This document shows positions 1-53,591 of a stretch of 53,591 nt of DNA, in pieces (position 1 is the stretch's first letter; each line of letters starts with the position of its first letter). This stretch comes from Idiomarina sp. (GTDB taxonomy: Bacteria; Pseudomonadota; Gammaproteobacteria; Enterobacterales; Alteromonadaceae). The notes under the pieces are model-generated. The model was given only the letters and a program-made list of their open reading frames with translations, was not told the DNA's origin and did no database searches. The stretch covers positions 1-53,591 of the forward strand of contig JAFIFH010000036.1 in assembly GCA_020832105.1 (NCBI GenBank), written 5' to 3'. A program made the position numbers and the translations under genes.

Positions 1-52
1 AACGAGCACTACCCCCTCAAGGTAGCGTGTCTACAAATTCCACCACTTCGGC
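1..52 (-). tRNA. tRNA-Leu(GAG), 3' part cut off by the window edge
   Basis: Read on the minus strand from base 52 the sequence begins GCCGAAGTGGTGGAATT, a class II leucine tRNA 5' end with acceptor strand and D arm. It is followed by an anticodon stem CTACC/GGTAG enclosing the loop TTGAGGG, so the anticodon is GAG (bases 16-18). The variable arm, T arm and 3' end lie beyond base 1. The E. coli secG gene is likewise followed by a GAG leucine tRNA (leuU), which supports the call. It decodes CUC/CUU leucine codons. Confidence 0.93.
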
Positions 53-136
53 GTTAACTAATTCAACTGATTGAGCTTATGGTCCTTCTCAAACAGCTTG
101 CAAAGGCGCGATGGTCTGCGCATTCGACTATTTTTG

Positions 137-427
137 TTACATGTCGTCTGGCAAGGTTGGAACGCTTAAATCGCTCCAGTCGTCTGCCACCTGACCGGTA
201 CCAGCGGCCAGATTACCAAGCACCAGGCTCAGCAAAAAGAACGACACTGCCAGTATGGTGGTCACACGGGTCATGAAATTACCTGAACCGCTTGAACCAA
301 ATACTGTATTTGAGCCACCTGAACCGAAAGATGCGCCCATGTCTGCGCCTTTACCACGCTGCAATAAGATCATTGCAATCAGCGCGATGGCACACAATAA
401 ATATAAAACTAAGAATATCTCGTACAT
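137..427 (-). CDS. secG: SecG, preprotein translocase subunit
   Basis: A 96-residue inner-membrane protein of the SecYEG channel, which exports unfolded proteins together with SecA. Two hydrophobic segments (about residues 3-22 and 52-71) flank a glycine/serine-rich loop containing the family hallmark QRGKGADMGASFGSG (residues 23-37). The tail is acidic. I chose the ATG at 427 because it has AAGGA ten bases upstream and because SecG proteins start right before the first membrane segment; an upstream in-frame start at 457 would overlap tpiA. The start lies 8 bases after the tpiA stop, so the two are likely cotranscribed. SecG next to a leucine tRNA is the usual gammaproteobacterial context. 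Confidence 0.97.
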   Translation of the reverse strand: MYEIFLVLYLLCAIALIAMILLQRGKGADMGASFGSGGSNTVFGSSGSGNFMTRVTTILAVSFFLLSLVLGNLAAGTGQVADDWSDLSVPTLPDDM

Positions 428-435
428 GCTTTCAC

Positions 436-1197
436 TTATCCTTTCACCGCACGACAAATGGCGCGAAATTGATCAGCTTCTAAACTAGCGCCCCCAATCA
501 GGCCGCCGTCGATGTCTGTTTGTGCGAACAGCACTTCAGCATTATCCGCTTTCACACTACCACCATAAAGCAATGGAACCTTCGCACCTTTATCTTTTGA
601 CAGCTGTGATAAATACTGACGAATTTCCTGGTGGACTGCTTGTGCCTGTTGCGGACTCGCTGTTTTACCAGTACCTATCGCCCAGACTGGCTCATAGGCA
701 ATTACTAACCGACTAAAGTCTGCACCATCAAGGGCTGCCGCAAGTTGTGCGGTGACGACCTCAATAGTATGATTGTTTTCGCGTTCGGTAAGGCTTTCGC
801 CGACACATAAAACAACCGTTAATTCTGCTTGCTGCGCAGCTTTAAGCTTCTTCGCAATCAAGCTGTCGTCTTCTGAGAATAATGTACGACGCTCAGAATG
901 ACCTAAAATAACATATTCGCAGCCAGTTTCACGCAGCATACTCGCCGCAATCTCACCGGTATACGCACCTTGCGTATATTCACTGCAATTTTGTGCGCCA
1001 ACCTTCACGTTGACCGCATCTTCAGCGCACGCGAGGGATTCAGCGTGAAGTGCACTCAGGTAAGGTGCAGGTGGACAAATAACAACGTCTGTCGCGTAAT
1101 CTGCAGCTGAATCCTGACTGAAGCACTGAACCATCTGACTGACCAAGTTAAGGTCGCCATTTAACTTCCAGTTTGCAATCACTAATGATTGTCGCAT
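436..1197 (-). CDS. tpiA: Triosephosphate isomerase
   Basis: A 253-residue TIM-barrel enzyme that interconverts dihydroxyacetone phosphate and glyceraldehyde 3-phosphate in glycolysis and gluconeogenesis. The catalytic residues are visible: Lys11 in ANWKLNG, His100 in LGHSERR and Glu169 in AYEPVWAIGTG, with the phosphate-binding GGSV near the C-terminus. Length matches the family (E. coli 255). The ATG at 1197 is preferred over an in-frame start at 1218 because a GAGGGAA Shine-Dalgarno sits 8 bases before it and the family begins with this MRQ-type sequence. It lies between glmM and secG. A terminator precedes it, so it probably has its own promoter in 1198-1267. Confidence 0.97.
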   Translation of the reverse strand: MRQSLVIANWKLNGDLNLVSQMVQCFSQDSAADYATDVVICPPAPYLSALHAESLACAEDAVNVKVGAQNCSEYTQGAYTGEIAASMLRETGCEYVILGHSERRTLFSEDDSLIAKKLKAAQQAELTVVLCVGESLTERENNHTIEVVTAQLAAALDGADFSRLVIAYEPVWAIGTGKTASPQQAQAVHQEIRQYLSQLSKDKGAKVPLLYGGSVKADNAEVLFAQTDIDGGLIGGASLEADQFRAICRAVKG

Positions 1198-1267
1198 GGT
1201 GTAGTTCCCTCGTTTCAAGCGGCTGCGATAATACCTAACCTACCGCCAAGACACAAGCACCAACACT

Positions 1268-1294
1268 AAAAAAAGCGCGTATTGTACGCGCTTT
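1268..1294 (-). terminator. Intrinsic terminator of the glmM transcript
   Basis: A perfect 10-bp stem (1272-1281 pairing with 1285-1294, AAAGCGCGTA arm) with a 3-base loop, followed on the minus strand by seven T. It stands just after the glmM stop and separates the rlmE-ftsH-folP-glmM group from tpiA-secG. Confidence 0.85.
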
Positions 1295-1314
1295 AAGCAG
1301 TTGCCGTACAAGGA

Positions 1315-2646
1315 TTAACTGGCCGCGCTCACTTCAGATGCTATTTGCTGGGCAAAGGCGCGCACAGTTTTTTCATTACGCCCTTCTACCATCACCCGAA
1401 TCAGTGGTTCAGTCCCTGATTTTCTTAACAGCACTCGACCCTGACCTGCCAAAGCCTGCTCGACCTCTTCCACAGCGGACCGCACGTTGTCAGCTTCCAG
1501 TGGGTCCTGGTCACCACTATACTTCACATTAATCAGTTCTTGCGGTAGTTTCGTCATACCATCCAGCAGGCTGCGCAATGAACATTTCTTGCGTACCATT
1601 GCAGTCAGCATTTGTACCCCTGCGATGACCCCATCGCCGGTACTATGATACTGCAAATTGATCACATGGCCTGAGCTTTCGCCACCCAGGCTCCAGCTAT
1701 TTTTGCGCAGCGCTTCCATCACGTGACGGTCGCCTACCTTAGCCCGCACAAATGGAATGCCAAGTTCACGTAGTGCCAATTCAAGCCCCATATTGCTCAT
1801 CAGGGTTCCCACCACACCACCTTCCAGGTTACCGGCTAACATGGCTTCCCGAGCAAGCGCAAAGACGATTTCATCACCGTCAACCACTCGCCCCTGGGCG
1901 TCGACCATCATAATCCGGTCGCCATCACCGTCAAGCGCAATACCCAGCTGGGCTTTATGCTCGACCACGGCCTTGCTCAGTGCGCCTAAATGCGTGGCTC
2001 CACATTCATGATTAATGTTCAGACCGTCAGGCTTAGCACCGATTTCAATCACCTCAGCACCGAGCTCGCGAAATACAGAAGGTGCGATATGGTAAGTCGC
2101 ACCATGGGCACAATCCACCACCAGTTTAACGCCGGAAAATGAGATATCACTTGGCGACACACTTTTACAAAATTCGATATAACGGCCTGGGGCATCACCT
2201 ATACGTGACGCTCGACCCAGGTGCTCCGACTCTACACAGGTCATTGGCTGCTCAAGCATATGTTCGATTTGCGCTTCTAAATCATCACTTAGCTTATGCC
2301 CCGTGTCGGAAAAGAACTTTATACCGTTGTCGTAATATGGATTGTGCGACGCACTGATAACAATCCCTGCTGACGCGCGGAAAGTGCGGGTAAGGTAGGC
2401 AATGGCAGGTGTTGGCATTGGTCCTAAGAGCTCAACATTCACCCCTGCAGCGGCTAAGCCAGCCTCCAGGGCGGACTCAAGCATATAGCCAGAAATTCGT
2501 GTGTCTTTACCAATCAGGACCTTGGTGTTTCCTTCTGCGGCGAGCACTTTGCCTGCCGCCCAACCTAACTTAAGCACAAAATCAGGCGCTATCAGCTCAC
2601 TGCCCACCCGGCCACGAATACCATCGGTACCAAAATACTTCCCCAT
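1315..2646 (-). CDS. glmM: Phosphoglucosamine mutase
   Basis: A 443-residue phosphohexomutase that converts glucosamine 6-phosphate to glucosamine 1-phosphate for UDP-GlcNAc, the precursor of peptidoglycan and LPS. It begins [10 protein letters not shown], has the phosphoserine loop SASHNP with the active Ser100, the metal loop DGDGDR near residue 240, the sugar loop GGESSGH and the C-terminal phosphate loop [13 protein letters not shown] take the ATG at 2646, equivalent to the E. coli start; a TTG at 2655 is in frame with GGGGAG close upstream and cannot be excluded. The ATG is 5 bases after the folP stop, so the genes are translationally close and cotranscribed. Confidence 0.97.
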
Positions 2647-2651
2647 TGTAA

Positions 2652-3464
2652 TCAAAACTCCCCGTTTAATGTGGCGTGGACGACTTTCATTGCGTCCACA
2701 GTTTCTGCGGCATCATGCACTCGAACAATTTGCGCACCTTTCATTGCTGCGATAGTCGCAGCGGCAATACTACCTGCCAGACGCTTGTCCACTGTGCGCT
2801 CGGTCACCTGGCCAATCATCGACTTACGGGAAAGACCCACAAGCAACGGCAGGTCCAGCTCATGAAAAGCTTGCAGGCGTTGTAATAGCTGGTAATTATG
2901 CCGCACAGTCTTACCAAAACCAAACCCTGGGTCAAGCAATAACCTGGAGCGGTCCATGCCTGCCATGACACAGGCCTCAATTCTTTGTATTAAAAAGTCT
3001 TTCACTTCGCAAACCACGTCATCATAGTCTGGCGCTGCCTGCATCGTGCGTGGTTGCCCTTGCATGTGCATCAAACATACCAGCGCCTTACCTTCCACTG
3101 CAGCTTGCATAGCGCCTTCCTCACGCAACGCACGCACGTCGTTGATCATTTGTGCGCCAACCGATAGCGCCTCCCGCATCACCAGCGCTTTGCTGGTATC
3201 TACCGACACCTTCACCTCGAAGCGTTGACTAATCGCCTCTATCACCGGCACAACACGTTCGAGCTCTTCCGCTTCACTCACTGCTGCGGCCCCAGGGCGG
3301 GTTGACTCACCGCCAATATCGACCCAGTCGACACCAGCCGCAACCATGGCCTGACAACGACGCAGTGCTGATTCAAATTCAGCATGCTGCCCGCCATCAG
3401 AGAACGAATCCGGAGTTACATTGATAATGCCCATCACTTCGGTAACGGTTTGTTTGCTGCGCAT
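2652..3464 (-). CDS. folP: Dihydropteroate synthase
   Basis: A 270-residue TIM-barrel enzyme joining p-aminobenzoate to dihydropterin pyrophosphate in folate synthesis; it is the sulfonamide target. Signature motifs are [12 protein letters not shown] (residues 14-25), GGESTRPG (51-58), [18 protein letters not shown] and RVHD at the C-terminus. The ATG at 3464 has AAGGA 7 bases upstream. It sits between ftsH and glmM, the same order as in E. coli (ftsH-folP-glmM). A terminator lies between ftsH and folP, so expression from ftsH may be reduced or folP may have its own promoter. Confidence 0.97.
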
Positions 3465-3567
3465 AGCCAGTCCTTATCTAAGGTAAATGCTGGTCAGGTC
3501 GGTGCATACTTAGCGCTGATCTTAATGACTAGCGCCAGGCACGGTTTAACAGCCGAAAAAAAGGCCG

Positions 3568-3595
3568 AAAAAAAACCCCGCTGAACGGGGTTTTT
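3568..3595 (-). terminator. Intrinsic terminator after ftsH
   Basis: An AAAAACCCCG arm (3571-3580) and a CGGGGTTTTT arm (3586-3595) pair around a 5-base loop. On the minus strand the stem runs into eight T. It lies 2 bases after the ftsH stop. Confidence 0.9.
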
Positions 3596-3597
3596 AG

Positions 3598-5550
3598 TTA
3601 CTTAGCCGGCGATTCATCCGGATTATCTAAATCCAGTGAGCCGTCTGGAGAGTCTGCTTTTCCTCTCGGTTTTTCTTTACCATCTGTTGAAGTCGGCCCT
3701 GATGGTGGCACGTCACTATCGATGTCCTGCCAGTCTTTCGGAGCGCGAACTGTTTTCCGTGCCATGAGATCATCAATTTGTGCCGCATCGATGGTTTCGT
3801 ACTTCATTAATGCGTCTTTCATTGCATGCAGAATATCGATGTTCTCTTCTAAGATAGACTTCGCTCGGTCATAGTTCTTATCAATCACCATTCGAATCTC
3901 AGCATCAATGGCACGCATAGTCTCATCAGATATCTGCTTGTTCTGCGCAACTGAGCGGCCCAGAAATACCTGACCTTCTTCATCAGCATACAGCAATGGG
4001 CCCATTTTGGTCGACAGACCCCATTGCGTAACCATCTTACGTGCGATGTCTGTGGCGCGTTCAATGTCGTTTGACGCACCTGTGGTGACCCGATCATCTC
4101 CGTAAATAATTTGCTCAGCGATACGACCACCAAATAAGCTCGACAACATGCTTTCCAGATGCTGCTTGCTATGACTATAACGATCCTGCTCAGGCAGATA
4201 CATAGTCACACCCAGCGCCCGGCCACGAGGAATAATCGAGACTTTATATACAGGGTCATGCTCAGGCACCATACGCCCAACAATCGCGTGACCCGCCTCA
4301 TGGTATGCGGTCATTTCTTTCTCAGACTCGCTCATGACCATGGACTTACGCTCTGAGCCCATCAGAATCTTGTCTTTGGCTTTCTCAAACTCATTCATGC
4401 CAACCGTACGACGGTCTTCACGTGCTGCAAACAACGCAGCTTCGTTAACCAGGTTCGCGAGATCAGCACCAGAAAAACCTGGGGTACCGCGGGCAATCAG
4501 AGCTGGGTTAACGTCATCACCCAAAGGCACTTTGCGCATGTGTACTTTAAGAATATGCTCACGACCGCGCACGTCTGGCAAACCAACCGTGACCTGACGG
4601 TCAAAACGACCAGGGCGCAACAACGCAGGGTCCAAAACGTCAGGGCGGTTGGTTGCTGCAATCACGATAATACCTTCGTGACCTTCAAAACCATCCATCT
4701 CCACCAACATCTGGTTAAGGGTCTGTTCGCGCTCGTCATGCCCGCCACCCATACCTGCGCCACGCTGGCGACCTACGGCATCGATTTCGTCAATAAAGAT
4801 AATACAAGGGGCTGATTTTTTTGCCTGCTCAAACATGTCACGTACACGGGACGCGCCCACACCGACAAACATTTCAACGAAATCAGAACCTGAAATTGTG
4901 AAGAACGGTACTTTAGCTTCACCTGCAACCGCTTTTGCCAACAGGGTTTTACCCGTACCAGGAGGGCCGACCATCAGCACGCCGGTAGGAATACGACCGC
5001 CCAACTTCTGGAATTTGGTCGGGTCGCGCAGGTAATCGACGAGTTCGCCAACTTCCTCTTTCGCTTCGTCACAACCAGCTACATCGGCCAAGGTTGTCTT
5101 AACCTGGTCTTCACCCATCAATTTTGCTTTGCTTTTACCAAACGACATCGCACCGCGGCCACCACCGCCCTGCATTTGGCGCATAAAGAAAATCCACACT
5201 GCGATAAGCAGAATCATCGGGAACCAGGAAATAAAGATAGTCCCGAGCAAGCTTGGGCTGTCTGGTTCTTTCCACCGCGCTTCGACGCCTCGGTCAACAA
5301 GTTCATCAACCAGCTTCTGGTCGTTCGCCGGGCCGACCGTGCGGAACTGCTGATTATTACGGTTGACGCCGGTAATCACGCGCCCTTCAACGGTGACTTC
5401 GCGGATCTGCCCCTGGTTTACATCACGTACAAACTCTGTGTACGGATAAGTCGGAGTGTCGCTGGTGCCAGGAGAAAACCCCTGAAACACGCTCATTAAC
5501 ACCACGGCTATCACTAACCAAAGGATTAAATTTTTTGCCATATCGCTCAA
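3598..5550 (-). CDS. ftsH: FtsH, membrane AAA+ zinc protease
   Basis: A 650-residue inner-membrane ATP-dependent metalloprotease that degrades proteins such as LpxC, sigma-32 and unassembled SecY (known for the family). Two membrane segments (about residues 8-25 and 102-122) flank the periplasmic domain. Then follow Walker A GPPGTGKT (195-202), Walker B IIFIDEID (250-257), the second region of homology with the arginine finger (301-315) and the zinc site HEAGH (417-421). The acidic/proline-rich tail differs from E. coli. Start choice: a TTG at 5550 (MSDMAKN) has GAGGT 7 bases upstream, while the ATG at 5541 (MAKN) is 16 bases from it; I favour the TTG. It follows rlmE by 58 bases and shares its heat-shock promoter. 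Confidence 0.97.
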
Positions 5551-5608
5551 CGCAGTTACCTCATTCGCTTATTGCTTCGCTGCTAAACAGCATAACGCAT
5601 CTAGACTA

Positions 5609-6235
5609 CTATACTTTGTACCCACTCGCCACCAAGAAGACCTCGCGAGAACGCGCTCGCGACGAATCTGGTTTGCGAATTTTAACCGTTTTGAACGTTT
5701 TTCTGACATCCGCCAGAAATGGGTCGAACCCTGCGCCCTGAAACACTTTGACCACAAAACTGCCATTAGGTTTTAACACTTGTCGACACATATCCAGTGC
5801 CAGCTCAACCAGGTACATGGACCGCGCCTGATCGACCGTCTGGTTACCGCTCATGTTTGGTGCCATGTCTGATAACACTACATCTACGTTAGCGCCGCCA
5901 ATGCGGTTTAATAAAGTATTTAAAACCACCTCATCGCGAAAATCGCCTTCGAGGAAATCGACACCAGCGATTGGGTCCATCGGTAAAATATCGCAAGCAA
6001 TCACCTGACCATTGCCCTTTTGGACATCCACCACAAACTGTGACCAGCCACCAGGTGCTGCGCCTAAATCAACTACAGTCTGGCCCGGTTTCAGCAGTTT
6101 GTCGCGCTCCTGAACTTCTTCAAGTTTGAATACCGCCCGCGAACGTAGCTTACGCTTTTGCGCCTGCTTCACATACGGGTCGTCAAAATGCTCTTTGAGC
6201 CAGCGTTGACTACTGGCTGTGCGTTTTTTTCCCAT
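5609..6235 (-). CDS. rlmE: 23S rRNA 2'-O-ribose U2552 methyltransferase
   Basis: A 208-residue SAM-dependent RNA methylase (RrmJ/FtsJ) acting on the 50S A-loop late in ribosome assembly. The SAM loop DLGAAPGGW is at residues 56-64. The catalytic K-D-K set is present as Lys37, Asp123 (in [10 protein letters not shown]) and Lys163 (in VVKVFQG), each one position from E. coli K38/D124/K164. The length equals the E. coli protein. It is the first gene of the rlmE-ftsH unit and diverges from yhbY, as in E. coli. A sigma-32-like promoter precedes it. Confidence 0.97.
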
Positions 6236-6276
6236 TTCGGTACTAAAGACCTCTTCTATCTCTGGCTCACTTCACT

Positions 6277-6305
6277 AGATGGCGTTAGAATACACCAAAT
6301 TCAAG
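6277..6305 (-). promoter_or_regulatory. Sigma-32-like promoter for rlmE-ftsH
   Basis: On the minus strand the region reads CTTGAA, a 15-base spacer, then CGCCATCT, against the consensus CTTGAA and CCCCATnT (one mismatch in the -10). It lies about 40-70 bases upstream of the rlmE start. The E. coli rlmE-ftsH operon is known to be heat-shock controlled. Confidence 0.6.
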
Positions 6306-6362
6306 GGAAACCGGTAATCCGCAGGCCATTTCCCAGGGTCCACTAATAGGAAACGAGACTGC

Positions 6363-6668
6363 ATGACTTCTACTACCGAACTGAATAACAAACAAAAACA
6401 ATATTTGAAAGGCCTGGCACATCCATTGAAACCAGTGGTGCTGATGGGCGGCAACGGTCTTACTGAGGGTGTCGTAGCAGAGATTGAAGGTGCCTTGTCA
6501 CACCACGAGCTGATAAAAGTAAAAGTACCAGCTGATGAACGTGAGATGCGTACCGCAGTCGCCGAAGCGATTTGTCGCGAGACTGGGGCAGTATTGGTAC
6601 AAACTATTGGTAAAACACTAGTGCTTTATCGGCCTGCAACCGAGCCGACCATTCGCTTGCCTCGATAG
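6363..6668 (+). CDS. yhbY: YhbY, CRM-domain ribosome assembly factor
   Basis: A 101-residue protein made of a single CRS1-YhbY (CRM) RNA-binding domain, associated with pre-50S particles in E. coli. It shows the start NNKQKQYLKGLAHPLKPVV, the glycine loop MGGNGLTEGVV and the C-terminal GKTLVLYRP. Length agrees with E. coli YhbY (97). The ATG at 6363 follows AGGAAACGAG. It is divergent from rlmE, the usual arrangement. Confidence 0.93.
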   Translation: MTSTTELNNKQKQYLKGLAHPLKPVVLMGGNGLTEGVVAEIEGALSHHELIKVKVPADEREMRTAVAEAICRETGAVLVQTIGKTLVLYRPATEPTIRLPR

Positions 6669-6711
6669 TGCCTGTCCAGGCGGGCCTCGCGCCGCTGCAT
6701 TGAGACTTCAC

Positions 6712-6737
6712 AACCGGCACGATATTTTGTGCCGGTT
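6712..6737. terminator. Hairpin between yhbY and the CI-type gene
   Basis: A perfect 9-bp stem (AACCGGCAC at 6712-6720, GTGCCGGTT at 6729-6737) with an 8-base loop, lying between the convergent yhbY and CI-type gene stops. Neither side has a proper T run, so if it terminates transcription it is not a textbook intrinsic terminator. Confidence 0.45.
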
Positions 6738-6767
6738 ATAATGTTAACTGGCCATTGAACGATTCGC

Positions 6768-7295
6768 TTAAGTTTGGGCTTCCATCTCGCTTAAACTTTG
6801 CGCCAGATGGTCAAGCACCTGCTCCTTGTGGACAACCCTTTCACCAATCTTAAAGTAGATATCAAGCATCAGCCGCATATGGCGCTCAGACACTTGCGCA
6901 CCATGACTTAACAACAAGGCCTGGCACTCAGAATACGCTTTTAACACCCGTTCCGATTCTTTTTCATTGGCCTGACGCTGCTGCAGGTATGTCTGTGCAC
7001 CCTCACGAATAGACGGATCACGCAACAGTGGCACTTCCAGCTTCTTGTAAGGCGCAAAAAACCAATTCAGCGAAATGCCTCGTTCAAGCAAAATGTTCAC
7101 CAATGTTTTATACGGTATAGTGCCGCGCCGCATCCAGTTCGAGTAGCTTGACGAGCTCACCCCCATCCAACGCAGAATGCCGGCGACTTTGCGTTCTCCG
7201 GAAATACGCCCGAGTCGCTCCATGTACTCTTCCAGCGACACCTCACTATCCTTGCTTTTCGCACTCGCTTGTGTTTTATTTGTCATAAGTTTCAT
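6768..7295 (-). CDS. CI-repressor-type helix-turn-helix protein
   Basis: 175 residues (172 if the ATG at 7286 is used). Residues about 33-82 resemble the phage CI-repressor N-terminal HTH fold: a helix, then GVSSSSYSNWMRRGTIPY as turn and recognition helix, then a helix ending in GISLNWFF, typical of CI-type HTH domains found in phages and marine gammaproteobacteria. The rest is helical (coiled coil likely, about 95-170, rich in Q, E, R), with no visible S24 protease (LexA-like) domain. It is therefore not an obvious SOS-cleavable repressor. It is divergent from a small Ner-type gene, and a phased repeat array starts at its initiation codon, so autoregulation is likely. No good Shine-Dalgarno is visible. 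Its target genes are unknown. Confidence 0.85.
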   Translation of the reverse strand: MKLMTNKTQASAKSKDSEVSLEEYMERLGRISGERKVAGILRWMGVSSSSYSNWMRRGTIPYKTLVNILLERGISLNWFFAPYKKLEVPLLRDPSIREGAQTYLQQRQANEKESERVLKAYSECQALLLSHGAQVSERHMRLMLDIYFKIGERVVHKEQVLDHLAQSLSEMEAQT

Positions 7296-7383
7296 TTGAA
7301 TAATTTTTAATGTTCATTTGAGCTCATTTTGAATTCGTTTGTGAATTAACTTTGAGCTCATGTGTGAACTCCTCTTTGAACTC
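7295..7383. repeat. Array of seven phased TKTGARYTC repeats (operator-like)
   Basis: Seven 9-base units begin at 7295, 7317, 7328, 7340, 7351, 7363 and 7375: TTTGAATAA, TTTGAGCTC, TTTGAATTC, TGTGAATTA, TTTGAGCTC, TGTGAACTC, TTTGAACTC. Spacings are 22, 11, 12, 11, 12 and 12 bases, close to one or two helical turns, and the empty slot at 7306 holds the degenerate TTTAATGTT. Two units extend to the palindrome TGAGCTCA. The array fills the gap between two divergent DNA-binding protein genes, which is what iterated operators for cooperative binding look like. Confidence 0.8.
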
Positions 7384-7385
7384 CT

Positions 7386-7397
7386 ATGTAATTACAT
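7386..7397. promoter_or_regulatory. Perfect 12-bp palindrome before the Ner-type gene
   Basis: ATGTAATTACAT is fully self-complementary and ends 2 bases before the ATG at 7400. It occupies the place of a ribosome-binding site, and no Shine-Dalgarno is visible there. It may be an operator for a dimeric repressor or affect translation. Confidence 0.5.
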
Positions 7398-7399
7398 TA

Positions 7400-7678
7400 A
7401 TGACTAAAGATCAAATAAAAAAAGGATTAGCAACGAAAGGATACGATTTCAGCATGCTGGCTCAGGTTATCTCCAGGAGCCCGTCGCTGCTGTCAAAAGT
7501 TGCCGCAAGAAAGGCGCGCTCGCTGTTGGCCGCGCAAGCGATCGCCACTGCATTGGATCTGTCTGTTGAAGAGGTGTTCCCGGACGTACCTGCGTACCAT
7601 CCAAGCGCCACCGCAGCCGCCGAGTCTAAAGCGGCTCGTCAGGCTGAATTGCAAGCGAAGTTTAATAGTTGCGGATAA
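7400..7678 (+). CDS. Ner/Nlp-type small DNA-binding protein
   Basis: 92 residues from the ATG at 7400; a TTG at 7352 would start inside the repeat array and is rejected. The N-terminal 60 residues read like the Mu Ner / Nlp fold: DQIKKGLATKGYDFSMLAQ as the first helices, SRSPSLLSKVAARKARS as recognition region, then AIATALDLSVEEVFPDVP, the typical AxAxALxxxxxEVFP ending. The C-terminus is alanine-rich. Ner proteins repress early phage promoters; here no other phage genes are present. The gene faces away from the CI-type gene and ends in a strong terminator, so it is a one-gene transcript. Confidence 0.8.
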   Translation: MTKDQIKKGLATKGYDFSMLAQVISRSPSLLSKVAARKARSLLAAQAIATALDLSVEEVFPDVPAYHPSATAAAESKAARQAELQAKFNSCG

Positions 7679-7713
7679 AAAAATGCCAGTCAGTGGTACT
7701 GACTGGCATTTTT
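7677..7713. terminator. Bidirectional terminator between the Ner-type gene and greA
   Basis: A 13-bp perfect stem (7682-7694 with 7698-7710, AATGCCAGTCAGT arm) with a GGT loop. It has TTTTT on the plus side and seven A upstream that become a T run on the minus side. It can serve both the Ner-type gene (+) and greA (-). Confidence 0.93.
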
Positions 7714-7751
7714 GTAGGTCCATTCGAACCAAACAGCTCGTGGTTGATTAC

Positions 7752-8228
7752 TTAGAGATACTCAACCTTGACGATCTCATATTCCACTTCACCATTTGGT
7801 GTGGTCACTACCGCACTGTCGTCAACGACTTTGCCTATCATTGAACGTGCAAGTGGTGAGTTAACTGAAATCAGGTTGTTTTTAATATCAGCCTCGTCAT
7901 CACCAACTATTTTGTACAAAACCTCTTGCTCAGTGCTCGTGTTAAATAGTGTTACTGTCACCCCGAACACAATTTTACCGGTATTTGGCATCTTCAACAC
8001 ATCGATGATTTGCGCGTTTGACAGTTTCGCCTCAATTTCCTGAATACGACCTTCACAGAAGCCCTGTTGTTCACGCGCAGCATGGTACTCAGCGTTCTCT
8101 TTCAAATCACCATGTTCACGCGCATCTGCGATCGCCTGAATGATGCGTGGACGATCTTCGTGTTTCAAGCGCTTCAGTTCAGCACGCAGCGACTCAGCGC
8201 CGTTTACTGTCATTGGGATCTGATTCAT
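7752..8228 (-). CDS. greA: Transcription elongation factor GreA
   Basis: 158 residues, the same length as E. coli GreA. The N-terminal coiled coil carries the acidic tip in [18 protein letters not shown] (residues 39-56), which enters the RNA polymerase secondary channel and stimulates cleavage of backtracked RNA. The C-terminal FKBP-like domain ends [12 protein letters not shown]. The ATG at 8228 overlaps the carB stop (ATGA), with AAGAAGG just upstream, so translation is coupled to carB. The order carA-carB-greA is common in gammaproteobacteria. The bidirectional terminator at 7677-7713 ends this unit. Confidence 0.97.
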
Positions 8229-11200
8229 CCTTCTTTAACCCTCTTATGTAAATCCTGAACCGAGCTCACCCGAGCCCGATCATTCACTGTATGTGCCTTA
8301 ACTGTAGCAAAGCCTGCATTTAAGGTGGTGGTATAAATCACATTATTCAAGAGTGCTTCACGGCGAATGTAGACTGAGTCGGCAATGGCCTGGCGCCCCT
8401 CCACCGTATTGATAATGTAACTGTACTCACCATTTTTTACTGCGTCGACAATATTCGGGCGGCCTTCCTGCAGTTTATTCACCACCGAACATTTAATCCC
8501 CTGCTCTTGCAAGTATGCACAGGTACCGCGAGTGGCTTCTACATCAAAGCCTAACGAAAGCAGGCCACGAGCGAGATCTGCAACCCGCTTTTTGTCCGCT
8601 TCGCGTACTGATAATAAAGCTTTACCTTTGCGCGGTAATGCCTGACCCGCACCCAGATTGGCTTTGGCATAAGCCTCTTCAAAGCTTTCACCAACCCCCA
8701 TGACTTCACCGGTCGAACGCATTTCCGGACCACGAATAGGATCCACGCCAGGGAACTTAGCAAAGGGGACAACCACTTCTTTCACCGAGTAATAAGGTGG
8801 AATCACCTCGTTGGTATAGCCTTGCTGTTTGAGGCTCTGCCCTGCCATAACCCGGGCGGCAACTTTGGCCAGCGGTACACCCGTCGCTTTCGACACGAAA
8901 GGTACGGTACGCGCGGCACGTGGGTTGACTTCAATCAGGTAAATGTCGTCTTCTTTGACCGCAAACTGCGTGTTCATTAGACCGCGTACATTGAGCTCAA
9001 AGGCGAGCTTACGCACTTGCTCTCTCAGTTGGGCCTGAATGACGTCACTCAGTGAATACGGTGGTAACGAGCAGGCCGAGTCACCGGAATGAACACCGGC
9101 TTCTTCAATATGCTGCATAATTCCGCCAATCAGCACGGTCTCACCGTCACAGATTGCGTCAATGTCCACTTCTACGGCATTGTCGAGGAAACGATCGAGT
9201 AACACTGGCGCGTCGTTCGACACTTTCACCGCCTCAGTCAGATAGCGGCGCAGATCTTGCTCGTCGTACACAATTTCCATCGCGCGCCCACCAAGCACAT
9301 AAGACGGCCGCACTACCAACGGATACCCAATGCGTCGGGACTCTGTCATGGCTTCGTCAAAGTTGGTGACCGTTGAGTTTTCTGGTTGTTTGAGGCCTAG
9401 GCGGTCAACCGCACTTTGAAACCGTTTGCGATCTTCTGCACGGTCGATTGAATCAGGTGAGGTACCGATAATCGGCACGCCATTGGCTTCCAGTGCACGT
9501 GCCAGTTTCAGTGGGGTTTGCCCACCGTACTGGACGATAACGCCCTTCGGCTTTTCAATACGTACAATTTCAAGCACGTCTTCAAGGGTGATGGGTTCGA
9601 AATACAGGCGATCTGAGATATCAAAGTCCGTCGACACGGTTTCTGGGTTACAGTTGACCATAATGGTTTCATAACCGTCTTCACGCATGGCAAGCGCGGC
9701 ATGCACACAACAGTAATCAAATTCGATGCCCTGACCAATCCGGTTCGGGCCCCCACCTATCACCATGATTTTTTCTTTGTCAGTGGGCCGTGCCTCGCAC
9801 TCTTCATCATAAGTGGAGTACATGTACGCCGTTTCTGAGGCGAACTCAGCCGCACAGGTATCAACACGTTTGTAGACCGGGAAAATCTTGAAGTACTCGC
9901 GACGTTTGCGCACTTCATGTTCGCTCACATCAAGCAAAGCCGCTAACCGCTCATCAGAGAACCCTTTACGCTTTAACAAGCGCAAGCTGTCTGCATCAAG
10001 CCCCGATAGACCCAGTTCAGACACTTCGCCTTCAAGCTGAATAATTTCTTCAATCTGGGCCAGGTACCAGCGATCAATTTTGGTCAGCTGAAACACATCA
10101 TCCACGCTCATACCGAAGCGGAACGCGTCACCGATATACCAGATTCGTTCAGCACCAGGCTCTTTAAGCTCACGTACGATGATCGCTTTCGCGGCGTCGC
10201 GGTCGCTAAAGTCCACCAGAGAATCAAAACCGTTGTAACCAAGTTCAAGGCCACGTAACGCTTTTTGCAATGACTCCTGCTGGTTGCGGCCGATTGCCAT
10301 CACCTCACCCACTGACTTCATTTGCGTGTTCAGGCGATCATTGGCGCCAGCAAATTTCTCGAAGTTAAAGCGTGGAATTTTAGTCACCACGTAATCGATA
10401 GACGGCTCGAACGAGGCTGGGGTCACGCCACCAGTAATTTCATTCGCCAGTTCGTCCAGGGTATAACCCACTGCCAGCTTTGCTGCTACTTTCGCAATCG
10501 GGAAGCCAGTCGCTTTTGACGCCAGCGCCGAAGACCGGCTCACCCGCGGGTTCATCTCAATGATAACCATGTCGCCGGTGTCAGGGTTGACCCCAAACTG
10601 AACATTCGAGCCACCGGTTTCAACGCCAATTTCTCGTAACACAGCCATCGCCGCGTTACGCATAATCTGGAACTCTTTATCGGTTAAGGTCTGCGCTGGT
10701 GCCACAGTAATCGAGTCACCCGTATGCACACCCATAGGGTCGAAGTTTTCAATGGTACAGACAATAATGCAATTGTCGTTTTTATCGCGTACCACTTCCA
10801 TCTCGTACTCTTTCCAGCCAATCAACGATTTATCGATGAGCAGCTCGCTGGTACGTGACAATTTCAAACCTCGCCGACAAATCTCTTCAAATTCATCACG
10901 GTTGTAAGCGATACCGCCACCGCTGCCACCCATGGTGAAAGACGGTCGAATAATAGCCGGAAAGCCAACCCGCTCAAGGACATCAAATGCACCTTCCATG
11001 GTAGTTGCGATTTCCGCTTGCGGCGTTTCCAGACCAATCGACTTCATCGCTTTATCAAAGCGGTCGCGGTCTTCTGCTTTGTCGATGGCATCTGCTGTCG
11101 CGCCGATCATTTCCACGCCGTACTTTTCCAGCACGCCGTTTTCATCAAGCTCTAGCGCACAGTTCAGTGCCGTTTGCCCACCCATGGTCGGCAGGATAGC

Positions 11201-11452
11201 GTCCGGTTTCTCGATTTGGATGATTTTCTCAACCACTTCCCAATGGATAGGTTCGATGTAGGTCACATCGGCCATCTCAGGGTCAGTCATGATGGTGGCT
11301 GGATTCGAGTTCACCAAGATCACACGGTAACCTTCTTCACGCAGCGCTTTACACGCCTGCGCGCCGGAGTAATCAAACTCACAGGCCTGACCGATGACAA
11401 TAGGGCCAGCACCGATAATCAGGATACTTTTTATATCTGTACGTTTTGGCAT
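8225..11452 (-). CDS. carB: Carbamoyl-phosphate synthase large subunit
   Basis: 1075 residues, two homologous ATP-grasp halves plus a C-terminal MGS-like allosteric domain. It makes carbamoyl phosphate from bicarbonate, ATP and the ammonia delivered by CarA, feeding arginine and pyrimidine synthesis. Visible landmarks include the first-half start [20 protein letters not shown], the repeated second-half start [18 protein letters not shown] near residue 560, and [17 protein letters not shown] in each half. The C-terminal part (about 940-1070) binds UMP and ornithine in E. coli. It lies 11 bases downstream of carA and overlaps greA by 4. Confidence 0.98.
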
Positions 11453-11463
11453 GCCAGCAACTC

Positions 11464-12630
11464 CTATTGGGTAACCTTGTGGGTTTGCATTAATTCAATG
11501 AAGTGATCAAACAGGGCTGCCGCATCATGTGGCCCTGGGCTCGCTTCCGGGTGCCCCTGGAAACCAAATGCTGGTTTCTCGGTTGCTTCAATGCCCTGCA
11601 AAGTGCCATCAAAGAGCGATTTATGGGTCGCTCGTAAGGTCGCAGGCAAACTGGCTTCATCCACTGCAAAACCATGGTTCTGGCTGGTAATCATGACCAC
11701 CCCACGGGCAATATCTAATACCGGATGATTGGCCCCATGATGGCCAAGGGCCATTTTCACGGTTTTCGCCCCCATGGCTAAGGCAAGTAACTGATGACCA
11801 AGACAAATCCCGAAGATCGGAATGTTTTTGTCGAGTAATACTTTAATCGCGTCAATCGCATAGTCACAGGCCGCCGGGTCACCAGGCCCGTTGGCCAGGA
11901 AAACGCCGTCCGGATTCATCGCCAACACCTGCTCAGCAGAGGTCTGCGCCGGTACCACTGTAATTCGACAGCCACGATCTGCGAGCATGCGTAAAATATT
12001 TAGTTTCACGCCGAAGTCATAAGCCACCACATGAAACTGGGTGTCTGTTTGCTTGCCATACCCTGAACCGAGCTTCCAGCTTGTCTCTGTCCATGGGTGC
12101 GCCGCTTTACAGCTCGCTACTTTGGCCAGGTCCATGCCTTGCAACCCCGGGAATTTCTGCGCAGCGCGCAAGGCACTCTCGACGTCTGGCGTTTCGCCTT
12201 CACTCACGGTGACTACGCAACCGCTCTGTGCACCTTTTTCGCGCAACAGATTGGTCAGGCGCCGCGTGTCAATATCAGCGATACCTACCACGTTATTGGC
12301 CTTTAGGTATTCATCCAGAGATTGTTGTGAACGAAAGTTACTGGCGAGAAGGGGAAGATCGCGGATGACCAATGCTTTGGCCCATACGTTGTCTGATTCG
12401 ATGTCTTCGGCGTTGGTGCCGTAATTGCCTATGTGGGGATAAGTCAGGGTGACGATCTGTTCAGCGTAGGAGGGGTCGGTCAAAATCTCTTGGTAGCCTG
12501 TCATGGCGGTATTAAAAACAACTTCACCAACGGCCTGTCCCGTTGCTCCAATGGCAGTGCCATGGAACTCCGTACCGTCAGCGAGAACTAGAATCGCTTT
12601 TGGTGCGGATTTTCTCGCAAGAATGCTCAA
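11464..12630 (-). CDS. carA: Carbamoyl-phosphate synthase small subunit (TTG start)
   Basis: 388 residues. The N-terminal CPSase domain is followed by a class I glutamine amidotransferase with Cys276 in FGICLGHQ, His360 and Glu362 in [13 protein letters not shown]; it hydrolyses glutamine and channels ammonia to CarB. The start is TTG at 12630: GGAGG lies five bases before it and no in-frame ATG exists upstream or near the conserved N-terminus. As I recall, E. coli carA also uses TTG. The 5' leader contains an ArgR-like box, a 23-codon ORF ending on the start codon and a terminator-like hairpin, so control by arginine and by attenuation is plausible. Confidence 0.97.
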
Positions 12631-12698
12631 GGTAACCTCCGAACATAAAAAAACGGGTAAATCAATAATATGACTCCCCGTTTTGCATTGATATGCAT
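12627..12698 (-). CDS. Possible 23-codon leader peptide of carAB
   Basis: ATG at 12698 opens a small frame coding [20 protein letters not shown] and three more residues. It stops with a TGA that overlaps the carA TTG (TTGA). GAGG lies 11 bases upstream of its ATG. The ORF runs through the ArgR-like box, the hairpin and the carA Shine-Dalgarno, so its translation could affect both attenuation and carA initiation. Carbamoyl-phosphate operons of pseudomonads are reported to use leader-peptide attenuation. At this length a chance ORF is quite possible. Confidence 0.35.
12647..12684 (-). terminator. Terminator-like hairpin in the carA leader (attenuator candidate)
   Basis: On the minus strand AAAACGGG (12684-12677) can pair with CCCGTTTT (12657-12650) around a 19-base AT-rich loop, followed by a run of T ending at 12647. 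It lies only about 17-20 bases before the carA start. The long loop makes it weaker than the other terminators in the window, which fits a conditional element better than a gene end. Confidence 0.45.
12684..12697. promoter_or_regulatory. ArgR-box-like inverted repeat before carA
   Basis: TGCATTGATATGCA has the ARG-box geometry TGNAT-N4-ATNCA (consensus TGAAT-N4-ATTCA), with symmetrical changes in both half sites. ArgR regulates carAB in E. coli. Only one box is clear; ARG boxes normally come in pairs. Confidence 0.45.
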
Positions 12699-12801
12699 CT
12701 GTGTCTTCGCCTCAAGCAAAGTGCAAATTAGCGACGTTCGGCCAAACCGAGCGGCTATCTTTGACTGCTGGCAAATTGGAGATAGTTTACAGAATTATGT
12801 C

Positions 12802-13608
12802 TTATTCGTCCAGCCCAAGAACATGCTTCATGGTATAGAATCCGCGGTTTTTCGAAGATAGCCACAATGCAGCGTTCAATGCCCCCTCAGCGAAGGTTTT
12901 GCGTTGAGCCACCCGGTGAGTAAGTTCCAGTCGCTCGCTGCCAAGCACCAGATAAACCGTATGCTCACCCACGATGTCGCCAGCACGGAGCGTCGCAAAG
13001 CCAATACTCCCGGGTTGGTGCAGCTGGTCTTGCTGATTACGCTGGTATTCAGCAACCTCAGTGAACGCCTGCCCACGACCCTCTGCTGCCGCCTGACCCA
13101 GTGCCAATGCAGTGCCGGACGGTGCGTCCCGCTTCGCCGTATGGTGTGCTTCAAGGATTTCAATATCGCAGCCTTTGCCTAACGCACGACTTGCCGTTCG
13201 CACCAAATCGAGTAACAGGTTAACCCCTAAGCTGGTATTCGCTGCATACAACAGCGGGATTTTTTGCGCTGCGGCTTCTAGATCTGAGCTTTGTTGCTGG
13301 TCAAGGCCAGTGGTGCACACCACCATTGGAGTCTCGTGCTGACATGCTGCAGCCAGGTTATCGGCAAGCGCAGCTGGCAAACTAAAATCAATCAACACAT
13401 CAGCGCGGCTGGCAGCATCGCTCAGGTCGTCGCTGACCTTGACCCCAGCCTCACGGCCACCATGATACAAGCCGATGTCCTCACCCACCGCTGCAGACGA
13501 TTTGTGCGTGATTGCCGCGCATAGCTCAGCCTGCTCACTCGCAGTTATCACTTCAAGCAACTGCGCACCCATGCGCCCCGAAGCGCCAATAATGCCGATT
13601 TGTATCAT
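12802..13608 (-). CDS. dapB: 4-hydroxy-tetrahydrodipicolinate reductase
   Basis: A 268-residue NAD(P)H enzyme of the diaminopimelate/lysine pathway. The Rossmann start is IGIIGASGRMG (residues 4-14). The catalytic His155 and Lys159 lie in EAHHTAKRDAPSGTALALG, and the C-terminal signature includes GFATLRAGDIVGEHTVY. Start: ATG at 13608, which has AAAAGG upstream and gives the family N-terminus; an in-frame start at 13665 would add 19 residues not seen in homologues. It precedes carAB with a 171-base gap that holds the carAB leader. Confidence 0.96.
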   Translation of the reverse strand: MIQIGIIGASGRMGAQLLEVITASEQAELCAAITHKSSAAVGEDIGLYHGGREAGVKVSDDLSDAASRADVLIDFSLPAALADNLAAACQHETPMVVCTTGLDQQQSSDLEAAAQKIPLLYAANTSLGVNLLLDLVRTASRALGKGCDIEILEAHHTAKRDAPSGTALALGQAAAEGRGQAFTEVAEYQRNQQDQLHQPGSIGFATLRAGDIVGEHTVYLVLGSERLELTHRVAQRKTFAEGALNAALWLSSKNRGFYTMKHVLGLDE

Positions 13609-13691
13609 CTGTATATCAACCTTTTCGCTAACAGAAGCTGCAGTGTAACAAGACACTTCTGTCACCGCACTAGATTAGCGCCCTCGCGCTA

Positions 13692-14957
13692 TTAAAGCGC
13701 TCTGGCCTGCGCCTGCGCAGCATCAGCAGACTGCTCTTTGGTTAATTCAACCGGTGTCTGCACAAGCCCTTCTGAGCGTGCAATCACGCTGGTGACCACC
13801 ATGTCACCGGTGACGTTCGTCGCGGTGCGCATCATGTCGATGATCCGATCCACCGCAGCAATAAACGCAATGCCTTCCAGAGGTAAGCCTACTGCTGTCA
13901 GGGTGACAGTGAGCATGACCATGGCGGAACCCGGTACGCCCGCAGTGCCTAATGCAGCAATCGTCGCGGTGCCGGTAATGATCAGGTATTCCGTAATGCC
14001 AAGGGGGATGCCGTATAAATGGGCAATAAATATCGCCGCGATCGCCGGATAAATACCGCCACAGCCGTCCATATTAATGGTTGCCCCGAGCGGCAGCGAG
14101 AAACTCGCATAGTCTTTATTCACCCCAAGCCGCTCAGTGGTTGTGCGGTAAGTTGATGGTAAGGTGCCATAACTACTCGAGGTGGTATAGGCAATCAACT
14201 GAGTGGGAAATATGTTCTTTAAAAAACGCCATGGGCTCATTTTCGCACCATAACGAACCAATAGGCCGTAGGTGAAAATAATATGGATCATGCAGGCAAT
14301 ATAAATGGCTGCGATAAATTTACCCAATGGCAATAAGGTCTCTAAGCCGTAAGAACCAACTACCCAAGCCATTAAGCCAAATACCCCAATTGGCGTTAAT
14401 TCAAGCACCATACGGGTGATCTGGAACATGATGTCTGCCCCGGACTGGAAGAATGCTCTTGCCGGCTCGGCCTTTGCACCTAACTGATTTATAGCAATCC
14501 CCACCACTGCTGCGAAGAGTAAGATTTGTAATACATTGCCTTCAACCATGGCGGCAAATGGATTACGCGGGATGATATTCAATAGCACCTGCGACACCGG
14601 TGGAATATCCCGCTCAGTGACGGCTGTTGCGGTCAGCTCGGTGGCTGGGGCAAGGTCCATCAGCGTACCGACCGCTAACCCGATTAAACTGGCAATCAGG
14701 GCGGTTAATAAAAATAAACCAATGGTTTTACCTGCTAGACGGCCAACGCTTTGCTGTGCCTGTAAACTGGTGATCGCGCTGACAATAGCGCAGAAAATCA
14801 GCGGCACCACCAGCATCTGGATAGCATTGATGAAAAGCTGCCCCAGCGGTTGCATCGCCACCGCGGCATCCGCTGCAAATACACCCAATAAAGCACCGAG
14901 AACAAAACCTCCAAGTACTCGCTGCCAAAATGGTATCGCGAACCATGCTTTTAGCAT
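13692..14957 (-). CDS. Dicarboxylate/amino-acid:cation symporter (SDF/DAACS family)
   Basis: 421 residues, hydrophobic throughout, with the eight-helix, two-hairpin pattern of GltP/DctA proteins. Key motifs are the serine-rich HP1 tip TSSSYGTLPST, the TM7 ion-binding motif GATINMDG (usually NMDGT) and the HP2 region GTAGVPGSAMVML. It is a sodium- or proton-coupled importer of glutamate, aspartate or C4-dicarboxylates; the substrate cannot be read from sequence. The NMDG motif is followed by Cys rather than Thr, which may affect cation choice. The ATG at 14957 is followed directly by the first membrane segment. It stands alone between dapB and the M48 lipoprotein gene. Confidence 0.9.
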   Translation of the reverse strand: MLKAWFAIPFWQRVLGGFVLGALLGVFAADAAVAMQPLGQLFINAIQMLVVPLIFCAIVSAITSLQAQQSVGRLAGKTIGLFLLTALIASLIGLAVGTLMDLAPATELTATAVTERDIPPVSQVLLNIIPRNPFAAMVEGNVLQILLFAAVVGIAINQLGAKAEPARAFFQSGADIMFQITRMVLELTPIGVFGLMAWVVGSYGLETLLPLGKFIAAIYIACMIHIIFTYGLLVRYGAKMSPWRFLKNIFPTQLIAYTTSSSYGTLPSTYRTTTERLGVNKDYASFSLPLGATINMDGCGGIYPAIAAIFIAHLYGIPLGITEYLIITGTATIAALGTAGVPGSAMVMLTVTLTAVGLPLEGIAFIAAVDRIIDMMRTATNVTGDMVVTSVIARSEGLVQTPVELTKEQSADAAQAQARAL

Positions 14958-14983
14958 GTAAACCCCTTGCTACGCTGCATATA

Positions 14984-15019
14984 AGAAAGCCGCAACCTTA
15001 TGTCAGGCTGCGGCTTTCT
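14984..15019 (-). terminator. Terminator-like hairpin after the M48 gene
   Basis: An 11-bp stem (AGAAAGCCGCA at 14984-14994 with 15009-15019), extended by an inner CCT/AGG pairing. On the minus strand it ends TTTCTTAT, a short interrupted T tract. It lies between the M48 gene and the symporter. Confidence 0.65.
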
Positions 15020-15064
15020 ACCAAGTTTGATTGGCTATGATTTATAGCGAAAAGATATGAGCGA

Positions 15065-15910
15065 TTATGATCCTTGTTCAGGCGCTTCATCGGCCCACGC
15101 CGGGCGTTCACATTGGGGCAGATTACCCTGCGCGGCGCGCGCTTCGTAGTCAGGCAAAACATCAGGAATCTGGCGGCTTAAATCGCGGATTCTCGAGCTC
15201 GGTGCCGGGTGAGTAGACAGCCATTCAGGACCGCCGCCCCCGCCAAGTTCGCGCATGTTTTCCCAAAGCTTAGGCGCTTCATGTGGGTCAAAGCCAGCTT
15301 TCGCCATCAAGTCGAGCCCAATCTCGTCCGCCTCGGATTCATGGCGACGGCTAAATGGCAACATATAACCCACTTGCGCACCAATACCCACGGCGGCCAT
15401 AATCATCGCGCGCTGCTCCGGAGAACGCCCGGAGAACGCCAAATCAGTGCCCACTAAAGCCCCGGTAACCAAGAGGTTCTGCGATACACGTTCGTTACCG
15501 TGCTCGGCCATCACGTGACCAATTTCATGGCCCATAACAGCGGCCAGCTGGTGCTGATTCTCAGACAAGCGAATCATGCCTACATATACACCGATATAGC
15601 CGCCGGGTAGTGCAAATGCGTTGACCATCTCTGAATCAAAGATTTCGACGTCCCAGTTCTCACGATAATACTGCTCTGGTACCACTGCCGCTAATGCGTC
15701 CGTAATACACCGAACATATGCAGTGGCCTGGGCATCATGCAACAAGGGTTCCTGCGATTTAATCTGATTCCATGACTCCGCGCCCATCTGATCCAGCTGT
15801 GACGCTGGCATTAAATTTAACTGGCTACGGCCCGTGGGTGAAGTACTGCACGCAGCCACTACAGCCACTGCAATTGCAGCAAGAGACATTACTTTGATTA
15901 GATTTTTCAT
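15065..15910 (-). CDS. M48-family metalloprotease, predicted lipoprotein
   Basis: 281 residues. A short N-terminal hydrophobic stretch ends in the lipobox VVAAC (lipidated Cys21), followed by Ser-Thr-Ser, so sorting to the outer membrane is expected under the +2 rule. The zinc site HEIGH (128-132) and the third ligand in ESEADEIG (Glu193) are present. It resembles E. coli LoiP/YcaL-type peptidases involved in outer-membrane protein quality control. The GGGGGPEWLSTHPAPSSRI segment near the C-terminus is the family's conserved STHP motif. Start ATG at 15910 gives a proper signal peptide; a start at 15940 would bury it. Its target is unknown. Confidence 0.92.
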   Translation of the reverse strand: MKNLIKVMSLAAIAVAVVAACSTSPTGRSQLNLMPASQLDQMGAESWNQIKSQEPLLHDAQATAYVRCITDALAAVVPEQYYRENWDVEIFDSEMVNAFALPGGYIGVYVGMIRLSENQHQLAAVMGHEIGHVMAEHGNERVSQNLLVTGALVGTDLAFSGRSPEQRAMIMAAVGIGAQVGYMLPFSRRHESEADEIGLDLMAKAGFDPHEAPKLWENMRELGGGGGPEWLSTHPAPSSRIRDLSRQIPDVLPDYEARAAQGNLPQCERPAWADEAPEQGS

Positions 15911-15966
15911 CGCATACCTTTGTATTAAAAAGACATTCATGAGCTATATGATAGAACAGTCGGAAC

Positions 15967-15995
15967 AAAAAAGGAGCGCCTGTGCACTCCTTTTT
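15967..15995 (-). terminator. Terminator downstream of dnaJ (distal)
   Basis: A 9-bp stem AAAAAGGAG/CTCCTTTTT (15968-15976 with 15987-15995). On the minus strand it ends in six T. Confidence 0.8.
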
Positions 15996-16020
15996 GACTA
16001 CTGAAAGTATACTTTGGTTC

Positions 16021-16041
16021 AAAAACCCCACTAGCAAGGGG
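16021..16041 (-). terminator. Terminator downstream of dnaJ (proximal, weak)
   Basis: On the minus strand CCCC and GGGG (16041-16038 and 16029-16026) pair around an 8-base loop and are followed by TTTTT. With the stronger hairpin at 15967-15995 it would form a tandem terminator for dnaK-dnaJ. Confidence 0.45.
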
Positions 16042-16066
16042 CTAAGCCGCTGTCATGGCAATCAGA

Positions 16067-17218
16067 TTAACTGGTTAAATCGTCGAAAAACTTTTTCACG
16101 CCATCGAAAAAGCCACGCTCTTTCGGCCGATACCTGGCCGCTTCATCACCTTTGCCCATGGATTGGTCAAGGTTACGCAAGTAGTCCTTTTGCGCATCAT
16201 TAAGATTAACCGGTGTTTCTACCACAGCTTTGCAAATTAAATCGCCGGTGACGCCATTGCGCACCGATTTAACGCCCTTCCCACGTAACCTAAACATCCG
16301 TCCGGTTTGGGTTTCAGTGGGTATCTTCAGTTTTACTTTGCCATCTAAAGTGGGGACTTCAACTTCGCCCCCTAATGCTGCGTGGGTAAAGCTGATGGGG
16401 ACTTCGCAAAATAAATTACTACCATCCCGTTTGAAGATATCATGTTCGCGAACGTGCACCTGAACATAAAGGTCCCCAGACGGAGCCCCTTGCTCACCTG
16501 CTTCACCCTCGCCTGCCAGGCGAATACGATCACCGGTATCGACACCGGCTGGGATTTTCACATTCAGGGTCTTGGTTTTTTCAACCCGACCTTCACCATG
16601 GCACGTGCGACAAGGGTTCTTAATCACTTTGCCACGCCCGCCACATTGCGGACAGGTTTGCTGCACGGCAAAAAAGCCCTGCCGCATTTGAATTTGGCCA
16701 GCGCCATGACAGTAGTCACAGGTTTCAGCTTTTGAGCCTTTCGCGGCGCCGCTACCGTCGCAGTCACCGCATTCGCTCAGGCTTGGGATCTGTAATTCAA
16801 CTTCCTTGCCGCGCACTGCTTCTTCCAGTGACATCTCCAGGTTATAACGCAGGTCTGAACCCCGTGCAGCGCGTTGCCCGCCACCGCGTCGACCACCACC
16901 GAAGATGTCGCCGAACACGTCACCGAAAATATCGCCGAAGTCTGCGCCGCCGGCGCCACCAGCACCCCCGCCACCGAAGCCACCGCGTGACTGATCGAAC
17001 GCAGCATGGCCGTACTGGTCATACGCCTGGCGCTTGGCTGGGTCACTGAGAACCTCATAGGCTTCTTTTACATCTTTAAATTTAGCCTCTGACGCTTTGT
17101 CACCCTTAGCTCGGTCAGGGTGATATTTCATCGCCATTTTTTTATAGGCTTTTTTCACATCACGCTCGTTGGCGTCTTTACTGACCCCGAGGATGTCGTA
17201 ATAATCCGCTTTTGCCAT
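16067..17218 (-). CDS. dnaJ: DnaJ, Hsp40 cochaperone
   Basis: 383 residues. The J domain has HPD at 33-35. The Gly/Phe-rich linker spans about 76-115, with an expanded GGGG/GGA run. The zinc-finger region has four CxxC pairs (Cys150/153, 167/170, 189/192, 203/206), followed by the C-terminal substrate domains. It stimulates the DnaK ATPase and delivers clients. The order grpE-dnaK-dnaJ makes a full Hsp70 set. It starts 101 bases after dnaK, with a hairpin between. Confidence 0.98.
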
Positions 17219-17261
17219 AATTACGTCTTCTCTGTCACTTTGCTGATATTCTAAACAAATA

Positions 17262-17291
17262 CACGGGCGCTGCCTTGTGCCAACGCCCGTG
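17262..17291 (-). other. Hairpin in the dnaK-dnaJ gap
   Basis: CACGGGCG (17262-17269) and CGCCCGTG (17284-17291) form a perfect 8-bp GC-rich stem with a 14-base loop. On the minus strand it is followed by TATTTGTTT. It may act as a leaky terminator or RNA-stability element giving less dnaJ than dnaK. Confidence 0.55.
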
Positions 17292-17319
17292 CTGTCGAAG
17301 TTAGTTGTTCACTAACGAC

Positions 17320-19248
17320 TTATTTTTTGTCGTCATCTTTGACTTCTTCGAACTCTGCATCGACCACGTCGTCTGCAGCATTATTGGCCGCATTGGCATC
17401 CGCTTCGCCCGCTTCTGCACCTTGTTGCTGGGCTTTTTGCTGAGCGATTTCCATTAACTTAGCCGATGCTTCAATTAAAGCCTGTTGTTTAGCTTCAATC
17501 TGCTCTTTATCGCTGGCCTTGATAGCGTCTTCCAACTCAGCAATCGCAGTTTCAATCGGCGCTTTGTCTTCTTCAGACAATGCGTCCCCTGCTTCTTCCA
17601 TTTGCTTACGAGTAGCGTGGACCAAACCATCTGCCTGGTTGCGAGTCTGCACCATCTCTTCGAATTTTTTATCATCCTCAGCATGGGCTTCAGCGTCACG
17701 CACCATCGCGTCAACTTCATCATCACTCAGGCCAGACGAGGCTTTAATGGTAATTTTTTGCTCTTTACCAGTGTCCTTGTCTTTCGCTGACACGTTCAGA
17801 ATACCATCGGCGTCGATATCGAAGGTGACTTCGATTTGCGGCTGTCCGCGCATCGCTGAACGAATACCTTCAAGATTGAACTGGCCTAATGATTTGTTAT
17901 CACTAGCGCGCTTACGCTCACCCTGAATCACGTGAATGGTGACCGCAGACTGGTTGTCTTCAGCCGTTGAGAAAGTTTGTGACTGCTTAGTCGGGATCGT
18001 CGTATTCTTGTCGATGAGCTTAGTCATCACGCCGCCCATGGTTTCGATACCCAGTGACAACGGATTCACGTCCAGCAGTAACACGTCTTTCACTTCACCT
18101 GACAGTACACCAGCCTGAATCGCTGCACCTACTGCCACTGCTTCATCAGGGTTAACGTCTTTACGCGGCGACTTGCCAAAGAAGTCAGTTACAACTTCCT
18201 GAACTTTAGGCATCCGCGTCTGACCACCCACCAGAATGATGTCATCAATATCACCGACTTTCAGATCAGCATCCGCTAGCGCCTGTTTCAGCGGCTCTAA
18301 CGACTTAGTTACCAGATCTTCAACCAAAGACTCAAGCTTTGAGCGGGTCAGTTTGATCGCTAAGTGCTTAGGACCATTTGAATCTGCAGTGATATACGGC
18401 AGGTTCACTTCCGTTTGCTGCGCTGAAGACAATTCAATCTTCGCTTTCTCACCAGCTTCTTTCAGCCGTTGCATCGCCAGCGGATCTTTACGCAGGTCAA
18501 TACCCTGGTCTTTCTGGAATTGCTCAACCAGGTAATTAATTACGCGGTTGTCAAAATCTTCACCACCTAAATGGGTATCACCATTGGTCGCCAGTACTTC
18601 AAATGTGTGCTCGCCTTCAACTTCGTCAATTTCAATAATTGAGATATCGAAAGTACCACCACCTAAATCGTATACCGCGATGACGTTATCGCCTTTCTTA
18701 CGGTCCATACCGTAAGCCAGCGCTGCTGCAGTTGGCTCGTTGATAATACGTTTAACGTCTAAGCCAGCAATACGGCCAGCATCTTTAGTTGCCTGACGCT
18801 GCGCATCGTTAAAGTATGCAGGTACGGTGATAACCGCTTCAGTGACTTCTTCACCAAGATAGTCTTCTGCAGTTTTCTTCATTTTTTTCAGAACTTCAGC
18901 AGACACCTGAGGTGGCGCTTTTTTCTCGCCTTTCACTTCAATCCAGGCGTCACCGTTGTCAGCTTTAACAATACCAAATGGCATAATGCCGATATCGCGC
19001 TGTACTTCTTCGTCTTCAAACCGACGACCAATTAATCGCTTAATCGCGAATAATGTATTTTGCGGGTTAGTCACCGCCTGACGTTTGGCGGGTGCGCCAA
19101 CCAGCGTCTCACCATCTTGAGTGAACGCTACAATAGATGGGGTTGTACGATCGCCTTCCGCGTTTTCAATAACGCGCGCTTTGTCGCCGTCCAATACTGC
19201 CACACATGAGTTGGTGGTCCCTAAATCGATGCCGATAATTCTGCCCAT
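17320..19248 (-). CDS. dnaK: DnaK, Hsp70 chaperone
   Basis: 642 residues. The ATPase domain begins [16 protein letters not shown] and includes the phosphate-2 motif [13 protein letters not shown] and the linker [15 protein letters not shown]. It is followed by the substrate-binding domain and a helical lid ending in an acidic tail. It folds and protects proteins together with DnaJ and GrpE. The start is ATG at 19248, with GGAG six bases upstream; the extra in-frame residues to 19260 are excluded. A heat-shock-like promoter lies about 105-130 bases upstream. Confidence 0.98.
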
Positions 19249-19351
19249 GATGATCTCCAATTCATTTGCAATTTATTTAACTGGTCTGCCAGAAGCTCGC
19301 CTGACTGGCGAAGAAACATGCTGGCAAACACCTTAAAATTCAATACCCTTT

Positions 19352-19379
19352 AAATGAGGGTGGTTATTAGTTTTTAAAG
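19352..19379 (-). promoter_or_regulatory. Sigma-32-like promoter for dnaK
   Basis: On the minus strand: CTTTAA, 14-base spacer, CCTCATTT; one mismatch to each of CTTGAA and CCCCATnT. An 8-bp inverted repeat (CCTTTAAA at 19347-19354, TTTAAAGG at 19373-19380) overlaps both hexamers, so the site may also bind a repressor or form a hairpin in transcripts from grpE. Confidence 0.45.
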
Positions 19380-19445
19380 GCCTGAGTACAATTTTTTTAG
19401 CAAAAATTTACTTTACCGCCTCTTCAATGTCGTGAGTAGACGGCG

Positions 19446-20087
19446 CTAGGCCGTTGTATTCACGCCTGCACTCGGTGCTCGTGACACCATCACCATGGCT
19501 GGGCGCAATAATCGACCGTTCAAGGTGTAACCTTTTTGCATCACCGCAATCACGGTGTTGGCAGGGTGTTCTTCACTTTCCTGCATACCCATCGCTTCAT
19601 GATGCTCCGGATTAAAAGTTTCGCCGTGAGGATCCAGTGCAACTACACCAAATTTTTCCAGGGTGTTCAGGAAACTGCTACGCGTCATCTCAATACCTTC
19701 AATCAGACTTTTCACACTTTCATCGGTCTGGTCGAACGTCTGTAAGGCGCGTTCTAAATTGTCGACCACAGGTAATAGCTCTGCGGCAAACTTTTCCAGC
19801 GCGAAATCACGCGCTTTTTGTACATCTAAAGCGGCGCGACGGCGCACATTTTCAGCTTCTGCTGCTGCGCGGATTGCAGCGTCTTTGCGGCTTGCCGCTT
19901 CATCTTTGCTTGCCGCTAACGCAGCCTCAAGCTCGCCGATACGTTGCAGTAAGTCCCATCCCTCTGCGCCTGGTTGTTGCTCACTGTCGTCTTCTGCCAT
20001 ATTTTCTTCGACCGAATCAACATTGTGTGCTTGCGCCTCTTGTTGCTGTTTTTCTTGCTCAGACTGTGGATGATCTGGCTTGCTCAT
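19446..20087 (-). CDS. grpE: GrpE, nucleotide exchange factor of DnaK
   Basis: 213 residues. The N-terminus is Gln/Glu-rich (about 1-50), then come a long alpha-helical dimerisation region with [20 protein letters not shown] and the beta-wing domain ending [20 protein letters not shown], the family signature. It releases ADP from DnaK and acts as thermosensor. The start is ATG at 20087 with AAGGGAG upstream; in-frame codons back to 20210 include the promoter and are rejected. It is divergent from nadK, as in E. coli, but here adjacent to dnaK. Confidence 0.97.
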
Positions 20088-20168
20088 AATCGACTCCCTT
20101 GGGTCAAGTAACCATGTTCGGCGCGAAGCATTCATCTCGCCGACAACCTTTAATATGCGATGAGTACA

Positions 20169-20196
20169 AAGTGGGGACGGAAATCCACGATTCAAG
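20169..20196 (-). promoter_or_regulatory. Sigma-32-like promoter for grpE
   Basis: On the minus strand: CTTGAA (20196-20191), a 14-base spacer, then CCCCACTT (20176-20169); only one mismatch to the heat-shock consensus. This is the best of the four such sites in the window. An inverted repeat CCACGATT (20185-20192) / AATCGTGG (20211-20218) overlaps the -35. Confidence 0.75.
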
Positions 20197-20328
20197 CTTT
20201 TTTTGTGCAAAATCGTGGTTTAGAGAAAATGTGGTGTATGACTGAAAGTTCGAAGGTAAAGCACTGGTATTGCTTGATTTCAAGGTTTAAAGCTCGTACG
20301 TTTAAGCAAATTCACTGCCGAGACACGC

Positions 20329-21222
20329 ATGCCAGACACTCTACGCACACCTTTCAAATGTATTGGCCTGATGGGCAAAGCGGCGATGCCCGAAGCCCAG
20401 CAAAGTCTGTATGTGCTCTACGAGGGGCTGCGTGAACAGGGCTATGAAGTGCTACTGGAGCGCAAAAGCTGGCGCTCGCTCACCCCTCCGGCAGATGCCG
20501 TGCTATGTAGTATTGATGAGATTGGTGAACGCGCAGATTTAGCCGTCGTTGTTGGTGGCGACGGCAATATGCTGGGAGCCGCCCGGGTCCTCAGTAAGTA
20601 CGAAATTGGCGTGATTGGGGTGAACCGGGGGAACCTTGGGTTTTTAACCGACTTAGACCCGGACGATGTCCTTGAACCGCTTCTTGCCGTGTTGAGTGGC
20701 GAATATAAAACAGAGTTTCGTTACTTATTAGCGGCCACTATTACCACCGAAGGTAAGCAAACCGGGCGCAATAACGCCATTAACGAGATGGTTTTACACT
20801 CGGACAAAGTGGCCCATATGATTGAGTTTGAAGTCTACGTGGACAATGAGTTTATGTTTTCGCAGCGCTCAGACGGCTTAATCATTGCCACCCCCACCGG
20901 CTCGACCGCTTATTCACTCTCTGCTGGTGGACCAATCCTGACCCCGCACATGGACGCCATGTGTTTAGTGCCGATGTTCCCGCATGCCCTGAGCAGCCGC
21001 CCTATCGTGATTGACGGCAACAGCCAGATTCGCATTCGCGTGGCGCATAACAATGATCCGTTACATATCAGCTGTGACGGCCATGTCACCATGGCGGTCG
21101 CACCCGGTGATGACATTGTGATTGAAAAACATCCGCGGCAGCTTCGGCTCATTCACCCTAAAAGCTATAATTATTACCATGTTCTGCGCAACAAACTGAA
21201 ATGGGGTAGTCGGCTTTTTTAA
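20329..21222 (+). CDS. nadK: NAD kinase
   Basis: 297 residues, making NADP from NAD and ATP. Visible motifs are the phosphate loop VVGGDGNML (GGDG at 76-79), [19 protein letters not shown] and the glycine-rich [16 protein letters not shown]. Length agrees with E. coli (292). ATG at 20329 has GAG six bases upstream. It is followed by recN and bamE, the order nadK-recN-bamE found in E. coli. It is divergent from grpE. Confidence 0.97.
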
Positions 21223-21302
21223 ACGCCCCCGCTCTCATCAGAACATGAAATTCCACGCGCTGAAAAAATAAGCAAAAAACCACTTGCACTACTGTATGTG
21301 TA

Positions 21303-21331
21303 CTGTATATAGTTACTGTATAAATACACAG
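21303..21331 (+). promoter_or_regulatory. LexA (SOS) boxes before recN
   Basis: CTGTATAAATACACAG at 21316-21331 fits CTGT-N8-ACAG exactly. An overlapping CTGTATATAGTTACTG at 21303-21318 has one mismatch in the right half site. A further CTGT half site is at 21292. E. coli recN is also preceded by multiple LexA boxes, so damage induction is expected. Confidence 0.88.
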
Positions 21332-21345
21332 GTTCAGAGGCGCGT

Positions 21346-23013
21346 ATGCTGGTTCAAATGCAAGTTCGTCACTTTGCTATTGTCAAAGATTTACATATTG
21401 AATTTACCCGGGGAATGACCGCGATTACCGGTGAAACCGGTGCCGGGAAGTCCATTGCCCTGGATGCGTTGAGCCTCTGTCTGGGGGCAAGAGCGGACGC
21501 CAGCTCTGTGCGTCCGGGTGCGGACAAAGCGGAAATCAGCGCAGTATTTGAACTCGCTTCTAATCCTGCAGCCCAGGCCTGGTTATCGCAACACGAGCTT
21601 GATATTGATGATAATCAGGAATGTATTCTGCGTCGGACCCTGACCAAAGAGGGTCGTTCGAAAGCCTACATCAATGGCTCCCCCGCCCCGCTGACTTTAA
21701 TGAAGAGTCTTGGCGGCCTGCTTATTAATATTCATGGCCAGCATGAACACCAGCAGCTGAGCAACAGCGAGCACCAGCGTCAACTACTGGACCAGTATGC
21801 CAGCCATGCCCATTTAACCGAAAGTGTTGCTGAAAAGTGGCGCGAGTGGCGACGTATTAAGCGACGTAAACAAGAACTGACTCAGCAAGCCGATGAGCTC
21901 CAGGCACGTCAGCAGTTGATAAGCTATCAGGCGAAGGAACTCCAGGAATTCAACCTGCAGCCAGGTGAGTTTGAAACCATCGAAGAAGACCATCAGCGAC
22001 AGGCCAATGCGAGTAGCTTAAAAGACGAAGCCGCATTTGGTATTAACTGCCTTTACGACGGTGAACATAATAACGCATATTCGTTAATTCAGGCTGTGAT
22101 CGAGCGCCTTAGCCAGCAAGTGAGTGTAGATTCACGGCTGCAACCTACCATTGATATGCTGGCAGAAGCGTCGGTTCAGGTTGAGGAAGCGGTACGTGAA
22201 TTACGTCATTATCATGCGGACATGGATATTGATGCGGAGGCATTAAAGTACCTCGAAAGCCGAATGACTGAAGCACTGCAACTGGCGAAAAAACACCAGA
22301 TACCTGCTGAGCAGATCCCCGAGCTGCAGGCGAGTTTGGAAAGTGAATTAGCCAGCATCGAATCATGTACTGAAGAAGTAGCTCAGCTTGATCAACAGCT
22401 CAATGAGTCCTGGCAGGCGTACCAAAAAGCGGCAACGCTGCTAAGTAATAGCCGCGCCAAAGCCGCGCGAGCACTCTCAAAAGCGATTAGCAGCAGTATG
22501 CAGCAGTTAAATATGACCGCAGCACGCTTTGAAGCGAGTATGGCAAGCGACGATAGCCATGCGAGTGTGGATGGCAGCGACCAGGTGCAGTTTGTGGTTA
22601 GTACTAACCCCGGCCAGCCCTTACAGTCACTGCAGAAAGTGGCATCAGGTGGTGAGTTGTCACGCATCAGCCTGGCCATTCAGGTGATTACTGCAAATCG
22701 CGCCAATACACCGACCTTAATGTTCGATGAAGTAGACGTGGGTGTCAGTGGACCTACTGCGGCAACCGTCGGGCGATTGCTCCGGGAGCTGGGTGAACGT
22801 ACCCAGGTAATTTGTGTCACTCATTTACCCCAGGTTGCGGCGAAAGCACACCAACAAATGCGGGTAGAGAAAATCCATAGTAAGGATTCAACTCACACGA
22901 AAATGACCATGGTACACGGCGATGATCGGGTTATAGAGCTCGCTCGCTTACTGGGCGGTGATGAAATCAGCGACAAGGCTCTAGCCAACGCGCAGGATTT
23001 ACTTGCTAGTTAG
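21346..23013 (+). CDS. recN: DNA repair protein RecN
   Basis: 555-residue SMC-like ATPase for double-strand break repair. It has Walker A GETGAGKS (29-36), a long coiled-coil middle section (about 150-370, rich in Q, E, A), the ABC signature KVASGGELSRISLA and Walker B TLMFDEVDVGVSG in the C-terminal head, then the His motif CVTHLPQVAAKAHQ. Length matches E. coli RecN (553). It starts 14 bases after the SOS box at 21316-21331, so LexA repression is direct. bamE follows after 169 bases without a clear terminator. Confidence 0.97.
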   Translation: MLVQMQVRHFAIVKDLHIEFTRGMTAITGETGAGKSIALDALSLCLGARADASSVRPGADKAEISAVFELASNPAAQAWLSQHELDIDDNQECILRRTLTKEGRSKAYINGSPAPLTLMKSLGGLLINIHGQHEHQQLSNSEHQRQLLDQYASHAHLTESVAEKWREWRRIKRRKQELTQQADELQARQQLISYQAKELQEFNLQPGEFETIEEDHQRQANASSLKDEAAFGINCLYDGEHNNAYSLIQAVIERLSQQVSVDSRLQPTIDMLAEASVQVEEAVRELRHYHADMDIDAEALKYLESRMTEALQLAKKHQIPAEQIPELQASLESELASIESCTEEVAQLDQQLNESWQAYQKAATLLSNSRAKAARALSKAISSSMQQLNMTAARFEASMASDDSHASVDGSDQVQFVVSTNPGQPLQSLQKVASGGELSRISLAIQVITANRANTPTLMFDEVDVGVSGPTAATVGRLLRELGERTQVICVTHLPQVAAKAHQQMRVEKIHSKDSTHTKMTMVHGDDRVIELARLLGGDEISDKALANAQDLLAS

Positions 23014-23182
23014 CATTATCGCGAACTTTTCTGCAAGCAAGGGGTCTAGGAGTATCAGTCAATGTGGTGCTAAACCGATGGCCTCTCCCTTCTGGTGACG
23101 GCCATACACTGCGCGCGCAAAACTAGCAAAGCGAGAGCGCATTCGTTATCATCACTTCATTCATTTAACTATGTGGTAAAGC

Positions 23183-23530
23183 ATGAAAGTCGTTATTTTA
23201 GCAGCCGTCATTTTAGGTGTATCAGCCTGTGCCGTGATTGACCCTTTGGTCTACAAAATAAATATTCCACAGGGAAATTTTATTGAGCAACGAGATGTTG
23301 ATAATTTACGTGTCGGAATGACCCGTGAACAGGTCCGCTTCGTATTAGGGACACCAGTGGTAGATAATTCATTTCGCGATGACGACTGGGTTTACGTGTA
23401 TCGCATGAAGCCAGGCCGTGGTGAGGTAGTGAAGCGAGAGTTCCGCGTTCACTTTGCCGATAACGTACTTGCTGATATCAGTGGTGCGTACGACAAGCCG
23501 GAAAACTTTGATATACCCTTAGCTGAGTAA
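23183..23530 (+). CDS. bamE: BamE, outer-membrane assembly lipoprotein
   Basis: 115 residues. The signal peptide ends in VSAC with lipidated Cys16. The SmpA/OmlA fold is recognisable from QRDVDNLRVGMTREQVRFVLG and DDWVYVYR. It is a small lipoprotein of the BAM complex that folds outer-membrane barrels. ATG at 23183 follows GTGGTAAAGC. It sits next to recN, as in E. coli. Confidence 0.95.
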   Translation: MKVVILAAVILGVSACAVIDPLVYKINIPQGNFIEQRDVDNLRVGMTREQVRFVLGTPVVDNSFRDDDWVYVYRMKPGRGEVVKREFRVHFADNVLADISGAYDKPENFDIPLAE

Positions 23531-23666
23531 GCGGTGTTGTCATAGTCGCCGTTAAGTTCTGAGTTTGTGGCAAGTAAGCAGTGGGTGAGCGAGATTTTAT
23601 TGCGGTAAAGTCTGGTTCACCTTTTCGTTTTCAGCTTTTCATAGCGTTGTTCGCAACAGGGATTTT

Positions 23667-26411
23667 ATGGCAGATTCACGTCCCCCGCATCCTCAGCTTG
23701 AAGCAAGCCCCAACGACCAGCGAAAGTATCGCCAGGTTGAGCTTGCCAACGGACTCCAGGTTCTCCTGGTAGAAGACCCTAATGCATTACACAGTGCAGC
23801 CTCAATGGCGGTTAACGCCGGTCATTTTCAGGACCCAGAAGACGCTCAGGGCCTTGCTCATTTTCTAGAGCACATGTTGTTTATGGGCACATCCAGCGCC
23901 CCTTCTCCTGACACCTACCCTGACTTTATCAGTCATCACGGTGGTCACCATAATGCCTGGACTGGCACCGAACATACCAACTTCCATTTTGATGTCAGGC
24001 CCGATTATTTTGACGGTGCGCTTAACTATTTTTCACAACTATTTATCTGCCCGCTGTTTGACCTAAAGTGGATTGAAAAAGAGCTTCAGTCGGTTGAGGC
24101 CGAATACCGAATGAAGTTGAAAGATGAGTTACGGCGTTTGTATCAGGTGCATAAAGAGACGGCCAACCCAGCGCACCCTTTTACTAAATTTTCAGTAGGC
24201 AACGCTGAGACACTTGCCGGTTGCAGCCAACGCCCTATTGCGGAGCATTTAAAGGCCTTCTTCGAGCGCTGGTACCATGCTACTAATATGCGCCTGGTGT
24301 TGGTCGGCCCGCAAGACCTGGACACCCTGAGTGCCCTTGCCAGTCAGCATTTCAATGCAATACGCAGTGACGGTCACCGGCCCGCCTCTATCGCGCAACC
24401 ACTCTACCTTGAAAGTCAGCAAGGTGTTGTCATTCACGTACGGCCGCTGAAATCCGCATGTCGGATGATTTTAACCTTGCCGTTTCCTGGTATTGACGAT
24501 GATTACGCCAATAAGACGACCACCCTGATTGCGCATATTCTGGGATATGAAGGGCCGGGTAGTCTGTGCTCTTTGCTTAAGGCGCAGGGTCTTGCCAGTG
24601 ATCTCTCGGCAGGTGGCGGTATTAGCGGCAGTAACTTCAAAGACTTTAATTTCAACATTCAGCTGACTGAGCGCGGTTTGGAGCGCTATTTGGATGTTTG
24701 CCAGCTTGTTTTTCAGGCCATAGACGATATTCGCCGACAGCCCCTGGCTGATTTCCATTATGCCGAGCGCCAGCAAATGGTTGCCCTGTCATTTCGTTAT
24801 CAGGAAGCGATTCGCAGTATTGACCTGGCATCACAGCTGTCCATCAATATGCTTCACTACGCCCCTGAACACGTCATCTCAGGTGATTACCTGATGCAAG
24901 GTGTCAACCATCAGCGCTTACAACAGTTACTCAATGCGATGCGTCCAGAGCATGCACGGATCATGCTAATCCACCACTCGTTACCGGTGAACCAGACAAC
25001 CCAGTTATATGAAACGGCTTATCGTGTCACGCCACTGGCCCAGCCGGCACTTGACCAACTTAAGCAGCGCACAGACTACGAAATAGAGCTACCCCAGGCC
25101 AATCCGTTTGTACCTCAACGGCTAGACCCGCTGCCTCTGCGCGGTGGCCGCCTTGCCCTGCCACAGCTGCTGCCAAGTAGTCCGGCATTGCAGGTTTGGC
25201 ATTTACAGGACGCCGATTTTCGAATGCCAAAAGGGCATATTTACCTGTCGCTGTTACTGCCTCAGGCAACCCATAGCAAAGAGGCGTTCGCCCATGCCCG
25301 GGTATGGTGCGAGCTGGTTCACGACAAACTAAACGAACAATGCTATGACGCCGAAGTGGCAGGTATTCATTTTAATATTTACCCGCAACAATCTGGCATT
25401 AGTATTCATTTGAGTGGCTTTTCCGAGCGCCAACCGGAATTGTTGGCCAGAATCCTGAAAGCACTGACCAATTTTGAATTTGATGACGATCGCTTTAACA
25501 ATATTCAACACCATCTGTACCATAACTGGCTTGCAGTGAATCGTCACAAACCGATTAATCATCTATTTACGGTACTGAACCAGACACTGCAGCGCGGCTG
25601 CTATATAGGCTCTGAACTGGCAAGCGAACTTAAGCAGATTACTACGCAAAGTTTTGCTGATTATATGCCGACTCTTTTTAATCAAATGAATGTGCTTGCG
25701 ATGATCCACGGTGACTGGCCTGTCGACACCGCACAGCGGATTACCCAGTTGATTACCCGAGAGCTTGAACTCAATAACAGGTCGCAACAGGCACCGTTGC
25801 GGGAAGTGAAGTTGCTGCAACCTGGCCGCGCTGAATCCATTGATTGTCATTTGCCACACCCTGACCATGCGATCGCTTTTTTCTCCCAGGGTCAGGCGCT
25901 GAATGATGCTGAGAAAGCGTATTATTTGCTGCTCAATCACCTGGTATCTCCCGGTTTTTTCTCAGAACTACGCACCGAGCAACAACTGGGTTATATGGTG
26001 GGCACCAGCTACGTACCAATGAATGGGCGTCCGGGTTTACTCTTTTATGTGCAATCGCCGCATGCTGGTCTGGATACGATGCGCGCTGCTATCAGTAAGT
26101 TTCTTCAGGACTTCTGCCAACAGCTGGCGTCAGTACCACAGCCGGTATGGGAAGGTGCCAAGCGCAGTGTGATCGAGCAACTCACAGATCAGGACCCGAG
26201 CTTGCGAATTCGTGCGCAGCGTCTGTGGACCAGTATTGGTATCGAAGATTATCAGTTTGACCTGGCTCAGCGGATGGCTGACAAGGTCGCCGAGACCACC
26301 ATTGAACAGTTAGTTGACGTTGCTAACGACCGTCTGCTGTCGAACGCTGCAGCCATGTGGCTGACTTGTTCGCCGACAGCGTCGACTACAGCTGACAATG
26401 ACGACGAATAG
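23667..26411 (+). CDS. M16 (insulinase/pitrilysin) family zinc protease
   Basis: 914 residues. It has the inverted zinc motif HFLEH (His65, Glu68, His69) with the third ligand Glu146, giving the pitrilysin spacing of 76 residues, and GHHNAWTGTEHTNFHFDV after it. The middle and C-terminal M16 domains follow, with RTEQQLGYMVGTSYVP conserved near residue 770. It resembles E. coli PtrA (962 residues) but begins MADSRPPHPQ with no signal peptide, so it is predicted cytoplasmic and probably acts as a peptide-degrading enzyme. ATG at 23667 has AGGGA four bases upstream. It is convergent with a tiny gene on minus. Confidence 0.9.
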   Translation: MADSRPPHPQLEASPNDQRKYRQVELANGLQVLLVEDPNALHSAASMAVNAGHFQDPEDAQGLAHFLEHMLFMGTSSAPSPDTYPDFISHHGGHHNAWTGTEHTNFHFDVRPDYFDGALNYFSQLFICPLFDLKWIEKELQSVEAEYRMKLKDELRRLYQVHKETANPAHPFTKFSVGNAETLAGCSQRPIAEHLKAFFERWYHATNMRLVLVGPQDLDTLSALASQHFNAIRSDGHRPASIAQPLYLESQQGVVIHVRPLKSACRMILTLPFPGIDDDYANKTTTLIAHILGYEGPGSLCSLLKAQGLASDLSAGGGISGSNFKDFNFNIQLTERGLERYLDVCQLVFQAIDDIRRQPLADFHYAERQQMVALSFRYQEAIRSIDLASQLSINMLHYAPEHVISGDYLMQGVNHQRLQQLLNAMRPEHARIMLIHHSLPVNQTTQLYETAYRVTPLAQPALDQLKQRTDYEIELPQANPFVPQRLDPLPLRGGRLALPQLLPSSPALQVWHLQDADFRMPKGHIYLSLLLPQATHSKEAFAHARVWCELVHDKLNEQCYDAEVAGIHFNIYPQQSGISIHLSGFSERQPELLARILKALTNFEFDDDRFNNIQHHLYHNWLAVNRHKPINHLFTVLNQTLQRGCYIGSELASELKQITTQSFADYMPTLFNQMNVLAMIHGDWPVDTAQRITQLITRELELNNRSQQAPLREVKLLQPGRAESIDCHLPHPDHAIAFFSQGQALNDAEKAYYLLLNHLVSPGFFSELRTEQQLGYMVGTSYVPMNGRPGLLFYVQSPHAGLDTMRAAISKFLQDFCQQLASVPQPVWEGAKRSVIEQLTDQDPSLRIRAQRLWTSIGIEDYQFDLAQRMADKVAETTIEQLVDVANDRLLSNAAAMWLTCSPTASTTADNDDE

Positions 26412-26444
26412 GTTACAACATTGTGGTCGGTGTTTTAGCAGGCT

Positions 26445-26663
26445 TTAAGCGAAAAGTGAGCCTGGCTGGATGACATCACAGGCCACGCCTCTACGACCTG
26501 CGCGTAACCATAAAAGGCGTTTATGGGTATTGAACATTGGCCACAGAAACGGCCCCATGATTAAGGCGAGCGCACCCCAGCGCTTTGCCCCCATGGCATT
26601 TTGCAAAGCCTGTGTGTAGAAAAATACTGCAGAAAGTAAACATACGACAGGTACCACAAACAT
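26445..26663 (-). CDS. Small two-helix membrane protein, function unknown
   Basis: 72 residues from ATG at 26663, chosen for the strong AGGAGGT five bases before it; codons further upstream lack support. Two hydrophobic stretches (about residues 1-18 and 26-42) are joined by a short basic loop NAMGAKRWG. The tail contains RLLWLRAGRRGVACDVIQPG, probably cytoplasmic by positive charge. I do not recognise a family. It lies between a convergent M16 protease and the terminator of fadJ, so it has its own promoter in 26664-26714. Confidence 0.7.
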   Translation of the reverse strand: MFVVPVVCLLSAVFFYTQALQNAMGAKRWGALALIMGPFLWPMFNTHKRLLWLRAGRRGVACDVIQPGSLFA

Positions 26664-26714
26664 CCGACACCTCCTGTTAACTAGTAATAACCCAATTGAG
26701 TCCATTCATTGTAC

Positions 26715-26746
26715 AAAAAAAGGGCAGTTTTTTCACTGCCCTTTTT
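26715..26746 (-). terminator. Intrinsic terminator of fadI-fadJ
   Basis: A 12-bp stem AAAAAGGGCAGT/ACTGCCCTTTTT (26717-26728 with 26735-26746). On the minus strand a run of seven T follows. It lies 46 bases after the fadJ stop. Confidence 0.9.
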
Positions 26747-26792
26747 GCTATAGCGTTTTTGACCACGCTAACAAATCCGTCATAAATGATAA

Positions 26793-28952
26793 TTAGCTGT
26801 AAAAACGTGTCTTGTCTTTAGCCATTTGGAGTAACAGGTCACATGGCGCATAACGACTGCCGTGCTCTTGCTCTAACTGTTTTAAAGTTGTGACCACCTG
26901 CTCAATGCCCAGGCTATCCATATAACGGAAAGGACCGCCCAGGAATGGAGGAAAACCAATACCAAAAATAGCGCCGATATCACCATCCCGCGGTGAGCGA
27001 ATAATATCGTCCTGCAAACACCAGGCGGCCTCATTCAGCATCGGGTAAATACAACGCTCAACAATCTGCTCCTGAGTTAAGCCTTGGGCTGGGGTAATTC
27101 CCAACACCTGATACACACTGCTGTCGACTTCTTTGCCTTTTTTGCCGCCGTCGTATTTGTAGAAACCCTTCTTCGATTTACGACCTTTGCGGCCATCTTC
27201 AAGAAGCTTGTCAAATGCCGCTGGCGGCGCAAACCGCTCACCAAGTTCGTCACTGAGAATAGGTGCCACTTTGGCGCCCACATCAATACCCACTTCATCG
27301 AGCAAAGTGATAGGGCCCACCGGGAAGCCAAACTTCACCAGCGCTTTGTCCACATGCTCGATTGGCTCACCAGCCAATAGCAAACGCGCAGCCTCATTCA
27401 TATACGGGGCAAGGATCCGGTTCACATAGAAACCTGCACCATCCTGTACAACGATCGGCGTTTTACCTTGCGCTTTAGCGAAGGCCACTGTCGTAGCGAC
27501 AGTTTTTGCCGATGTTCCCGGGTGAGTAATAATCTCAGCCAGCGGCATTTTCTCAACGGGTGAGAAGTAATGCAGGCCGATAACCTGTTCCGGGCGCTCT
27601 GCCTTGGCTGCAATTTTAGTAATTGGCAGTGACGAGGTATTGGTAGCGAAAATGGTCGTCGCTCGTGCATTGGCTTCAATGTCAGCAACCATCTTTTGCT
27701 TCAAATCGAGGTCTTCAAATACCGCCTCAACCACGAGATCAACGTCGCGAAAGCCGCTGTAGTCCACAGTAGGGCTTAACATCAACATTTGTTTTTCAAG
27801 CTCAGACTGTCGAATAACCTTTTTCTTCAGGCGCGGTTTTAACAACTGGTAGTGATAATTCAGCGCATTTTTAATGCCTTCCTGGCCAATATCTTTTAAG
27901 CGCACCGGTACTTTAGCTTTGCTAATCGTGACATGGGCAATACCACCACCCATTAAACCGCCACCTAACACACCTGCTTTACGCACTTTGTCAGGTTGTA
28001 CACCATCGGCGCCAGTTTCTTTTTTCATTTCAGTTGTGGCGAAGAAGATATTGCGCAGTTGCTTACTTTGCGGGGTCATCGCCAGTTCGCCAAAATTCTT
28101 CGCTTCTAACTCAAGGCCCGCTTGAAAACCTTTTTCAACACCATGTTTCACGGTGTCAATAATACGGTCAATGGCCGGATAATTACCCTGTGCCTTTTTC
28201 TGCGCCTGCTCCCGCGCTTTATTGAACAGCACATTCTTCAATGGCCCTTCAAGTACCTTTTGCATCGTCCCCTGTTTCGCTTTCGCCGGCTTAGGCTTGC
28301 CTTTTTTTGCCAGCTCAATCGCAGCATCAAGCAAAATACTTTGCGGTACCACATCGTTGGCCAACGCAAGTTTTTTCGCTTGTTTAGGCCTTAGTTGCTT
28401 ACCAGTCAGCATCATCGTAATGCCCTGTTGCAAACCGACAATACGCGGCAAGCGTTGGGTTCCACCTGAGCCCGGTAACAGCCCAAGCTGAACTTCCGGC
28501 AAGCCCATTACGGTTTTTGGCGAATCAGAAATTACTCGCCCGTGGCAAGCCATCGCCAATTCAAGGCCGCCTCCTAAACAAGCACCATGCACCGCAGCAA
28601 TAAACGGAATACGTTGCTTTTCAATGCGGTCAAACAGGGCTTGGCCCTGGCGTGCCAGGCTTTCTGCATCTGCCGCTGTTTCACACTCACTGATCATCCG
28701 AATATCGGCGCCAGCCACGAATGAGCCTGGCTTACCACTAATTAACACAACCCCTTTAATCGTGCTGTCATCTTCAATCCGATCCAGCAATGTGGTGACT
28801 TCATCGGCAAAACTGGATTTCAGCGTGTTCATGCTCTCACCCGGCACATCGATGGTAATAATTGCGATACCATCTTCAAGCTTATTCAGGGTGAATGCGC
28901 TTGTTTGCGTATTCGATTGCGGGCTTGCTTGAGTTTGCATCTCTTCAGTCAT
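26793..28952 (-). CDS. fadJ: FadJ, multifunctional fatty-acid oxidation alpha subunit
   Basis: 719 residues from ATG at 28952. The N-terminal crotonase domain ([38 protein letters not shown]) gives enoyl-CoA hydratase activity. It is followed by a 3-hydroxyacyl-CoA dehydrogenase with the NAD loop [14 protein letters not shown] and [15 protein letters not shown]. With FadI it forms a beta-oxidation complex. I chose FadJ over FadB from the partner thiolase, which is FadI-like, and the order fadI-fadJ. The start overlaps the fadI stop by one base (TAATG), with TGGAG upstream, so translation is coupled. Confidence 0.94.
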
Positions 28953-30265
28953 TATTCGGTCTCCAGAATCATTGCAGCACCTAACCCACCGGCAGCACAA
29001 GCTGTGGTCAAGGCAGTGCCACCGCCGCGGCGTTGTAATTCATTGAGGGTTTGCGTAATCAAACGGGTGCCTGTGGCTGCAAATGGGTGTCCATAGGCCA
29101 GCGAACCGCCCATGACGTTGAACTTGTCCATGTCAATTTCCCCAATCGCCTGGCTGCGGCCGAGTTTTTCTTCCGCGAACTTCTTGCTCGCAAACATTTT
29201 CACGTTCGCCAGGGTTTGCGCAGCAAATGCTTCGTGCATTTCAATCAGGTCAAGATCACCGAGTTGCATGCCCGCACGCTCAAGCGCAATCGGCGTTGCA
29301 TAGGAAGGCCCCATCAGCATGTCTTCCCATACATCAATGGCACTGAATGCGTAGCTACGAATAAAGCCAAGCGGCTTATAGCCAAGTTCTCTGGCGCGGC
29401 TCTCGGTCATCATGATGACCGCAGAAGCGCCGTCTGTCAGTGCTGTTGAATTCGCCGCAGTTACCGAACCATGCTTGCGATCAAACACCGGACGTAACTT
29501 CGCATAACCTTCCTCTTTAGAATCTGAACGCACTGTATTGTCACGTTCCATAAAGTCGGTATAAGGTGCCACATGAGCTGCCATCACTTCGCGATCCAGC
29601 TTGCCTGCTTCCCAGGCCTGATGCGCCAGGGTGTGTGAGCGGTGGGCCAGTTTGTCCTGGTCCTCGCGGCTGATCTCATGGGTTTTCGCCATTTGTTCAG
29701 CAGTTTCACCCATGCTTAAGCCTGTTGAATATTCGGCAATCGCTGGGGGAACAGGCATGAGATCTTTTAAACCAAGACGTTTAAAGATTTTCAACCGCGC
29801 GCCAAGGCTACGGGCTTTATTTAAATCTACCAGTGCATGGGCCAGTTTACGAGACACCCCAATTGGCAGTACTGAAGACGAATCGGCGCCACCGGCGATA
29901 CCAACATTGATATTGCCGGCCATCATTGCCTCAGCAATGCTGACGGTAGACTGAAAACTGGTGGCACATGCGCGGCTGACACTGTAGGCGTCAGTACTGA
30001 CCGGTAAACTTGTGCCTAAAACAATTTCTCGAGCAATATTCGGTGCCGAAGGCATTTGCACCACCTGCCCGAAAACCAGCTGTTGGACTAAGGCTGGATC
30101 CATATCAGCGCGGGTGATCAGTTCTTGTACCACCATCTTGCCCATATCAAGGGCCGGAACACCGTGAAAGTAACTTGCTTGTTTCGCAAATGGCGTGCGC
30201 AGGCCGTCAACAATGGCGATACGCTCTCCATTTGCAGTTTTTAGTGTTTGTGCTGAAGCTGACAT
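28952..30265 (-). CDS. fadI: FadI, 3-ketoacyl-CoA thiolase
   Basis: 437 residues (E. coli FadI 436). The acylated cysteine lies in [12 protein letters not shown], the catalytic histidine in [10 protein letters not shown] and the second cysteine in [14 protein letters not shown]. It performs the last step of beta-oxidation, releasing acetyl-CoA. ATG at 30265 has AGGGGAG four bases upstream. A FadR-type operator lies 20 bases upstream, so repression in the absence of fatty acids is expected. It heads the fadI-fadJ operon and is divergent from moxR. Confidence 0.95.
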
Positions 30266-30285
30266 AGAACTCCCCTAGTCGGTTT

Positions 30286-30300
30286 ACTGGTCAGACCACG
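30286..30300. promoter_or_regulatory. FadR-type operator before fadI
   Basis: ACTGGTCAGACCACG contains the perfect palindrome TGGTCAGACCA (30288-30298), matching the FadR consensus core CTGGTCnGACC. It lies between a possible -10 (TAGAAT on minus, 30319-30314) and the fadI Shine-Dalgarno, a position that would block transcription. Confidence 0.75.
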
Positions 30301-30345
30301 AATCTTTAATTTGATTCTAACGCCAAATTAAACAGATTTAAACCT

Positions 30346-30373
30346 TTGATTTTATGTAGACTGCCCTTATAAC
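30346..30373 (+). promoter_or_regulatory. Sigma-70-like promoter for the MoxR/Bat operon
   Basis: TTGATT (30346-30351), 16-base spacer, TATAAC (30368-30373), about 80 bases before moxR. This is the best plus-strand match in the gap. Confidence 0.5.
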
Positions 30374-30453
30374 GCGAACTATCTTTGCAGTTTGCTATCA
30401 GAGTGTCTGCATAAGAATAGTAGAACAATCCAATTTCAGGAGAAGAACATAAA

Positions 30454-31410
30454 ATGGCAGTTCACGCCTTTCGCCAATTACGGGATTTTCTTAACAGTCA
30501 GGTCATCGGTCAGCCTGACCTCACTGAGCACCTTTTGATTGCTTTATTAGCCGACGGCCACCTGCTGGTGGAAGGTCCTCCAGGCCTGGCTAAAACCCGC
30601 GCGGTCAATGCGCTGGCGAAAGGTATCGAAGGGGATTTTCATCGCATTCAGTTTACCCCTGATCTACTCCCTGCAGACCTTACCGGCACCGACATTTATC
30701 GTCCCGAGACCGGTGATTTCAAATTCCAGCGCGGTCCTTTGTTTCACAATTTAATCCTCGCGGATGAGATCAACCGCGCGCCAGCCAAAGTCCAGTCTGC
30801 TTTATTGGAAGCGATGGCGGAACGGCAAATTACCGTTGGTAAACGAACCTATCCTTTACCCCCGCTGTTCACCGTCATGGCAACACAGAACCCGATTGAG
30901 CAGGAAGGAACCTATCCTTTACCGGAAGCACAGCTCGACCGTTTCCTTCTGCACCTGGTGATTGATTACCCGGACGCCGACACTGAATTGGAAATTCTGC
31001 GACTAACCCGCAGTGAATCCATTGAGGGTGAAACGCAGATGCCGCAACCCTTGTCGCAAAACGCTATTTTTGCTGCACGCCAGGCCACCTTGAGCCTGCA
31101 TATGGACGAAGCGGTGGAGAATTATCTGGTGCAGTTGGTGATGGCCACACGTCGCCCTGGTGCATACGATAGCAGCCTCGCAAACTGGATTGATTATGGG
31201 GTAAGTCCGCGCGCCTCGATTGCTCTTGAGCGCTGTGCCCGGGCCCGTGCCTGGTTGTTAGGTCGCGACTTTGTGACCCCGGACGATATCGCATCTATGG
31301 CACATAATGTGCTGCGCCACCGACTGATCCTGAGTTATCGGGCAGAAGCCGATGGTGTCAGTGCCGACCAGGTATTAGAACGCATCCTGCAACTTGTACC
31401 TGCACCATGA
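30454..31410 (+). CDS. MoxR-family AAA+ ATPase
   Basis: 318 residues with Walker A GPPGLAKT (41-48), Walker B LILADEINRAPAKVQSALLE, sensor MATQNPIEQEGTYPLPEAQLDRF and the C-terminal lid with SPRASIALERCARA. MoxR ATPases act as chaperones for VWA-domain partner proteins, often during metal insertion or complex assembly. ATG at 30454 has AGGAGAAG upstream. It is the first gene of a six-gene run (moxR, DUF58, DUF4381, two VWA proteins, BatD) with short gaps or overlaps, the conserved arrangement of MoxR/Bat operons. It diverges from fadI. Confidence 0.93.
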   Translation: MAVHAFRQLRDFLNSQVIGQPDLTEHLLIALLADGHLLVEGPPGLAKTRAVNALAKGIEGDFHRIQFTPDLLPADLTGTDIYRPETGDFKFQRGPLFHNLILADEINRAPAKVQSALLEAMAERQITVGKRTYPLPPLFTVMATQNPIEQEGTYPLPEAQLDRFLLHLVIDYPDADTELEILRLTRSESIEGETQMPQPLSQNAIFAARQATLSLHMDEAVENYLVQLVMATRRPGAYDSSLANWIDYGVSPRASIALERCARARAWLLGRDFVTPDDIASMAHNVLRHRLILSYRAEADGVSADQVLERILQLVPAP

Positions 31411-31470
31411 GTGGGCGTTGTTCTCAACGTTATGTAGTGACTATATAGTGACCTTAATCAGCCAGATTTT

Positions 31471-32454
31471 ATGAAAAAATACATCCCCTCTACAGCGAGT
31501 GTTGCCAGCCAGAGCGCAGCTCAAATGCTGCAGAGTATGCATTGCGATGGTCATCAGCTGAGCCTCACTGAGCTGCTCCATTACCGTCATTACCGCACCC
31601 TGGGTACCGGTAAAAAATACCGCGTGCCTGCGCGCGGGCGCGGTGGTAACCAGCTGAGTAAGACAAAGGGTCGTGGCATGGAGTTTGACGAAGTGCGCCA
31701 TTACCAAAGCGGCGATGATATCCGCGCTATCGACTGGCGCGTGACGGCGCGTACCGGTCACACCCATACCAAGCTGTATCGGGAAGAGAAAGAACGGCCA
31801 ATATTCTTTTTTGTGGACGTAAGCCCGAGTATGTATTTTGGCAGCCGTCTGTTATTTAAGTCCGTACAGGCTGCACATATTGCCGCTGCTCAAGCGTGGC
31901 AAGCGGCCTACCGTGGCGATCGCGTGGCGGGCCTGGTCTTCAACCAACACCAGCATTTCGAAGTCAAGCCGATGGGACGGGATAAAGGGGTCCTGCGTTT
32001 CGTCCATCAACTGGTGCAGGCACATCAGCACGGCGGCCAGTCGGACTCACATAGCGGCACCACTGAGCTATTCAATACCAACCTGCAGCGCTTACGCCAT
32101 TTGGTTAAAACGGGTGCACAAGTGGTCCTGATCAGTGACTTCCATCACCTTGCCGAGAGTTCGCTTCGCGATTTGCGCGCCATAAGTCAGCATAATGCAG
32201 TGCGCGCTGTTATCGTCCAGGACCCGATGGAACTGCAGTTGCCCGAGGTCAGTGCCACCAGAGTACAGGCGGTGGATGACGATTTTGTCCGCGAGTTCTG
32301 GCTCGGCGACAAGCGTACCAATGCGCTTTACGCACAGCAGGCTGGCGACTGGTTACAAACCCGCAAAGATTTACTCAAGCAGGCTCGAATTAGCTCGTGC
32401 GAGATTGATGCCAGCCTTCCACTCAGTGCACAGTGGGCGGAGTTAAGCCGATGA
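31471..32454 (+). CDS. DUF58-domain protein of the MoxR/Bat operon
   Basis: 327 residues. The DUF58 signature GDDIRAIDWRVTART is at 81-95, and a VWA-like metal site DVSPSM is at 116-121 (Asp116, Ser118, Ser120). No membrane segment is seen, unlike many DUF58 proteins, so it is likely cytoplasmic and a probable direct partner of MoxR. It starts 60 bases after moxR. The 3' end overlaps the next start by four bases (ATGA). The start has no strong Shine-Dalgarno; the ATG is kept because the upstream moxR stop excludes longer forms. Confidence 0.9.
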   Translation: MKKYIPSTASVASQSAAQMLQSMHCDGHQLSLTELLHYRHYRTLGTGKKYRVPARGRGGNQLSKTKGRGMEFDEVRHYQSGDDIRAIDWRVTARTGHTHTKLYREEKERPIFFFVDVSPSMYFGSRLLFKSVQAAHIAAAQAWQAAYRGDRVAGLVFNQHQHFEVKPMGRDKGVLRFVHQLVQAHQHGGQSDSHSGTTELFNTNLQRLRHLVKTGAQVVLISDFHHLAESSLRDLRAISQHNAVRAVIVQDPMELQLPEVSATRVQAVDDDFVREFWLGDKRTNALYAQQAGDWLQTRKDLLKQARISSCEIDASLPLSAQWAELSR

Positions 32455-32936
32455 ATTTTCTGACCGCAACCATGCAATTGCCGCTACACGATATTGTTGA
32501 TGAGCATCATGTTAGTTGGTGGCCTCTCGCTTTTGGCTGGTGGCTGCTACTTGCAGTAGTGTTACTCAGCTTAGTTTTATTGACGTTGTGGGGCCGTCGT
32601 GCCCAACAACACCGACGTCGAGCACGTAGTGTTGAGGCATTGTTACAGGCCCCTGCGAACAGCATCAGTGACGTAAACCTGCGCCTGAAACAAGTGTTGT
32701 TGTTGAAATATCCACGTGCCGAGCTGGCAAACCTGAATGCCAAGGCCTGGCAGCAACGACTCGCTGCTGAGCTCCCTGAGCAAAAGCGCGATGCTTTCAG
32801 CGAGCAACTGGCACCATATATTGATTTACAGTACCAAAGCCACACTCAGGCTATGGTTCAGGCCTATCAGGCTGTTGCGATGGACTGGTGGGCCATGGTT
32901 CGCCCACATTTTGTGAAGGGCCGGCGCCATGTTTGA
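32451..32936 (+). CDS. DUF4381-type membrane protein
   Basis: 161 residues. The pattern LPLHDIVDEHHVSWWPLAFGWW near the N-terminus (about 11-32) followed by one membrane helix (about 33-52) and a basic RRAQQHRRRAR stretch is typical of the small DUF4381 proteins found between DUF58 and BatA genes. The remainder is a soluble cytoplasmic domain. The start is the ATG at 32451, overlapping the DUF58 stop; an in-frame start at 32433 lies inside that gene. The 3' end overlaps batA by 8 bases. Function unknown; probably part of the membrane Bat complex. Confidence 0.83.
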   Translation: MNFLTATMQLPLHDIVDEHHVSWWPLAFGWWLLLAVVLLSLVLLTLWGRRAQQHRRRARSVEALLQAPANSISDVNLRLKQVLLLKYPRAELANLNAKAWQQRLAAELPEQKRDAFSEQLAPYIDLQYQSHTQAMVQAYQAVAMDWWAMVRPHFVKGRRHV

Positions 32937-33951
32937 GTTTGCTTTTATCTGGGCCTGGTTATTGCTGCCGCTGCCGTGGCTGGTACGTTGGGTGATGCCA
33001 GCAGCGAAGGACAGCCAGATTCCCCTGGCGCTGCCGAAAGCCGCGCGCTTTATTTCACCTCGTCAGGTTCAGCAACCAGCTATGTGGCGGATGTGGGCAT
33101 TTCCGGCACTTATCTGGCTTGGTCTGGTCGGCGCACTCGCCCAGCCACAATGGGTTGGTGAACCCATTTCCATCGCCCAAGAGCGTCGCGAAATGATGAT
33201 TGCATTGGATTTATCCGGCAGTATGCAAGCCGACGACATGACCCTGAATGGTCGTCAGGCGTCACGTTTACAGGCTGCCCACCATATTCTTGCGGAGTTT
33301 ATTGAACGTCGCCATGGTGACCGTATTGGCATGATTGTTTACGCTGATGATGCCTATGTCTACTCGCCCTTAACCAATGACCTGAACTCCCTTGCACAGC
33401 TGGCCCGTGAAGCGCAAATAGGCCTTGCCGGACAGCGCACTGCCCTTGGCGATGCCATTGCGTTGAGTATTGCAACCCTGACCGATTTAGACAGCGAACA
33501 TACCCCGGTGGTGGTTATGCTTACTGACGGGATGATCAATACCGGTGCCATTGAAGCTGACGAAGCGCTGCAATTGGCTCGTAATTCCGACGTCCGTATT
33601 CACACTATTGGCATTGGTGCTGACGAAATGGTGGTTCAGGGGCTTTTTGGTGACCGCCGAATTAACCCCAGTGCAGAGCTCGACGAGCAATTTTTAAGTG
33701 CGATTGCGCACAGCACCGGCGGCGAATACTTTCGAGCGCGCAATGAAGAAGAGATGCGCCGGGTATACGAGATCCTCGATCAGCTCGAGCCGGTGATGGA
33801 CGACAATGAACAGTTACGCCCGCGCACATCCTGGGCCCATTGGCCGCTATCGGTTGCCTTCATTATATTTATCATCATGTTGTCGATTAACAGCTATCGC
33901 CAGCAACGCCGGGCGCGTGGCGAGCATTCATCCAGCAGAGAGGTAAGCTAA
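32929..33951 (+). CDS. BatA-like VWA membrane protein
   Basis: 340 residues. An N-terminal membrane segment (about 6-23) and a second (about 56-72) precede a von Willebrand A domain. The metal-ion site is complete: DLSGS (Asp94, Ser96, Ser98), Thr171 in GQRTALGD and Asp200 in MLTDG. A third membrane helix is near the C-terminus (about 307-322). The VWA domain should face the cytoplasm or periplasm depending on topology; for Bat proteins the site is debated. It starts inside the DUF4381 end (8-base overlap) and stops 1 base before the next gene. Confidence 0.9.
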   Translation: MFEFAFIWAWLLLPLPWLVRWVMPAAKDSQIPLALPKAARFISPRQVQQPAMWRMWAFPALIWLGLVGALAQPQWVGEPISIAQERREMMIALDLSGSMQADDMTLNGRQASRLQAAHHILAEFIERRHGDRIGMIVYADDAYVYSPLTNDLNSLAQLAREAQIGLAGQRTALGDAIALSIATLTDLDSEHTPVVVMLTDGMINTGAIEADEALQLARNSDVRIHTIGIGADEMVVQGLFGDRRINPSAELDEQFLSAIAHSTGGEYFRARNEEEMRRVYEILDQLEPVMDDNEQLRPRTSWAHWPLSVAFIIFIIMLSINSYRQQRRARGEHSSSREVS

Positions 33952-33952
33952 G

Positions 33953-35788
33953 ATGGACAGCTTTCATTTTATCCGCCCATGGTGGTTACTGGCGATCATT
34001 CTGCTGGTGGTGCTCGGGCCATGGTTATGGCGCCACCTGAGCCAGTATTCCGGCTGGCAGAAAGTGCTCGCCCCGCACTTGTCGTCTGCACTGTTAGGGG
34101 CTCAGCAAACGTCTAAACGCTGGTTGCCTTTTACACTGATAGCCATTGCCTGGGTACTCAGTAGCCTTGCCTTAGCAGGTCCAAGCTGGGAGCGTTTGCC
34201 GACGCCGGCCTATCAGAACGAACGCGCAGCCGTCATCATTATGGACATGAGCATGAATACCAGAGCCAGTGACATTAGCCCCGATCGCCTCACTCGCTTA
34301 CGCTTCAAAGCCCTCGACTTGCTCGATTCGTTCAGTGCCACAGAGATCGGCCTGGTCGCTTATGCGGGTGATGCCTTCACTATCTCGCCACTGACTCGTG
34401 ACTACAGCAATATGCGCGGGATGATCCCAGCACTCACCCCTGAAATTATGCCGTCTGCTGGCAACTATCCATTGTTGGCCTTTACTGAGGCCCACCGGAT
34501 GGTGACTGACGCGGGCTATGAACAGGCCGAGTTTTTTTGGTTTAGTGCCGGGATGAGCCAGGACGATTACCAGGAAATCCGTCGTTTCCTGCGCGGAAAA
34601 GGGCACCGGGTCAGCAGTTTACTGGCGGGGGATGATCAATCGACACCCATCAGGCTCGCCAGTGGTGATATGTTACGAGACAACCTTGGGCGCTTAACCA
34701 TGGCACAGCTAAATAGCAGTCTGTTTGAACGCTTGAGCAATGAATACAACGGCCGCACCGTGCGACTTCGCGCCGACAGCAGTGACATTGAGCACATTTT
34801 GGCGCAGGCACCCTTGCAAGAAGGGGTCCAACGCCAAAGCGACAACCTGCAGAGTGACCAATGGCTTGACCGCGGCCCTTACCTTGCGTGGCTGTTGGTC
34901 CCACTGGTGCTGTATGCTGCACGCAAAGGCGTATTGTTTAGTATTTTACTACTGCCATTGGCGATGATGCTGTACCTGCCTGCACCGGCGTATGCCATGC
35001 AGTCCTCCAGCGAGCCCGCTTTGCGCCCCTTTAGCAATCAGCAACAGCGTGCAGCCGAATACTATCGTCAAGGCGACTATCAAAGCGCAGCAGCCTTGTT
35101 CCGCGAACCAATGATGCGCGGCAATGCGCTGTACCGTGCCGGGCAATATGCCGAGGCGCTTGACGCCTACCAGCAAGCCGATGACAGCGCAGAACGTTGG
35201 TACAACAGTGGCAACGCCCTCGCCCAACTAGGTGAACTCGACGCCGCCAGCGACGCCTATGCCGAAGCCCTAGCCAGACAACCTGATTGGCAGCAAGCGG
35301 CTGACAATAAAGCCATGGTGGATGAGTTACGTGAGCAGCAGCAACAGGAGTCTGACGACGACAGTCAGGACGGGGATGCGGAAAGCGAGGACCAGCAAGA
35401 GCAGACTCAGGAGCAGGATCACAGTGACGATGCTGGTGACGACTCACAGAGTGAGCAACGTGCTGATGAAGACACTGAGCAGTCACCAAATGACGATGAA
35501 CAAGGCGACAGCGAATCCGCAGACCAGGAATCGGCGGATGATACTGAAGCGGAGCAACCACAAAGCGAGACAGGTGAGGAGCCAACGCCCCCCTCATCGA
35601 CCGAACAGGAACAACAGATCCAGGACGCTTTAGAGGACCAACAATTGAACGATGAACAACGAGCTGAACTTGAACAATTACTCCGTCGGGTACAAAGCGA
35701 CCCCGCTATATTACTGCGTAACCGTATGCAGCTGGAGGCAGAACGACGCCAGCAAGGGCTACCACCGCGCGGAGGGCGCCGTCCATGA
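33953..35788 (+). CDS. BatB/BatC-like VWA-TPR membrane protein with lost metal site
   Basis: 611 residues. Membrane helices at about 10-24 and 58-76, a VWA-like domain (about 92-290), helices at about 307-345, TPR repeats (about 362-455), a highly acidic Gln/Asp/Glu linker (about 461-560) and a conserved Bat-type end LLRNRMQLEAERRQQ. The VWA metal site is degenerate: the first motif reads DMSMN (Asp98, Ser100, Asn102 for Ser), and the position of the usual TDG is SAG (Ala199 for Asp). It fits a BatB+BatC fusion. It starts 2 bases after BatA and overlaps batD by four bases. Confidence 0.88.
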   Translation: MDSFHFIRPWWLLAIILLVVLGPWLWRHLSQYSGWQKVLAPHLSSALLGAQQTSKRWLPFTLIAIAWVLSSLALAGPSWERLPTPAYQNERAAVIIMDMSMNTRASDISPDRLTRLRFKALDLLDSFSATEIGLVAYAGDAFTISPLTRDYSNMRGMIPALTPEIMPSAGNYPLLAFTEAHRMVTDAGYEQAEFFWFSAGMSQDDYQEIRRFLRGKGHRVSSLLAGDDQSTPIRLASGDMLRDNLGRLTMAQLNSSLFERLSNEYNGRTVRLRADSSDIEHILAQAPLQEGVQRQSDNLQSDQWLDRGPYLAWLLVPLVLYAARKGVLFSILLLPLAMMLYLPAPAYAMQSSSEPALRPFSNQQQRAAEYYRQGDYQSAAALFREPMMRGNALYRAGQYAEALDAYQQADDSAERWYNSGNALAQLGELDAASDAYAEALARQPDWQQAADNKAMVDELREQQQQESDDDSQDGDAESEDQQEQTQEQDHSDDAGDDSQSEQRADEDTEQSPNDDEQGDSESADQESADDTEAEQPQSETGEEPTPPSSTEQEQQIQDALEDQQLNDEQRAELEQLLRRVQSDPAILLRNRMQLEAERRQQGLPPRGGRRP

Positions 35789-37500
35789 TTAAGTATCTGC
35801 TCAACCCGCGTGGCTGGCTCACGCTGATGATGCTCATTGCATGGCTGCCGGGTGCCGCCATGGCACTCAATGTCAGTGCGGAGATTGATAAAAACCCGGT
35901 CATCGTGGATGAATCCTTTACCCTGACAATTACTGCTGACGACGATTTACCCCGCAATGCGTTTCGAAGTGACGTGTTATTAAATCACTTTATTGTCGGC
36001 GCAACCTCGGTGGACCGCTCTTCGCAGATTATTAATGGCCAGATGTCGCGCCAGACACGTTGGCGCTTAACCCTGATTGCGCGTCGTCCAGGTCAATATG
36101 AAATTCCTTCATTCGATATTGACGGCCAGCGAACCTCACCGATTGTGGTTGATGTGATTGAGCCTGGTGAAAGCGAGGGTGACCGGGGGCCAGTATTTAT
36201 TACCGCCAGTATTGACAGTGACACACCCTATATTCAGCAACAGGTACGCTACACAGTGCGCTTGCATCTCGCCCACAACCTTGAAAGTGGCAGTATCAGT
36301 CCGCCACAGGTCAGTAATGCTGATATTCAACAGGCCAGTAGTGACGAAGACACCCAGGAGCTGGTTGATGGTCAACGCTACCGGGTAATTACCCGCACGT
36401 ATTTTATTACACCTCGTCGCAGTGGCGAGATCCTGATTGAAGGTAGTCGTTTTGACGGCCAGATCAGAGATACTTCGCAACGCTCCTTCACTAGTTTTAG
36501 TCGCCCACAAACCGTCAGTGCGCTGGCCCCTGATATTACGTTAGATGTGCGCCCGCAGCCGGCTCAATTCACTGGTGATTGGTTACCCAGTGAGCACGTA
36601 GCCCTAAGCGAAGACTGGGACGAAACGCAGACGTTTACCGTTGGTGAGCCAATTAACCGTCGCATCTCAATGATTGCCCAAGGTGTGCGCGATGAACAAC
36701 TGCCGGAGCTTAGTCATAACTACCCGACGACCATGCGCTATTATGCCGAACGCACCGAGCGCGAAAGCTTTAGCCGTCAGGGCCAGCGGTTTGCCCGTGC
36801 TCAGTATCGTGGTGTGATCATCCCAGCACAAGCAGGTACTTTTGAGCTGCCAGAGATTAAAGTCAACTGGTGGGACATTAATGCCGAGCAAATGCGTACT
36901 GCACGGATTCCGGCAAGAACGATTGAGGTCACTGAGCCCCCGGGTGGCCAGCCGTCGCCCTTTGCCCAGCCGCAAACGCTGGATAACGACAGTGCCCCCC
37001 TTTCACCGCCTCAGCTCAGCGTACCGGCTGAGACAAGCGCGCCTGACCATCATTGGCGAACAGCAGCCACTACCTTTGCAGTGTTGTGGATACTTACTTT
37101 ACTGGCATTCGTCTATATGCTGATGTTTAAGCGTCCGCATCAAGAGAAGCAAAAAGACCTCAGTCACACGTCAGGTTTGGTGCCGGCAGCGAGCCGACAG
37201 CCATTGCAAAAACTTAAGCAGGCATGCCAGGGCCAGGATGCGCATGCGGCGCATCAAGCGCTTAATCAATGGATCGCTAGCCGGCAAGGCGCGCCAACCA
37301 GCGCTGAGAACTTCGCAAGACAGATGAATAGTCCTGAGTTACTAGCAGCTGTGGAAACACTGCATGCGGCGATATATGCTGCGGAAAAACCGCAATGGCA
37401 AGGAGGCAGTCAGTTATGGCAAGCCGTTCAGGCGCTGCACAAACCACTACCAGCTAAAGCGGGAGATCAGACTATACCTGAACTGTATCCTTCAGAATAA
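35785..37500 (+). CDS. BatD-like membrane-anchored protein
   Basis: 571 residues. The signal peptide ends after AMA (about residue 27), followed by beta-rich repeats (BatD/PF13584-type, about 28-410). There is one membrane helix (about 425-445) and a cytoplasmic tail. Characteristic phrases are NPVIVDESFTLTITA near the start and RRPGQYEIPSFDIDG. It is the last gene of the operon; the ATG overlaps the previous stop (ATGA). Bat proteins affect aerotolerance and stress survival in other bacteria, but their biochemical role is not settled. The tail of about 120 residues is helical and otherwise unremarkable. Confidence 0.9.
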   Translation: MIKYLLNPRGWLTLMMLIAWLPGAAMALNVSAEIDKNPVIVDESFTLTITADDDLPRNAFRSDVLLNHFIVGATSVDRSSQIINGQMSRQTRWRLTLIARRPGQYEIPSFDIDGQRTSPIVVDVIEPGESEGDRGPVFITASIDSDTPYIQQQVRYTVRLHLAHNLESGSISPPQVSNADIQQASSDEDTQELVDGQRYRVITRTYFITPRRSGEILIEGSRFDGQIRDTSQRSFTSFSRPQTVSALAPDITLDVRPQPAQFTGDWLPSEHVALSEDWDETQTFTVGEPINRRISMIAQGVRDEQLPELSHNYPTTMRYYAERTERESFSRQGQRFARAQYRGVIIPAQAGTFELPEIKVNWWDINAEQMRTARIPARTIEVTEPPGGQPSPFAQPQTLDNDSAPLSPPQLSVPAETSAPDHHWRTAATTFAVLWILTLLAFVYMLMFKRPHQEKQKDLSHTSGLVPAASRQPLQKLKQACQGQDAHAAHQALNQWIASRQGAPTSAENFARQMNSPELLAAVETLHAAIYAAEKPQWQGGSQLWQAVQALHKPLPAKAGDQTIPELYPSE

Positions 37501-37542
37501 AGCGTGTCTGAGTAAGAGAAACGGTACTGGAATAACTACAAA

Positions 37543-37570
37543 GTAGTGGCCAATATTACTTGGCCACTAC
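37543..37570. other. Perfect 11-bp hairpin downstream of batD
   Basis: GTAGTGGCCAA (37543-37553) pairs perfectly with TTGGCCACTAC (37560-37570) around TATTAC. No T run follows on plus. It starts 42 bases after the batD stop and 118 bases before the shared terminator, so transcripts could carry it as a 3' protective structure. The rest of 37501-37687 shows no gene. Confidence 0.6.
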
Positions 37571-37687
37571 ATACAGCTCGTAGAATATGCTTGAGGCTAA
37601 AAAATAAAAGTATAGATCGCATAGCCACATCTTGTGGGTCATTTACTCACGACACAGAGGTTTTCGGCAATTTCTGGCGCACTAAAC

Positions 37688-37720
37688 AAAAACGCCGCCC
37701 TTAGCAAAGGGCGGCGTTTT
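37688..37720. terminator. Bidirectional terminator between batD and ppiD
   Basis: A 14-bp stem (AAAACGCCGCCCTT at 37689-37702 with 37707-37720) around AGCA. TTTT follows on plus and TTTTTGTTT on minus. It serves both convergent units. Confidence 0.93.
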
Positions 37721-37737
37721 CTATTCAAGCGGCCTGT

Positions 37738-39597
37738 TTAGAGGTTGCGGCTAATCGACGCGTCTTCTTTCAGCGCATCCATGAACGCCTGGTAGGCAGC
37801 ATCAACGTAGCGAGCTTCAAACTGCTGCGCAAGTTGAGCCAGCTCATCTGCATTCACTTCACCTTCAGCGATGCCAGTGACCGCTACAATCGCGATATCG
37901 CCGTCACGTAGGTCTGTGATATCAGCTGACACGCCACCATCGACAGGTGCTGGCAGGCGGAACAATTGATTAATCACCTCGCCAGGGACATCTTCATTAA
38001 AGCGCGTGATTGAATCAAAGGTCTCCATGCTGACACCTGCTGGTAATTCGCCTGCGCGATAATTTTCCAGCAGTTGTTCTGCAAACATTTGCGCCTCTTC
38101 GCGCGCCTTACGCAGTAACAGAGCCTGCTCGATATCGCCACGAACCTCGTCAAGCGGGCGCACGCTGGCAGCTTCGTATTCGGCGGCACGAACCACATAG
38201 CTACGCTCATCAAGTTCAATCAGCTCACTATTAAGGTTGTCACGGGCAACGTCTGACGAGAAAACTTCACGCAATATGCGTGGGTCGTCAAACTGCTCGT
38301 TGCCTCTACGGCCCATCCAGTCACTTACCTGAAGTTCCAGGCCTGTCTGTTCAGCAGCTGGTTCAAGGGTCTCAGGCATTTCAAAGCTGATCCGGGACAA
38401 GTCCTGCTGAATTGCAAAATACTCTTCCTCGGCACGCTGACGACGGAGGTTTTCAACGATATCGTCACGAACCTCAGCAAAGTCGTCAACTTCAGACCGC
38501 TGCAGTCGGGTCAGTTGGACAATATGAAAGCCAAACTCTGACTCAACCACGCCAGACACAGCCCCTTCTTCGTCAAGGGCAAAGCCTGCATCTTCGACGT
38601 CAGGGTCGATCATACCACGCTCAAGACGACCCAGATTACCACCGTCTTCACCACTAAAGGTGTCGTCCGAGTCACTTGCGGCAACTGCTGCAAAGTCTTC
38701 GCCTGCTTCAATGCGAGCCAACAGAGCTTCAATGCGCTCACGGGCTTCGGCATCGTTGCCTTCGATCAGAATATGCGCAATCTCGCGACGTTCAGGGGAG
38801 CGGAAATTAGCCGGATTTTCGTCATAATAGGTACGCGCTTGTGATTCGCTCACTTCTACGGTATCCAGAATGTCATTAAAATCGAGCACTACATACTCAA
38901 TGCGAATACGCTCGTCTGTTTCAAAACGTTCTTCATTGTCGTAATAGAAGGCTTCGATCTCTGCTTCGCTCACGGTGACCGAGTCAGTATAGCTCTCCAC
39001 TGGAATACGCAGGTACTCGCCACTGCGGCGTTGGTTCTGCAGCTGCTGGTAGAGCTCGCCTTCATGCGGCAACATAAATTCTGAAGTCATCAAACCGGTT
39101 AGCATCGCTGAACGACCAAGTTCATTGGCCATATAATCGCGAAACTGTTCAGGCGTAAAACCAGCATTCATCAGCAACGCATTGTAGCGGTCATTGCTAA
39201 ACTGGCCGGCAACCTGAAACTCGCTCATTTGACGGATATTGTCGCGGATGGTGTTTGGCCCAGGACGAAACCCTTGCTCGCGAGCAAACTGGGTCGCCAG
39301 ACGCTCTTCAATTAAACGCTCGAGTACACCGCTGCGAAAGTCACGCATGTAACTCTCGTCACCCACCAGGGTCTCGAAGAAGTCACCGAGTTGCTCTTCC
39401 ATGCGCGCCCGTTCGTTCTGGTAAGCACGGTCGAAGTCGATACGAGAGATTTTCTCACCATTCACTTCAGCAACGGAATCTTCGCTGCCGCCACCTAAAT
39501 AGCCACTAACGCCTGTTAGGGCAAAGGTAATAATAATCAGAAAAAGGATAATCTTTGCGACGGGGCCTTTCGAGCCCTCACGGATCCTGTCGAGCAT
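37738..39597 (-). CDS. ppiD: PpiD, periplasmic folding chaperone
   Basis: 619 residues. One N-terminal membrane helix (about 14-32, IILFLIIITFALTG) anchors a large periplasmic SurA-like protein with a parvulin domain (about 260-360: RREIAHILI through VVESEFGFHIVQLT). It assists proteins leaving the Sec channel and interacts with SecYEG/YfgM in E. coli. ATG at 39597. The order lon-hupB-(tRNA)-ppiD matches E. coli lon-hupB-ppiD except for the inserted tRNA. E. coli PpiD has 623 residues. Confidence 0.95.
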   Translation of the reverse strand: MLDRIREGSKGPVAKIILFLIIITFALTGVSGYLGGGSEDSVAEVNGEKISRIDFDRAYQNERARMEEQLGDFFETLVGDESYMRDFRSGVLERLIEERLATQFAREQGFRPGPNTIRDNIRQMSEFQVAGQFSNDRYNALLMNAGFTPEQFRDYMANELGRSAMLTGLMTSEFMLPHEGELYQQLQNQRRSGEYLRIPVESYTDSVTVSEAEIEAFYYDNEERFETDERIRIEYVVLDFNDILDTVEVSESQARTYYDENPANFRSPERREIAHILIEGNDAEARERIEALLARIEAGEDFAAVAASDSDDTFSGEDGGNLGRLERGMIDPDVEDAGFALDEEGAVSGVVESEFGFHIVQLTRLQRSEVDDFAEVRDDIVENLRRQRAEEEYFAIQQDLSRISFEMPETLEPAAEQTGLELQVSDWMGRRGNEQFDDPRILREVFSSDVARDNLNSELIELDERSYVVRAAEYEAASVRPLDEVRGDIEQALLLRKAREEAQMFAEQLLENYRAGELPAGVSMETFDSITRFNEDVPGEVINQLFRLPAPVDGGVSADITDLRDGDIAIVAVTGIAEGEVNADELAQLAQQFEARYVDAAYQAFMDALKEDASISRNL

Positions 39598-39651
39598 AAT
39601 GCAGTCTCTTTGTCAGTTTAAATCACTGTACGGTTGATTGTTTTGAGCTAC

Positions 39652-39682
39652 AAAAAAAGCGCACCTGAAACGGTGCGCTTTT
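39652..39682 (-). terminator. Terminator after tRNA-Asp
   Basis: An 11-bp stem (AAAAGCGCACC at 39655-39665 with 39672-39682). On the minus strand seven T follow. It ends the hupB/tRNA-Asp transcript before ppiD. Confidence 0.88.
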
Positions 39683-39748
39683 CTCTTCGCCACCTCGCTC
39701 GATACTAACATAATTAGCCGTAGCAGGTGGAGCATTTCAGAACAAAAT

Positions 39749-39825
39749 TGGCGGAGTGGACGGGACTCGAACCCGCGACCCCCGGCGTGACAGGCCGGTA
39801 TTCTAACCAACTGAACTACCACTCC
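39749..39825 (-). tRNA. tRNA-Asp(GTC)
   Basis: On the minus strand a 77-base cloverleaf is complete: acceptor GGAGTGG/CCACTCC, discriminator G and encoded CCA; D arm TAGTTCAGTTGGTTAGAA; anticodon stem CCGGC/GCCGG with loop CTGTCAC, anticodon GTC at 39791-39789; T arm CGGGTTCGAGTCCCG. It is nearly identical to the E. coli aspartate tRNA. It follows hupB by about 50 bases. Confidence 0.98.
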
Positions 39826-39829
39826 AAAT

Positions 39830-39852
39830 TAAAAGCACCCTTATCGGGTGCT
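39830..39852 (-). terminator. Hairpin between hupB and tRNA-Asp
   Basis: AGCACCC (39834-39840) and GGGTGCT (39846-39852) form a 7-bp stem with a 5-base loop. On the minus strand TTTTAATTT follows, running directly into the tRNA 5' end at 39825. It may terminate hupB transcripts partly or mark the processing boundary. Confidence 0.65.
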
Positions 39853-39875
39853 CTCAATGCTTTTGTTGCTATCGC

Positions 39876-40148
39876 TTAGTTAACGGCGTCTTTCAACGCT
39901 TTACCAGCTTTAAAAGAAGGCACTTTAGCTGCAGAAATCTGGATGGTTTCGCCAGTTTGCGGGTTGCGGCCAGTGCGCGCAGAACGCTCACGAACGCTAA
40001 AAGTACCAAATCCAACCAAAGCTACCTGGTCGTCGTTTTTTAAAGCTTCTGTTACTGCTTCGATCATCGAGTCTAAAGCGCGACCTGCAGCCGCTTTCGA
40101 GAGTTCAGCATCTGCTGCAATTTTGTCAATTAGCTGAGACTTGTTCAC
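39876..40148 (-). CDS. hupB: HU-beta, nucleoid DNA-binding protein
   Basis: 90 residues, the exact HU length. It begins [11 protein letters not shown]; the beta-arm motif [21 protein letters not shown] with the intercalating Pro63 context (RNPQTG) and the C-terminal [14 protein letters not shown] are all present. It bends and compacts DNA as a homo- or heterodimer. The ATG has AAGGGGATG upstream. It lies between lon and ppiD as in E. coli, with its own promoter. Confidence 0.97.
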
Positions 40149-40214
40149 AGTATCATCCCCTTACATTGTTATTATGGAGTTCCTTGGAACCATCAAAAAA
40201 ATGGGCCAGAAAAG

Positions 40215-40243
40215 TTTATAACAAGCTTATATCTTTAGTTCAA
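40215..40243 (-). promoter_or_regulatory. Sigma-70 promoter of hupB
   Basis: On the minus strand: TTGAAC (40243-40238), 17-base spacer, TATAAA (40220-40215), about 70 bases before the hupB start. Confidence 0.65.
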
Positions 40244-40286
40244 GGTAAATGTTCTTACACTAAAGTATTTGCAAAAGTCCTCTATA

Positions 40287-40301
40287 CCTTGCTCAGCAAG
40301 G
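40287..40301. promoter_or_regulatory. Palindrome upstream of the hupB promoter
   Basis: CCTTGCTCAGCAAGG is a perfect 7-bp inverted repeat around one central base, 44 bases upstream of the hupB -35. It may be a regulator site. No gene is visible in 40149-40397. Confidence 0.4.
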
Positions 40302-40397
40302 GCTGGAGTAACTTTCTTAAGGCTAACACAGTGGTCGCGTATGAAAAGCCTTTTTCAGCATTTTTAACATTATTTTCGCCAGACGACATGTTAAAGA

Positions 40398-42764
40398 CTA
40401 CTTTTTCTTGGCTTTAGTGCCACTTTTAACCGTTTTCGCAGGACTTTTTTCCAATGCAAGCTCAAGCACATCATCGATCCATTGCACTGGATGGATTTCG
40501 AGATCGCCCTTGATATTGTCTGGTATTTCCTTCAGGTCACGTTCATTTTCATGCGGAATCAGTACCCGTTTGATACCACCTCGATGCGCCGCAAGTAACT
40601 TTTCTTTCAGGCCGCCAATCGCCAGTACCTCACCACGCAAGGTAATTTCACCGGTCATAGCGACGTCTGAACGCACTGGATTCTGGGTCAGTGAAGACAC
40701 CAGCGCGGTGACCATCGCAATACCCGCACTCGGCCCGTCTTTAGGGGTCGCGCCTTCAGGTACATGCACATGAATATCACGTTTCTCATGGAAGTCATCT
40801 GCAATGCCGAGTTTGTCAGCGCGGCTGCGCACCACAGTCATGGCGGTGCTGATAGATTCTTTCATCACATCGCCCAGTGAACCTGTGTAAGTCGTCTTCC
40901 CCTTACCCGGCACACTAGTGGCTTCTATCGTTAATAAGTCACCACCCACCTGAGTCCATGCCAGACCGGTTACCTGACCGATTTGGTTGCTCTCTTCAGC
41001 TTTACCAAAATCAAAACGCTGCACGCCAAGGTAGTCTTCCAGGTCATCTCCACTGATGGTTATTTTTTTCACATCTTTATTGATTAGGATATTACGTACC
41101 GCTTTGCGGCATAGTTTGGAGATTTCACGCTCCAGGTTACGCACCCCCGCTTCGCGGGTGTAATACCGGATAATGCCAATAATGGCGTCATCTTTAATGG
41201 TCAGCTCATTTTTACGCAGGCCATTTCGGTCCATCTGCTTTTGCAACAGGTGGCGCTTAGCAATATTCAGCTTCTCGTCTTCGGTGTAACCCGACAGGCG
41301 AATCACTTCCATCCGGTCAAGCAATGGCGCCGGAATATTCATGCTATTGGAGGTAGCAACGAACATGACATCCGAAAGATCGTAGTCAACTTCCAGATAG
41401 TGATCGTTAAAGTTGCTGTTTTGCTCCGGGTCTAATACCTCAAGCAATGCTGACGACGGGTCGCCTCGCATATCTGACGACATCTTGTCGATTTCATCAA
41501 GCAAAAACAGCGGGTTTCGTACACCCACTTTAGACATTTTCTGAATCAATTTGCCCGGCATTGAACCGATATAAGTACGGCGGTGGCCGCGAATTTCGGC
41601 CTCGTCGCGCACGCCACCCAACGCCATCCGCACATACTTGCGACCAGTGGCTTTGGCGATAGACTGACCGAGAGAGGTCTTACCCACACCTGGAGGGCCC
41701 ACCAGACATAAAATCGGGCCTTTTACTTTGCTGGTACGTTGTTGCACGGCTAGATACTCGATAATCCGCTCTTTGACCTTCTCCAGGCCAAAGTGATCCG
41801 CATCTAAAATTTCTTCCGCCTTGGCCAGGTCTTTCTTCACCCGCGAGCGCTTTTTCCACGGAATCGACACCATCCAGTCGACATAGCCGCGAACTACCGT
41901 GGCCTCCGCCGACATTGGCGACATCATTTTCAATTTCTGTAATTCAGCCTTGGTTTTATCCCGCGCCTCTTCCGGCATTTGTGCGTCTTCAATTTTCTGC
42001 TCTAACTGCTCGAATTCATCGACGCCATCTTCACCCTCACCCAGCTCTTTCTGAATCGCTTTCATTTGCTCATTCAGATAGTACTCGCGCTGGCTTTTCT
42101 CCATCTGCTGCTTAACCCGGCTGCGAATTTTCTTCTCAACCTGAAGGATGTCAATTTCACCCTCCATCATGGCCATCAAATGCTCAATACGCTCGCGAAT
42201 ATCGACGATTTCAAGGGCATGCTGCTTGTCAGCCAGCTTCAATGGCATATGTGCCGCCATGGTATCTGCCAGGCGATCTATGTCTTCGATCCCCTGCAAT
42301 GAGGTAATCACCTCTGGTGGGATCTTCTTATTCAGTTTTACATAGCCTTCAAACTGGTTCATCGCCGAACGAACCAATATTTCTTCTTCCTTTTCGTCCA
42401 ATGTTTTGGACTGCAGATATTCAATCTCAGCCTTGAAGAAAGGTTCACTCTGGTCAAAGTCGGTGATTTTGCCCCGTTGCTTGCCTTCAACCAACACCTT
42501 GACGGTGCCGTCAGGCAATTTAAGCATCTGTAAAATGGTCGCTACTGCGCCCACTTCATAAATATCTTTGCTTTCCGGCTCATCAACACCGGCGTCCTTC
42601 TGCGCCACCAGGAACACTTGCTTGTCATTCTCCATTGCCTCATCCAGGCAACGTATCGATTTCTCTCGACCTACGAATAGAGGGATAACCATATGCGGGT
42701 ACACCACTACATCACGTAGGGGTAACACTGGCATGCTTAAGCGCTCGCTGCTTGTCTCTGTCAT
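40398..42764 (-). CDS. lon: Lon, ATP-dependent serine protease
   Basis: 788 residues (E. coli 784). It has an N-terminal substrate domain ([21 protein letters not shown]), a helical linker, Walker [12 protein letters not shown], the sensor region [18 protein letters not shown], and the protease domain with catalytic Ser in [14 protein letters not shown] and the Lys dyad partner downstream in [18 protein letters not shown]. It degrades misfolded proteins and regulators in the cytoplasm. The start is the ATG at 42764 with GGAG six bases upstream; the in-frame ATG at 42776 lacks such a site. The C-terminus is extended by a lysine-rich tail. A heat-shock-like promoter precedes it. Confidence 0.97.
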
Positions 42765-42804
42765 TATTTTCTCCATATGGCGCTAATAGAATTCACTATG
42801 TTAA

Positions 42805-42832
42805 ATATGCGGTCTGCGCGCGAAAGTTCAAT
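42805..42832 (-). promoter_or_regulatory. Sigma-32-like promoter for lon
   Basis: On the minus strand: ATTGAA (42832-42827), a 14-base spacer, CCGCATAT (42812-42805), one mismatch to each consensus hexamer/octamer. The E. coli lon promoter is likewise a heat-shock promoter with CCCCATAT. Confidence 0.6.
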
Positions 42833-42842
42833 AGCTAGCAAT

Positions 42843-42870
42843 AAAAAAGGGCCTAAATGGCCCTTTTTTT
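42843..42870 (-). terminator. Terminator of clpX
   Basis: An 11-bp stem AAAAAAGGGCC/GGCCCTTTTTT (42843-42853 with 42859-42869) with a 5-base loop and T runs on both strands. It lies 24 bases after the clpX stop and separates it from lon. Confidence 0.92.
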
Positions 42871-42894
42871 AAGTTAAGTGCTGAAATAATCAAC

Positions 42895-44172
42895 TTATTC
42901 GCCTGAAGCCTTAGCGTCTTTCTTCTTACCGTATATTAAAATCGGGTCAGATTCGCCCTTAATTACAGTTTCATCGATAACCACTTTGCTGACATCTTCC
43001 AAAGATGGTAAATCGTACATGGTTCCCAATAAAACGTCTTCTACGATAGAGCGCAGGCCACGAGCACCGGTATTACGAGTCAGCGCTTTACGGGCAATCG
43101 CGCGTAACGCGTCATCACGGAACTCCAGCTCGACGTTGTCCATCGACAACAAGGCACCATACTGCTTCGTCAGCGAGTTACGCGGTTCCTGTAGAATCTG
43201 CACCAAAGCATCTTCGTCGAGCTCGGTAAGGCTGGCAACGACCGGCAGACGCCCGATAAACTCAGGAATTAAGCCGTACTTGACCAGGTCACCAGGTTCT
43301 ACGTGAGTCAGTACATCGCTACTTGGCTTGTCTTTCTTGCCTTTCACTTCAGCTGCAAAGCCAATACCTGAACCCACGGCCAGGCGCTGCTCGATCACTT
43401 TATCCAAACCAGAGAACGCGCCACCACAAACAAACAGAATTTTAGAGGTGTCGACCTGCAAAAACTCCTGCTGTGGATGCTTACGCCCGCCTTGCGGTGG
43501 TACCGAAGCGACCGTACCTTCAATCAGTTTAAGCAGTGCTTGTTGCACCCCTTCACCAGACACGTCGCGGGTAATCGATGGATTGTCAGACTTGCGCGAA
43601 ATCTTGTCGATTTCGTCAATATATACAATGCCACGCTCCGCTTTTTTCGGGTCGTAATCACACTTTTGCAGCAACTTCTGGATAATATTTTCGACGTCTT
43701 CACCCACATAACCGGCTTCAGTCAACGTGGTTGCGTCGGCCATGGTGAAAGGTACATCAAGAAAACGCGCCAGCGTCTCAGCCAGCAAGGTTTTACCGCT
43801 ACCGGTAGGCCCGATAAGTAGAATATTACTCTTACCCAGCTCCACGTCTTCGTATACACCAGCATTCAGCAAACGTTTGTAATGGTTGTATACTGCCACA
43901 GCTAAAACACGTTTAGCGCGATCCTGACCGATTACATACTCATCCAGATGATGGCGAATTTCGTGTGGCGTTGGGACATCGTCCTCTTCGCGTTTGGCGG
44001 CAATTTCTTTAATCTCTTCGCGCAGAATGTCGTTACATAAATCGACACATTCATCGCAAATGAACACTGAAGGCCCGGCAATCAACTTACGGACTTCGTG
44101 CTGGCTCTTGCCACAAAAGGTACAGTAAAGTGATTTACCGTCTTTGTCGCCACCGCTTGTCTTTTCTGTCAT
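42895..44172 (-). CDS. clpX: ClpX, AAA+ unfoldase of ClpXP
   Basis: 425 residues (E. coli 424). The N-terminal zinc-binding domain has cysteines in CTFCGK and CDECVDLC. Walker A is GPTGSGKT, Walker B VYIDEIDK, and the substrate pore loop GYVGED. It recognises tagged substrates such as ssrA peptides and feeds them to ClpP. It lies 32 bases downstream of clpP. The order tig-clpP-clpX-lon is the standard gammaproteobacterial one. Confidence 0.98.
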
Positions 44173-44204
44173 TTAACTCTCCAGCCCTTCGTGCCGTCTA
44201 ACTT

Positions 44205-44822
44205 TTACTTCTGACCACGGTGGGCCAATACTGAATCCACAATACCATAATCAACTGCATCTTGTGCACTCAAAAAGTTATCCCGGTCGGTGTCTTTTGC
44301 TACGCGCTCGACATCCTGTCCGGTATGTTCGGCAAGGATTCGGTTCAATTTGTCTTTAATATATAAGATCTCTCTGGCATGGATCTCAATATCTGACGCC
44401 TGGCCCTGGAACCCACCCAGCGGCTGATGAATCATCACCCGCGAATTAGGTAAGCAGAACCGTTTTCCTTTCGTACCACCAGCCAATAAAAATGCACCCA
44501 TGCTTGCGGCCTGGCCAATACACACAGTACTCACATCATTTTTAATAAATTGCATGGTGTCATAAATTGCCATGCCTGCGGTGACTGAGCCACCAGGTGA
44601 GTTGATGTAGATACTGATGTCTTTGTCCGGGTTTTCGGATTCAAGAAACAACATTTGCGCAACGATAAGGTTAGCCATGTGCTCTTCAACCTGGCCGACC
44701 AGAAAAATAACGCCTTCTTTTAACAGGCGGGAATAGATATCAAACGAGCGCTCTCCTTTCGAAGTTTGCTCAATTACCATGGGGACTAATGCTGCCATTG
44801 GATCCGGTGTCGTATGCTGCAT
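44205..44822 (-). CDS. clpP: ClpP, serine protease subunit
   Basis: 205 residues (E. coli 207). The catalytic triad is visible as Ser107 in [12 protein letters not shown], His132 in [13 protein letters not shown] and Asp181 in DTDRDNF. The short N-terminal propeptide is expected to be removed ([16 protein letters not shown]). It forms the tetradecameric chamber used by ClpX. The start ATG at 44822 has AGGAG upstream. It is 83 bases after tig, with a hairpin between. Confidence 0.98.
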
Positions 44823-44845
44823 AAAACGAAATGCTCCTTAATGAA

Positions 44846-44876
44846 AATGGCCCGAGTGAAAACCACTCGAGCCATT
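44846..44876 (-). terminator. Hairpin between tig and clpP
   Basis: A 13-position stem with one mismatch (44846-44858 with 44864-44876), followed on minus by TTTTCATT. It is a plausible partial terminator that lets tig be expressed above clpPX. Confidence 0.65.
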
Positions 44877-44905
44877 AAACCAATTACAAACTGATTGAGC
44901 AACGC

Positions 44906-46210
44906 TTATTGCTGCGGTGGGTTCATCACTTCGTCAAACGTCATCTCTTTCTCAGTCACCTGAGCTTTTTCAAGAATCAGTTCAATTGCCTGCTCTTCCA
45001 GTGCCATGTTACGCACTTGCTGCATCAATTGTTCATTGGTGTTGTAGTACTCGATCACTTCCTGCGGATCTTCATACGCAGACGCTGTCGTTTCGATCAG
45101 CTCTTTGACCTTACCATCGTCAACTTTCAGCTCGTTGGTGCGAATTACTTCACCCAACAGGATACCGATTTGAGCGCGCTCTTTCGCTTGCTCTTCGAAT
45201 AGTTCTGCTGGCAGTTCAGGCATGTTCTTGGCGTTGTCACCAAAACGTTGCAATGCCTGTTGACGCAAGGTGTTCACTTCCTGCTCTTTCAGCGCAGAAG
45301 GTACGTCGACGTCGTTATTTGCTGCTAACAGGCCTTTGATAACCTGTTGTTTAACTTTATTATTGACCGCGCCTTTCAGCTCGCGCTCCATGTTCTTTTT
45401 CACTTCAGTACGCAGCGCGTCAACGCCACCTTCAGTGATACCGAATTGCTCAACAAACTCTTCAGTCAGTTCAGGCAATTCTTTTTCTTCAATCTTTTTC
45501 ACGGTAATCGCGAACTCAGCTTTCTTACCTTTCAGGTTTTCAGCGTGGTAGTCATCTGGGAAATTGACTTCAATTGTCTTTTCTTCACCAGTTTTCATGC
45601 CCTGAATACCGTCTTCGAAACCTGGGATCATACGACCCTGGCCCATTTCTAAGGCAAAGTCTTCAGCCTGACCGCCATCAAATGCTTCGCCGTCGATGCT
45701 ACCAGCGAAATCGATGGTGACACGGTCACTATCGTTTGCTGCGCGCTTCACTTCAGTCCATGTGGCGTGTTGCTTGCGCAAAGTTTCCAGCATGTTATCA
45801 AGGTCGCTATCAGCAACTACAGCCACTGGCTTTTCAACTTCAACTTTTTCCAGGTCTTTCAGTTCTACTTCTGGGTAGACTTCAAAGATGGCAACGAACT
45901 CAAGGTCTTTGCCCTTTTCATTGGTTTTAGGCTCAAACTTTGGCGCGCCTGCTGGATTCAATTTTTCCTGCATCATCGCTTCGATGTAGTGCTGCTGCAT
46001 AGTCTGCATCGCCACGTCCTGACGAATCGCCTGACCGTAGCGCTTCTCAATCACGCTTACCGGAACCTTGCCAGGACGGAAGCCATCGATGCGTGCACGA
46101 CGTGCTTCTTGTTGAACTTGTTTTTTTACTTCGCTATCGATCTTATCCGCCGGCACAGTAATTGTCGCGCGACGTTCTAAACCTTGAGTTGTTTCTACGG
46201 AAACCTGCAT
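44906..46210 (-). CDS. tig: Trigger factor, ribosome-associated chaperone
   Basis: 434 residues. The ribosome-docking motif GFRPGKVP lies near residues 43-50, a central FKBP-type prolyl isomerase domain spans about 155-245 ([36 protein letters not shown]), and the long helical C-terminal arms follow. It binds nascent chains at the exit tunnel. ATG at 46210 has GAGGTAGGTTAGTA upstream. It is first in the tig-clpP-clpX series, with a TATAAT about 130 bases upstream. Confidence 0.97.
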
Positions 46211-46337
46211 TACTAACCTACCTCAACATCACCTGGATGGTTGCTCATCTGGGGCACTTTTCGGGTCGCTGACTCGAGTATCAAGAGCAGCATTCGCGAG
46301 TGGCTTTAGATGAGCTCACGTTAAAAATTGACGCGAC

Positions 46338-46343
46338 ATTATA
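46338..46343 (-). promoter_or_regulatory. Possible -10 element of tig
   Basis: On the minus strand a TATAAT preceded by GC (46343-46338). No good -35 is seen at 16-18 bases upstream; an imperfect repeat GAGC-N6-GCTC lies just upstream. Confidence 0.4.
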
Positions 46344-46401
46344 GCGAGCACGGTTGCTCACGTCGAGAACCCTGAACAACTTTCTCGGCAATTCTTAATA
46401 A

Positions 46402-46429
46402 TTGACAATTTTTTCTACTCAGGTACTTT
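46402..46429 (+). promoter_or_regulatory. Sigma-70-like promoter for the GGDEF gene
   Basis: TTGACA (46402-46407), 16-base spacer, TACTTT (46424-46429), 35 bases before the ATG. The exact -35 makes this a good candidate. Confidence 0.6.
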
Positions 46430-46464
46430 TAGTCGATTGCTCAAAAAATAACAACAGGATACGA

Positions 46465-48033
46465 ATGAGCACCGAGATTCCCTTACTACTGCTTGAGCAA
46501 ATGCCCATTGGTATATTGTGGCGCAGTATTGATCGCGATGGACGTGCATCACGGGTCAACGCGAACCAGGCCGCATGCCGTTTGCTTGAGTTAAGTGAAT
46601 CCCATTTGAGCCTGAGTGAACTGGCTATGCTGCCTTTTCACCTCGACGAACAGCTCACCCCGCTCAGCGACCTGCCACCGTTGCAACCCAACCCACTTAA
46701 ACAGGCGCTGCAAGGGGAATCGGTGAACCGCCGTGATATCCTGTTCGGTCAACGCCCCTTGCATATTAAAAGCATGCGCCTGAACCTGCCGCAAACTGAC
46801 ACTAACGGCGGCGCCGAGGGCGTTCATGAATGTTTCGCAGTGTTTATCCAGCCGCGCGACCACCGCCTGTTTGTCGACAATGCAAACACGCCTTCGTTAT
46901 CGAACATCGAGCTTTCAGTACGTGATTTACTCGCTTTCGACAAACTCTTGTCAGAGCTGTCTTCGCGCTTTATTCACGCCCAGCCATGCCAGATGAATCT
47001 TCATATTGACGCGGCTTTGCAAGCCGTTGGTCAGTTCTGTCTGGCCGACCGCTGCTATGTATTTCAGTTTGACGCTACTCTGGATTGTATGCACAACACC
47101 CATGAGTGGGTAGCTGACGGGATCAGTTCCCATATTGACGACCTGCAGAATGTAACGGCGGACCAGCTTCCCTGGTTTTTCCAGACTATCCAACGACAGG
47201 GCTTAATGGTGGTTCATGATACCGCTGATTTACCTAAGGCGGCGGCTGCTGAACAAGCATTATTTACCGACGAAGGCATTCACTCAGTAATGTGCGTGGG
47301 GATTACCCTGGGTGGCAAATTAAGTGGTTTTGTAGGCTGTGACATGGTCGCCCAGAGTAAACAGTGGACAGAGGCTGATATCCGGCGGCTGAAACTGGTG
47401 GGCGAGATCATTGGCCAGGGGCTGCAGAGCCAGCACCATTTAATAGCGCTCGCGAATACTCAACAAGAACTGATGCAAGCCAATCAAAAGTTACAACAAT
47501 TAGCGGATGAAGACGGACTGACTGGCCTCGCCAACCGGCGTCAGTTTGATCGCCAGTTTGAAGCTGAAATTCGTCGCGCCCTGCGCCTTGACCATGGGCT
47601 GTGCGTGATGATGATCGATATCGATCATTTCAAAGCATACAACGACGTGTTCGGCCATATTCAGGGGGACGCAGCACTGCTCCAGGTCAGCCAGTTGTTG
47701 CACGATCATTTTAAACGCAGTGGTGAACTGGTCGCCCGTTATGGCGGCGAAGAATTTGCCGTTGTCCTGCCCGGTGCCGATTACAATGAAGCAGTGGCCA
47801 GTGGCGGTCACCTGTTAGAGCGGATGGAACACCTCGCGATCCGCCATCCCAACGCGCCACAAAAATTGCTAAGTTTAAGTGTCGGTGTGGCCAGCTTGCA
47901 GGACCACATGGTGAAATCAAGGCTGCACCAATTTGAACCACAAGCTATCATAGGGTCTTTACTCGAGCAGGCTGACCAGGCTTTATATCGGGCCAAAGCT
48001 AGTGGCCGCAACTGCGTGGTTGGTGCTTGCTAG
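46465..48033 (+). CDS. PAS-like/GAF/GGDEF diguanylate cyclase
   Basis: 522 residues from ATG at 46465 (AGGA five bases upstream; the in-frame start at 46402 lies in the promoter). The N-terminal part (about 5-140) looks PAS-like. A GAF-type sensor (about 155-330, LADRCYVFQF, GISSHIDDL) is followed by a short coiled linker and a GGDEF domain from DGLTGLANRRQFD to the end. The active site is ARYGGEEFAVVLPG, expected to make cyclic di-GMP. The inhibitory I-site is RSGE, with Glu for Asp, so product inhibition may be weaker. No membrane segment. Sixteen bases separate it from the next gene, so the three genes to 50895 probably form an operon. Confidence 0.9.
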   Translation: MSTEIPLLLLEQMPIGILWRSIDRDGRASRVNANQAACRLLELSESHLSLSELAMLPFHLDEQLTPLSDLPPLQPNPLKQALQGESVNRRDILFGQRPLHIKSMRLNLPQTDTNGGAEGVHECFAVFIQPRDHRLFVDNANTPSLSNIELSVRDLLAFDKLLSELSSRFIHAQPCQMNLHIDAALQAVGQFCLADRCYVFQFDATLDCMHNTHEWVADGISSHIDDLQNVTADQLPWFFQTIQRQGLMVVHDTADLPKAAAAEQALFTDEGIHSVMCVGITLGGKLSGFVGCDMVAQSKQWTEADIRRLKLVGEIIGQGLQSQHHLIALANTQQELMQANQKLQQLADEDGLTGLANRRQFDRQFEAEIRRALRLDHGLCVMMIDIDHFKAYNDVFGHIQGDAALLQVSQLLHDHFKRSGELVARYGGEEFAVVLPGADYNEAVASGGHLLERMEHLAIRHPNAPQKLLSLSVGVASLQDHMVKSRLHQFEPQAIIGSLLEQADQALYRAKASGRNCVVGAC

Positions 48034-48049
48034 CAGCCAGAGGACGTCA

Positions 48050-49489
48050 ATGAGTTCGCAGCGCTTTACCCACTTCTGGGCAGCAGAAACGATTCGTCAG
48101 CAAGAAGTCGACGCGGGACCATTGGCTGATGATGCCGCCAATCGTCGCGCGCAAACCGCCGCCGACGCGGAGGCATTTGTCCTGCAGCGAGCACATCACC
48201 TCGCCGAAGCCCAACAGTTAATCCCGCTATTGCATAGCTATCAGCAACGAATCTCTGCGGGTTTATGGCTGGTGTTTATGCTTGCCTGCCTCAGTGGTGC
48301 TGGCCTGGCGCTTAACCTCGCTCCACAAAGCGCGCGCCAGATAAGTCTGATTGAAGCGGTCAGCGTGGTCATTCTGGCAAATCTGCTGTTTATCCTGCTG
48401 TGGCTGTTTACCATGGTTCGGCGTCAGGCACCTGGCGGCCTTGGTTACTGGTTACAACATTACCTGCATAAATTAACGCGCAACCAGCAGCGACTCGCGG
48501 TGGCGCAATCGTACACTCAGCTTTGCGCACAGCAAGGTCTGCTAAAGCCCGCTTTATCCTCAATTTCCCATGCCATCTGGGCGACCATACTGGGCGTAGC
48601 CGTGCTGGTGCTGACTCTTAGATTTATTGCCTATGACTATCAGTTTGTCTGGCAAACCACGCTGCTCAGTGCGCAGCAGATCAGTAGCCTCATCGATGCG
48701 CTGCACTTGCTACCTGGGATACTCGGGATTGAACCACCGCTGGTAGATAGCGCCACGCAGATCTCCACCAACCCCCGAGCCACCGCTATCTGGCTGTTAA
48801 CCGTTATTGTGCTGTACGCATGGCTACCCCGCATCATTCTGCTGATAGCTTGTGAATGGCTTCGTCGCCGGCGCTTACGTCAGCTCAGGCTGGACTGGAC
48901 CAAGCCGGGTTATGCTGAGTTACGCGCAGCCTTTGCCTCAGGTGCGGCACGTGAAATCGACCCCGCTCCTGCAGACATTGAAGTGATTTCAAAACGGTCA
49001 GCACCTGCCCCTGCTACTAAGGCCAGCGCCTGCATGTTGATGACACTGGAACTACCTGATGCGCTGGTCGAGCGCTTAGCTAACTTGCTTCGCGAACACC
49101 ACAACTTAACCTGGTCTGCTAATATTAATAGCGCCAGCGACCGTCGCCAATGGCTCAATCACTTAGCCAATTTCCAGTCTCACAATCAATCAGCGCCTCA
49201 GTTATTGCTGGTGATTAATCCATTGCTCTCTCCCGACCGCGGTAGCCTGCGCTTTTTAGAAGCGCTCACCCATCACGCTCATTTACATATTATTCTGAGC
49301 CTGCAAGATTCGGTACGAGGGAAGCTATGGAGCGATGCGCTGCAAGAACATCTACCAGAAGTGAAGCTGTTAACTAGCATCGGCAGCAACCTACAGCCTA
49401 AGTCGGCCACCCACAGTAATGTCTCAACACCAGCATTGGATAGCTGTTTTGCTGAGATAAAGGAGATCATTGACGCGTGGAAAGTTTAA
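48050..49489 (+). CDS. DUF2868-type membrane protein
   Basis: 479 residues. Four hydrophobic segments are visible, around residues 67-85, 98-120, 172-192 and 245-270, then a basic stretch (EWLRRRRLRQLRL) and a soluble C-terminal domain (about 290-479) that looks nucleotide-fold-like but has no clear motif. The pattern and its pairing with a DUF3482 GTPase match the DUF2868 family, which is uncharacterised. ATG at 48050 has AGAGGA upstream. Its last 13 bases overlap the GTPase gene. Likely role: membrane partner of that GTPase (inference from context). Confidence 0.8.
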   Translation: MSSQRFTHFWAAETIRQQEVDAGPLADDAANRRAQTAADAEAFVLQRAHHLAEAQQLIPLLHSYQQRISAGLWLVFMLACLSGAGLALNLAPQSARQISLIEAVSVVILANLLFILLWLFTMVRRQAPGGLGYWLQHYLHKLTRNQQRLAVAQSYTQLCAQQGLLKPALSSISHAIWATILGVAVLVLTLRFIAYDYQFVWQTTLLSAQQISSLIDALHLLPGILGIEPPLVDSATQISTNPRATAIWLLTVIVLYAWLPRIILLIACEWLRRRRLRQLRLDWTKPGYAELRAAFASGAAREIDPAPADIEVISKRSAPAPATKASACMLMTLELPDALVERLANLLREHHNLTWSANINSASDRRQWLNHLANFQSHNQSAPQLLLVINPLLSPDRGSLRFLEALTHHAHLHIILSLQDSVRGKLWSDALQEHLPEVKLLTSIGSNLQPKSATHSNVSTPALDSCFAEIKEIIDAWKV

Positions 49490-50895
49490 ATATCGCGGTC
49501 GTTGGGCACACCAATGTTGGTAAAACATCATTATTGCGCACCCTGCTCAGAGACAGCACCTTTGGTGAAGTGAGTGAACGCCCCAGTACCACGCAGAATG
49601 TGCTGGCGGGCCATATTCGTAGTCCCCAATGCCAGATTGAATTCTACGACACTCCAGGTCTTGAGGATGGTATCGGCCTTTATGAATATTTGCAGCGGCT
49701 AGCTCAGCACCAGCAACAGCGTCATGACGGGCCTGCGCTGTTACAGGCGTTTTTAGACAGCCCTGAAGCGCAGGTGAGCTTTGCCCAAGAGGCAAAGGTC
49801 ATTAAGCAATTATTGCGCTCCCATGCTGCGCTGTATGTGATAGACGCACGGGACCCGGTCTTACCCAAATTTCAGGACGAACTGGCGATTCTCAGCAAAA
49901 GTGCCCGGCCGGTATTACCGGTTCTTAATTTCACTGCCAGCCCAAATCATTTTGCAGAACAATGGAAGCAGGCGTTAGCCAAAGTAAACCTCCACGCCAG
50001 CGTTGATTTTGATACCGTAAGCCCCCCTCGCGACGGTGAGAGACGGATCTATACTACCCTCGCGACACTACTTCCGGAGCAACAATCGACGCTACACGCG
50101 CTGACCACACAACTTGATCAGCATGGCCTCGACAGAGAGCAAACCGCGAGTCATATCATTGCCGATATGTTGGTTGACTGTGCCGCTTTGCGCTTAACGG
50201 TGCAAGAATCAACCACCCAAAGTGTTCAATTGAAAGACGCCGTCACGCAACTACAGAATCTGGTTCGCCAACGGGAGCAAGCCTGTGTATCAAGTTTGCT
50301 CGCCCTGTATCGGTTTGCTGCGGACAGCATTAGTATTGACGATTTAGCGTTATCCGATGGCCGCTGGCAGGATGACCTTTTCCATCCCCAGGCGTTGCGA
50401 CAGTTTGGCATCAGTGCTGGTAAGAGCACCGCCGCCGGCGCGGCAGCAGGCGCAGGCGTCGATATCTTTATGCTGGGTACCACCCTGGGGGCAGGCACTG
50501 CGTTGGGTGCTGCAATCGGCGGTATCTGGCAGGGCTGGCAAAGCATGGGCAAAAAGTTGCGTGACCAGTGGCGAGGTTACCGGGAATTGACCGTTGAGAA
50601 CAAAATTTTACAGTTACTGGCAGCGCGCCAGCAGGCATTGGCACAACATTTAAGTGTTCGCGCCCATGCTCAGAATAAAACCCAGCCGCTGAGTTACCAC
50701 GCTAACACTCAGGACGCTATCATCGACTATATCGAGTCCGCGCGGGTGCATCCGCAATGGTCTAAAATAGGTGTTTCCGTCGGGGTTAAATTTCGCCTTC
50801 GCAGCAGCTTGCCGCACGCAGACCAACAGGACCGTGAACGACTTTGCGATAAAATCAGCGATGAGTTGACAAAGTGGAGAATTAGGTCAAAGTAA
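49477..50895 (+). CDS. DUF3482-type GTPase with glycine-zipper segment (GTG start)
   Basis: 472 residues, starting at GTG 49477 (AAGGAG 11 bases upstream; no ATG fits the conserved N-terminus). The G domain has the P-loop GHTNVGKT (10-17), a Thr-Thr switch I (PSTTQN) and DTPG (58-61). The NKxD guanine-specificity motif is not intact; NFTA appears at the expected place. A long C-terminal region holds a glycine/alanine-rich segment (about 315-350, GAAAGAGVD, GAGTALGAAIGG) able to insert in membranes. TRAFAC-class GTPase of the Era/TrmE type. Function unknown; acts with the overlapping DUF2868 gene. Confidence 0.85.
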   Translation: MESLNIAVVGHTNVGKTSLLRTLLRDSTFGEVSERPSTTQNVLAGHIRSPQCQIEFYDTPGLEDGIGLYEYLQRLAQHQQQRHDGPALLQAFLDSPEAQVSFAQEAKVIKQLLRSHAALYVIDARDPVLPKFQDELAILSKSARPVLPVLNFTASPNHFAEQWKQALAKVNLHASVDFDTVSPPRDGERRIYTTLATLLPEQQSTLHALTTQLDQHGLDREQTASHIIADMLVDCAALRLTVQESTTQSVQLKDAVTQLQNLVRQREQACVSSLLALYRFAADSISIDDLALSDGRWQDDLFHPQALRQFGISAGKSTAAGAAAGAGVDIFMLGTTLGAGTALGAAIGGIWQGWQSMGKKLRDQWRGYRELTVENKILQLLAARQQALAQHLSVRAHAQNKTQPLSYHANTQDAIIDYIESARVHPQWSKIGVSVGVKFRLRSSLPHADQQDRERLCDKISDELTKWRIRSK

Positions 50896-50958
50896 AGTGG
50901 TTTCCATGGCTTACCTATAACGACAACACCCATAACGACAACAATAAAGAGTGAATCG

Positions 50959-51705
50959 ATGGCTAAATCCTATATAGATAAAGCACTGCTAAGAACCCAG
51001 CGCAGCGTGCGCCCGACCCTCGTCGCCAGCACTATGTTGTTGGCTGCCTGTAGCTCCAGTGCACCGCCCCCGCCACAAGGCCAGGTCAGTGTTGCCGATG
51101 ACGAAATTTCTATCAGCGGCTTTATTAGCGACGTCACTGTTGAGCAACTGCGAGCGCTAACCGACGGTCAGCAGTTTAGCCGGGTACGGGTAGATGTGTA
51201 CGATGGTGACCCGCTAGCGACCATGCAAATTGGCTATTTTATTCATCGCCAGCAACTCGACCTACGAGTCGACGGTGCCTGTCTCGGCCCTTGTGCCAAC
51301 TATCTGTTTACCGCCGCAGCCAGTAAGTACCTGCACGAGGACGCCGTGGTTGCCTGGTTTGGTGGCGCACTAGCCGAGAGCTGGACTCAACAAAATCAGC
51401 GTTTACTGGTACCGGGCATCCGCCACGTTGCCGAACAGTATATGGACGCTTTTTTGCGCCGGGAAATACGCTTTTTCGAGCGCATTGGGGTTGAGCAAAG
51501 CATCACCTCATATGGCTACACTGAAGCATCCGGATGCAACCAGCCCGACTACGCTGGTTTCTACTACAGTATCCCGCAACTACTTCGCTTCGGGGTCGCC
51601 GATGTCTATACGGCACGTGGCGACTGGAGAGATGCTTTTGAACATTACCCAGACCAATTTTGCCAGGTTGACCTCAGCACAGAGTACGAAGTCATTGCAC
51701 GATGA
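50959..51705 (+). CDS. Lipoprotein with a ClpP/crotonase-like core lacking the serine
   Basis: 248 residues. An unusually long basic n-region (about 1-19) leads to the lipobox LLAAC (Cys31), followed by SSSAPPPP. Residues about 48-135 show a ClpP-like alternation of strands and helices, with DGACLGPCANYLFTAAAS (105-122) standing where related secreted proteins have a C-SSCANYLF-type motif; here the serines are Gly110 and Pro111. Cys108 and Cys112 may form a disulfide. The rest (aromatic-rich, 140-248) is unrecognised. Probably periplasmic, non-catalytic or altered. It stands between the GTPase gene and the amidoligase gene, 63 and 45 bases away. Confidence 0.7.
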   Translation: MAKSYIDKALLRTQRSVRPTLVASTMLLAACSSSAPPPPQGQVSVADDEISISGFISDVTVEQLRALTDGQQFSRVRVDVYDGDPLATMQIGYFIHRQQLDLRVDGACLGPCANYLFTAAASKYLHEDAVVAWFGGALAESWTQQNQRLLVPGIRHVAEQYMDAFLRREIRFFERIGVEQSITSYGYTEASGCNQPDYAGFYYSIPQLLRFGVADVYTARGDWRDAFEHYPDQFCQVDLSTEYEVIAR

Positions 51706-51750
51706 TGTTACACTGCTGAAATTCGCGCTGTGAGCATCTCAGAGGAGTTT

Positions 51751-52764
51751 ATGTCGAATTCAAACCCGCGGATTCAAATGCCCCAGGCACTACTCAACCA
51801 TAACGGTGAAACGCGTCATATCGGCGTCGAACTAGAAATGAGTGGGTTGTCCATTGATCAGCTGTCGGCCCATGTTGCGAGCTTTCTTGACCTTAAAGTA
51901 GAGAAAACCAGCCGTTATCAATACACCCTTAAAGGCGACGACGAAGGCGACTGGATTGCTGAACTGGATTTTCAATTGCTCAAAAAAATGGGCGAGCAGG
52001 AGCATCAAAGTAAACACTTTGCTAAAGATATTGAGAGTTTACTGGAGCTGGTGTCAAAACCGCTGGTTCCTCACGAGCTCATCAGCCCGCCATTGAGCAT
52101 GCCGCGATTGACTGAAGTCAGAGATCTGATTGACAGCCTGCGTGATGCCGGCGCAAAAGGCACGTCTGAATCGGTGCTGAATGCCTTTAGTATGCAGCTT
52201 AACCCTGAGGTGCCCAGTTTAGATGTCAAGGTACTGACCGCATACCTGAAGGCCTTTTTATGCCTGTACGACTGGCTGTTTGAGGAATCGGCAATCAACG
52301 TGACCCGCAGGATCACCACCTATGTCGACCCTTTCCCGAAAAAATACGTGCAAAAAGTACTCGCAAACGACTACTGGCCAGAGACTCAGGAACAGTTGAT
52401 TCGCGATTACCTGAAAGACAATCCGACCCGCAATAGAGCGCTCGATATGCTGCCCCTGTTTTCATTCATAGACGATGCATTGGTTGAAGAGTACACCAAA
52501 GATCCCTTGATTAAAGCACGACCTGCATTTCACTATCGACTACCTAATTGTGAAATCCATCTTAAGCATTGGAATATCCATTTGGCCTGGCATGGCTGGC
52601 TTCAGGTTGAAGCTTTGGCGCAGGACACCGCGCGCATACAAAGCTGCGCTAAAGCCTATTTGAAGGTGCTTGATCAGCCGTTGTGGAAGCGCCTGTTCAC
52701 TGGCGGTAAAAACAACTGGGCAGCACAGGTAAATCGTAAGTGGCTGGTACACTTTGAGAACTAA
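51751..52764 (+). CDS. Putative amidoligase (GCS-like COOH-NH2 ligase family)
   Basis: 338-residue protein from ATG at 51751 (AGAGGAG upstream). The N-terminal GETRHIGVELEMSGLS carries the GVE-x-E motif (Glu27, Glu29) of glutamate-cysteine-ligase-like amidoligases (PF12224 type), which bind metal/ATP. The rest of the fold shows REXXX-like helices without further obvious motifs; HWNIHLAWHGWLQVEAL near the C-terminus is distinctive. The family is known to sit beside a glutamine-amidotransferase-like thiol peptidase in proteobacteria, exactly as here (33 bases to the next gene). It is expected to join a carboxylate to an amine; the substrates are unknown. Confidence 0.8.
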   Translation: MSNSNPRIQMPQALLNHNGETRHIGVELEMSGLSIDQLSAHVASFLDLKVEKTSRYQYTLKGDDEGDWIAELDFQLLKKMGEQEHQSKHFAKDIESLLELVSKPLVPHELISPPLSMPRLTEVRDLIDSLRDAGAKGTSESVLNAFSMQLNPEVPSLDVKVLTAYLKAFLCLYDWLFEESAINVTRRITTYVDPFPKKYVQKVLANDYWPETQEQLIRDYLKDNPTRNRALDMLPLFSFIDDALVEEYTKDPLIKARPAFHYRLPNCEIHLKHWNIHLAWHGWLQVEALAQDTARIQSCAKAYLKVLDQPLWKRLFTGGKNNWAAQVNRKWLVHFEN

Positions 52765-52796
52765 ACACACTGGCTGGCAAGGTTGAACAACGCACA

Positions 52797-53486
52797 ATGA
52801 CAAAATATCGGCCAATTATTGGCATCACAGGCCCCCGACTGAAAGCTCGCATGCCGCGCTGGAGCGTCGCGCTGATTCTGCGCATATTAGGTGCTAAACC
52901 GGTCCAGCTGCGCCCTGGGGACTCGTTCAACCCAGCAAACTTTGATGCGGTGGTGATTACCGGCGGGCATGATGTCGACCCGGTGTTGTATGCCGCAGAA
53001 CCCGAAGTCAAACCAAATTATGATGGCGACCGTGATGAGTTTGAAAGTCACGTGATCCGCCAGGCAATGCACCGCCAGCTCCCGCTATTAGGAATTTGTC
53101 GTGGGGCACAATTATTAAATGTCTGCCTCGGCGGAAACCTGATGCAGGAGCTTAAAAGCCGACGGCGCATTACGTCTAACCGATGGACGATTCTGCCGCT
53201 AAAAACCCTGTGTGTGCGCAAAGACACCCATTTAATTGAATACCTGGGTACTGCGCAGTGCAAAATTAACAGCCTGCATAATCAAGCGATTGATACCCTG
53301 GGCAAGAATCTTACGGTCAGCGCGCGTGATCTGGATGGGATTATTCAGGCAATTGAGGACCCAGCAGCGCCCTTTCTAATCGGTGTGCAGTGGCATCCGG
53401 AGTTTTTACTGTATCGTAAACGCCAACGCTTATTGTTCCGGGCGTTGGTGACAGCAGCATCAATCCGTGCGCAGACACCCGCCTAA
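52797..53486 (+). CDS. Class I glutamine amidotransferase-like gamma-glutamyl hydrolase
   Basis: 229 residues. It has a nucleophile elbow LGICRGAQLLN with Cys101, an oxyanion/loop motif TGGHDVDP (55-62) and His200/Glu202 in QWHPEF, the catalytic triad of PuuD-type gamma-glutamyl-GABA hydrolases. The N-terminus PIIGITGPR matches the family. PuuD itself is about 254 residues; this is shorter. In amidoligase neighbourhoods this enzyme is thought to cleave or edit the amide made by the ligase. No strong Shine-Dalgarno. The 3' end overlaps a convergent gene on minus by 27 bases. Confidence 0.85.
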   Translation: MTKYRPIIGITGPRLKARMPRWSVALILRILGAKPVQLRPGDSFNPANFDAVVITGGHDVDPVLYAAEPEVKPNYDGDRDEFESHVIRQAMHRQLPLLGICRGAQLLNVCLGGNLMQELKSRRRITSNRWTILPLKTLCVRKDTHLIEYLGTAQCKINSLHNQAIDTLGKNLTVSARDLDGIIQAIEDPAAPFLIGVQWHPEFLLYRKRQRLLFRALVTAASIRAQTPA

Positions 53487-53591
53487 ACTGGCACACAGGC
53501 TTTGCAGCTCGGGGAGTGCCTCATCGTCAAGGCTGAAGCTTAAAGTGACACCTTCCTGGTAGCTCGCATCTTTAATCACCCCCTGCTGCTG
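53460..53591 (-). CDS. YigZ-like protein, C-terminal end only
   Basis: An open frame enters from the right edge and ends with TGA at 53460, giving 43 residues: QQQGVIKDASYQEGVTLSFS, then LDDEALPELQSLCASLGG and CLRTD. The pattern (short strand with QGVI-D-YQ-VTL, then a helix) resembles the C-terminal DUF1949 domain of YigZ/IMPACT-family proteins. It overlaps the end of the amidohydrolase gene by 27 bases. Only the tail is visible, so the assignment is tentative. Confidence 0.45.
   Translation of the reverse strand, partial: QQQGVIKDASYQEGVTLSFSLDDEALPELQSLCASLGGCLRTD

Follow-up and report, generated by a model that had tools for sequence, protein, structure and literature searches.

Two phage-type regulators in a core chromosomal locus

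The locus described here raises the question of what a regular series of short repeats is doing between two divergent phage-type regulatory genes that are surrounded by core genes of a bacterial chromosome. It lies in a contig of 53,591 nucleotides from Idiomarina sp. (JAFIFH010000036.1), which as a whole is called the window below. The gene on the reverse strand (6768..7286) encodes a CI-type regulator with a helix-turn-helix (HTH) domain and a long helical C-terminal part; the HTH domain matches PF07022 with an E-value of 2.2e-8 and 34.7 bits, above the Pfam cut-off of 22. The gene on the forward strand (7400..7678) encodes a protein of 92 amino acids that matches phrog_769 (E-value 3.5e-11). 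Its match to Pfam HTH_35 (E-value 9.9e-5, 22.7 bits) is under the cut-off of 25, and NCBIfam gave no match. By sequence match this protein belongs to the Ner-like family, but it is only distantly Ner-like. Identification of a PF07022 CI protein and a Ner-like phrog_769 protein bears out the description of the pair in the first-pass annotation as two divergent phage-type regulators.

The AlphaFold2 model of the CI protein (mean pLDDT 81.7, pTM 0.44) comprises the HTH and a long helix at residues 91-127. The best named relative of the HTH is the CI protein of phage 186 (2fjr), which was matched by the CI profile (A3) with an E-value of 6e-4 and was also the top fold match of the model, a weak one limited to the HTH (E-value 0.11). 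The window CI differs from it in having a shorter C-terminal part, predicted to be all-helical. Fold searches found no match at an E-value of 0.001 or better for either the CI model or its C-terminal part, and comparison with the named phage collection gave three weak matches. The Ner-type protein was modelled as a single chain with a five-helix HTH and a low-confidence tail (mean pLDDT 73.2, pTM 0.54). The fold search with this model likewise found no match at an E-value of 0.001 or better; the leading matches were SinR and EnrR, and the closest by superposition was EnrR 7f9i (rmsd 1.3, TM 0.78 on the target). The best match among solved structures by sequence (E-value 0.014) was at chance level, and the named phage collection held no Ner match at an E-value of 0.01.

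On the left the pair is flanked by rlmE and yhbY (6363..6668, forward strand; PF01985, E-value 2.8e-31) and on the right by greA (7752..8228, reverse strand; PF03449 and PF01272), all of them core genes. The CI gene is convergent with yhbY and the Ner gene with greA. A weak terminator-like hairpin, readable on both strands, separates the Ner gene from greA (7685..7707); two such hairpins were found against 1.3 expected in shuffles. A prophage context was considered and ruled out, since the pair has core genes on either side, both in the window and in relatives, and no other phage genes were found around it.

A match to the CI protein was present in 22 of 96 related genomes, including 16 of the 17 of the genus (the window's own among them), and a match to the Ner profile in 21 of the 96, including all 17 of the genus, one of which (G002) has it elsewhere only. 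In the named genome collection the Ner alignment found 37 loci from Aliidiomarina, Pseudidiomarina, Idiomarina and one Gammaproteobacteria MAG. A divergent CI frame accompanies 36 of the 37, and at these 36 loci greA was detected in 35 and yhbY in 34. In the Idiomarina group, CI and Ner form a module of the core chromosome. The rows closest to the window are A. sedimenti and A. soli on a tree built from greA, RlmE and YhbY. A literature search found no paper on an Idiomarina repressor at greA.

Two genomes depart from this arrangement. In G002, an Aliidiomarina, yhbY and greA are direct neighbours with about 70 bases between them (L130, 1428-1500), and the pair and the array are both absent; this genome either lost the whole module or never had it. 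In G043, belonging to another genus, a CI gene occupies the yhbY/greA site (L016, 1250-1620), no Ner gene was detected, and neither dyads nor tandem units of the kinds described below were seen by eye upstream of CI.

Ner-like genes also occur at other places in related genomes (L120, L124, L125, L126/L070, L121 and L122), some solitary and some beside phage-type repressors; L070 is a Ner paralogue of A. haloalkalitolerans. Inspection by eye of the stretches printed around these genes showed no TTTGARYTC array. The Ner-like genes of G002 are likewise located away from the yhbY/greA site and lack arrays.

The tandem array and its significance

The first-pass annotation had reported seven units between the two genes, and their starts (7295, 7317, 7328, 7340, 7351, 7363 and 7375) and steps (22, 11, 12, 11, 12 and 12 bases) were reproduced in the sequence. 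Its description of the units as near-identical was generous: the motif TKTGARYTC is exact in five of them, has one mismatch at 7340 and two at 7295. The palindrome TGAGCTCA, said to be present in two units, was found at 7319-7326 and 7353-7360. Units 2 to 7, all on the forward strand, are arranged head to tail and run up to the Ner gene: TTTGAGCTC (unit 2, 7317..7325), TTTGAATTC (unit 3, 7328..7336), TGTGAATTA (unit 4, 7340..7348), TTTGAGCTC again (unit 5, 7351..7359), TGTGAACTC (unit 6, 7363..7371) and TTTGAACTC (unit 7, 7375..7383).

Chains were defined as units joined by steps of 10-13 bases or by doubled steps. The longest exact chain numbered five, compared with a maximum of one in 2000 dinucleotide shuffles of the intergenic stretch, and with up to two mismatches the chain reached seven, compared with a maximum of five. 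Elsewhere in the window, exact or one-mismatch chains never exceeded one, and with two mismatches allowed the longest were a chain of four on the forward strand and one of three on the reverse strand. The array is well beyond chance. TKTGARYTC alone is not rare, with eight exact matches in the window against 3.9 expected; it is the spacing, rather than the frequency of the motif, that is unusual.

A repeat search also revealed an imperfect inverted repeat (7319-7336 / 7343-7360) arising from the half-palindromic units. Blocks 7317-7350 and 7351-7384 share 26 identities over 35 columns, a likeness that is partly expected from the repeats and would fit a duplication of three units.

Conservation of the array in relatives

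The regions of 40 species were compared, comprising 36 named ones, the window and three others (G003, G008 and G009); L070 (a paralogue elsewhere), G043 (no Ner), G002 (no module) and duplicates of named records were left out. Distances from TGA to TGA peaked at 11 (49 versus 4.4 in shuffles), 12 (23 versus 4.2) and 22 bases (34 versus 4.0), with further peaks at 30 (22 versus 3.6) and at 33 and beyond; the 40 species being related, these pooled peaks and their z-scores overstate independence. Taken singly, 30 of the 40 regions were significant at p < 0.05 and 10 were not. The first-pass annotation had made its interpretation depend on conservation of the units in relatives keeping both genes, and such conservation was found: TGA-centred chains in steps of 11-12 bases, or doubled steps, had at least three members in 37 of the 40 regions and at least four in 24. 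Chains of only two were seen in A. haloalkalitolerans, the PBR18 bin and P. sediminum. The positions of TGA and their spacing persist across genera, whereas the letters between them vary. The existence of the array and its retention among relatives are well established.

The number of sites differs among species. Most Aliidiomarina have about four sites and the window has seven; A. maris also has a long form, with six TGA in the same frame of 80 bases. The long form needs two changes on the tree.

Two classes of motif

The seven positions do not form one uniform series, as had been supposed; this was ruled out by the presence of two motif classes, dyads and tandem TKTGARYT units. The site nearest the CI gene, formerly unit 1, sorts as a dyad and so is not a tandem unit. 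It is designated D1 (TTCATTTGAA, 7291..7300), and a second dyad, D2 (TTCATTTGAG, 7313..7322), overlaps tandem unit 2; both belong to the repeat family and have the dyad motif of the relatives. In the window the two read TTCAnnTGAA and TTCAnnTGAG, lie 22 bp apart and flank an A/T-rich gap (7301..7312). A repeat search free of motif assumptions also paired 7286-7299 with 7308-7321, 22 bases apart. The degenerate slot of the first-pass annotation therefore exists as a gap, but it is an A/T-rich stretch between two dyads.

In Aliidiomarina the CI-proximal site is a dyad of the form YTC(A/G)nn(T/C)GAR, with the left TC of D1 invariant and A at +5 in 15 of 17 regions. In the tandem units of the same genus (n = 39) the left half is missing; Y stands at +4 in 38 of them and T at +5 in 30. 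D2 is composite, combining the features of both motifs, with T at +5 in 15 of 16. The dyad GTCRnnTGAC is present in 21 of 23 Pseudidiomarina/Idiomarina regions and in none of 17 from Aliidiomarina.

An extra GTCAnnTGAC dyad was noticed in Pseudidiomarina/Idiomarina (L040-L069, at about 3000-117, e.g. L063), where it overlaps the CI start codon and encodes the first residues, MSND.

Start codons and putative promoters

The CI gene of the window may start at ATG 7286 (MTNKTQ) or at the alternative ATG 7295. The former is common to the window and its nearest relatives and is taken as the probable start on their account, which would put the dyad at 7291-7300 just upstream of the gene. The first unit would touch the start codon, as had been claimed, only with ATG 7295, and not with the start of the nearest relatives. 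A promoter scan found no passing site within the array. The -10 region of the CI gene, on the reverse strand, is proposed by position only to lie in the A/T-rich gap.

For the Ner gene, the candidate -10 element read from the sequence is TATGTAAT (7385..7392, forward strand), which ends 7 bases before the ATG and scored below the threshold of the promoter scan. Judged by spacing, tandem unit 6 may overlap the -35 element of the same promoter. A Shine-Dalgarno-like match of at least 4 precedes only 2 of 40 Ner starts, compared with 35 of 35 for greA and 11 of 35 for yhbY. The Ner start of the window is among those that lack such a match. Together with the closeness of TATGTAAT to the ATG this is suggestive, and only suggestive, of a leaderless Ner transcript; the cI mRNA of phage lambda is leaderless. 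The -10-like letters are absent before the Ner start in part of Pseudidiomarina.

The proposed switch and its alternatives

The intergenic array looks like a control region through which, putatively, both proteins regulate themselves and each other. It is probably, though by no means surely, the composite operator of a domesticated two-repressor switch, in which CI would bind the dyads and Ner the tandem units. The pair would then be a self-contained module of two genes derived from the c/ner region of a Mu-like phage, which the Idiomarina group has retained in its core chromosome. A CI dimer would sit on two dyads that flank the CI promoter and are separated by about two helical turns, thereby limiting its own synthesis; its dyads would be YTCAnnTGAR in Aliidiomarina and GTCAnnTGAC in Pseudidiomarina and Idiomarina. 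Ner would occupy the asymmetric tandem TKTGARYT units, presumably cooperatively, as a row of adjacent molecules, one per unit, that extends from the CI end to the Ner promoter, and occupancy as far as this promoter would turn the Ner gene down. CI and Ner would compete at D2, the site common to both. More units would mean more Ner molecules per operator and hence a response that is steeper or has a lower threshold.

The assignment of motifs to proteins draws on covariation within Aliidiomarina. Where the first dyad carries TGAG, the CI recognition segment has K or R as its second residue in all seven cases; where it carries GAA, another residue is found in all ten. The Ner segment SPSLxSKV is unchanged across the 39 rows compared. 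A dyad that changes with the CI helix, beside a constant Ner segment, points to CI as the protein on the dyads and to Ner as that on the tandem units. The K/R change in CI and the base change in the dyad are one event each on the tree and give a single independent pair, which places this match beyond statistical testing. The joint absence of the pair and the array from G002 also agrees with the preferred reading; the lack of such an array, judged by eye, in Mu and the Mu-like contigs and the empty promoter scan of the array speak against it.

According to the first alternative, the whole lattice belongs to the Ner-type protein: dyads and units are versions of a single TGA half-site, present in one orientation or in both, and CI exerts its effect at other places or by way of protein contact. 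TGA is indeed common to all sites, half-sites in both orientations alternate along the array, and Ner is the better conserved of the two proteins (mean column identity 64% versus 41% for CI). The lack of dyads and units at the CI gene of G043 is also expected if both depend on Ner, and it argues against CI owning the dyads unless the specificity of this CI has changed. The D1 motif nevertheless differs from the tandem units, and the outer bases of the dyads vary with the CI clades, against the constancy of SPSLxSKV in Ner; we regard an array bound by Ner alone as rather unlikely. A second alternative has both proteins competing at every unit with orders of affinity that differ along the array, in the manner of CI and Cro on the lambda operators, which is the classical arrangement. 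D2 bears both motifs, and tandem units such as those with TGAGCTCA are palindromic themselves, yet the motif classes are separate and most tandem units are without a dyad, which makes such general competition distinctly improbable. A third possibility, a relic or structural DNA element that no regulator binds and that duplication has kept, would agree with the failure to find a conserved second target and with the one Aliidiomarina that is without the whole module, but it is very improbable given the TGA positions and spacing kept across genera and the fact that both genes are open in nearly all relatives read.

Spacing and helical phase

The units had been thought to lie on about the same face of the helix. 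At 10.5 bp per turn, however, the phases of the window units are 0, 34, 51, 103, 120, 171 and 223 degrees (R = 0.38), and this drift of 223 degrees rules out a single helical face. The best of four periods tried was 11.4 (R = 0.97). The best pooled periods were 11.0 in Aliidiomarina and 10.6 in Pseudidiomarina/Idiomarina, so the arrays of the relatives are closer to phase. A protein-protein contact that fixes a constant step accounts for the spacing better than a shared face. The cooperative or filament-like binding and the graded switch suggested in the first-pass annotation may apply. It is conceivable, though doubtful, that the Ner-type protein coats the tandem units as a short head-to-tail filament, whose 11.4-base step, exceeding a turn of B-DNA, would wind round or untwist the helix. 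The number of units, about four to seven across species, would in that case set the threshold at which a memory switch of phage origin, inherited vertically and with no phage left to control, responds.

Relationship to known systems

In the c-ner region of phages Mu and D108 a repressor gene and ner are divergent and enclose the operators, and the same layout, with a ner-like gene and putative operators, is found here. D108 has the inverted repeat GTGAGCTAC before ner, presumably its Ner operator, and shares TGAGCT in this repeat with window units 2 and 5. The D108 sites are an inverted pair, whereas window units 2-7 follow head to tail in steps of 11-12 bases. Kukolj, Tolias, Autexier and DuBow (in EMBO J in 1989) are said to have described D108 Ner as a monomer that oligomerises on DNA. 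In Mu, ner is followed by transposition genes, whereas the Ner gene of the window faces greA and the flanks are yhbY and greA. The module further differs from Mu and D108 in its PF07022-type CI repressor, in the lack of any adjoining transposase or phage gene, and in its fixed core-genome site. Inspection by eye found no such tandem array in the Mu c/ner stretch.

The nearest viral relatives of the Ner-type protein (13 loci, 38-42% identity) are in contigs with a divergent repressor, and in most of the 13 phage genes follow that look Mu-like, as identified by eye; no TTTGARYTC series was seen by eye in these Mu-like contigs. A precedent for Ner as a recruited chromosomal regulator is SfsB (Nlp), a homologue from Enterobacteriaceae that is reported to be 68% identical to Ner and to act on maltose genes (PMC8987985). 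The module of the window is only distantly Ner-like in comparison, and it has retained a divergent CI partner and an operator array as well. Because of the viral Ner relatives in Mu-like contigs and the SfsB precedent, we interpret the module as a domesticated control region of the c/ner type that has outlived its phage. The module offers a natural series of operators at one site in dozens of sequenced species, in which the units number about four to seven and both genes, one or neither may be present. Such a series allows tests of the way in which the number and spacing of operators tune a switch made of two repressors, and of the benefit that a host draws from a phage switch in the absence of the phage.

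Other candidate sites in the genomes

A search of the genomes for further copies of the array, as suggested by the first-pass annotation, returned matches outside the module, but none of them conserved. In 18 genomes there were 8 matches versus 3 for the reversed control; two of these were the module, and four of the other six were in long frames. In 19 genomes there were 17 matches versus 6 for the control, 6 of them the module, and the 11 non-module matches were divided between 7 in frames and 4 outside them. The single D1 dyad was found at 64 places in 5 genomes (50 for the control). Of 30 of these places that were read, 22 were in frames, including two in the module, and 8 were not; no neighbour gene was shared among the proteins compared. 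The genomes searched thus contained no conserved second target of array or dyad; sites with fewer or more degenerate units could remain.

In the window's own genome, three TTGAR units in exact 11-base steps precede a tRNA-Arg gene (G000:C47:119490-119516, L080). This triple, one of the four matches outside frames, was not seen before that tRNA gene in the 10 loci read from 9 other genomes, and it may be due to chance or may be a second target.

One further irregularity concerns the Ner gene of G003 (L006, at about 1999), where the conserved ATG follows an A run and does not share the reading frame of the remaining gene. This may reflect a broken start, the use of another start codon, or a sequencing slip.
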